From positions 1 through 28,919 of IMG/VR virus record IMGVR_UViG_3300025889_000691: a stretch of 28,919 bases of DNA; one strand, 5' to 3'. The position numbers were made by a program, and so were the translations under genes. This DNA comes from a virus. Shown here piece by piece: positions 1 to 28,919 of this stretch (position 1 is its first letter; each line of letters starts with the position of its first letter). The notes under the pieces were generated by a model. The model saw only the letters and a list, made by a program, of their open reading frames with translations. It had not been told where the DNA came from and ran no database searches.

Positions 1-14
1 CAGGCACGAGCAAC

Positions 15-302
15 AACCTTTATATACCCTCGGTACCGTACCAGAACCTTTATATACCCTCGTTCAAACACAACCTTTATATACCCTAGTTTTGTGCCTG
101 ATGGTTGTACACCACGCTATATTAAGGTTATGTATATAAAAAATAAAATAAAAACCTTTAAATACCCTTGTCGCACCCACAGGGGGGGTATTTATAGGTA
201 TCGAACGTCCACAATATAAAACATTTAATGCTGTTATTATTGGTTATAGTAGTGATTATAGTGTATTGATACAGATGAGGGATCGAAACCTTTTTAAACC
301 CT
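15..302 (+). repeat. Five direct copies of AACCTTTWWAWACCCT
   Basis: Three copies of AACCTTTATATACCCT are identical, at 15-30, 45-60 and 72-87, spaced 30 and 27 bp (close to three helical turns). Two diverged copies follow: AACCTTTAAATACCCT at 153-168 and AACCTTTTTAAACCCT at 287-302. All point the same way. The substitutions keep the centre pure A/T and the CC/CCC flanks constant, as expected for a protein-bound site. The centre matches the archaeal TATA consensus. No other full copy was noticed in the window. Confidence 0.8.
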
Positions 303-329
303 GATTTCTCAAATTAATCAACCGAACTG

Positions 330-338
330 TTTATAAAT
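330..338 (+). promoter_or_regulatory. TATA box for the amidoligase operon
   Basis: TTTATAAAT is centred 25 bp upstream of the ATG at 359, the normal archaeal distance from TATA box to transcription start. The mRNA would therefore be leaderless. No Shine-Dalgarno-like sequence is needed to explain this start. Confidence 0.65.
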
Positions 339-358
339 GATGAAGAGAAAAACTACTC

Positions 359-1612
359 ATGCCGAATTCAAACACGACTAACACGTGCTCTTCCTATATG
401 GATGATCACGCTGTAGGTGTATCTCTTGGGTTGATGCATGGTATCTATCCTTATGATAGAGACCTATCTATATCCATAGAGAGAACATCAAAAGGATTAG
501 AGGTATATGTAGGAAGCCAATATATATCTCACATGATAGAACTACTCAATCTATCACAAGACAATAAACCAAAACAATATCCTGAAATGTATTATGACAC
601 ATGCTCTGCTTATAGTGTAGATGATGAGAATACCCACTACATGGGTTATCTATTTACTGGTAGAGAATCATATTCAAGAATTGCTATGCCATTCTTATAT
701 GATATGGATATGTCAAAGGTCACACATTGTATATATACAATACCTATCCCAGATAGTATGTATCCTAAGATACGTAGACAGATTGTTGATGCATTGGTGG
801 AATTCATGGATAGCATAACAAGATACCATATAAGAAAGTATGTTATTGCCACCGAACAACCATTGAGATGTTCTACTGGTTCTGCCTCACCATCCATTAC
901 TAGAAAGTTGAAGCCATTGAATGGTGCACAATACGACCCAGTTGATGGATCTATTAGCAAAAAGATTACTGGTGTTAATCTATGTGCTGTAGAGATTGAG
1001 GGTGGTTGGTTGAGACGACCATCTGGTGTGTACAGAGATGGTTCTGTTACAGTAGATTTACCACGTTGCACATGCAATAGTGATGATGAAGCTCCATGTG
1101 AAGGATGCCACGCTATTAGAGGAGAAATAAACTGTAAGCCACAAAAACTGTCTAATGTATTAGATTACGTTGACGAACACTATCCTGACTTTATGGACTC
1201 TTCATGTGGTATACATATCCATGTATCATTCAGTGAGGATCTACTGTCATACAGTAAGTTAATGTCCCCCAAGTTTTGGAGATACTTCCAGAAGAGTATG
1301 CATGATTGGGGTGTTAGAAATAACATCAATCCAAACAGTAGATTCTGGAAGAGATTGAATGGAGATAATCGATTCTGTAAGAAAAGATTCCAACCAATTA
1401 AACAATACATGCTGGAGTACAAAGATAGTGCCAGATATACGCAGTTGAATTACTGTTGGAAACAGCATGGTACATTGGAGTGCAGGGTATTACCTACATT
1501 CAATCAGGCACGTATAGCCAAGAGTGCTATCGCAGAGTTTATGAATATAATAAACTCATACCTAGCCGACAACATTGAAGAGTATCAATACACAAGCGAG
1601 GTGTTAGTATAA
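359..1612 (+). CDS. Amidoligase_2-type carboxylate-amine ligase
   Basis: This 417-aa protein is a likely ATP-dependent amidoligase of the glutamine synthetase / gamma-glutamylcysteine synthetase fold (Amidoligase_2-like), which joins a carboxylate to an amine through an acyl phosphate. Visible family motifs are VEIEGGW (211-217), DGSV (228-231), SCGIHIHVSF (282-291, metal/ATP-binding His), RYTQLNY (359-365) and GTLECRVLP (371-379). Residues 1-200 form an extra N-terminal part that I do not recognise. A Cys-rich insert, CTC...CEGC (237-250), lies inside the catalytic region and could bind metal. The stop overlaps the next start as TAATG, so the glutamine amidotransferase is translationally coupled. 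Members of this family have been predicted to make peptide-like tags or modify proteins or cell-wall peptides. The substrate here is unknown. Family assignment is fairly sure. Confidence 0.75.
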   Translation: MPNSNTTNTCSSYMDDHAVGVSLGLMHGIYPYDRDLSISIERTSKGLEVYVGSQYISHMIELLNLSQDNKPKQYPEMYYDTCSAYSVDDENTHYMGYLFTGRESYSRIAMPFLYDMDMSKVTHCIYTIPIPDSMYPKIRRQIVDALVEFMDSITRYHIRKYVIATEQPLRCSTGSASPSITRKLKPLNGAQYDPVDGSISKKITGVNLCAVEIEGGWLRRPSGVYRDGSVTVDLPRCTCNSDDEAPCEGCHAIRGEINCKPQKLSNVLDYVDEHYPDFMDSSCGIHIHVSFSEDLLSYSKLMSPKFWRYFQKSMHDWGVRNNINPNSRFWKRLNGDNRFCKKRFQPIKQYMLEYKDSARYTQLNYCWKQHGTLECRVLPTFNQARIAKSAIAEFMNIINSYLADNIEEYQYTSEVLV

Positions 1613-2436
1613 TGTGTGTCATCATACTAGCAGAAGATAAGTTCCCAACATTGGATACTCTCAAGAACGCAGAGGCATTGAATGGACATGGTGGTAGTAT
1701 TGCATGGGTTGAAAAACAATCCACTGTTAGATACTACAAGAACATATCAGCAGATGAGATGCACACAATCATTGAGACACAGGCACAACTACCTGCTATC
1801 ATTCACTTCCGTATCGCATCTATTGGTGGTGTTGATCCATTGTTATGTCATCCATTCCCAATCACTAGTGATAGTGAACTAGCATTGGATGGAGAGGAAC
1901 AAGCAGTGCTATTCCACAATGGTACATGGAGTGACTACAAAGATGTATTACTACAGGCTGTGTTGTCAGGTAAAGTTGCTGTACCAGATGGTGCACTATC
2001 AGATAGTAGAGTCATGGCATTACTAGCCAATGCATACGGACACAATGTGTTATCATTGATACCACAGAATAATAAGATAGCCATTCTTACTCCAGATGGT
2101 ATCAAGAAGTATGGTCTTGGTTGGATTGATGTAGACAAGAACACATGTTCTAATGCATACTTCGTACCATCAAAAGAGACCAAAACAAAATCCAAGAAAC
2201 TATCCAAGAAAGATAGAAGGAAATTGGCACGTGCATCACAGGGACTACCACCAATCAGTGGGAGTAATACAAACTGGTGGACATTTGGTAATGAAATGGA
2301 CGAGGATGATATTGACGACACTGCCACAGAAGAAACCATCATGGAGTGGGAAGAGGAATTGACAGCAGATGAATACGCTTACTTGTGGAACACAAGACAT
2401 GCTGACTTTTATCCAAAAGGAAAGGTTGACTACTAA
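1612..2436 (+). CDS. Class II glutamine amidotransferase
   Basis: This 274-aa protein is an Ntn-fold glutaminase domain that would release ammonia from glutamine for a partner enzyme. Cys2 directly after the initiator Met is the expected nucleophile after Met removal. Other GATase-II motifs are HFRIAS (65-70), HPF (80-82), FHNGTW (101-106) and SDSRV (about 128-132). The domain ends near residue 185. A charged tail follows, Lys-rich and then Glu/Asp-rich, unlike typical stand-alone members. There is no fused synthase, transaminase or QueC domain, so the ammonia acceptor must be another protein. The amidoligase just upstream, with a TAATG stop-start overlap, is the obvious partner: together they could amidate a carboxylate or supply an amine. 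The fold is well supported; the reaction is inferred. Confidence 0.8.
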   Translation: MCVIILAEDKFPTLDTLKNAEALNGHGGSIAWVEKQSTVRYYKNISADEMHTIIETQAQLPAIIHFRIASIGGVDPLLCHPFPITSDSELALDGEEQAVLFHNGTWSDYKDVLLQAVLSGKVAVPDGALSDSRVMALLANAYGHNVLSLIPQNNKIAILTPDGIKKYGLGWIDVDKNTCSNAYFVPSKETKTKSKKLSKKDRRKLARASQGLPPISGSNTNWWTFGNEMDEDDIDDTATEETIMEWEEELTADEYAYLWNTRHADFYPKGKVDY

Positions 2437-2783
2437 TGCCATTGAGTAGAGAGAGATCTATTAGAAATCAGGCTAGGGCTATGGTAGTACTAGTAGAAGA
2501 AATGATAGACCATAAGATACTCCAACGTGGTACAACCAAGGGATCTGTGATGTTCACAGTAGATTTCCTTGACAATGTTTTGGATTACTGGGCTATGCAT
2601 GTGGATTCAATGCCAGAACAGTATAAGACATTGGATGATAGAATGGAGATGGCTAAGGTAGTCATAAAGATAATGGAAAGAGAATATCTGATACATGATA
2701 GGACACAGAAAGCAGAGTTTACTGCATACGTGTGTACCATGATAGCAGATTTCATCAACAGGAGACATGGTAGTAATGATTAA
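2436..2783 (+). CDS. Hypothetical helical protein of the amidoligase operon
   Basis: This 115-aa protein is not recognised. It looks almost entirely helical, with a basic N-terminus (RERSIRNQAR) and alternating hydrophobic and acidic stretches. There is no signal peptide, membrane segment or metal motif. The start overlaps the amidotransferase stop as TAATG, so it belongs to the same transcript and is probably made in proportion to it. An accessory or substrate protein of the amidoligase module is possible but unsupported by any motif. Confidence 0.7.
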   Translation: MPLSRERSIRNQARAMVVLVEEMIDHKILQRGTTKGSVMFTVDFLDNVLDYWAMHVDSMPEQYKTLDDRMEMAKVVIKIMEREYLIHDRTQKAEFTAYVCTMIADFINRRHGSND

Positions 2784-2958
2784 GAGAATCAATGACTATC
2801 TATACTCTTGTGACAGTAGGTCAGAACCCAAACACCCACACTATCTGTGGTTTGAAAAAGAAAACAACAGATGGTATTGTGATTGCAAGGGCTATGCATA
2901 TCGTGAGATATGTAGACACTACACAGAACTAGTAGAGGGGTTTAAGAAACAAACATGA
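2767..2958 (+). CDS. Small SWIM-type zinc finger protein
   Basis: This 63-aa protein carries WYCDCKGYAYREICRHY (36-52): C-x-C-x8-C-x-H, the SWIM zinc-finger signature. SWIM domains bind DNA or protein and occur in recombination-linked and transposase-like proteins. Here it forms nearly the whole protein. ATG 2767 overlaps the previous gene by 17 bp; ATG 2776 (MIKRIN) would leave 8 bp and is equally likely. Its stop overlaps the next start as ATGA. Role unknown; adaptor or DNA-binding is the likely class. Confidence 0.7.
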   Translation: MVVMIKRINDYLYSCDSRSEPKHPHYLWFEKENNRWYCDCKGYAYREICRHYTELVEGFKKQT

Positions 2959-3263
2959 AAGCAAACAAACACACAAAATATTTGATCAATGCATTAGAGT
3001 ATGCTGACAACAAAACATACTCCTATGGTTGTCCCTACCTAGCACTAGCAGATGTGCTAGGGTATACAACCCCTTATAATATCCACCATCTACCACAGCG
3101 TTTTGATAGATTATCAATGCGTGAGATGCTTTTAACTAATGGGATAGGTAGGCATCAATCGCATAGAGTCTATGCTATGATAGAGGGTGGATATACATTG
3201 AGTGAGATAGCAGAAGAGATGAGAAACATCTATGACTACAGAGGAGTGATGAGAGTAGTATGA
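2955..3263 (+). CDS. Hypothetical protein with a possible helix-turn-helix
   Basis: This 102-aa protein is not assigned to a family. The last third, GYTLSEIAEEMRNIYDYRGVMR (about 78-99), has the spacing of a helix-turn-helix (x-T-L-S-E-I-A-E-E-M), suggesting DNA binding. The rest is helical with His/Tyr-rich turns. ATGA overlaps at both ends place it in the middle of the coupled operon. A virus-encoded regulator is plausible, but the HTH is judged by eye only. Confidence 0.6.
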   Translation: MKANKHTKYLINALEYADNKTYSYGCPYLALADVLGYTTPYNIHHLPQRFDRLSMREMLLTNGIGRHQSHRVYAMIEGGYTLSEIAEEMRNIYDYRGVMRVV

Positions 3264-3763
3264 ATATATTTGCTCTCCATGAATCCACAAGGGCATGTGC
3301 TCAAATGCATTGTGATAAGCATGTAGTAAAGATGATACTGGAATCAGGACAGATAATGTGTACTGTCCACCACAAGTTTCCAAATAAAAAATTGGAATAC
3401 ACAATACCATACAAACCAACACATGTTAATCATCCATGTGTGTTATGGACTCAATCATCATTGGGTAATTACATTTGGTTATACAATCTAACCAAACATC
3501 TCAATGATGAATACAGGCATAGATACAACAGGACATTCAACCATAAGACATGGGATGCTGTAAAGGATTTGCCTTACCCATCCATACCAACAACTGGTAT
3601 GACACCATGGGCTAGGGCTATGCCTGATGAGTATAAGATAGATACTCATGAGGATAGGAAACAGAATGTCATAGAGTCATACCGTAAGTACTACATACTT
3701 GGTAAGCAATCCCTACTCCACTATACCAATAGGGAGAGACCATACTGGATGGAGCAGGGCTGA
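3260..3763 (+). CDS. Conserved phage-type protein with HCDKHVVKM motif
   Basis: This 167-aa protein begins MNIFALHESTRACAQMHCDK and continues HVVKMILESGQIM, then has HVNHPCVLWTQSSLGNYIWL and AMPDEYK. I recall the same succession of motifs (N-terminal MNIF, HCDKHVVKM, NHPC.-W, AMPD.Y) from an uncharacterised protein widespread in T4-like and marine phages. The His/Cys/Asp cluster near residues 17-20 and the Trp/Tyr-rich middle suggest a nuclease- or glycosylase-like active site, but I know of no proven function. Its start overlaps the previous stop as ATGA. It is the last gene of this operon. Confidence 0.65.
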   Translation: MNIFALHESTRACAQMHCDKHVVKMILESGQIMCTVHHKFPNKKLEYTIPYKPTHVNHPCVLWTQSSLGNYIWLYNLTKHLNDEYRHRYNRTFNHKTWDAVKDLPYPSIPTTGMTPWARAMPDEYKIDTHEDRKQNVIESYRKYYILGKQSLLHYTNRERPYWMEQG

Positions 3764-3765
3764 GA

Positions 3766-3775
3766 GTTGTACACC
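3766..3775 (+). promoter_or_regulatory. GTTGTACACC element, copy 2
   Basis: GTTGTACACCG lies 3 bp after the stop of the first operon and about 50 bp before the next one. The same ten bases occur at 104-113 and 8365-8374, each time in a short intergenic gap. The core TGTACA is palindromic. A repressor operator or processing signal is possible. It is followed by a long A-rich stretch (about 3783-3816). Confidence 0.4.
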
Positions 3776-3826
3776 GAACGCATGACAAAAAAATAAAAAA
3801 AAATAAAAAAAAATAGTGAAAGTAAA

Positions 3827-4021
3827 ATGAATCAAAAACAAAGAATAGAAATCCTTTCTGGTAGGGCTACAACATACCAGATAATACCAAGAAGAGTCAA
3901 ACTTTTCTTATGGACTCACGTGGTATTGCCTATGTATAAAGACTACATAGAAGATGCAATCAATGATGCACAAGTAGATTGTGAGAGAGAGCATGAGGAC
4001 AGATGGAGTGATATGGATTGA
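3827..4021 (+). CDS. Hypothetical small protein
   Basis: This 64-aa protein is unrecognised, with a basic, hydrophobic N-terminal half (RRVKLFLWTHVVLPMY) and an acidic C-terminus (CEREHEDRWSDMD). It starts the second operon after an A-rich gap without a clear TATA box. Its stop TGA overlaps a TTG start at 4018 (TTGA), so the next small gene is coupled to it. No function can be proposed. Confidence 0.55.
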   Translation: MNQKQRIEILSGRATTYQIIPRRVKLFLWTHVVLPMYKDYIEDAINDAQVDCEREHEDRWSDMD

Positions 4022-4146
4022 TTAGTAAGTGCTACATCTGTAAAGAAAAATTCGAGCACTACTTCCCAACCACAAGGAAGTGTTCAAAATGTGAACTCCA
4101 AAAGAAAGAAATAATAATGGGTAATAGAATGAGGAGTCGACTATAA
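4018..4146 (+). CDS. 42-aa C4 zinc-ribbon miniprotein
   Basis: Short ORF read directly: a TTG start overlapping the previous stop, 42 codons, TAA at 4144-4146. It contains CYIC (5-8 region) and CSKC (22-25), two CxxC knuckles 13 residues apart, then a basic tail. The stop overlaps the next ATG as TAATG. Coupling on both sides and intact knuckles argue that it is real. A later in-frame ATG would remove the cysteines, so TTG is preferred. Probably a nucleic-acid- or protein-binding zinc ribbon. Confidence 0.6.
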   Translation: MISKCYICKEKFEHYFPTTRKCSKCELQKKEIIMGNRMRSRL

Positions 4147-4367
4147 TGGAAGAGTCCTTAACTAGATTCATTAGATACATGATTTGGTATAAAAAAACCC
4201 TGAAGCAAACAGGAGAACCAATCATGGTAAAAGACCTATGGACAAATACAATATACAATACAGATCATTTTGATCTGAATAATTGTGCTGTCCGTATGGC
4301 TTTTATGAATACCCAGAAAGAAGCCAAAGCATGTGGTGCTACTACAGTACTAGAGGTGTATGTCTAA
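4146..4367 (+). CDS. Hypothetical 73-aa protein
   Basis: Unrecognised small protein. The N-terminus has a hydrophobic aromatic helix (FIRYMIWYKK), followed by a mixed segment ending GATTVLEVYV. No metal or membrane motif is clear. It is coupled to the genes on both sides by TAATG overlaps, which is the main support for it being translated. Confidence 0.55.
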   Translation: MEESLTRFIRYMIWYKKTLKQTGEPIMVKDLWTNTIYNTDHFDLNNCAVRMAFMNTQKEAKACGATTVLEVYV

Positions 4368-4492
4368 TGACTAAAGAAAAAGTTGAATCTCGATACAAAG
4401 AAGCCTATGATATACTCATGGAGTATTGGGATTATATACCAGAAGAAGCACAGGAAATAATACATAAGAAGCTAATGGAGATAGGATTGTAA
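4367..4492 (+). CDS. 41-aa acidic helical miniprotein
   Basis: The start is placed at ATG 4367 (MTKEKVESRY), which overlaps the preceding TAA as TAATG. An upstream in-frame start at 4283 would lie deep inside the previous gene. The 41 residues look like a single amphipathic helix pair rich in Glu, Tyr and Ile. The stop overlaps the next ATG in the same way. No family recognised. Confidence 0.55.
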   Translation: MTKEKVESRYKEAYDILMEYWDYIPEEAQEIIHKKLMEIGL

Positions 4493-4776
4493 TGGATGAA
4501 GACGTAGAAGCAATAAAGTCTTGGGAAAAAATACATAAACAGTATTTAAACAAAGACGGTTCACTAAATTATAGTGGATATAAATTATGCCATACTTGCG
4601 AGGTTGAATGGGGAAATGATCCAAAGTGGAATGACTATGAGTTAACTCATTTAAGACCTAGATTAGAAAGTTATTGGTATGACCACCCTGAAGAATCTGA
4701 AGATAATGACGGAGAGTATAAGAAATGGTTCGCAAAAGCTCACCCTAGAATAGCAAAGGAGTTGTGGGATGACTAA
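4492..4776 (+). CDS. Hypothetical 94-aa protein with one CxxC
   Basis: This acidic protein contains KLCHTCEVEWGND (about 32-44), a single CxxC knuckle with several His downstream (HLRPR, DHPEE, AHPR) that could complete a metal site. It is rich in Trp and Tyr. It is coupled upstream by TAATG and overlaps the next small gene by 8 bp. Unrecognised; a treble-clef-like zinc domain is a guess. Confidence 0.55.
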   Translation: MDEDVEAIKSWEKIHKQYLNKDGSLNYSGYKLCHTCEVEWGNDPKWNDYELTHLRPRLESYWYDHPEESEDNDGEYKKWFAKAHPRIAKELWDD

Positions 4777-4930
4777 ACCAATCCCCGATTGTCCTATCTG
4801 TGATGGTGAAGGCACTTACGATATACAATGGAGATACTCTTCTGATGGTATAAAGACAGTAGTATGTGAGTGTTGTTATCCAGATGAAGATCAAGCCTAT
4901 GATGAATGGAGAGATAATCAACTTGGTTAG
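4769..4930 (+). CDS. 53-aa Cys-rich zinc-finger miniprotein
   Basis: ORF read directly from ATG 4769 to TAG 4928-4930. It has CPICDGEGTYD (8-18), which resembles half of a DnaJ-type CxxCxGxG zinc repeat, and VVCECCYPD (31-39). Four or five Cys could bind one zinc. The start overlaps the previous stop by 8 bp. It overlaps the next ORF if the latter's far-upstream Met is used, which supports a downstream start for that gene. Confidence 0.55.
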   Translation: MTKPIPDCPICDGEGTYDIQWRYSSDGIKTVVCECCYPDEDQAYDEWRDNQLG

Positions 4931-5072
4931 ATGTAATCTATGTGGAATGATCTTTGATGAGGGTGATGCATGGATTCTCATGTCTAAGAAAAGACATGAG
5001 GAATGGCACAGCACAGCAAGACAACAGAAAAGAAATACCACACAAGGCACAGTAAAATGGGAGTGTGATTAG
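4899..5072 (+). CDS. Small C2H2/treble-clef zinc protein
   Basis: This ORF is open upstream to 4866. ATG 4899 (MMNGEII) or TTG 4923 (LVRCNLC, overlapping the previous stop) is more likely because 4866 lies well inside the preceding gene. The core is CNLCGMIFDEGDAWILMSKK then RHEEWH: CxxC followed by two His 24-28 residues later, a C2H2 or treble-clef arrangement. The tail is basic and Gln/Thr-rich. It overlaps the next gene by 8 bp. Start position uncertain; coding likely. Confidence 0.5.
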   Translation: MMNGEIINLVRCNLCGMIFDEGDAWILMSKKRHEEWHSTARQQKRNTTQGTVKWECD

Positions 5073-5298
5073 AGTGAACAAAATAAAAAAATGTAATGTC
5101 GTGACAGGACATGATGAAAAAACAAAACAAAGTATAGTATGTACGAATGAAGCAATCGCTACATATAAATGTGTCATCAAAGTAGAAAATGATGGCAAAG
5201 AAATTGTCAGTGATGTTCATGTATGTGAACAACATAAGAGACACTTTCAAGACCAATTAAAGGAGCAAGAAGAATATGAAAGAAAAAAATACATTTAG
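5065..5298 (+). CDS. Small Cys/His zinc protein upstream of the AAA+ ATPase
   Basis: This 77-aa protein begins at GTG 5065, overlapping the previous stop by 8 bp; GTG 5074 is an alternative. Cysteines at KCNV, SIVCTNEA, YKCVIK and VHVCEQHKRH give a spaced C-C-C-CxxH set, as in small treble-clef fingers. The C-terminus is a charged helix (DQLKEQEEYERKK). Its last 23 bp overlap the start of the AAA+ gene. Function unknown. Confidence 0.6.
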   Translation: MIRVNKIKKCNVVTGHDEKTKQSIVCTNEAIATYKCVIKVENDGKEIVSDVHVCEQHKRHFQDQLKEQEEYERKKYI

Positions 5299-6184
5299 TG
5301 GAACTCCAACATCGCCAATAGACTTTGATCAATATGATCCAAAGAACTTGGTTGATTGGGGTACATACAAAGAAATAGGAGATGAGATGAAACTCCTTGA
5401 AGCAAACATCTATGGAGATGGTATGCCATATCTAATAGAGGGAGATAAAGGTCTAGGTAAAACCTTGATGGTTCATACAGTATGTAGAAAGAATGGATTC
5501 CCATTACTTGAATACAGTTGTTCAAATGGAACTAACAAGGGAGACTTGATTGGTAGATTACAAATCAATGACCATGGTTCTTTCTTTGAGTTAGGCATAC
5601 TTCCAACAGGATATGAAATAGCAAATCACTTTGGTATGTGTGTTGTATATCTTGATGAAATAAATTCAATGGATCATGAGGTAATGAAACTATTGAATAG
5701 ACCTACTGATAAAAGAAGATCAGTATATGCAAACGGTAAGGTATACAAACTCAACAAGGGATGTAAGTTGGTATTCGTAGCAACAATGAACCCAATCACT
5801 TATGCAGGAGTTAATTCTCTTACAGAAGATTTGAGAAGTAGATTCATTGGAGATATAATAACATACCCAACTTCCAAACAACTAGAGGAAATAATTGATT
5901 GGACAATCATACCAGAAGAAGAAGTAAAGAGACCACTCTTACAACTAGCACAGGAATCAAACGCCTTGAGAATTAAAGGAGATGTCGATTATGTGTTATC
6001 TCCAAGAGATATTGATCAACTATGTAGTTACTACAGAAGTTTATCAAAAGGAACAATGATGTCAGATGCAACCAAGATTCTCAAATATGCATTGAAACAA
6101 GTAGTGCTTGTCAAATATGCAGAGATTGAGGAGAGGGAACTAATGAAGTCAAGGATAACTGAAATCTTTGGGGTTGAACTCTAG
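5276..6184 (+). CDS. MoxR/CobS-type AAA+ ATPase
   Basis: This 302-aa AAA+ protein is of the dynein-related/MoxR/CobS class. Walker A is GDKGLGKT (56-63), Walker B VVYLDE (123-128), sensor 1 region ATMNP (169-173) and arginine finger LRSRF (186-190). Length and motif order match single-domain MoxR/CobS ATPases. Such enzymes remodel or assemble targets together with a VWA-domain partner, and that partner is the next gene, coupled by a TAGTG stop-start overlap. CobS-like genes have been reported in viruses of marine thaumarchaea. Nothing here shows a link to cobalt insertion, as no CobN subunit is present. An AAGGAG stretch lies before the ATG, but within the upstream gene. Confidence 0.85.
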   Translation: MKEKNTFSGTPTSPIDFDQYDPKNLVDWGTYKEIGDEMKLLEANIYGDGMPYLIEGDKGLGKTLMVHTVCRKNGFPLLEYSCSNGTNKGDLIGRLQINDHGSFFELGILPTGYEIANHFGMCVVYLDEINSMDHEVMKLLNRPTDKRRSVYANGKVYKLNKGCKLVFVATMNPITYAGVNSLTEDLRSRFIGDIITYPTSKQLEEIIDWTIIPEEEVKRPLLQLAQESNALRIKGDVDYVLSPRDIDQLCSYYRSLSKGTMMSDATKILKYALKQVVLVKYAEIEERELMKSRITEIFGVEL

Positions 6185-7860
6185 TGGCTAGAGATAGAGA
6201 AATACTATCAGATAAAGAGATGATGAGAAGTGTGTTAGATATTGTAGAATATCTAACTCAATCTCATATCACTCTTACAACCTATGAGGGAGATAACTAT
6301 GTGAAACTAGATGCTAAAAATAATTTTACAATGAATATAGCAAGTCCTGCTGTAAAGAACATTGATAAATATACTGCCTTTGCACATGAATGTGGACACA
6401 TACTAGGTCATAGTCCAATACAAATTGCTCAAGGATTAATTAAATCTTGGTGTACTGATGCAGATACATTTATGGCTAGAGTAAGATATGAAATGTACTG
6501 GAACTCTTTTAACATATTAGAAGATCAAAGGATTGAATATATTATTGGTAGAATATGGAGATTAAACAAACAAAGGTTTGAGAAAACAAGACAGAAGATA
6601 GGAATTACAATGACTACTGCTACCAATCCTGTCCAAGAATTATTATCAACTAGATTCTACAGAGAGGATTTAGTAAAGAGTAAAAGAAAAAAAGATATTA
6701 TATCTGCAATAAAAAATGTAGAGGGAACAGGAAGTAGAGGTGCTTTAAGAATATTAGGAATCATTAAACCTATACTAGATGAATGGTTTGATGAGCAAAA
6801 AAATGAGAAAGACATAAAGGGATTAAACAATATAGATAATCCTAATACGACAAGTCAAACAGATATGGCAGAAGTGCTAGTAAGTTCTTCAAAGATTAAA
6901 GAAACTAATAAAGAGGAACTAGATGAAGAAATAAAGAAAATACAATCAGAGATAGACAAATCATCTGATATTACAGAAGAAAAGAAAGACCTTGAAGCAC
7001 AGTTTGAATCCTTTGAAAAGAAACTAGCAGAGATAGAAAAGCCACAGATGAGAAGAGAGTTTATCAGCATACCAAGACAAGGATACGCAGAGAAGTATCA
7101 AAACTATGAACATATTGAGAAATCATTGAAAGGTTTATTGAGAAAAATAAACGAAAGATATGCTGAAAAGATTGACTACATTGGAGAAGAGGTAGACGTT
7201 GAAACATACGTTGAAAACAAGGCACAGAAAAAAGATGTAACAAGATCAATGCGAAATAAAAAAATGGATAAAGGTTTGTCAATAGTTCTTGCTATTGATT
7301 GCTCTGGTTCAATGTCAAAGTATGAAAGAATAAACAAAGCAAAGTCATTGGTCTATACAATATACAAAGCAGTTGAAAACAATCCAAGAGTAGATGTCAA
7401 GGCTATAATGTGGGCTTCAAGTGCAAGAGGTAAAGTAGGAATCACAGAGATAGACAGTATAAAGTCTATTGATAAGATAAGAATAGCAGATGGATATGTG
7501 CTTACCCCTACACATCTAGCATTGGAATATTCAGCAGATGCTTTGAACAAAATGAAAGGAAGAAAGAAACTTCTAATCATGATTACTGATGGTATACCAG
7601 AATACAAATCAAACAACTTTGCTATACCATTGGGAAATCTGATAAAAATGACAAAGAAATCACTTCAATATGCTAGGAGATTAGTACCAGATGTCGCAGT
7701 ATTTCTTGTTGGAATACAGGGAAATTATAGAGTTACACAGCCAAAAAAAGTAATGAAAGACATATTCGGCAACAGAGTTGTTGTATGTAATGACATGAAT
7801 AGTGCTGTCGAAAACGTTATTAAACAGATGAAACAAGTGATTGTGAGGTCATTGTATTGA
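6184..7860 (+). CDS. Metallopeptidase-like / VWA-domain protein (CobT/DUF2201-like)
   Basis: This 558-aa protein starts at GTG 6184, overlapping the ATPase stop. Residues 1-150 contain AFAHECGHILGH with HECGH at 68-72, a HExxH zincin motif, and NILEDQRIE (110-118), which resembles the conserved LEDxR segment of CobT and VWA-metallopeptidase proteins and may give the third ligand. Residues 220-350 are a Lys/Glu-rich coiled-coil linker. The C-terminal VWA domain has the MIDAS motif DCSGSM (372-377), Thr at 441-443 and ITDG (467-470). The pairing AAA+ plus VWA is the classic MoxR/VWA or CobS/CobT machine. The unusual part is an apparently intact peptidase site in a viral version. A role in protein maturation, virion assembly or host remodelling is inferred. 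Confidence 0.8.
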   Translation: MARDREILSDKEMMRSVLDIVEYLTQSHITLTTYEGDNYVKLDAKNNFTMNIASPAVKNIDKYTAFAHECGHILGHSPIQIAQGLIKSWCTDADTFMARVRYEMYWNSFNILEDQRIEYIIGRIWRLNKQRFEKTRQKIGITMTTATNPVQELLSTRFYREDLVKSKRKKDIISAIKNVEGTGSRGALRILGIIKPILDEWFDEQKNEKDIKGLNNIDNPNTTSQTDMAEVLVSSSKIKETNKEELDEEIKKIQSEIDKSSDITEEKKDLEAQFESFEKKLAEIEKPQMRREFISIPRQGYAEKYQNYEHIEKSLKGLLRKINERYAEKIDYIGEEVDVETYVENKAQKKDVTRSMRNKKMDKGLSIVLAIDCSGSMSKYERINKAKSLVYTIYKAVENNPRVDVKAIMWASSARGKVGITEIDSIKSIDKIRIADGYVLTPTHLALEYSADALNKMKGRKKLLIMITDGIPEYKSNNFAIPLGNLIKMTKKSLQYARRLVPDVAVFLVGIQGNYRVTQPKKVMKDIFGNRVVVCNDMNSAVENVIKQMKQVIVRSLY

Positions 7861-8123
7861 ACGAAAAAGATAAACTGATAAAGAGGATACTCAACATAGA
7901 AAAAAGAATATGGATTCCTATGTCAGTTTCATCTAAAGAAGAACTCAATGAAAATTCCCTAGACTATTTAAAAAAATATCTTAGAGCAACAGAGATAGTA
8001 ATGGAGAATGAGAAATCATTTGTTCCTGTTCAAGTTCCATGTTCAAAGTGTGGTAAATACTTGGCAAAAATTGAAGAAGCAAAAGGAACTTGTTTTGAAT
8101 GTGAGGGAAAAAATTGGTACTAA
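7857..8123 (+). CDS. Small C4 zinc-ribbon protein
   Basis: This 88-aa protein starts at TTG 7857, overlapping the VWA gene stop as TTGA. The N-terminal 55 residues form charged helices. The C-terminus has CSKCGKYLAKIEEAKGTC then FEC, a CxxC...CxxC zinc ribbon (about 62-82). It is coupled to the AAA+/VWA pair, so it could be an adaptor for that machine, though this is positional inference only. Its end overlaps the next gene. Confidence 0.65.
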   Translation: MNEKDKLIKRILNIEKRIWIPMSVSSKEELNENSLDYLKKYLRATEIVMENEKSFVPVQVPCSKCGKYLAKIEEAKGTCFECEGKNWY

Positions 8124-8338
8124 CTGAAAGAGAAAAATTCATAGTTCATAGATCTGTGCTCTCACTTCTTGCTGTTCTTAGAGTTATGAAGAAAGAAGAT
8201 ACTGATGATGCATTGGAAAAGATGGTACAATATAGATGTCACAATTTAACTGATGAGGAAAAAAAAAATATTAGTGAAGAGATGAGTGAGGAGTTTCTCA
8301 TGTCAATAGGCGTTTATAAGGACTTAGGACAAATATAA
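8114..8338 (+). CDS. Hypothetical helical protein
   Basis: This 74-aa protein starts at TTG 8114, 10 bp inside the previous gene. It is helical, with a hydrophobic segment VLSLLAVLRVM near residues 15-25 and an acidic second half. No family recognised. Last gene of the AAA+/VWA operon; a GTTGTACACC element follows at 8365. Confidence 0.5.
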   Translation: MVLTEREKFIVHRSVLSLLAVLRVMKKEDTDDALEKMVQYRCHNLTDEEKKNISEEMSEEFLMSIGVYKDLGQI

Positions 8339-8364
8339 AGTATAAAAATAAAGCACACGTAAAA

Positions 8365-8374
8365 GTTGTACACC
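8365..8374 (+). promoter_or_regulatory. GTTGTACACC element, copy 3
   Basis: GTTGTACACCG stands immediately before the ATG at 8376, so here it would overlap or abut a start codon. This fits an operator or translational control site better than a terminator. The other copies are at 104-113 and 3766-3775. A possible TATA, AGTATAAAAAT at 8338-8348, lies about 33 bp upstream of the start. Confidence 0.4.
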
Positions 8375-8375
8375 G

Positions 8376-8555
8376 ATGTGCACAGGAAATTGTGATTTTT
8401 TTGAGAGGAAATCTAAGGATAGATTTCATTATTGTCAAGATTGTGGTAAACGTGTAGGAGAAAGTAATACTTATAAAGAGAAGCAATATGGTAGACTCAG
8501 ATGCTCATGTTGCAATGGTTTGGTAAGAACAAAATACATAGTGTACAAGGTATGA
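8376..8555 (+). CDS. 59-aa Cys-rich zinc-finger miniprotein
   Basis: ORF read directly from ATG 8376 to TGA 8553-8555. Cysteines fall at residues 2, 6, 20, 23, 43, 45 and 46, with CQDCGKR and CSCCNG as the clearest knuckles, a zinc-ribbon pattern with extra ligands. Its stop overlaps the start of the cyclotransferase-like gene as ATGA, which supports both. Unrecognised; likely a nucleic-acid- or protein-binding zinc domain. Confidence 0.55.
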   Translation: MCTGNCDFFERKSKDRFHYCQDCGKRVGESNTYKEKQYGRLRCSCCNGLVRTKYIVYKV

Positions 8556-8848
8556 ATGTTTTTGTTTATGGTACTCTTATGAGAGACGACATAAGAGATT
8601 CAATACTAGGAAAAATAACTTATTGGGAAGAAGATTCTTTAGATGGATTTACAAAGGAAATGCACCCAGATTTACCTTATCCATGTATATTTAATAAAAA
8701 AGATTCAACTGTATATGGTATAAGATTTAAAGCAGATGAAGAGGATCTAAAAAGACTCGATAGATATGAAACTGAATTTTATAAAAGAATAATTGTAAAA
8801 TTAAATAGTGGAGAAGAAAGTTTTGTTTACGTGGAAAACTTAGATTAA
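8552..8848 (+). CDS. Gamma-glutamylcyclotransferase-like (AIG2/GGCT) protein
   Basis: This 98-aa protein has the start fixed at ATG 8552 because family members begin with MxVFVYGTL; an upstream in-frame TTG is less likely. VYGTLM (5-10) is the substrate loop. LDRYETEFYKR (about 77-87) carries the Glu conserved in AIG2-like cyclotransferases. The fold cleaves gamma-glutamyl amides, releasing 5-oxoproline, as in GGCT or BtrG. In known amidoligase gene sets a cyclotransferase of this type removes or trims a gamma-glutamyl group. This protein could act on the product of the amidoligase at 359-1612, about 7 kb away. That link is inference. Confidence 0.75.
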   Translation: MNVFVYGTLMRDDIRDSILGKITYWEEDSLDGFTKEMHPDLPYPCIFNKKDSTVYGIRFKADEEDLKRLDRYETEFYKRIIVKLNSGEESFVYVENLD

Positions 8849-9073
8849 AAATTCGTCAGCCCACGCCATAAAATAAATAGTTTTTTCTTCTTGATCTTCA
8901 TCCATTTCTTCACCACATACACCGATAGCGTGATGAATTAATTCGTGTTGTATTGTTCTATAAACATCTGTTAATGACTCATGGTTGTTCAAAAATATTA
9001 AAACCCTTTGACTTGATGGGTAATAAATACCAGATTCATTCTTTCCGAATACCTTAAAGTCTACAGTTACCAT
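8840..9073 (-). CDS. Minimal HExxH metallopeptidase-like protein
   Basis: This 77-aa protein has QHELIHHAIG (about 42-51), a HExxH zinc-binding helix in a short zincin-like fold (strand-rich N-terminus, then the active helix). EEMDEDQEEKTIYFMAWADEF follows and offers a third acidic ligand. At this length it lacks the domains of ordinary peptidases; it may be an SprT-like or toxin-like minimal zincin. Its 3' end overlaps the convergent cyclotransferase gene by 9 bp. A TATA box (TTATAAAT, 9097-9104 region) lies 27 bp upstream, implying a leaderless mRNA. Confidence 0.65.
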   Translation of the reverse strand: MVTVDFKVFGKNESGIYYPSSQRVLIFLNNHESLTDVYRTIQHELIHHAIGVCGEEMDEDQEEKTIYFMAWADEFLI

Positions 9074-9082
9074 GATTTTTAC

Positions 9083-9107
9083 ATAAAGTATTTAGGTTAT
9101 AAATTTG
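9083..9107. promoter_or_regulatory. Divergent promoter region
   Basis: TTATAAAT at 9097-9104 reads as a TATA box 27 bp upstream of the minus-strand zincin start (9073). ATAAAGTATTTAGG at 9083-9096 is about 29 bp upstream of the plus-strand start at 9118. The two promoters therefore interleave in 44 bp. Confidence 0.45.
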
Positions 9108-9117
9108 ATGTATTGTT

Positions 9118-9369
9118 GTGGGCTTCTTTGATTGGTATGAAAGACATATAACAGAATCCATGCTTGTTACAGCAGTGATATTATATTTACAGATACCTCA
9201 TTTTGTATGGGCAGGAGATGCCTATCTACAACTAGGCATAATTACGCATAAGAATCCAGTGTTAGATTTCTTTCTATATGGAATAGATTTGATAGAATTA
9301 ATACCAATTACAGCAATAACTCTTGGAATTATATCCAAATTAAGGCATAAGTTTAAATATAATTTATAA
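9118..9369 (+). CDS. Small two-helix membrane protein
   Basis: This 83-aa protein starts at GTG 9118. It has two hydrophobic segments, about 15-33 (MLVTAVILYLQIPHFVW) and about 48-70 (VLDFFLYGIDLIELIPITAI), and a basic C-terminus (KLRHKFKYNL), so it is probably an integral membrane protein with a short loop. It is followed by a separate promoter for the next gene. A holin-like or host-membrane role is possible, but two-helix proteins are too generic to assign. Confidence 0.6.
   Translation: MGFFDWYERHITESMLVTAVILYLQIPHFVWAGDAYLQLGIITHKNPVLDFFLYGIDLIELIPITAITLGIISKLRHKFKYNL
9352..9359 (+). promoter_or_regulatory. TATA box for the 9381 gene
   Basis: TTTAAATA is centred 26 bp upstream of ATG 9381 and overlaps the end of the preceding membrane-protein gene. 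It implies a leaderless mRNA. Confidence 0.5.
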
Positions 9370-9380
9370 AACCTATAAAT

Positions 9381-9632
9381 ATGTCAGAAGAATCTGAATC
9401 TTTTAAACCTAATTGGGAAAAAATACAAGACTTATGTGACAAGATTGATAATGTTATTGATGAATCAATCAAAGATAAATTAAGTTTTCTTGAAATAGAT
9501 ATGGCACTCTATATGATAGAAGAAAAAATGAGACAAGAAAAACATAGAATAATGACTAGATTATATCTTGAAGAATTGCAAGAAGAAGGATCAGATGGAA
9601 AACCCACAAAGAATACTCATTTTTATGGGTAA
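9381..9632 (+). CDS. Hypothetical acidic coiled-coil-like protein
   Basis: This 83-aa protein is unrecognised. It is helical throughout, with charged heptad-like stretches (KIQDLCDKIDNVIDESI; MIEEKMRQEKHRIMTRLYLEEL). It has its own TATA box and leaderless start. Its 3' end overlaps the convergent 9623-10018 gene by 10 bp. Confidence 0.6.
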   Translation: MSEESESFKPNWEKIQDLCDKIDNVIDESIKDKLSFLEIDMALYMIEEKMRQEKHRIMTRLYLEELQEEGSDGKPTKNTHFYG

Positions 9633-10018
9633 ATACCTAGGGATTTTAGTATAGTTATTACTTCATTTTTACTAGTGTCATTTACTACATCTTTCCATAA
9701 TTCAGGACAATCATGAAACCATAAATCAACTACAGCCACCTCGTTCCACTCTAAAGTCTTACGTTGAACTGTATCTCTTGCTTCTGTTATTCTACCTGTA
9801 TGATGTGGATCTTGTATTCGTATTGCTATTGTTTTCTTTGGTAATTTAACTACTATATCTATTGTTTCTTTTTCTTGTCTTTCTGTGACAGTATCCACCC
9901 ACTCACCTTTTAATAAATCTTTAAATTTATATTGAATAAAGTATTCTGCTGTATCTCCATAAATTTCTTTAAGTATTTCTAATGCTGCACGTTCTCCTCT
10001 ACCAATAATTTCTGTCAT
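9623..10018 (-). CDS. Possible PD-(D/E)XK-superfamily nuclease
   Basis: This 131-aa protein has GRGERAALEIL (6-16), like the N-terminal G-x-x-E helix of Hjc-type resolvases. Then TIDIVVKLPKKTIAIRIQDPHH (about 52-73) follows the D-x(n)-hydrophobic-x-[EQ] layout of the PD-(D/E)XK core. Gln/Asp stand where Glu-x-Lys is usual, so it is either a variant site or an inactive member. The later part, AVVDLWFHDCPELW, fits an alpha/beta fold. The TATA-like CTATAAATAG about 25 bp upstream implies a leaderless transcript. A resolvase or restriction-like nuclease role is tentative. Confidence 0.45.
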   Translation of the reverse strand: MTEIIGRGERAALEILKEIYGDTAEYFIQYKFKDLLKGEWVDTVTERQEKETIDIVVKLPKKTIAIRIQDPHHTGRITEARDTVQRKTLEWNEVAVVDLWFHDCPELWKDVVNDTSKNEVITILKSLGIYP

Positions 10019-10109
10019 ATTTGTATCTGGGTAAACATTCTATTTATAGTTTTTTTAATTTAAAGTTTAAATATTTAGGATATAAATCTTATTATTGAAA
10101 AAAGAGATA

Positions 10110-10412
10110 ATGGATAAAATGAAAAGAGAAGTGGCTTTTATGCCACAGTTTGATGGTAAATGCTATGTATGTGGTAAAAAATTTGGTAAGTGGTTTGTAT
10201 TCCACCACAAAAGGTATTTAAATAGTGATAAAATATACTCAGATTTTAAAGATTCATATTCCTATAATGAATATGTTTTACCAGTGATAAAATCAGATCC
10301 AAATAGATTTGCATTGTTATGTAAGAAACATCATCAATCAGTTGAGATGTTGAAGAGATTTAAACCAGAAAATTTAAAGAAACTAATAAAGCTTGTGGAT
10401 GAATCTACGTAA
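10110..10412 (+). CDS. HNH-type endonuclease-like protein
   Basis: ATG 10110 (MDKMKREVAF) is chosen because GATATAAAT is centred 27 bp upstream; TTG 10095 with an earlier TTTAAATA is the alternative. The protein has CYVCGKKF, then VFHHKRYLN, then LLCKKHHQSVE: CxxC, the catalytic HH of the HNH motif and a second CxxHH zinc pair, the layout of zinc-bound HNH nucleases (about 100 aa). It is a free-standing viral HNH, perhaps for genome processing or packaging, or a homing-type nuclease. Confidence 0.7.
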   Translation: MDKMKREVAFMPQFDGKCYVCGKKFGKWFVFHHKRYLNSDKIYSDFKDSYSYNEYVLPVIKSDPNRFALLCKKHHQSVEMLKRFKPENLKKLIKLVDEST

Positions 10413-10413
10413 G

Positions 10414-10422
10414 GTTTATAAT
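10414..10422 (+). promoter_or_regulatory. TATA box for the RHH-mcm operon
   Basis: GTTTATAAT is centred 28 bp upstream of ATG 10446. This decides the start of the next gene in favour of 10446 over the in-frame GTG at 10431. Confidence 0.55.
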
Positions 10423-10445
10423 CCAAGTATGTGTATACTTACATC

Positions 10446-10775
10446 ATGAGTAAATTTTATGGTAGAAAAAATATCTATATGAGTGCAGAAGTAGAGTCTA
10501 TTTTTGAAGAGTTTGAATCTCTTAGACCTGAAAATGTTTCATTCAGTTTGTTTGTTGCACACGCAGTAAATGAATTTATAAAATCAAAGAAAAGAAATGG
10601 TAAAACATTGATAGAAGATGAGAATGTTAAGGCTAGTTATCTTAATCTATTAGCACCAATGGATGATTGGAAACGTGAGATACATGGTCTAGGTAGTGAT
10701 GAGTTTAAACAAGTACATTCAAGATTAAGACAGTTGAATACTCTTGTAGATGTTGAGGTGCATAAGAGGATATGA
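10446..10775 (+). CDS. Possible ribbon-helix-helix DNA-binding protein
   Basis: This 109-aa protein begins at ATG 10446 (MSKFYGRKN). Residues 8-45 have a basic strand (NIYMSAEV), a helix (ESIFEEFESLRP) and a second helix (SFSLFVAHAVNEFIKSKK), the ribbon-helix-helix arrangement. The C-terminal 60 residues are helical and charged. Its stop overlaps the mcm start as ATGA. A regulator of the replication operon is a reasonable idea; the fold is judged by eye. Confidence 0.5.
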   Translation: MSKFYGRKNIYMSAEVESIFEEFESLRPENVSFSLFVAHAVNEFIKSKKRNGKTLIEDENVKASYLNLLAPMDDWKREIHGLGSDEFKQVHSRLRQLNTLVDVEVHKRI

Positions 10776-12718
10776 ACTACACTGATTCTGCTTATAGAGA
10801 TTTAATCTATACAAAGTTAAGTGAATACAAACATCATAAAGTAATCTCTGGATTGAAACCAGATAGTATATACTCATTAAATATTGAAGATGATTTTGCA
10901 GATATTTTTGCCATAAATCCAGAGGGTTTTACTGATGTTGTGAAGACAGTTGTGTTTAACATACTCAATGAACAGTATGATGGTATAAATGTTGAGGAAG
11001 TATTCAGAGGTGTTGCAATTAGATTAGTTGGTAGAGAACCTATTCAAATGCATAGTATTAATTCAAGATATGAAAATACTGTTATCACATTTGATTGTAT
11101 TATATCTGCAACTGATGCACCAAAGACATACATTAAACATGGAACTGCTTACTGTCCATCATGTTTCCATGAAGAGGATGTTAGTTGTGACTTTGAGAAA
11201 AAGATTAGCCCACCTGTATGTCAGAACCAAGCATGTAAGAAATCAAAGATGATATTCAGGTCTAATAATATTATAACTGATGATGTTCAAACATTATTCT
11301 TACAAGAACCATTGGAGAAAGCATTACATAGTTCACCTGTATTATTTATGGGTAAGGTGTATGGTAAAGATGTCAGTACTTCTTATGTAGGTCAGAAGAA
11401 AAGAGTCACTGGTATATTCAGATCGATTATTGATATGAAAGAGAATGAGAATGAAGTATACATTGACATATTATCTATTGCAAACTTGGAAGATGAGGAT
11501 GATGTTCTTCCTAGTCCAGAAAAAGAACAAGAGTTTAGATTGATGTCTCAAAAGACAGATTACTTAGACACACTTGTTAATAGTTTTGCACCACAAATCT
11601 ATGGTATGAGAGACATAAAGTTATCAATACTATTACAATTAGTTGGTGGTGTTAAAGGTAACAAACGTTCAGATATTAATCTGTTCTTAGTTGGTGATCC
11701 ATCAATGGCAAAGTCAGAACTATTAAAGTATGCAAAGACTCTAACAAGAAAGTCAATCTATACTTCTGGTAGAGGTTCAAGTGCAGCAGGTCTTACTATT
11801 GCTATCGTTAAAATCAATGATAGATTTGTAGCACAGGCAGGTGTATTGCCATTATGTTCTGGTGGCTTTGCATTTATTGATGAGTTTGATAAGATGAATA
11901 GAGATGATAGAAGTGCCATGCATGAGGCTATGGAACAGCAAACAGTATCTATTGCAAAGGCAGGTATAGTATTAACTTTACCTACAAAGACAAGCATACT
12001 TGCAGCAGCCAATCCAAAGTATGGTGCTTATGATCCTGCTGCCACACTCAGAGACAATGTAGATATACCTGCACCATTACTGTCAAGGTTTGATTTGATA
12101 TGGTTGATTAGGGATACAGTTAATGTCACAGAAGATATGTTAAAGGCTAGTCATATCATAGAATCATTTGAATCAACTGATGATACTAAGAAAAACATAG
12201 CACTTGATGTAGATTCATTGAAAGAGTTATTGAACTTAGCAAGACAGCACAATCCAAAACTAAATGATGATGTGAAGAATGAGATTGTAAAGATATACAA
12301 TCAGATGAGAGCAGTATCTAGTTCAGATGATTTACCTGTAGGTGTTAGACAACTTGAAGCATTAGTTAGATTGTCTTATGCATTGGCAAAGTTAAAACTA
12401 AAAGACTTTGTAGAACTAGATGATGTACTTACTGTTAAAGGTTTGATTGAATCAATGTACCAATCATTCAACTTGACAATGAGTTCTGGTAATAGACAAA
12501 CAATACTTGGTGGAACTACAAGAGAAAACAAACAACAAGTTGCAGAAAAAACTTGGGCTGAATGTGCAGATGCAAATGGTAATGTAAATCTCGTAGACTT
12601 TATGAGAAAGTTAATTGAGAATGGTTACGAACCAATAGAAGCAAAGAAGTTGTTTGGAAATTGGGAAAGATTCAATCACATTAGATTGAACAGTGATGGA
12701 ACGTACCGAAAGGCATAA
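10772..12718 (+). CDS. mcm: MCM replicative helicase
   Basis: This full-length 648-aa archaeal MCM is a hexameric 3'-5' DNA helicase. The N-terminal domain has a zinc ribbon (C128, C131, C150, C155). The AAA+ core has Walker A GDPSMAKS (308-315), the GRGSSAAGLT segment (333-342), Walker B FIDEFDKM (368-375), AAANP with sensor 1 N414, and arginine finger LLSRFD (436-441). A C-terminal winged helix (about 585-648) is present. No intein or deletion is visible. The ATGA overlap upstream and radA 24 bp downstream make this the replication operon. A virus with its own MCM probably initiates replication independently of the host helicase. No DNA polymerase is in the window. Confidence 0.95.
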   Translation: MNYTDSAYRDLIYTKLSEYKHHKVISGLKPDSIYSLNIEDDFADIFAINPEGFTDVVKTVVFNILNEQYDGINVEEVFRGVAIRLVGREPIQMHSINSRYENTVITFDCIISATDAPKTYIKHGTAYCPSCFHEEDVSCDFEKKISPPVCQNQACKKSKMIFRSNNIITDDVQTLFLQEPLEKALHSSPVLFMGKVYGKDVSTSYVGQKKRVTGIFRSIIDMKENENEVYIDILSIANLEDEDDVLPSPEKEQEFRLMSQKTDYLDTLVNSFAPQIYGMRDIKLSILLQLVGGVKGNKRSDINLFLVGDPSMAKSELLKYAKTLTRKSIYTSGRGSSAAGLTIAIVKINDRFVAQAGVLPLCSGGFAFIDEFDKMNRDDRSAMHEAMEQQTVSIAKAGIVLTLPTKTSILAAANPKYGAYDPAATLRDNVDIPAPLLSRFDLIWLIRDTVNVTEDMLKASHIIESFESTDDTKKNIALDVDSLKELLNLARQHNPKLNDDVKNEIVKIYNQMRAVSSSDDLPVGVRQLEALVRLSYALAKLKLKDFVELDDVLTVKGLIESMYQSFNLTMSSGNRQTILGGTTRENKQQVAEKTWAECADANGNVNLVDFMRKLIENGYEPIEAKKLFGNWERFNHIRLNSDGTYRKA

Positions 12719-12742
12719 TAATAGGTACGTTCTATTACTTCC

Positions 12743-13726
12743 ATGGAAGATGATAATGTCGAACCAACTATTGACTTATCAGTATCACAATTAGATGGTG
12801 TTGGTGCTGTCACTGAAAAAAAATTAAATGCTTTTGGTGTTAATACTATACTTGATATTTGTGTAAGAGGTTCTGCTGAAATTGCAGAGATCACTGGAGT
12901 TGGTAGAGACAAAGCAGATCAATGGTCATTCAATGCTCAAAGATTACTTGAGGATAATGGAATGATTAGAAAATCTGATATGGATACATTAGAACTCATG
13001 ACTTATCAAGAAAACTATCCAACACTTGGAACAAAGTGTGAGGATGTTGATAATTTAATGGGTGGTGGTGTAAAACCAGAAGCAACTTACGAAGTATACG
13101 GAGAGTTTGGTAGTGGTAAAACACAGTTCTGTAATTCATTAACTGTTGAAGCCATAAATGGTGGAGACAATGTGATATGGATTGATTGTGAAGATACATT
13201 TAGACCTACTAGAATAGTAGAGATACTAAAGGCTAGAGAATACATAGAAGATAAAGAAGAGGCAAGAGAAATGCTTCAAAGAATAAAGTATTACTATACT
13301 CCTAACACTGAATTGCTTATGGGTACTGTTAATAATCTATCAAAAACTATGCTTGATTTCAAGCCTAGACTTGTTATCATTGACGGTGCTATTGGACAGT
13401 TCAGAGAAGAGTATTTGGGTAGGGGTACTCTAGCAGATAGACAGAATCAAATCAAAAGATTAATGACACACTTGAAGAACATTACTTATTACTTTAAGTG
13501 CACAGTTATCTTTACTAACCAAGTACAAACTGATCCTGCTACTATGTTTGGTGATCCAATCAAACCCATTGGTGGTAACGTTGTAGGTCATGCAAGTACA
13601 CATAGAATATACTTTAAGAAATCTGGTAAGAAAAGAATAGCAAGGATGATAGATAGTCCAGAGTATCCTATGGCAGATGCAGAATATATTCTCAATGCTA
13701 AAGGCATGGATAACGTTGATGAATAA
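12743..13726 (+). CDS. radA: RadA/RecA-family recombinase
   Basis: This 327-aa protein has a helix-hairpin-helix N-terminal domain (about 11-70: LDGVGAVTEKKL, ITGVGRDKA) and a RecA core with Walker A GEFGSGKT (120-127), WIDCEDTF (146-153), Walker B RLVIID (209-214) and the L2-region GGNVVGHAST (277-286). Domain order and length match archaeal RadA. It would catalyse strand exchange during viral replication or repair. CATAATAATAGG, about 24 bp before the ATG, may be its own weak promoter. Its stop overlaps a 45-aa ORF as TAATG. Confidence 0.92.
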   Translation: MEDDNVEPTIDLSVSQLDGVGAVTEKKLNAFGVNTILDICVRGSAEIAEITGVGRDKADQWSFNAQRLLEDNGMIRKSDMDTLELMTYQENYPTLGTKCEDVDNLMGGGVKPEATYEVYGEFGSGKTQFCNSLTVEAINGGDNVIWIDCEDTFRPTRIVEILKAREYIEDKEEAREMLQRIKYYYTPNTELLMGTVNNLSKTMLDFKPRLVIIDGAIGQFREEYLGRGTLADRQNQIKRLMTHLKNITYYFKCTVIFTNQVQTDPATMFGDPIKPIGGNVVGHASTHRIYFKKSGKKRIARMIDSPEYPMADAEYILNAKGMDNVDE

Positions 13727-13863
13727 TGTATTCAAATGAATCAGATAGAAAAGCACACTTGAAAGACTTTAAGAAAGTGTTAGCAAGAGTGGAAAAAGAA
13801 CCAAATGTTAATCAATACAGATTGAGTATAATCAAAGATTGTATTTCAAAATGTTCTGATTAA
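13726..13863 (+). CDS. 45-aa basic miniprotein coupled to radA
   Basis: ORF read directly: ATG 13726 overlaps the radA stop (TAATG) and ends at TAA 13861-13863. It is helical and Lys-rich (KAHLKDFKKVLARVEKE), with two Cys near the end (DCISKCSD). It is followed five bases later by a nine-T run, so it is the last gene of the mcm-radA operon. Unrecognised. Coupling and position are the support. Confidence 0.55.
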   Translation: MYSNESDRKAHLKDFKKVLARVEKEPNVNQYRLSIIKDCISKCSD

Positions 13864-13867
13864 TATA

Positions 13868-13876
13868 TTTTTTTTT
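13868..13876 (+). terminator. T-run terminator of the mcm-radA operon
   Basis: Nine T follow the last stop by four bases, with a second seven-T run at 13912-13918. Archaeal transcription usually ends at such oligo-T tracts without a stable hairpin. Confidence 0.55.
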
Positions 13877-14003
13877 GAAAAAAACTATAATAAAAAAAAG
13901 TGTATTAGGAATTTTTTTGATGTGTGTATATTATTTTGTGCCTAAAATGTGTGTATAGTATAGTTTTTGTGCGTAAAATAGAGTATACACATGTGTGTAT
14001 ATC

Positions 14004-14021
14004 AAAAATAAAAAATAAAAA
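14004..14021 (-). terminator. T-rich terminator of the minus-strand 49-aa gene
   Basis: The A-rich tract on the plus strand gives three T-runs on the minus-strand RNA, starting about ten bases after the stop at 14031. Confidence 0.5.
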
Positions 14022-14030
14022 TGGTTTGAA

Positions 14031-14180
14031 CTAATTCAATACTACTAACTCTTCATTCTTAAACCAAGTTTTAGTACCTTTAAGTTCTAATTGTTCTGCT
14101 AATTTAGTAGCTTTATCTACAGGTAATAATGCTTTCATATCTTTACCTTCTGAATTTTTCCAACAAAGAAAAACGAACAT
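14031..14180 (-). CDS. 49-aa hypothetical protein
   Basis: ORF read directly on the minus strand from ATG (14178-14180) to TAG (14031-14033). It begins MFVFLCWKNSEGKDMKALLP, with a hydrophobic N-terminal strand, then a Lys/Leu helix and an end WFKNEELVVLN. A TATA-like AATTTAAATATGG is centred about 27 bp upstream, so a leaderless transcript is expected. This promoter spacing and the terminator behind it support expression. No family recognised. Confidence 0.5.
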   Translation of the reverse strand: MFVFLCWKNSEGKDMKALLPVDKATKLAEQLELKGTKTWFKNEELVVLN

Positions 14181-14247
14181 AGAGTGAGTTAAACTAAAGC
14201 CATATTTAAATTAATATGTTAAAAGAAATATAAAAAGAAATATAAAA

Positions 14248-14520
14248 TTAACTACTATAAATAAATGCACATCCACATTCACATGAGTGTCGATTTATAA
14301 GACCTTGATTATATAAATCAAGAAGTCTTTTCTCAACTGTTCTTCTCGGAGAATCTTTGGCTACTGCCAAGTGTACCTGAGAAGCAGTACATGAATTTGT
14401 GCTTTGTTTTATGTAGTTGTAGATTTTATACTTGATTGTTTTTTCTGGACTCATTAGTGTTTGATCTTCCAAGTCATCAACACTACTTGCTTTGAGCAAT
14501 CTTCCTTGTGGTCTAGTCAT
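14248..14520 (-). CDS. Winged helix-turn-helix regulator
   Basis: ATG 14520 (MTRPQGRLL) gives 90 aa; a TTG two codons upstream is possible. Residues 30-85 read as a winged helix: helix 1 IYNYIKQS, helix 2 TASQVHLAV, recognition helix PRRTVEKRLLDLYNQGLI, then a wing ending in CECGCAFIY. The CxCxC in the wing is unusual and might bind metal or sense redox state. It overlaps the phosphoesterase gene by 8 bp and is co-transcribed behind it. Probably a viral transcription regulator. Confidence 0.65.
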   Translation of the reverse strand: MTRPQGRLLKASSVDDLEDQTLMSPEKTIKYKIYNYIKQSTNSCTASQVHLAVAKDSPRRTVEKRLLDLYNQGLINRHSCECGCAFIYSS

Positions 14521-15319
14521 GTCCAAACATATCTCCTGTTTCTGGGTTGAAAGTAATGGTAATAGTACCTACTCTCTTTGCTTCTTTTGGATTGATTTCC
14601 ACATAAGAGTCTACCCCTTTTTCGTATCCTCTTAGGAATGTTCCAGTGTTTCCCATTAAGACTTTCTTTTCTACAGGAAGGTTATGTTTTCTGTCATAGC
14701 CTGTTCTTACTATTGGTCTTACCCAAGTATCATGGTTATGTCCCATTAGAACTAGATCACAATCAAAGTCTCCTGTGATTGCTTTCATTCTATTTACTGC
14801 ACCACCTGCTTGTAGTCCAGAATAACCACCATGCATGGATAGGATTAGAAAGTTTCCATTTTTAAGTTCTTTTCCTTTATGTGTGAATGTTAGACTTGTG
14901 TATGCCAATCTACCCATATAAGGTAGGTTTAATGGCTTACAGAAATCAGCAATAAATCTTTTCTGATTTATTGTTTTCCATTCATGATTTCCTGCATGAA
15001 GTCCTATGGTCTTGTGTGCAATAGGCTTCCATGATTCTATGAATACTTCTGTTTGTTCTTCAGTAGTTAACATTCTTCTGTCAACTGTTTCTGGATTCCA
15101 TCTCTTATCTACTCCACCATTTGCATAAGCCATTACATTATCAATGTAATCACCCATACCAATAGTGAAGTGGTCTTCATGGTCAGCGATGTATTTTACA
15201 TTCTTGAGATACTTGTCGATGTCACATCCTAGATTTCCAAGATGTATATCTCCAAGAGGTCTCATGTGCATTACAGAATCGCTCTTTGGAAGTTCTATTG
15301 TTTTTCTAATACAAAACAT
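14513..15319 (-). CDS. Calcineurin-like metallophosphoesterase
   Basis: This 268-aa protein has the full motif set of the family: DIHLG (24-28), GDYIDN (56-61), GNHEW (110-114), SMHGG (161-165) and GHNHD (193-197), for two metal ions. It resembles the phage-type single-domain phosphoesterases acting on nucleotides, nucleic acid or phosphoproteins; the substrate cannot be read from sequence. A TATA-like GGTTAATATAAC is centred about 26 bp upstream, giving a leaderless mRNA. A 10-bp palindrome, CATACGTATG (15327-15336), sits between TATA and ATG and could be an operator. Confidence 0.88.
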   Translation of the reverse strand: MFCIRKTIELPKSDSVMHMRPLGDIHLGNLGCDIDKYLKNVKYIADHEDHFTIGMGDYIDNVMAYANGGVDKRWNPETVDRRMLTTEEQTEVFIESWKPIAHKTIGLHAGNHEWKTINQKRFIADFCKPLNLPYMGRLAYTSLTFTHKGKELKNGNFLILSMHGGYSGLQAGGAVNRMKAITGDFDCDLVLMGHNHDTWVRPIVRTGYDRKHNLPVEKKVLMGNTGTFLRGYEKGVDSYVEINPKEAKRVGTITITFNPETGDMFGHD

Positions 15320-15326
15320 TACTGGT

Positions 15327-15336
15327 CATACGTATG
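15327..15336. promoter_or_regulatory. Palindrome CATACGTATG, possible operator
   Basis: A perfect 10-bp palindrome lies 8 bp upstream of the phosphoesterase ATG, between its TATA box and start. A protein bound here would block transcription start. The winged-helix protein encoded downstream in the same unit is a candidate ligand. Confidence 0.3.
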
Positions 15337-15351
15337 TCCGTTATATTAACC

Positions 15352-15630
15352 TTACTGTAATTCATCATTACGTTCTTGTTTGTATCTTAATTGTTTGTAT
15401 GCTTCCTCTTTTATTTTTTGATTCTTATAGTTATCAGGTAGATGATGAACACATGGTTCAAGTAAGTTGTAATATTCTCTACAATATTCACAATAACTTA
15501 CAACCTTTTTCATCTTCTCATCTCTCATTTTCATATACCTAGGATCATCCCATTGATATTTACCGTCAATGGTTTTCTTGAATTGTTTCTTTGGTCTCCA
15601 TTTACCATTGGGTAATTTCTCCCATTCCAT
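15352..15630 (-). CDS. Small zinc-finger protein, HNH-like fragment
   Basis: This 92-aa protein has a basic Trp/Lys-rich N-terminal half (EWEKLPNGKWRPKKQFKK) and CEYCREYYNLLEPCVHHLPD (47-66): CxxC then C-x-HH, which resembles the treble-clef start of HNH nucleases but lacks the second half of that site. The remainder is a charged helix. GATTTAAATAG is centred about 25 bp upstream of the ATG. DNA binding is likely; nuclease activity is doubtful. Confidence 0.6.
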   Translation of the reverse strand: MEWEKLPNGKWRPKKQFKKTIDGKYQWDDPRYMKMRDEKMKKVVSYCEYCREYYNLLEPCVHHLPDNYKNQKIKEEAYKQLRYKQERNDELQ

Positions 15631-15665
15631 AAAGGTATATTAGTTCCGTACTATTTAAATCTATT

Positions 15666-15773
15666 ATGCGTGGGCTATGTCATTGTTGTTATTCTTCTAA
15701 TGAACAACTACATATTCATAAAGGTAAGATTAGTTGTGATGAATGTCATAAAAATAATCTAACAATTCAATAA
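15666..15773 (+). CDS. 35-aa zinc-ribbon miniprotein
   Basis: ORF read directly from ATG 15666 to TAA 15771-15773. CHCC (5-8) and CDEC (24-27), with His in the loop, form a compact C4 ribbon. GGTATATTA, centred about 26 bp upstream, would give a leaderless mRNA and interleaves with the divergent promoter of the 15352-15630 gene. Very short, so still tentative. Confidence 0.45.
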   Translation: MRGLCHCCYSSNEQLHIHKGKISCDECHKNNLTIQ

Positions 15774-15805
15774 CATTTATTAATAGGGTTAACTATTAAC
15801 TATCA

Positions 15806-16144
15806 ATGAACGTTTCCGAAGTACTCGATACTGGAAAAACGTATGAGAAATCTATACCACTTAAAGCTGGTGACATGTTAACTGTTCAAAGTTTTAAGGT
15901 AAGATACGTTGAAGCATTGGGTTCGGATATTGCAGAGTTGTCAACAACAACTGGACTTAGACATTCATTTGGTAAGACAATTATCGGACAAGCAAAATCT
16001 GAATACTGGAATGACGTAGTGGAAAAATGTGTCTCTAAAGATGCATCAGATGGATTAGACGTTTGGGTAGTTGAGAGGGAAGCCGAAAAAACTGGCAGAA
16101 AAATGCTAGCTCTAAGTATGTATCCCCCAAAGGCTACATCTTAA
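15806..16144 (+). CDS. Hypothetical beta-rich protein
   Basis: This 112-aa protein is unrecognised. It starts MNVSEVLDTGKTYEKSIPLK and has many short strands (GDMLTVQSFKVRYVEAL; DVWVVEREAE; KMLALSMYPP), compatible with a small beta-barrel such as an OB fold, but no diagnostic motif is seen. ATTTATTAAT is centred about 27 bp upstream, and a seven-T run (16150-16156) follows the stop, making it a single-gene transcript. A single-stranded-DNA-binding or virion role is speculation. Confidence 0.65.
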   Translation: MNVSEVLDTGKTYEKSIPLKAGDMLTVQSFKVRYVEALGSDIAELSTTTGLRHSFGKTIIGQAKSEYWNDVVEKCVSKDASDGLDVWVVEREAEKTGRKMLALSMYPPKATS

Positions 16145-16149
16145 ACCTC

Positions 16150-16156
16150 TTTTTTT
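16150..16156 (+). terminator. Seven-T terminator
   Basis: The T-run begins 6 bp after the stop of the 112-aa gene and just before the next small ORF. Confidence 0.4.
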
Positions 16157-16159
16157 ATT

Positions 16160-16267
16160 ATGATTTGTGATCGCTGTGGTTATGAGATGAATAAAATGAC
16201 AGTGTGTCATCAGATATGTCCTAACTGTGGAGCAGTATTAGATTGTAGTGATGGTGTATATGATTAG
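16160..16267 (+). CDS. 35-aa rubredoxin-like zinc ribbon
   Basis: ORF read directly. CDRCGYEM (3-10) and CPNCGAVLDC (20-29) are two C-x-x-C-G knuckles, the rubredoxin-type zinc ribbon found in transcription and replication factors. The start at ATG 16160 lies right after a T-run. It overlaps the next ORF by 8 bp (ATGATTAG). Short but with a clear motif. Confidence 0.55.
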   Translation: MICDRCGYEMNKMTVCHQICPNCGAVLDCSDGVYD

Positions 16268-16397
16268 TAAGGAACTCAGAAATATAATAAAAGAAAAAGT
16301 AAAGTGTCCTCATAGTAACAATGCTTTATTATGTGAGCACTGTAGACTTGATGTAAATAAATTTATGAAAAAATGGAAATATAAAAAAGAGTTTTAG
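16260..16397 (+). CDS. 45-aa Cys/His miniprotein
   Basis: ORF read directly from ATG 16260 to TAG 16395-16397. The central KCPHSNNALLCEHCRLD supplies C-x-H...C-x-x-C ligands; the two ends are Lys-rich helices. It overlaps the previous zinc ribbon by 8 bp, so it is translationally coupled, and overlaps the convergent 82-aa gene by 4 bp. Unrecognised. Confidence 0.5.
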   Translation: MISKELRNIIKEKVKCPHSNNALLCEHCRLDVNKFMKKWKYKKEF

Positions 16398-16642
16398 ATG
16401 AGTCCTTTTCTATCGTACTCATCTTTGGTTTGTTTATAGTAGTTGAGTGAACTTTTTGTTAGATTGATATTGTATTGAATACCTTTTCTAAATTCTTCAA
16501 ATACTTCTTCACTATACTTTATTAGTTCTTCTTCGTAGTTTTTTAATTGTTTTTCTAAGAAAGCAATTACTCCGTCAATTTGTGTATTAGTACCTGACTT
16601 TGCACGTTCACTATGTTTTTCAGATTTCTTTCCGAATACCAT
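16394..16642 (-). CDS. Hypothetical coiled-coil protein
   Basis: This 82-aa protein has a basic, polar N-terminus (VFGKKSEKHSERAKS) and one long charged helix (about 22-78) with heptad-like hydrophobics, probably a dimeric coiled coil. A TATA-like TTTATTTAATC lies about 26 bp upstream. No family recognised. Confidence 0.6.
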   Translation of the reverse strand: MVFGKKSEKHSERAKSGTNTQIDGVIAFLEKQLKNYEEELIKYSEEVFEEFRKGIQYNINLTKSSLNYYKQTKDEYDRKGLI

Positions 16643-16673
16643 GTTATATATAAAAAGATAGATTAAATAAACT

Positions 16674-17087
16674 TTACTCTCTATCCCTTGTAACTACGAC
16701 TCCTGCCAAGTTAACAAGTTGATTGAGAATAGTTTGTCTAATCATACCGAATCTATCTGCACTAACATCCTCTTGAGGATATGTTTCTTTTGTTAGTTCA
16801 TGTGCTTGTCTAAAATATTGTCTCCATAAATCTGCTATCATAGATGTATCATTAGATATTTTTACTTCTGGTACATTAGTAATGATAAGACTTCTAGCAT
16901 CTGTTGAGTTAAATGCTTTCTTTCTAAATCCACCTGCATCTTTAGTACCACCTTGTTGTGTAAAACATTCTTCATCAATACATAATGCTTTAGGACTTTT
17001 CTGATACCATATCTGTTCACCAGTATTCCATGATGAACCACATATTTTACAGTTGCCTACGAACTTTGCTGAGATCTGTATTCCCAT
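16674..17087 (-). CDS. Zinc-finger protein of unknown function
   Basis: This 137-aa protein starts MGIQISAKFVGNCKICGSSW. The N-terminal CKICGSSWNTGEQIWY then ALCIDEEC (13-41) forms a CxxC...C-x4-C treble-clef/ribbon. The rest is mostly helical (MIADLWRQYFRQAHELTKE; MIRQTILNQLVNLAGVVV). GGTTTTTATTTG is centred about 24 bp upstream. The fold suggests a small DNA-binding or virion-associated protein; no specific family is recognised. Confidence 0.65.
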   Translation of the reverse strand: MGIQISAKFVGNCKICGSSWNTGEQIWYQKSPKALCIDEECFTQQGGTKDAGGFRKKAFNSTDARSLIITNVPEVKISNDTSMIADLWRQYFRQAHELTKETYPQEDVSADRFGMIRQTILNQLVNLAGVVVTRDRE

Positions 17088-17118
17088 GTAGTCTTATACA
17101 ACTACTCAAATAAAAACC

Positions 17119-17271
17119 TTATGTAAGTCCAGTTATTTCAGTGCACTTTGCAAGTAGATTATTTAACAAATAGTTTAATGCATTGTAAAATGTTTCAGTG
17201 TCTATGATTTCATCTAACCACCAATCATTTACTATTTCAAACCATTTTGGAATTTCACATGCTAATACCAT
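17119..17271 (-). CDS. 50-aa protein resembling a thaumarchaeal P-x-W/WW module
   Basis: ORF read directly from ATG (17269-17271) to TAA (17119-17121). It contains IPKWFEIVNDWW (7-18), then DEIIDTETFYNALNYLLNN (20-38). This matches, as I recall it, the recurring module of Nitrososphaerota proteins with consensus IPxWIKNNAxWW...I-D-D-x-x-F-x-x-x-I-x-x-L. Here it stands alone as a whole protein. CTTATACTAG is centred about 24 bp upstream, implying leaderless expression. It may be captured from a host protein. Function of the module is unknown to me. Confidence 0.6.
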   Translation of the reverse strand: MVLACEIPKWFEIVNDWWLDEIIDTETFYNALNYLLNNLLAKCTEITGLT

Positions 17272-17302
17272 ACCCTATCTGAAACTAACTAGTATAAGAA
17301 GA

Positions 17303-17310
17303 TTTATATA
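17303..17310 (+). promoter_or_regulatory. TATA box for the 17332 gene
   Basis: TTTATATA is centred 26 bp upstream of ATG 17332, in a 60-bp divergent gap with the 50-aa gene. It implies a leaderless mRNA. Confidence 0.6.
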
Positions 17311-17331
17311 AAACCCCTGTATAAACCTTAT

Positions 17332-17574
17332 ATGGTTAAAAGAAAATTAGGCAACTCACATACTACAATCAGTATAACTTGGGCTGACAAAGAACAGTTT
17401 AGAAGATTTGCCAAACTTGTAAAGAAAACAAAGAATGGTAATATGTATGAGAGTGATGCTATTATTTTCAGTAGGATTTTAGAGCATTATAAAAAGACTA
17501 CTAACGAAGCAAGTGATGTACCACACACAACATATCCAGTTAAGGCTTCTCCAGAACGTGACCTGCAAGGTTAA
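17332..17574 (+). CDS. Small basic protein, possible RHH-type regulator
   Basis: This 80-aa protein has a strand TTISITWADKEQF, then a basic helix (RRFAKLVKKTKNG) and a second helix (YESDAIIFSRILEHYKK), a ribbon-helix-helix-like order. The C-terminal 20 residues are polar and probably disordered. It has its own strong TATA box. Its tail overlaps the convergent RNase H gene by 35 bp. Confidence 0.5.
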   Translation: MVKRKLGNSHTTISITWADKEQFRRFAKLVKKTKNGNMYESDAIIFSRILEHYKKTTNEASDVPHTTYPVKASPERDLQG

Positions 17575-17890
17575 TCTTTCTTGAGATCCATTTTATTTTT
17601 ATATTATGAGTAAGCATACTGCTACATTTATCATGTAGTTCTATTAGTGTTGGAGTAGTTACTCTCCATTTTGTATTCATCTGATTAACCATTAACTGTG
17701 AGTCACTATAGATAGTTACTTTCTCTCCTCTGTATTTATCTCTAACATATCCAAGTGCATACATAAGTGCCAAGTATTCTAATTCATTATTAGTTGCAGT
17801 TGATTTTCTAGTTTTAATTATTGTATTATTACCATCAACCAAACATATATTATGATGTCTAGTACCACCGTCAATATATATGTCAATCAA
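17540..17890 (-). CDS. rnhA: RNase HI-like protein
   Basis: This 116-aa protein has the RNase H fold markers YIDGGT (5-10, Asp7), NNELEYLAL (34-42, Glu38) and YSDSQLMVNQ (61-70, Asp63), so three catalytic carboxylates are present. The usual fourth Asp in the N-x-x-A-D segment is replaced: RKINLAGHVLEKP (104-116). It would degrade RNA in RNA-DNA hybrids, for example replication primers, if still active. It appears to start at TTG 17890, with a TATA-like CATAAAAAC about 26 bp upstream. No nearer ATG is available. Confidence 0.78.
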   Translation of the reverse strand: MIDIYIDGGTRHHNICLVDGNNTIIKTRKSTATNNELEYLALMYALGYVRDKYRGEKVTIYSDSQLMVNQMNTKWRVTTPTLIELHDKCSSMLTHNIKIKWISRKINLAGHVLEKP

Positions 17891-17907
17891 TACTTAAAAT
17901 TATCGTA

Positions 17908-18036
17908 CTAGTTTTTATGTTTTTTAGCGTATTCTTTTCTACAGGTTTGAGAACAATATACCTTTTGCCTACCCTTATATCTCCAAGGTAACTGTGCATT
18001 ACATTCTATACAATAAAATGTATCATCCTTTCGCAT
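17908..18036 (-). CDS. 42-aa zinc-finger miniprotein
   Basis: ORF read directly: starts MRKDDTFYCIECNAQLPWRY and continues to VYCSQTCRKEYAKKHKN. CIEC (9-12) and CSQTC (28-32) with a basic tail resemble the host-type FCS/MYM or HIT-like small zinc fingers (CxxC...CxxxC). ATTAAATAG about 22 bp upstream may be its TATA box. It sits 17 bp upstream of the RNase H start and is probably co-transcribed with it. Confidence 0.6.
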   Translation of the reverse strand: MRKDDTFYCIECNAQLPWRYKGRQKVYCSQTCRKEYAKKHKN

Positions 18037-18070
18037 GATGTATTTAAGTATATCTATTTAATAAAGGTTG

Positions 18071-19165
18071 TTAATTGTTGTGAATATCGAATGGATTTTT
18101 CTTCTTTGGTTCTTTTGCTTTCTCTGGATTTTTAATTGTATGATCTCTATTCACTTCAATTTTATCTTGTCTAGGTTCTACTGTATCTGGTTTCTTATCC
18201 ATCATACTATTGAAGTACTTCATCCAAGCATCTGCAACTTCTCTACCTTGTCTATTTTCTCTAGTCTCTTTTGGTGTTTCTCCAGAACTTGCAAATTGAT
18301 TACTTTCTGGTTGTTCTGTAGTTGTAATCTTTTCACCAGTTGCAGTTGTTTCTGTTTTAGGTGCTGATCTTTCAGCAGGTCTATCTTTTCTCCATCCACC
18401 ACCTTTCAATGTATCATTGATTGATTTTAATTTTGCAGTGATTGTATCATAGCCCATGATAATATAATTGTTTTCGATTGATTTCTTTTTCTGTTGTGCT
18501 GCCATGGATGCTACTTCAGCAGGAGTTAAGATTGGATTCTTTGCTTTTCTACCTGCTCCTGCTCTAGCACCACCTATTCTACTAATACCTTGTTTTTTAT
18601 TTGCCTTTGAATCTTTAGGATAATCTTTTAATTGTGATCTTCCCTCAATTTGTATTGGTTTTTCTGTAACTACTGGATGATATTTACCACTGCTTTCTCC
18701 CTCTTGGCTTGTTAAGGTATCAGTATTATAGTGTGTTGTTGGATTATTTACTGAACCATGACCATGATATAATTTATGATATTGATCAGCAGTTAATTCT
18801 TTTTTATCTGGTGTATAATATTTTGTATCTTTAGTTTCTTTTGGTTTTACTGCATTAGGTTTTTTTGCATCTTGTTCTTTAGTATATGCATCATGTATTC
18901 TTTGATACTCTTCATCTGATATTCCCTTTTTGTTTGGGTTCTTGTGTACTACTGGTTTGGTTCTTTGTAACTGTTGTACTTTCTTTTTTGGTTCTTTCTT
19001 TTGTTCTTCTTTTTTTGGTGCTTCAACTTTTGCATCTGCTTTTGGCATAGTATCCCAAGTACCACCACCTGCTAAATGTTTAACTTGTGCATCTGTTAAT
19101 GGTGCTTCTTTGGTTAAGTATGTAATACCGTAAGTATTTCTAGTTTCTTCTGGTGCTTTAGGCAT
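18071..19165 (-). CDS. Charged low-complexity protein with AT-hook-like motif
   Basis: This 364-aa protein is not assigned. It is rich in Lys, Glu, Pro, Thr and Gln, and largely disordered in appearance (for example EAPKKEEQKKEPKKKVQQL). A conserved-looking core has GGARAGAGRKAKNP (about 204-217), which resembles the GGARPGAGRP motif at the N-terminus of many phage terminase small subunits and AT-hook DNA-binding segments. A helix follows (TPAEVASMAAQQKKKSIENN). It is the last gene of a three-gene minus-strand unit below TerL; the 8-bp overlap with the 521-aa gene indicates coupling. A virion-internal or DNA-condensing role is a guess. Confidence 0.7.
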   Translation of the reverse strand: MPKAPEETRNTYGITYLTKEAPLTDAQVKHLAGGGTWDTMPKADAKVEAPKKEEQKKEPKKKVQQLQRTKPVVHKNPNKKGISDEEYQRIHDAYTKEQDAKKPNAVKPKETKDTKYYTPDKKELTADQYHKLYHGHGSVNNPTTHYNTDTLTSQEGESSGKYHPVVTEKPIQIEGRSQLKDYPKDSKANKKQGISRIGGARAGAGRKAKNPILTPAEVASMAAQQKKKSIENNYIIMGYDTITAKLKSINDTLKGGGWRKDRPAERSAPKTETTATGEKITTTEQPESNQFASSGETPKETRENRQGREVADAWMKYFNSMMDKKPDTVEPRQDKIEVNRDHTIKNPEKAKEPKKKNPFDIHNN

Positions 19166-20723
19166 CTTGTTTCTTCCTCTTAATGTTGTTGTTTACAGCA
19201 TTAAAAGCACCACCAGTACCAGTGGTCATAGCACCTTTCTTTTTATTATGTCCCTCATGACTTACTTCTGGTTTTTTCTCTTCATGTTTGAATTGTTCTT
19301 TAAAGTCTTGGTGGGTTGCTCCCTCATAATCATCGTCAGCATCCATATCAAATTGAGTAGATACTCCCATGTTTGGTCTACCACCTACATTACCATAAGC
19401 ACCTTGCTCTACTCCAGATTTTAACAAGTGTAATGCATGTGTTAATAAGTCTAATGCTTTATTTTTATCTTCGCCATACATTTTTGGTGGTTTATCTGTA
19501 CCCATTATTTGACCGTAGGCTGTATTACGTGTGTCTCTTGATTCCTTTGTAGCATGAACTGAACCATCATCTGCTATGAATTTTGTATTTTCTGTAACCT
19601 CTCCTTGTTGTTTTCTTTCTTCTTGTTTTTGTTTACCATATTCTTTTCCTCTTGCATATTTGTCTTGTGCAGATTGTATTCTTGCTTGTTGTTCTTTTGA
19701 CATTTTTGATTCTTTTACTTCTGCTGATGGTTTCCTTGTTCTAGTCTTTGGTTTGTAATCATCTCCAAAAGAAATTGTTTCTCCTTTTGGTTGTTCAATT
19801 TTTAATAACTCTAATGATTTTTGTAATTTTGCTAATGCTTTCTTACTATCGATTGGTGCTTTACCTGTCTTTGGTAATTTTACTTTATAATTTTCATGTG
19901 ATATTTGTGCCACAGGTTGTTGTTCTTCAGGTTTCCAATGTCCTCTACTTGATTCTTGTTCAGTAGGTCGTTGTCCAGTTGGTTGTTGTGAACTAGTTGC
20001 ACTTTCAAATTGTCTACTGCTAGTACCTAATACATTTTTTCCCTCATGTGCTGATTCTTGTCTTGTTTGTGGGGGATCTTTCTTAGGTAATATTTTTCTG
20101 TATTTGTTATATTTTTCTTCTGGATGATTCTCATGTGGAACATCTTTAGGTGCTCCTACTTTTAATAACTCTAATGATTTTTGTAATTCTTTTTGTAATT
20201 GTTCCCATGATTTTTGTTTTGGATTACCAAGAGTGCTTAATTTTTGACCACTCATTGTTCTCTTTTCATCACCTGATAAACCTTGTAATCTTGTTCTTGC
20301 GGCGTTACCTGCAAATGAATTACTAACTTCTGAATCTAAATCACTTTCTTTAACACCGATTCCACCAATATTTCTTTTAGATGGTAATGCACCTTTTTTT
20401 AATACAGATTGTAATTCTGTTGGTAATTGTTCCCAAGTCTTTTGCAAGTATCTTGGTGAATATGCTTTAACTGTAACTAGTAATTCCCCTCTTTCTTCCA
20501 TGGACATATCGTTCCATGATTTGTTTTTAGTAAGTATATCTTTAACAAAGAATGTCTCATCAATATGCATTGTACTGTATGATCCATCTTCACTCTTAAA
20601 CAATGTTATATAAGATCCAGAGATAGATGTAACTGTACCACTCTTCTCTATACCATTAACGTAATAGTTAATAACATCTCCAACGGATGTATTCTGTAGT
20701 TTATTCAGTGTTTTTGGGTTCAT
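19158..20723 (-). CDS. Low-complexity protein with LQKSLELLK repeats
   Basis: This 521-aa protein has an N-terminal folded part (about 1-130) with a small beta-barrel-like segment (SVGDVINYYVNGIEKSGTVT) and helices. It is followed by a long Lys/Gln/Glu/Pro-rich disordered region. Short helices LQKSLELLK recur near residues 183 and 307, with a relative LDLLTHALHLLKSG near 430. Their coding DNA includes a 29-bp exact repeat 360 bp apart (19800-19828, 20160-20188). It overlaps the upstream gene by 23 bp. Repeated short helices in a disordered chain suggest multivalent binding, as in scaffolding proteins. A portal or major capsid protein is unlikely given the composition. Confidence 0.7.
   Translation of the reverse strand: MNPKTLNKLQNTSVGDVINYYVNGIEKSGTVTSISGSYITLFKSEDGSYSTMHIDETFFVKDILTKNKSWNDMSMEERGELLVTVKAYSPRYLQKTWEQLPTELQSVLKKGALPSKRNIGGIGVKESDLDSEVSNSFAGNAARTRLQGLSGDEKRTMSGQKLSTLGNPKQKSWEQLQKELQKSLELLKVGAPKDVPHENHPEEKYNKYRKILPKKDPPQTRQESAHEGKNVLGTSSRQFESATSSQQPTGQRPTEQESSRGHWKPEEQQPVAQISHENYKVKLPKTGKAPIDSKKALAKLQKSLELLKIEQPKGETISFGDDYKPKTRTRKPSAEVKESKMSKEQQARIQSAQDKYARGKEYGKQKQEERKQQGEVTENTKFIADDGSVHATKESRDTRNTAYGQIMGTDKPPKMYGEDKNKALDLLTHALHLLKSGVEQGAYGNVGGRPNMGVSTQFDMDADDDYEGATHQDFKEQFKHEEKKPEVSHEGHNKKKGAMTTGTGGAFNAVNNNIKRKKQDA
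19800..20188 (-). repeat. 29-bp exact direct repeat, 360 bp apart
   Basis: Copies at 19800-19828 and 20160-20188 are identical and in frame, encoding the LQKSLELLK helix twice. The distance is exactly 120 codons, suggesting an old internal duplication or conserved short linear motif within the 521-aa protein. Confidence 0.75.
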
Positions 20724-21423
20724 TTCTATTACCTTGTTTTGCAGGTTTTCCTATATAAATTTGTCCATCATCAACAGGTTGACCAAAAGGATCGTTATTT
20801 CCCTCATGTTGATTGGATTTTGATGGATCTCCCATACTAACTTTCTTCTTTTCTTGTCTTTCTTTCATCATTCTTCTAACCAAATCTGGTGATAATTCGT
20901 TACTAGTGTTATCTGGTGCGTGTCCACCCTCTGGTAACTCTGTAAAGTTTTCTCTTTTATATCGTTCAACCATCTCTTTTACCTTTTTATCAAGTCCACG
21001 TGTTATTTTTTTATCTCCACCCTTACCTTTGCCACCATGCATGTGATCTGCATACCATCTAGCAGCCTGTGATTTACCATCTTCTGCATCTACCTTTGAA
21101 TGTATAGCATCTTTATTTTCTTTACCAGTTTCACTTTCAAATGCAGCCCTTATATTTTCAGGTGTTATTGTGCCATCATGCCATATCTTTTTTGCTTTGA
21201 CTTTAAGTGTAATCTTTTCCCATAATGGTAATTGTCTTATTGCTAACCATGCTTCCCATGTTTTTAGTTTTTCAACTTCTTCTAGTTTATCATCTGTTAA
21301 TTTATCAAGTGGTTGTTCTTTAGATTGTGATGCCTTGTCAAATGGATCTCCATGTCCCTCATCTTCAAATTCTCTTCTAATCCTAACTATGGTTTTCTTG
21401 TTAGGCTTTTCTTCTTCAGGCAT
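20701..21423 (-). CDS. Charged hypothetical protein downstream of TerL
   Basis: This 240-aa protein is highly charged and mostly predicted disordered. A helical, Trp-containing core (about 48-82: LEEVEKLKTWEAWLAIRQLP; KITLKVKAKKIW) is followed by a Gly/Lys/His-rich stretch (HMHGGKGKGGDKK) and a second helix (VKEMVERYKREN). The conserved-looking ARWYADHMHGG might bind metal. A strong TATA, ATATTTAAAT (21443-21452), sits 25 bp upstream, so this unit is transcribed independently of TerL. Probably a structural or assembly factor; unrecognised. Confidence 0.68.
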   Translation of the reverse strand: MPEEEKPNKKTIVRIRREFEDEGHGDPFDKASQSKEQPLDKLTDDKLEEVEKLKTWEAWLAIRQLPLWEKITLKVKAKKIWHDGTITPENIRAAFESETGKENKDAIHSKVDAEDGKSQAARWYADHMHGGKGKGGDKKITRGLDKKVKEMVERYKRENFTELPEGGHAPDNTSNELSPDLVRRMMKERQEKKKVSMGDPSKSNQHEGNNDPFGQPVDDGQIYIGKPAKQGNRNEPKNTE

Positions 21424-21442
21424 ATATAAATACTAATATATT

Positions 21443-21452
21443 AATATTTAAA
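21443..21452 (-). promoter_or_regulatory. TATA box for the three-gene charged-protein unit
   Basis: ATATTTAAAT is centred about 25 bp upstream of the minus-strand ATG at 21423, between TerL's stop and the start of the 240-aa gene. Confidence 0.5.
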
Positions 21453-21454
21453 TA

Positions 21455-22843
21455 TTATCCGAATAATGCCTTTTGTAGCTTCTTAGTCATGTCCATTACA
21501 TGCCAACTGTCTCCACCTGCTACTGCTCTACATGCTAATACTAGACTATCTGGGTAATCATCATGTTCATCTGACCTAATCTTCATGATACCTGTATCAG
21601 TATATTCTCTTCTGAGATATGATAACTGATATACTAATTTGTTTACTTGTTTTAATTTGATTCTATGGTTCTCAAATAACATTCTAAGGTCTCCATACAT
21701 CTTGGCTTTCTCCTGTAATGAGAATATTACTCCCCTAACTGGAGAACCTTGTGATCTAGCCAAGTCTACAAGTCCACCACCCAAACCAGTTTCATCAACG
21801 AATACTGTTTCTATATGATACTTATCTATGTATTCTCTTATTCTTCCTGCTACTTGTACTACGTTAGATTGTGATTCATTTTCAACTTCTTCAACTGCAA
21901 CTACTTCATCACTGTCTACAGATACTATTGTGTATACTGTTTCATCTCTACCAGTTCTTGCAACATCAACTCCCATATAATATCTTGGTCTACCCTTTGG
22001 AGTATAATCTCCAACTGCTTCCATAAGTATTGAGTTTGGAAACAATGCATCACCAATATCTAGGAACTCTCCGTCAACTTCTTGTATGTATTCTTCTCTG
22101 GTAAGTCTTTTAATTTCTTCAATGTATGCAGGATCTTTTTGAATCAATGGGTTGTCAGTTGATTTTACATGGAACTGTGTCCACAATCCATCTGGGTTAG
22201 TAGACTTTGAGTTCATACATGCTTCATAGAAATAACCTGATTTGCTGAAAGGTGTTGATGTAAGCCATACTCTTGCTTGAGTTGCCATACCTGATGGTAG
22301 GAAAGCCTTGAGTATATCTGTCTTAATGAAAGAACATTCGTCAGCAATAATAACATGTGGAGAATAACCTCTAAGTCCAATACCAGTTTCACCAGTTGCC
22401 CTTGTAATTATTTTTGACATACCATTACCATCAAGGAAAGAAACCCACAATGCAGTTTGTGTATTCTTTATGACATATCCTTTTAGAAAATCATTATCCA
22501 TAACTAGACTTCTAATCTTATCAAACATGATTGTAGCCTGATTTTGTGTAGGTGCTGCTATAACTATGGTACATTCATTCTTTACTGTCTCTAATAATAA
22601 TGGTGCAAAGAAAGCAAAGTGTATAGTTTTAACTGCTGTTGATACTGTTTTACCTACCTGTCTACCACTACGATATACTATGAATCTATCTTTACAATCT
22701 ACGTATCTTTTGTTATAATCGAATACTTTATGATCAAGAAAGATTTCTGAGAACTTACTAGCAGATTGAGCACACTCTGCGATAGTATTTACAAAGTCTA
22801 ATCTCTCTTTAATCTGTTCGTTCGTTGTTCTCCCTTGTGTCAT
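21455..22843 (-). CDS. terL: Terminase large subunit
   Basis: This 462-aa packaging motor protein is of the head-tail virus type. The ATPase half has RSGRQVGKT (58-66, Walker A variant), VIIADE (164-169, Walker B) and LTSTPFSKSG (194-203, coupling motif). The nuclease half is RNase H-like with GVDVARTGRD (291-300, Asp293), VFVDETG (347-353, Asp350) and DDYPDS (428-433, Asp432). Length and motif order are normal and no truncation is visible. It hydrolyses ATP to translocate DNA into the prohead and cuts concatemers. Its start lies 35 bp inside the upstream gene, a common arrangement for TerS-TerL. Confidence 0.93.
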   Translation of the reverse strand: MTQGRTTNEQIKERLDFVNTIAECAQSASKFSEIFLDHKVFDYNKRYVDCKDRFIVYRSGRQVGKTVSTAVKTIHFAFFAPLLLETVKNECTIVIAAPTQNQATIMFDKIRSLVMDNDFLKGYVIKNTQTALWVSFLDGNGMSKIITRATGETGIGLRGYSPHVIIADECSFIKTDILKAFLPSGMATQARVWLTSTPFSKSGYFYEACMNSKSTNPDGLWTQFHVKSTDNPLIQKDPAYIEEIKRLTREEYIQEVDGEFLDIGDALFPNSILMEAVGDYTPKGRPRYYMGVDVARTGRDETVYTIVSVDSDEVVAVEEVENESQSNVVQVAGRIREYIDKYHIETVFVDETGLGGGLVDLARSQGSPVRGVIFSLQEKAKMYGDLRMLFENHRIKLKQVNKLVYQLSYLRREYTDTGIMKIRSDEHDDYPDSLVLACRAVAGGDSWHVMDMTKKLQKALFG

Positions 22844-23360
22844 TTACAGCCCTCTGAGCCTTTATCTGTCTAAATATACTTGATATGTCTCCAGATTTAC
22901 CGAACTCTGTTTTTTCAGTTACGACTATCTTATTGTTTAAATCGTTAATAGATTTGATTATATTAAGTAAAGTATTGATTTCAGATTTGGTATTCCTATC
23001 AGGTACATTACCGTCAAACTTAGCCTGAGTCAAAGCCATCAATACATTTTCCATGGATAGTTTTGCTATTAGGTCTAACATATCTTTAATATCATCTGGG
23101 TTTCTAGTATCTAATGTATTAAGTAATTTTACAAAATCATCTCTAATTGCACATATTGCACCCTTTTCATACTTTGGACATTTACCATTACCACCCTCTT
23201 CTATACTACGGTATATGCATTGATCACACATGGCAGGTAAGTTTGCATCTTTAAAATGCTTTGCAGAGTTGAAAGGAGATATTGTTTTTCTCTTATCTTC
23301 TTCTGCAACAAAGTTACCATTTACAGATTTAATCTGAAAAATTTCCTTATCATCAACCAT
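22809..23360 (-). CDS. Probable terminase small subunit
   Basis: This 183-aa protein is proposed as TerS from its position directly upstream of and overlapping terL. It has a Cys cluster, CDQCIYRSIEEGGNGKCPKY then AICAIRDD (45-74), which could bind zinc or be a wide treble clef. Two long helices follow (DIKDMLDLIAKLSMENVLMAL; INTLLNIIKSINDLNNKIV), consistent with the oligomerisation helices of small terminases. The C-terminus is basic (FRQIKAQRAVNDTRENN). The Cys region is not typical of bacterial-phage TerS. Assignment rests mainly on context. Confidence 0.55.
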   Translation of the reverse strand: MVDDKEIFQIKSVNGNFVAEEDKRKTISPFNSAKHFKDANLPAMCDQCIYRSIEEGGNGKCPKYEKGAICAIRDDFVKLLNTLDTRNPDDIKDMLDLIAKLSMENVLMALTQAKFDGNVPDRNTKSEINTLLNIIKSINDLNNKIVVTEKTEFGKSGDISSIFRQIKAQRAVNDTRENNERTD

Positions 23361-23381
23361 TATATAACAATTATTATATAA

Positions 23382-24149
23382 CTAGTACTTAAAGTTTTTC
23401 TCGTATATATTCATTGATTTACACATTGGCATAAATAATAATGCAAATGGTATTTTCATTAATGAATAGTATTCAGAATTAACAACATCTTCTTCTTTAA
23501 CATTTATTTTTTCCATATACTCTTTATATTTTTGACAGTTGTATCTTAACATTGGAATCATACCTTTACCTTTTTCTCCAAAGAACATTGATGTAGTTGA
23601 ATTATTATTCCATACTTCTGTTTTCTTTGACATAGCAGCAGAGATCCATGCACTAGTATCTAAACTTTCAAACTTAGTACCACGCCCAATGTAACTACCT
23701 TTTGCTAATCCATGAAATTTTAATGGTGGTAGTTTTCTCATTTGATCTTCAGTTTCAAGTTTACCTTTAATTTCTCCTAGGCAAATATAATCATCTTTGT
23801 TAGGTTTAAGCAAACTTAGATGATTAAGATAGTTCTCCTGTAATACAGGTAAAGTCCAATCTATACCCATCTCTCTTTCTTTTTTATACCACTTCATTGT
23901 TTCAGCCATATTATAGAATACATCAAACTGAGTAGCATGGTCATAGTTTTCCCTGTGTTTCTTTAACAGTTCATGATACCTATCTGCTTCAGTTCCTATA
24001 CCTGCAACTACAAATATGCTTTCAAATTTATCTCTAAATTTAGTGATATTTGCGTATGAGTATTTAAATGATAACATAACATTCTTAACACCACACTCTG
24101 CAAGTGTTTCTAAGTGGGCTTTGTTGTTAGCGTTAAAGTATATCTTCAT
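23382..24149 (-). CDS. TGT/DpdA-like base-exchange enzyme candidate
   Basis: The start is placed at ATG 24149 (MKIYFNANNKAH), leaving a 17-bp overlap with the nuclease gene; an upstream Met at 24206 is less likely. The 255-aa chain reads like a TIM barrel: MKIYFNANN, CGVKNVMLSFKY, SIFVVAGIGT, FDVFYNMAE, GIDWTLPVLQ, YICLGEIKG, LKFHGLAKGS and FESLDTSAWISAA. The last two, H-G-L-x-x-x-S and [F/Y]-x-S-x-D-[ST]-[ST]-x-W, are what I associate with tRNA-guanine transglycosylase relatives and phage DpdA, which swap guanine for a 7-deazaguanine in DNA. Host archaea make preQ0 for archaeosine, so substrate could come from the host. No deazaguanine synthesis gene is in the window. The family call is plausible, not proven. 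Confidence 0.5.
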   Translation of the reverse strand: MKIYFNANNKAHLETLAECGVKNVMLSFKYSYANITKFRDKFESIFVVAGIGTEADRYHELLKKHRENYDHATQFDVFYNMAETMKWYKKEREMGIDWTLPVLQENYLNHLSLLKPNKDDYICLGEIKGKLETEDQMRKLPPLKFHGLAKGSYIGRGTKFESLDTSAWISAAMSKKTEVWNNNSTTSMFFGEKGKGMIPMLRYNCQKYKEYMEKINVKEEDVVNSEYYSLMKIPFALLFMPMCKSMNIYEKNFKY

Positions 24150-24906
24150 CCCATGTCTCTCTATTATCTTCGAAGCACATGGTTGCGTATGGACAGAACC
24201 CATCACATAGGTAGTTTTTTACCCTAGGTGGTAAAGTTTTATTTGTAAGCGAGTCTTTAATCTCTCTTGATTTTACTATCATATCCTCTAATGTTTCTTC
24301 TATTGGTGCTAGTTTGAATGGTAGACATGATGGTTTATCTCTTGTTTCTTTATCTACTGCATTTGATATGTATATTACACAGCCATAATCTGCATCAATA
24401 TCATAGCATTTTTTAAGTAATACTCTATATCTATTGATTTGGTCTACATGTGATTCACTTGGTTTGGATGTAGACTTACTGAAATATGCAATAGATCCAG
24501 TTGTTTTCTTATCACAGATAACATATTTACCGTCTATCTCTACCACATCATCAATAGAACCATAGATAATATCCAAATGTCTAGGATCATCTACAGGTAT
24601 TTTTAGTGCTTCTTCCCTTGTTAATGCCTCATCTCTAACATAGTCGTATGCTAGAAACATCTCATGGAACTCTGGTTTTGCAACCATAGATGCTGAGTGT
24701 ATTGCTTGACCAAAGTATAATGATCTCATATCTTCAGTATTCATACCACTTGCAGGTAAAGTCTTTTTATATATTACATTACGCATACATGGTTTAATAA
24801 TATCTGATACATGTATTACTCCTAACCTTTCTGTTTTCATGGCTTCCACTTGTGCTTTTCTAAAAGCAAAATAAACTTCATTTGATATATCTTGTAATTT
24901 TAACAT
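24133..24906 (-). CDS. Cas4/RecB-like PD-(D/E)XK nuclease with Fe-S cysteines
   Basis: This 257-aa protein has conserved Cys40 in SDIIKPCMRN, FGQAIH (65-70), GSIDDVVEI (116-124, Asp119), VICDKKTTG (129-137, catalytic D-x-K), QINRY (156-160) and C-terminal CDGFCPYATMC (234-244). Four Cys (40, 234, 238, 244) reproduce the 4Fe-4S pattern of Cas4 and AddB-type exonucleases. No cas1, cas2 or repeat array is near, so this is a viral recombination or end-processing nuclease, as seen in other archaeal viruses. ATAAAAACG (24928-24937) is the likely TATA box, 26 bp upstream. It is co-transcribed with the TGT-like gene. Confidence 0.82.
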   Translation of the reverse strand: MLKLQDISNEVYFAFRKAQVEAMKTERLGVIHVSDIIKPCMRNVIYKKTLPASGMNTEDMRSLYFGQAIHSASMVAKPEFHEMFLAYDYVRDEALTREEALKIPVDDPRHLDIIYGSIDDVVEIDGKYVICDKKTTGSIAYFSKSTSKPSESHVDQINRYRVLLKKCYDIDADYGCVIYISNAVDKETRDKPSCLPFKLAPIEETLEDMIVKSREIKDSLTNKTLPPRVKNYLCDGFCPYATMCFEDNRETWDEDIL

Positions 24907-24939
24907 AATATTTATATGATGTTCTGTAATAAAAACGTT
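24907..24939. promoter_or_regulatory. Interleaved divergent promoters
   Basis: ATATTTATA (24908-24916) is centred 27 bp upstream of the plus-strand ATG at 24940. AATAAAAACG (24928-24937) is centred about 26 bp upstream of the minus-strand ATG at 24906. Each TATA box overlaps the other gene's transcription start, so the two directions should compete. Confidence 0.5.
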
Positions 24940-25644
24940 ATGCCTAGCATGGTTTGTAGAGCAGTTGTTTGGAATACTGGTAAGGCAGAATTTGCATCTG
25001 TTTCAACTGATGCTAATAACATTATTCAAGCTGATAAAAACTTTGGATTCTTAAAGCCAACTAACGGAGTATTGACTTTTAGTATTAGTAATAGAGATGG
25101 AGAAATTACTGATAAAGCAGTTGACAGGGCTGTTAAATTTGCGTTAAAAGAATGGAGTATTTTTGTCCCAATTCAATTTAAGAAAGTACCGAAAGACGGA
25201 GATATTAGAATAGAATTTAGATCAGAAGATGAAGATGAGATATTAAATAGTAACACTCTTGCCTATATGTATTATCCATTAGGTGGTAAAACTGATGGAC
25301 AATGTGTAATTAATACTAGATTTTATTGGACTAATCATGGTAATGGAGTTGATATGAATAAGATTGATCCAGTTCATTATAGACCTGACAGTGGAACTAA
25401 AGGTACTTCATGGGATTTAGACCAAGTATTAAGACATGAGTTTGGTCATGGTATATTTGGATTACCACATGATCCAAACACAAATCATATAATGAGTAGT
25501 AATTATAGTAAAATGAAAGAACATTTAAGTGAAGTAGATATATTAAGAGCACAGGCTAAAGCAGGTACTAGAGTTTTAAATGCTAATATGGTAAAACGTC
25601 TATTAACATGGATTACTAAAGCCAGTGATAGAGATTATAACTAG
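24940..25644 (+). CDS. Matrixin-like zinc metalloprotease
   Basis: ATG 24940 (MPSMVCRAVVWN) fits the TATA spacing; an earlier in-frame ATG at 24919 lies too close to the TATA box. The 234-aa protein has the metzincin site VLRHEFGHGIFGLPHD (163-178): HExxHxxGxxH followed by Asp, and a Met-turn IMSSNY (184-189). The upstream part, AVDRAVKFALKEWSIFVPIQF, matches the helix and strand that open matrixin catalytic domains. No clear signal peptide or prodomain is present, so it is probably virion-borne or intracellular. It could digest host surface protein during entry or exit, or process capsid proteins. Confidence 0.85.
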   Translation: MPSMVCRAVVWNTGKAEFASVSTDANNIIQADKNFGFLKPTNGVLTFSISNRDGEITDKAVDRAVKFALKEWSIFVPIQFKKVPKDGDIRIEFRSEDEDEILNSNTLAYMYYPLGGKTDGQCVINTRFYWTNHGNGVDMNKIDPVHYRPDSGTKGTSWDLDQVLRHEFGHGIFGLPHDPNTNHIMSSNYSKMKEHLSEVDILRAQAKAGTRVLNANMVKRLLTWITKASDRDYN

Positions 25645-25784
25645 TAGTTGGATTTGTTATTACAACCACAGATTTCATCTGGATTGTCTTTGTTTGGTGC
25701 ATTACAGCCCTCATCGCTATGTGCTTGTTGATGATGTCCACATGCATCACATTTTCCACCTACTGCTATTTTTATAGATCCCAT
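25641..25784 (-). CDS. 47-aa Cys/His-rich miniprotein
   Basis: ORF read directly: ATG (25782-25784) overlaps the upstream stop as TAATG; TAG at 25641-25643. It has CDACGHHQQAHSDEGC (12-27) and ICGCN (38-42): five Cys plus three His, enough for one or two zinc sites. It ends the repeat-protein/baseplate operon and overlaps the convergent protease gene by 4 bp. Might be a small virion zinc protein; unrecognised. Confidence 0.55.
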   Translation of the reverse strand: MGSIKIAVGGKCDACGHHQQAHSDEGCNAPNKDNPDEICGCNNKSNY

Positions 25785-26137
25785 TAGTATGATTCCTCTA
25801 ATACAAATTTAAATGATTTTGTTTGTTCTGTCATTTGACCACTTGAATTTTTAAGTTCAATCTCACTTTCCCATACTCCTGCATTGGCTATTGCTGTATC
25901 ACTATCTGTTAATTGATATGAGACTATTCCATTAGGTCTATTATCATAAGTAATATCTCCATTTATAATAAGAGTTCCATCTGGTTTCCATACTTTCCAT
26001 TTACCAGTTGCATAAGTAGTATCATCATTTAAGTTCTTTACAGTACCATCATCATCTTTAATGGTCATAGTGAGTACTGATCTAGCACCTGCTTTAACAC
26101 GAAATTCTACTGCATTACCTACCATATAACTACTCAT
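25784..26137 (-). CDS. BppU-N-like baseplate/tail domain protein
   Basis: This 117-aa protein is a single beta-sandwich. FRVKAGARSVLTMTIKDDDG, then KWKVWKPDGTLIINGDITY, GIVSYQLTDSDTAIANAGVW and ESEIELKNSSG follow the layout of the phage BppU N-terminal domain (xGDx...dG...kPDG...G.v.Y.L...D....G.y..eiel). In BppU this domain attaches receptor-binding proteins to the tail. The start overlaps the stop of the long repeat protein as ATGA, so the two are made together and may assemble together. Confidence 0.65.
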   Translation of the reverse strand: MSSYMVGNAVEFRVKAGARSVLTMTIKDDDGTVKNLNDDTTYATGKWKVWKPDGTLIINGDITYDNRPNGIVSYQLTDSDTAIANAGVWESEIELKNSSGQMTEQTKSFKFVLEESY

Positions 26138-28919
26138 TGTTTCTCTATGTCCTCTCTTTCTTTATAAAGATTTATGTCCTTGGTATTATCATTTGTGCTT
26201 GTTGATTTAGTCTTATCATTTACCTCTGCATCTTTATCAGAATCTTCTACTTCTGCTGATTTAGAAGAATCTTCTACTTCTGCTGATTTAGAAGTATCAT
26301 TGACTTTCAAGAAAGCACTGTTTATATAGGATTTTAATGATTTGTCTCTTAATGCTTCCTCTATTTCTTTGCTTATATCGTGTAATTCTAATACCAATGT
26401 TCTTGCATTTGTACCGATAGTATTTGATACTCTGTGGAAACCGTATCTTACCAATACGATAAATGCTTCTGCTATGAATATTGATTCTATTATTGATAAT
26501 ATTCTTCCTCTTATGTATAATGCAAATGATGCTATTGCTATAGATTCTTCTACAACTCTGATGATTGTTCTTTGTAATCCTCTGAATGTAGCGATGGTTA
26601 TTACATCTGCAACTATGGCTAGTCTTGATCTGAACAATGTAACAGTTTCTACTAGTTGTATTGTATCTCCAACTATTCTTATTATATCTCTTGATAGTCC
26701 TCTGAATGTGTCTACTGATACTATATCTGATACTGCTCTTGCAAGTGCTCTTACTCTTATGATTGATTCAGTTATTCCAACGATTTCAGATACAATTCTA
26801 TTGAGTAATCTGACTCTAATTACTGCTTCTACTAATAATACAGAGTCGCTTGAGACTCTAATTATATTTCTAGCGAGTCCTCTGAATGTATCGATTGCTA
26901 CTATATCTGATACGATTCTTACCAATGTTCTGATTCTTATTATTGATTCTAATACTTCTAATGTGTCTACAACTGCTCTTACCAATGTTCTTATTCTTAC
27001 GATTGTTTCTACAGTTGATACTACATCTGATAGTATTCTTGTTAGTTCTCTTGCTCTTGATACAGTTTCAACTAATTCTACAATCTCAGATACAACTCTT
27101 GCTAAGAATCTAACTCTTACAACTGCTTCAGATAATGCTATCGAGTCTTGTAGGACTCTGATTATATTTCTAGCGAGTCCTCTGAAAGTGTCTATAGATA
27201 CTGTATCTGCAACTGCTCTTGCCAATGCTCTGACTCTTACTATTGATTCTACGATTGATACAACATCTGATACAATTCTTGTCAATACTCTTACTCTTAC
27301 GATTGACTCTAGTATACCTGTAATCTCTGTTTGTATTCTTATCAATGTTCTAACTCTTACTATTGATTCTAATGCTTGAACTGATTCTGATACTGCTCTA
27401 ACTATGTTTCTTGCAGTTCCTCTGAACGTATCAATGCTTACTGTATCTAATACAATTCTTACCAATGGTCTTATTCTTAGAACTGATTCAGATATTGACA
27501 CAATTTCAGATACAATTCTATTCAATACTCTAACTCTTACGATTGATTCTAATGCATTAACTGAATCTGATACAACTCTGATAAGTGTGAATACTCTAAA
27601 TGCTGATTCTGTAATGGATACAATGTCAGATATTATTCTGTTGATTAGTCTAACTCTTACAACTGATTCAACTACAGATACAATCTCAGATAATACTCTA
27701 GTAATTGTTCTAACTCTTACTATGGATTCAGTTACAGATACTAATTCTGATAGCACCCTTACCAATTCTCTAGCAGTACCTCTGAATGTATCGATTGATA
27801 CAGTTTCAGATATGATTTTAATTAGTGTAAATACCTTTATTGTTAATTCTGTAATTGATACAACTTCAGATACAATTCTATTTAGAACTCTAACTCTTAC
27901 TAATGATTCTGCTAATGAGATACTGTCAGATATGATTCTAACTATTTGTCTAGCAGTTCCTCTGAATGTGTCAATAGATACTGTATCTACTAATACTCTG
28001 ATCAATGATCTTATTCTTAATACTGATTCTGTTAGTTCTACTGAATCTACAACTGCTCTTACAAGTGTTCTTATTCTTAATACTGATTCTGTGATAGATA
28101 CAATATCTGAGACAATTCTGTTCAGTACTCTTATTCTTACTATTGATTCTGTGGATAGTATTGATTCTGATAATACTCTTGATAGTATTCTTACTCTGGA
28201 TACTGTTTCTATTATTGATACTATGTCTACTGTGATTCTGTTTAATACTCTTACTCTTAATACTGACTCTGTTAATACTATTGAGTTTATGATTACTCTG
28301 GATAGTATTCTTACTCTGGATACTAATTCTACTATTGATACTGAGTTTACTATTGCTCTTACCAACACTCTTGTTCTTACGATTGATTCTGTTAATGCTA
28401 TAGTATCGGATATGATTCTTACAATGTTTCTTGCTGTACCTCTGAATGTGTCTATTGAAACGGTATCTGTTAGTATTCTTACCAGTGTTCTGATTCTTAC
28501 GATTGACTCGGTTGCAGATACAATCTCTGATAACACTCTTGATAATGCTCTTACTCTTATTACTGATTCAGCAAGTGATACTGTATCTACTATTGCTCTG
28601 ACAATGTTTCTTGCAGTACCTCTGAATGTATCTATGGATATAGAGTCTACTATTACTCTTACTAATGGTCTTGCTCTTAGAACTGATTCTGCTACATTTA
28701 CAATATCTGAGACAATTCTATTGAGTATTCTTATTCTTACCAATGATTCTGCTAATCCAACTACATCACTGATAATTCTAACAATGTTTCTAGCAGTTCC
28801 TCTAAAGGTATCTATTGATACAATAGCATTGTATACTCTTACTAATGCTCTTACTCTTAATACAGATTCAGTTAATGTAATACTATCTGCAATTATTCTT
28901 ACAATATCTCTGGATAATC
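26134..28919 (-). CDS. Giant 20-residue-repeat protein, 5' end outside the window
   Basis: The reading frame is open from the window edge to TGA 26134-26136, giving 927 visible residues; the true start lies beyond 28919, and the TTG at 28741-28743 is only an internal codon. Most of it is an uninterrupted 20-residue repeat with consensus near RIVSDIVSITESVLRVRVLN. A second type (SIDTFRGTARNIVR) recurs ten times at irregular spacing. About 41 units are visible. The C-terminal 130 residues leave the repeat: a hydrophobic helix region, then charged 9-residue repeats (EVEDSSKSA), ending EREDIEKQ. No signal peptide is visible because the N-terminus is missing. Hydrophobic residues in a fixed rhythm suggest a fibrous solenoid or rod. 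The ATGA coupling to a BppU-like gene suggests a tail fibre, adhesin or rod. Function is inferred. Confidence 0.82.
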   Translation of the reverse strand, partial: LSRDIVRIIADSITLTESVLRVRALVRVYNAIVSIDTFRGTARNIVRIISDVVGLAESLVRIRILNRIVSDIVNVAESVLRARPLVRVIVDSISIDTFRGTARNIVRAIVDTVSLAESVIRVRALSRVLSEIVSATESIVRIRTLVRILTDTVSIDTFRGTARNIVRIISDTIALTESIVRTRVLVRAIVNSVSIVELVSRVRILSRVIINSIVLTESVLRVRVLNRITVDIVSIIETVSRVRILSRVLSESILSTESIVRIRVLNRIVSDIVSITESVLRIRTLVRAVVDSVELTESVLRIRSLIRVLVDTVSIDTFRGTARQIVRIISDSISLAESLVRVRVLNRIVSEVVSITELTIKVFTLIKIISETVSIDTFRGTARELVRVLSELVSVTESIVRVRTITRVLSEIVSVVESVVRVRLINRIISDIVSITESAFRVFTLIRVVSDSVNALESIVRVRVLNRIVSEIVSISESVLRIRPLVRIVLDTVSIDTFRGTARNIVRAVSESVQALESIVRVRTLIRIQTEITGILESIVRVRVLTRIVSDVVSIVESIVRVRALARAVADTVSIDTFRGLARNIIRVLQDSIALSEAVVRVRFLARVVSEIVELVETVSRARELTRILSDVVSTVETIVRIRTLVRAVVDTLEVLESIIRIRTLVRIVSDIVAIDTFRGLARNIIRVSSDSVLLVEAVIRVRLLNRIVSEIVGITESIIRVRALARAVSDIVSVDTFRGLSRDIIRIVGDTIQLVETVTLFRSRLAIVADVITIATFRGLQRTIIRVVEESIAIASFALYIRGRILSIIESIFIAEAFIVLVRYGFHRVSNTIGTNARTLVLELHDISKEIEEALRDKSLKSYINSAFLKVNDTSKSAEVEDSSKSAEVEDSDKDAEVNDKTKSTSTNDNTKDINLYKEREDIEKQ
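26240..26293 (-). repeat. Perfect 27-bp tandem repeat (two copies)
   Basis: 26240-26266 and 26267-26293 are identical. They encode consecutive copies of a 9-residue acidic/Ser/Lys unit in the C-terminal tail of the repeat protein, with diverged copies on either side. Confidence 0.85.
26461..28919 (-). repeat. About 41 tandem 60-bp units, no phase slip
   Basis: The same 60-bp phase is held from 26461 to the window end without a single inserted or lost base. Units of the FRG type begin at 26581, 26701, 26881, 27181, 27421, 27781, 27961, 28441, 28621 and 28801, separated by 2, 3, 5, 4, 6, 3, 8, 3 and 3 units. Individual units differ at many synonymous and some amino-acid positions, so this is an old, selected array rather than a fresh expansion. 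Confidence 0.9.

Follow-up and report, generated by a model that had tools for sequence, protein, structure and literature searches.

A predicted amidoligase and glutamine amidotransferase gene pair conserved in viruses of most likely archaeal hosts

Introduction

The first operon of a viral sequence (IMG/VR record IMGVR_UViG_3300025889_000691, of which the whole analysed stretch, positions 1 to 28,919, is here called the window; 28,919 nt) raises the question of which amide bond a virus-encoded ligase and its partner amidotransferase might make, and on what substrate, in a host that is most likely archaeal. Pairs of an amidoligase and a class II glutamine amidotransferase (GATase) are annotated in the LUZ24, tf, phiEco32, RIO-1 and OM43 phages, and the phage "peptidoglycan modification" cassette has been proposed to stop superinfection (PMC5498523, PMC11945000, PMC3890496, PMC10580990). 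Iyer 2009 and Hardies 2013 are cited for this cassette in PMC5498523 and PMC11945000. Many phages carry the amidoligase-GATase(-cyclotransferase) module, which for more than 10 years has been interpreted as an anti-superinfection modification of the cell wall. The initial annotation of the window presented the locus as a candidate for an undescribed system, which is too strong, since annotations and discussions of this pair already exist for many phages.

Results

Organization of the operon

Six ORFs that overlap head to tail form the operon, and the coordinates first assigned to them were borne out by ORF and sequence inspection. The elements of the locus, including two upstream of the operon and one gene distant from it, are the following:

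15..167, + strand: array of four exact copies of AACCTTTAWATACCC, 5' of the operon
330..337, + strand: TATA-box-like TTTATAAA, 29 nt 5' of the amidoligase ATG
359..1612, + strand: predicted Amidoligase_2-type ligase, 417 aa (family profile, fold, conserved residues)
956..1609, + strand: predicted GS/GCS-fold catalytic domain of the ligase, residues 200-417 (model, PDB comparison, conservation)
1612..2436, + strand: class II (Ntn) glutamine amidotransferase, nucleophile Cys2 (alignment, tree, PF13522)
2436..2783, + strand: helical protein, an operonic orphan
2767..2958, + strand: weak SWIM-like zinc finger protein (PF04434)
2955..3263, + strand: small HTH-like protein, 102 aa, with CPYLALAD and P..F.RLS motifs (recurrent neighbour)
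3260..3763, + strand: Pyr_excise (PF03013)/phrog_624 protein (E 3.6e-6 for Pyr_excise, 2.6e-51 for phrog_624)
8552..8848, + strand: AIG2/GGACT-type gamma-glutamyl cyclotransferase (PF06094, E 5e-14)

The ligase and the GATase are two separate ORFs rather than the fusion that had been described, and are translationally coupled via the TAATG at 1612, in which the ligase TAA and the GATase ATG have one A in common. The spacing of TTTATAAA would fit a leaderless archaeal transcript beginning at the ligase. When up to two mismatches were allowed, AACCTTTAWATACCC was found six times against 0.12 matches expected, and the array is also located 5' of the gene pair in loci L067-L069. No tRNA and no Rfam families were found in the window.

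The ligase belongs to a predicted glutamine-synthetase-fold family

As a single sequence, the ligase has no significant match in Pfam, PHROGs, NCBIfam or PDB sequences. A loose search against PF12224 reached 10.3 bits (curated cut-off, 22) and a direct hmmscan returned nothing; the window ligase alone gave nothing significant against an HMM of bacterial-type ligases (E 4), and a scan of viral contigs with the ligase alone as query recovered no relative. Its relatives were therefore collected through the neighbouring GATase. Several bacterial-type ligases located 5' of the same GATase pass the PF12224 cut-off, and the hhalign comparison of 23 archaeal-type with 94 bacterial-type Amidoligase_2 ligases gave a P value of 4e-14 (probability 98%), while the reversed decoy gave 0.03 and eight unrelated families gave 0.12-0.65.

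The motifs CGIHIHVS and GTLECR, already recognized in the initial annotation, were confirmed in 359-1612, together with the further motifs VEIEG, DGSV, GEIN and RYTQLNY. The conserved residues of Amidoligase_2 are present (ExE, Asp, CGxHxH and (L/M)ExR), and E212, E214, D227, S229, E256, H286, H288, R332, Q349, R359, Y360, N364, T372, E374 and R376 show no variation across all 23 ligases; the catalytic residues have thus been kept, not lost, in the homologues.

The first full-length model of the ligase was poor (pLDDT 55), and the catalytic domain was remodelled alone with a deeper alignment, reaching a pLDDT of 90. The GS-fold domain spans residues ~205-405. Foldseek was suggestive only (E 2.5e-3), and VIA-align, run on Foldseek's own candidates only, listed 50 matches, all 50 of them glutamine-synthetase or GCS-like ligases, with a best PDB match of Z 10.7 over 160 aligned residues at 3.2 A. 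The fold in common with glutamine synthetase and YbdK (GCS2-like carboxylate-amine ligase) is that of the catalytic domain only, with 9-16% identity over the aligned residues. The N-terminal ~190 residues are common only to the closest relatives. The window ligase and those of L001, L070, L067 and L069 have a long N-terminal extension instead of the Cys-rich inserts that many relatives carry inside the catalytic domain.

The product of 359-1612 is accordingly a predicted glutamine-synthetase-fold amidoligase, an identity that agrees with the profile-profile P value, the GS fold and the residues invariant in all 23 sequences. The single-sequence Pfam scan was empty, a result that by itself would speak against this assignment but is overturned by the profile-profile and fold comparisons.

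The GATase and its coupling to the ligase

The Cys2, HFR and HNG motifs attributed to the second gene were confirmed and, together with SDxR, are invariant in 12/12 GATase homologues; R67, N103-G104 and D131 are invariant in the alignment. The match to PF13522 (E 4.6e-4), scoring 20.7 bits for Pfam GATase_6/GATase_4, lies below the curated cut-off of 27 bits, which is passed by the relative L012 with 28.8 bits. In the tree, 19 archaeal-type virus GATases, window included, form one supported set (99/94). L013 and L110, initially grouped with the archaeal-type loci on the basis of their ligase, fall outside this GATase set and lack MCM.

GATase scans recruited 13 and then at least 80 viral contigs, plus 47 bacterial genome loci, and in nearly all recruited loci a ligase was found directly 5' of the GATase. 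An automatic rule placed a ligase -400 to +300 nt from the GATase in 112 of 130 GATase loci; inspection added six pairs, with mis-set GATase starts or partial or broken ligases, and about five remaining GATase loci without a ligase are contig edges. The ligase-then-GATase order was observed in ~118 of the 125 loci with enough 5' sequence, near-duplicate contigs included. Because only the GATase served to recruit the loci, finding the ligase in them tests the coupling fairly, and the proposal of a virus-encoded amidoligase and class II GATase pair holds in the relatives as well.

Other genes of the operon

Among the remaining operon genes, only the small HTH-like gene is a recurrent partner of the pair. 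It is located 0-661 bp 3' of the GATase, often overlapping it, in 10/19 archaeal-type loci with enough flank and in the window (11/20 in total), and 0 bacterial-type loci have a copy, so that the gene is archaeal-virus-only. The label "HTH-like" has no library match above cut-off behind it, but the gene itself recurs beside the pair.

Three genes considered as module members, those for the helical, SWIM and Pyr_excise proteins, were rejected, being either orphan or not tied to the pair. The helical protein, for which related loci have no homologue, is probably outside the module. The SWIM finger proposed earlier was recovered as a match to PF04434 (E 0.01) that is weak and below cut-off, and its gene adjoins the pair only in the closest relatives. 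The protein first described by an HCDKH motif corresponds to Pyr_excise/phrog_624, whose gene is found elsewhere, away from the pair, in L003 and L082, and can therefore be regarded as operonic but not as part of the module.

A distant gamma-glutamyl cyclotransferase gene

A gene overlooked in the initial annotation, at 8552-8848, encodes the cyclotransferase, which reaches 53.3 bits against PF06094 (cut-off, 22.8) and has an AIG2-like PDB match (3.5e-5); the catalytic Glu of its LDRYE motif is invariant in 13/13 sequences. Cyclotransferases were found in 11 of 15 archaeal-type records versus 0 of 15 other tested records. In the phage C75C1 the GATase and the cyclotransferase are fused, with an Amidoligase_2 gene 5' of the fusion. 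The case for the cyclotransferase as a module member is circumstantial, because it is 6 kb away from the pair in the window and not every record of the clade has it (G004 and G014 do not).

Host of the virus

Replication and packaging genes point to a host that is most likely archaeal, at the domain level: the MCM matches in the phage collection were archaeal viruses in 16/16 cases, the best TerL match was Halogranum tailed virus 1, and the best RadA matches were haloarchaeal viruses. MCM was present in 12/12 of the records G000-G005 and G014-G019 and in 0/6 bacterial-type records tested. The GATase scan of genome contigs gave bacterial matches only (47 loci), and the thaumarchaeal host assumed in the initial annotation is a guess within the archaea. 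According to PMC5744192, archaea lack peptidoglycan. The host may be a pseudomurein-bearing methanogen, which would count against the explanation preferred below; no pseudomurein-binding repeat (PMBR) was found above cut-off.

Discussion

The module has in common with the cassette of phiEco32, LUZ24/PaP3, tf, RIO-1 and PSA-HP1 the combination of Amidoligase_2, class II GATase and AIG2-like cyclotransferase in one virus, as well as the position among early/replication genes seen in phiEco32/LUZ24-like cassettes. In contrast to these cassettes, the archaeal-virus clade lacks a COOH-NH2 ligase (PF14395), which was found in 0/17 virus records with a positive LUZ24 control, the window being a fragment and most of the tested relatives 30-63 kb long. 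An ATP-grasp gene was not seen beside the archaeal-virus pair either (no RimK/ATP-grasp ligase among the window proteins in the Pfam scan), the cyclotransferase is distant, an additional archaeal-virus-specific small gene is present, and the host, placed at the domain level, would be archaeal and without murein.

The OM43 phages MEP401/402 (PMC10580990) resemble the archaeal viruses in having a two-gene amidoligase-GATase pair with overlapping ORFs, and the MEP401 ligase also has a CxxC-rich stretch, but their host is bacterial and GATase identity is only ~22%. The same gene order and spacing are found in Verrucomicrobiota pairs (L021-L065, L099 and others), which are probably largely prophages and whose GATases are ~31-44% identical over matched segments. 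Unlike the window, the bacterial-type virus records tested lack the cyclotransferase, and the Verrucomicrobiota loci lack the HTH-like gene. No description of an amidoligase in archaeal viruses was found in the open-access literature searched; with respect to that literature, the occurrence of the module in archaeal tailed viruses without a COOH-NH2 ligase is new, as is the archaeal-virus-only small gene 3' of the pair in 11/20 loci.

On balance, we lean towards the virus pair being a glutamine-dependent amidoligase that acts on a non-murein substrate, an explanation that draws on the families, fold, catalytic-residue conservation, gene coupling and archaeal-virus context observed here. Carboxylate activation with ATP would fall to the GS-fold ligase, and release of ammonia from glutamine via Cys2 to the co-translated class II glutaminase. 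The ligase would add this ammonia (or an amine), giving an amide or gamma-glutamyl-type linkage; the distal cyclotransferase might then trim or recycle gamma-glutamyl amides. The amide-linked modification suggested in the initial annotation is thus retained as the best reading, in which we infer the substrate and direction of the chemistry, along with ammonia channelling and the benefit to the virus. Candidate substrates are carboxylates of proteins, uronates of S-layer glycans and small metabolites made by virus or host; in an archaeal host without peptidoglycan, the substrate accepted for phages cannot apply. A base-modification role was also considered, and the scanned window proteins revealed no nucleobase-modifying enzyme. 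No biochemistry for any module member was found in the literature searched.

A somewhat unlikely alternative is that an amine or a glutamyl/peptide tag is joined by the ligase to a protein or a metabolite via an isopeptide bond and is taken off again by the Ntn enzyme and the cyclotransferase acting as amidases, the GATase supplying no ammonia to the ligase. Class II GATases are Ntn hydrolases, the cyclotransferase family cleaves gamma-glutamyl amides, and the C75C1 fusion groups both putative hydrolases; a GATase-like thiol peptidase is also reportedly described in Pfam and by Iyer 2009. However, the invariant glutamine-pocket residues R67, N103-G104 and D131 favour glutamine as the GATase substrate, and the strict ligase-GATase coupling is typical of synthetase/glutaminase subunits.

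Superinfection exclusion through modification of an S-layer glycan, for instance by uronic acid amidation, in place of the peptidoglycan target, is unlikely in our view. The chemistry of the glutamine-dependent amidoligase would accommodate this proposal, which differs in that it names the target. Archaeal N-glycans can bear amidated or amino-acid-linked uronates, but no glycosyltransferase or sugar-nucleotide enzyme was recognized among the window proteins scanned. Surface modification is also what the phage literature proposes (PMC10580990, PMC5498523, PMC11945000).

Modification of peptidoglycan or pseudomurein, just as proposed for phiEco32-like phages, is very unlikely: the enzyme families are identical to those of the phage cassette and the pair-bearing Verrucomicrobiota genomes are bacterial hosts, but the replication and packaging genes are archaeal, archaea lack peptidoglycan (PMC5744192) and PMBR gave nothing above cut-off. 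That chance motifs alone make the ORFs look like an amidoligase has a negligible probability, since the lack of a ligase match in single-sequence libraries is set against a P value of 4e-14 with clean decoys, the GS fold, the invariant residues and the conserved partner gene.

Going beyond the glutamine-dependent amidoligase itself, it is possible, and proposed here tentatively, that a three-gene system conserved in archaeal viruses (amidoligase, glutaminase and CPYLALAD protein, with the distal cyclotransferase) forms an amide specific to the virus on a target other than murein. If this were true, the core of the phage "peptidoglycan modification" cassette would, in all viruses, act on a different substrate that does not depend on the domain of the host. 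As the module and its catalytic residues are kept in viruses of what would be peptidoglycan-free archaea, either the substrate would be common to bacteria and archaea or the target would be flexible. With only two genes, the core lends itself to in vitro testing.

Gene neighbourhood of the ligase-GATase pair

The following features of the window lie around the Amidoligase_2-type ligase gene, its class II glutamine amidotransferase (GATase) partner and the cyclotransferase gene:

15-301, array of TATA-like AACCTTTAWATACCC repeats
5276-6184, MoxR-like AAA_5 ATPase
6184-7860, adjoining vWA protein
8840-9073 (-), small IrrE/M78-like metallopeptidase (weak match)

Several of the AACCTTTAWATACCC repeats are spaced ~27-30 bp apart, and the array is a candidate promoter cluster, operator or set of origin iterons. 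Among other loci with a related GATase, the array was also found in L067 (8222-8406); similar arrays, whose orientation looks inverted, lie upstream of the ligase in L001 and L070.

The ATPase and vWA neighbours are kept in the archaeal-type relatives (the virus clade including the window), and their layout resembles that reported for group 2.2 jumbo phages (PMC7824862). The vWA protein carries an HExxH metallopeptidase-like motif (AHECGHILGH) at its N-terminus. The IrrE/M78-like gene is convergent with the cyclotransferase gene, which it usually adjoins in relatives.

Three further genes were located near the window end:

24133-24906 (-), PD-(D/E)XK nuclease, weakly similar to Csa1
24916-25644, matrixin-like metalloprotease encoded by the virus (PF00413, E 7.3e-19; HEFGHGIFGLPHD)
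26134-28919 (-), very long, open-ended degenerate-repeat protein (VRIISDxVSIxESxxRVRxLxR / SIDTFRGTARNIVR)

The last of these is possibly a virion fibre or adhesin.

Variation and distribution of the pair

Some relatives (L002-L006) have Cys-rich (CxC/CxxC) inserts of up to ~150 residues inside the ligase catalytic domain, which are probably zinc-binding. Verrucomicrobiota genomes commonly carry the ligase-GATase pair (L021-L065); these loci are probably largely prophages, and an IMG/VR provirus (L099) seems to match the Chthoniobacter flavus locus (L033).

Follow-up and report, generated by a model that had tools for sequence, protein, structure and literature searches.

DpdA proteins of phages and tRNA-guanine transglycosylases (TGT) are the closest described systems to the gene studied here. 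According to PMC6165067, Asp280 is the nucleophile of the Z. mobilis TGT and Asp102 activates, that is deprotonates, the incoming base, while the eukaryotic QTRT2, described there as noncatalytic, has a Cys at the place of Asp102 and a Glu at that of Asp280. The zinc site of TGT consists of three Cys and one His (PMC3660597). Among the phage proteins, CAjan DpdA has been tested genetically, phage 9g DpdA has the conserved His of the family at position 196, and Vibrio phage nt-1 encodes a DpdA2 (PMC6884629). HRTV-29, a tailed archaeal virus, is a published precedent for DpdA occurring alone, and in such singleton-DpdA viruses viral synthesis genes are thought, in the account of PMC8651126, to be unneeded. 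DpdA-like genes are usually taken as signs of DNA modification, and the openly licensed PMC papers that we searched describe neither a DpdA or TGT relative encoded within a packaging operon nor one joined in a single protein to a small-terminase-like domain.

Here we describe such a relative in the packaging operon of an uncultured tailed virus. It belongs to the TGT/DpdA superfamily, keeps the nucleophile position of phage DpdA, lacks the acid/base Asp of the DSG motif, and lies between the genes for a Cas4-like nuclease and a small-terminase-like protein with four invariant cysteines (the Cys4 protein).

The locus and its host

The source is the virus record IMGVR_UViG_3300025889_000691, all 28,919 bases of which are referred to below as the window. 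The TGT-like gene is an open reading frame of 255 codons on the minus strand, running from an ATG at 24149 to a stop at 23382. An alternative GTG start lies 57 nt upstream in the same frame; the ATG is favoured because the relatives begin with the same M-K-[IF]-Y-F-N. The features of the operon are collected in Table 1.

The presence of MCM helicase and RadA genes in the window, together with a TerL (large terminase) whose best-ranked named relative is that of the haloarchaeal tailed virus HGTV-1 (32% identity), suggests that the host is probably an archaeon, as an earlier note on this DNA had supposed. Scans of viral contigs gave relatives of the TGT-like protein down to 33-42% identity, and none was found in a scan of cellular contigs. 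A scan for promoters and terminators yielded no signal above shuffles.

Table 1. Features of the packaging operon, in window coordinates
Feature	Position	Strand	Evidence
Cas4-like PD-(D/E)XK nuclease	24133..24906	minus	phrog_1706 E 3.3e-16; PADLOC Cas4 E 1.1e-8; PF12705 at cut-off
TGT/DpdA-superfamily gene	23382..24149	minus	255 aa; relatives, profile comparison and controls, structure
V-V-A-G, codons 47-50 (place of the DSG motif of DpdA/TGT)	24000..24011	minus	V48 aligned with D63 of CAjan DpdA, profile alignment
HGLAKGS, codons 146-152	23694..23714	minus	H146 aligned with H187 of CAjan DpdA
SLDTSAW, codons 162-168, D164 at the nucleophile position	23646..23666	minus	D164 aligned with D206 of CAjan DpdA
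Cys4 protein (CxxC...C...C), 183 aa, small-terminase-like	22809..23360	minus	phrog_887, phrog_6902, hhalign
C45, C48, C61, C70 of the Cys4 protein (codons 45-70)	23151..23228	minus	invariant in 33/33 loci
TerL	21455..22843	minus	PF03237 E 4.4e-15; PF17289 E 1.1e-8; phrog_2 E 2.4e-45

A member of the TGT/DpdA superfamily

The TGT/DpdA-like barrel proposed in the earlier note is borne out by a structural model, by its comparison with solved structures using VIA-align and by controlled profile comparison. An AlphaFold2 model computed from an alignment of 45 sequences, near-duplicates omitted, reached a pLDDT of 91.8 and a pTM of 0.88; a single-sequence model (pLDDT 40) was set aside. All 50 matches listed by VIA-align are TGT-family chains, with Z scores of 13.8-14.6, and include Z. 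mobilis TGT 1p0e (Z 14.6, 234 residues, 3.2 A) and the DpdA 7ui4, labelled 'DNA preQ0 insertase' (Z 14.6, 239 of the 255 model residues, rmsd 3.4 A). Foldseek ranked other TIM barrels first when run on the PDB alone; on BFVD, ranks 3, 5 and 10 went to queuine transferases of phages and rank 15 to a protein of Vibrio phage nt-1 that may or may not be its DpdA2.

Profile comparison with hhalign connects the protein to phage DpdA. Against six phage DpdA-like proteins, alignments of 24 and 45 relatives scored 73.0 and 97.7, respectively, where the maxima over 100 column shuffles per alignment were 24.4 and 20.7 and reversed profiles scored 15-16 (15.0 for the 45-sequence alignment). Against 12 phage DpdA, with fused proteins (see below) excluded, the score was 81.4 (E 3e-11), and one distant relative, L053, matches phrog_887, 'queuine tRNA-ribosyltransferase', over its residues 1-208 (E 3.4e-6). 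Searched singly, the TGT-like protein matches nothing significantly in Pfam, PHROGs or NCBIfam, and CAjan DpdA is likewise without a Pfam match. The profile search against TGT and DpdA that had been suggested as a check thus gave a divided answer, with matches to phage DpdA profiles and none to PF01702, a profile absent from the window (0/1) and recovered in 14/14 control genomes.

The tie to TGT proper rests on structure, as sequence-profile comparison with a bacterial TGT set (E. coli TGT and up to 13 relatives) was not significant for our 45-sequence alignment (prob 0.3); nor was it for the 12 phage DpdA (prob 2.4). Sequence searches of solved structures with the single protein and with three alignments returned no TGT, the few rows, at E of at least 0.014, being taken as chance, and the sole residue tie to E. 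coli TGT, D89 with D63, comes from a short, non-significant alignment. Taken together, membership of the TGT/DpdA superfamily is well supported.

Active-site residues

Both motifs singled out in the earlier note, H-G-L-x-x-x-S and S-L-D-T-S-A-W, are present, at residues 146-152 and 162-168. The final Ser of the former is not conserved, and HGLAKG is the conserved form. H146 is invariant in 63/63 ORFs of a first set of relatives and in 61/61 of a second, as is W168 in the same 63 and 61 ORFs; K150 is invariant in the 63 ORFs of the first set. We equate H187 of CAjan DpdA, to which H146 aligns, with position 196 of 9g DpdA.

The two catalytic positions have fared differently. Counting distinct relatives by exact sequence over both, overlapping sets, 60 of 63 have Asp at the nucleophile position 164 and the other three have Asn; the two Asn-bearing relatives within the 45-row alignment retain the invariant residues of the family. 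The acid/base (DSG) position 48 is Val in the window and Asp in 0/63 distinct relatives (also in 0/63 ORFs of the first set), whereas both Asp and the His are kept in 12/12 phage DpdA. Accordingly, of what had been named as decisive, a TGT-type barrel with its catalytic Asp residues, the barrel and, in 60/63 relatives, the nucleophile are present and the DSG Asp is missing from 63/63, and the proposal of a working 7-deazaguanine insertase that protects the viral DNA is left unsupported. In the model, one strand (residues 44-48) ends at V48 and another (162-164) at D164, which is where residues at a barrel mouth would lie; the equation of D164 with Asp280 of TGT rests on the DpdA motif and this strand-end position, not on an overlay.

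Several further residues are conserved. N6, N8, N9, Q74, G125, H146, K150, S162 and W168 are invariant in 45/45 aligned relatives, down to 33% identity. D76, which we take to be the place of a base-binding Asp of TGT, is Asp in 61/63 ORFs of the first set and in 49/61 of the second. The only cysteines that follow D164 are C205 and C243, with a spacing unlike that of the TGT zinc site, presumably CxCxxC...H.

The packaging operon

The genes are transcribed in the order Cas4-like nuclease, TGT-like protein, Cys4 protein, TerL. The position beside packaging genes and the Cas4-like partner were read correctly in the earlier note: the Cys4 and TerL genes lie downstream, and the nuclease gene, identified by its phrog_1706 and PADLOC matches, is adjacent on the other side. 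The operon is that of a large clade of tailed viruses, and its full order on one strand recurs in 56 of 61 loci. The other five comprise three without a detected Cas4-like gene, one without TerL, and L055, which has two copies; this count omits L056, which is on the same contig as L053, and the re-fetched L070, L071 and L073-L079. The two packaging-operon copies of L055 are inverted, which may be a real duplication or an assembly artefact, and both TGT-like copies have Asn at the nucleophile position. In L060, a small ORF (7135-7437) between the TGT-like and Cys4 genes matches HNH weakly and below cut-off (E 0.022).

The Cys4 gene directly precedes TerL. Its product matches phrog_887 at positions 372-490 of 509 (E 5.7e-9), that is in the C-terminal part, because some phages fuse TGT and Cys4 in one protein. 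It also matches phrog_6902, 'terminase small subunit', a weak match (E 0.0039) to a family whose name is an annotation and not a functional test. PokyPuppy gp8 matches a Cys4 HMM with E 4.8e-5 (in a 5-protein set), and HGTV-1 gp3, annotated as the small terminase (TerS), has no match to the Cys4 profile (prob 3.1). The Cas4-like nuclease has four conserved cysteines (C40, C234, C238 and C244; 33 loci).

In the 33 loci in which all four genes are full length (L055 and truncated ORFs left out), mean pairwise identity is 0.64 for the Cas4-like nuclease, 0.57 for the TGT-like protein, 0.65 for the Cys4 protein and 0.69 for TerL, and the pairwise identities of the TGT-like protein and TerL are correlated (0.867). 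The dN/dS of the TGT-like gene is 0.016-0.158 in pairs with dS under 2.5; the gene is under purifying selection. Genes for QueC, QueD/PTPS and FolE occur in 0/19 long related contigs, in agreement with the earlier suggestion that the virus has no synthesis genes of its own.

Loci without the TGT-like gene

A search by way of the Cys4 gene gave 103 confirmed loci, 80 of which were kept; 61 have the TGT-like gene, 18 lack it and one is cut at a contig edge. In the 18 (of 79 not edge-cut), the Cas4-like gene is directly followed by Cys4 and TerL. A TGT profile run over the whole of these contigs (two reach 63 and 65 kb) detected no copy in any of the 18, while 6/6 controls were positive. The TGT-like gene is therefore not required for packaging as such, and we ruled out that it is an obligatory packaging component. 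A tree was built from 60 non-identical TerL sequences of at least 400 aa, with L055 and L264 left out. The 12 that come from TGT-less loci fall into two groups, each nested within sequences from TGT-bearing loci, so that absence amounts to two changes, which under the midpoint root we read as losses. Overall, the gene looks old, selected and co-inherited, yet losable. In one TGT-less clade (L266, L268, L280 and L285), a short conserved Cys/His-rich peptide ending in KCxCLCHKIVGE takes the place of the TGT-like gene.

The Cys4 domain in other viruses

TGT and Cys4 domains occur as one protein in Streptomyces BRock (gp36) and GiJojo (gp181) and in about 80 viral contigs (110 confirmed relatives, 80 kept; counts over 81 rows include BRock twice, L081 being BRock at 100% identity). 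The window's Cys4 protein scores 64.7 against these fused proteins with hhalign, where the shuffle maximum is 23.2, and all fused proteins in the five contigs scanned belong to phrog_887. In the fused family, the nucleophile (W-4) position is Ser, Ala or Thr in 81/81 rows, and the DSG position is Glu in 51, Asp in 19, His in 7, Ser in 3 and a gap in 1.

The next gene downstream of the fused genes is a B12-type ribonucleotide reductase in 10/10 scanned. That fused genes adjoin TerL, which we considered, is unsupported: a TerL profile, which may be too narrow, found none around them in 80 loci (0/80), and in BRock TerL is about 70 kb from the fused gene. The annotation of BRock lists no TerS between 16,000 and 112,523, which is compatible with the fused protein being its TerS but is no evidence for it.

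In Gordonia phages, the Cys4 domain follows a different N-terminus directly before TerL, in proteins that often carry the annotation terminase small subunit. We also considered that the N-terminus of PokyPuppy gp8 is a degenerate TGT, which hhalign did not support (prob 0.3). A TGT protein with both Asp residues kept stands beside a Cys4 protein in BS162P1, a Bacteroides phage, and in the fecal phage MT835482, indicating that a Cys4 partner is compatible with catalysis; MT835482 also carries QueC and a radical-SAM gene. The TGT/DpdA gene of MT835482 (L067 3794-5992) is interrupted at its nucleophile motif by a LAGLIDADG-containing intein.

Other genes of the window

Apart from the packaging operon, the window encodes a matrixin-type metalloprotease (24916-25644; PF00413 E 7.3e-19), divergent from the operon, and, on the minus strand, a very long protein (26134-28917) whose coding sequence spans diverged repeats of about 60 bases; it runs off the end of the record, and its repeat units lie around 'SIDTFRGTARNIVR'. 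The stretch 359-2436 contains a gene resembling glutamine amidotransferases (1612-2436), with a PF13522 match below cut-off (E 4.6e-4), and next to it one for a 417-aa protein that is amidoligase-like by eye but unsupported by Pfam. Together with an AIG2-like gamma-glutamyl cyclotransferase (8501-8848; PF06094 E 8e-14), these possibly form a peptide-tagging or cell-surface set. There are also a pair of AAA (PF07728) and VWA (PF00092) genes (5276-7860), like MoxR/VWA systems, and a pyrimidine dimer DNA glycosylase-like gene (3260-3763; PF03013 E 3.6e-6).

Possible functions of the TGT-like protein

Tentatively, and at somewhat less than an even chance, we favour the reading that the TGT-like protein is a DpdA relative with a rewired function, handling viral DNA together with the Cys4 packaging protein, and probably not a standard preQ0 insertase. 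This reading best fits three features: the nucleophile and other conserved residues are kept, the second Asp is gone, and a small-terminase-like domain is repeatedly the partner. The barrel would still hold a base of viral DNA, presumably guanine, would not perform the normal exchange of guanine for 7-deazaguanine, and could, jointly with the Cys4 protein, act on viral DNA in connection with packaging; it might, for example, flip out and recognize a base at or near the packaging start. It would be an accessory and not an obligatory part of the machinery. The Asp nucleophile in 60/63 distinct relatives counts against this reading, as mere base binding needs none, and the ribonucleotide reductase neighbour of the fused genes and the distant TerL of BRock argue against a simple packaging story. 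A more specific version, in which one guanine is read or covalently marked by the DpdA-derived barrel and the site is then taken over by the Cys4 protein, TerL and the Cas4-like nuclease, seems unlikely. The main rival, which we consider somewhat unlikely, is a working DpdA that replaces guanine with preQ0 from the host as a shield against restriction, some other residue serving as acid/base. The closest recognizable relatives are indeed phage DpdA, the nucleophile Asp (60/63 distinct relatives), the His (63/63 ORFs) and D76 (61/63 ORFs) are kept, an accessory pattern of presence and absence would suit an anti-restriction gene, and HRTV-29 sets a precedent for a lone DpdA (PMC8651126). However, the DSG Asp, kept in 12/12 phage DpdA, is found in 0/63 distinct relatives, and D76 is not Asp in 12/61 ORFs of the second set; the lost Asp is the residue that, in the TGT mechanism given in PMC6165067, deprotonates the incoming base, and QTRT2 is presented there as noncatalytic.

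The loss of the release residue alongside a kept nucleophile would also suit a half-reaction, in which D164 attacks the guanosine sugar and expels guanine, and the intermediate either is hydrolysed, making the protein a guanine glycosylase, or persists and marks the DNA for packaging. An intermediate that forms and is not released has been argued for QTRT2 (PMC6165067), and the neighbouring Cas4-like nuclease might process such sites. We nevertheless judge this distinctly improbable: Asn replaces the nucleophile in 3/63 distinct relatives, two of which, in the 45-row alignment, keep the invariant residues, and protonation of the leaving group may need the lost Asp. That the protein is a pseudoenzyme with a structural or protein-binding role, such as holding the Cys4 protein or the Cas4-like nuclease, and no base binding, is improbable as well. 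The family described here and its fused sister family have each lost a different catalytic Asp, and noncatalytic QTRT2 is a precedent (PMC6165067), but the invariance of nine polar or glycine residues in 45/45 relatives suggests, at the level of sequence, a ligand site that has been kept.

If the TGT-Cys4 pair does function in packaging, a base-handling fold would have been recruited to viral genome recognition, and the pair would be a candidate for the means by which DNA is recognized by the terminases of such uncultured tailed viruses, which are probably archaeal. Should preQ0 still be inserted, the set of residues required for the reaction would need revision. The label 'queuine tRNA-ribosyltransferase' would mislead both for the split family, which has lost the DSG Asp, and for the fused family, which has lost the nucleophile.

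Comparison with known systems

The phage DpdA proteins (Escherichia CAjan, Pseudomonas Iggy, Mycobacterium Bipper and others; phrog_887/phrog_7068) share with the TGT-like protein the same domain and the HGxx and SxD[ST]xxW motifs, with profile matches of E 3e-11 to 3e-13. The TGT-like protein differs from them in lacking the DSG Asp and, at 255 aa, is shorter than most; it is also shorter than the DpdA of structure 7ui4, to which it has 9% sequence identity. Phage DpdA genes sit with FolE/QueD, whereas the TGT-like gene sits with those for the Cas4-like nuclease, the Cys4 protein and TerL.

With the tRNA-guanine transglycosylases (PF01702; Z. mobilis, archaeal and others), the protein has the fold in common (Z 13.8-14.6) but neither a PF01702 match nor the Cys-rich zinc site after the nucleophile. 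Eukaryotic QTRT2 is likewise of TGT fold with the Asp102 position replaced, as described in PMC6165067; in QTRT2, unlike the TGT-like protein, the nucleophile is replaced too (by Glu), and its setting is tRNA modification, alongside a catalytic TGT partner. The fused proteins typified by BRock gp36 and GiJojo gp181, which correspond to full-length phrog_887, contain the same two domains, in the same order, as the window's TGT-like and Cys4 genes. They differ in being one polypeptide, in having lost the nucleophile Asp while an acidic DSG residue is present in 70/81 rows, and in that, where examined, their genes are not adjacent to TerL as in the operon of the window.
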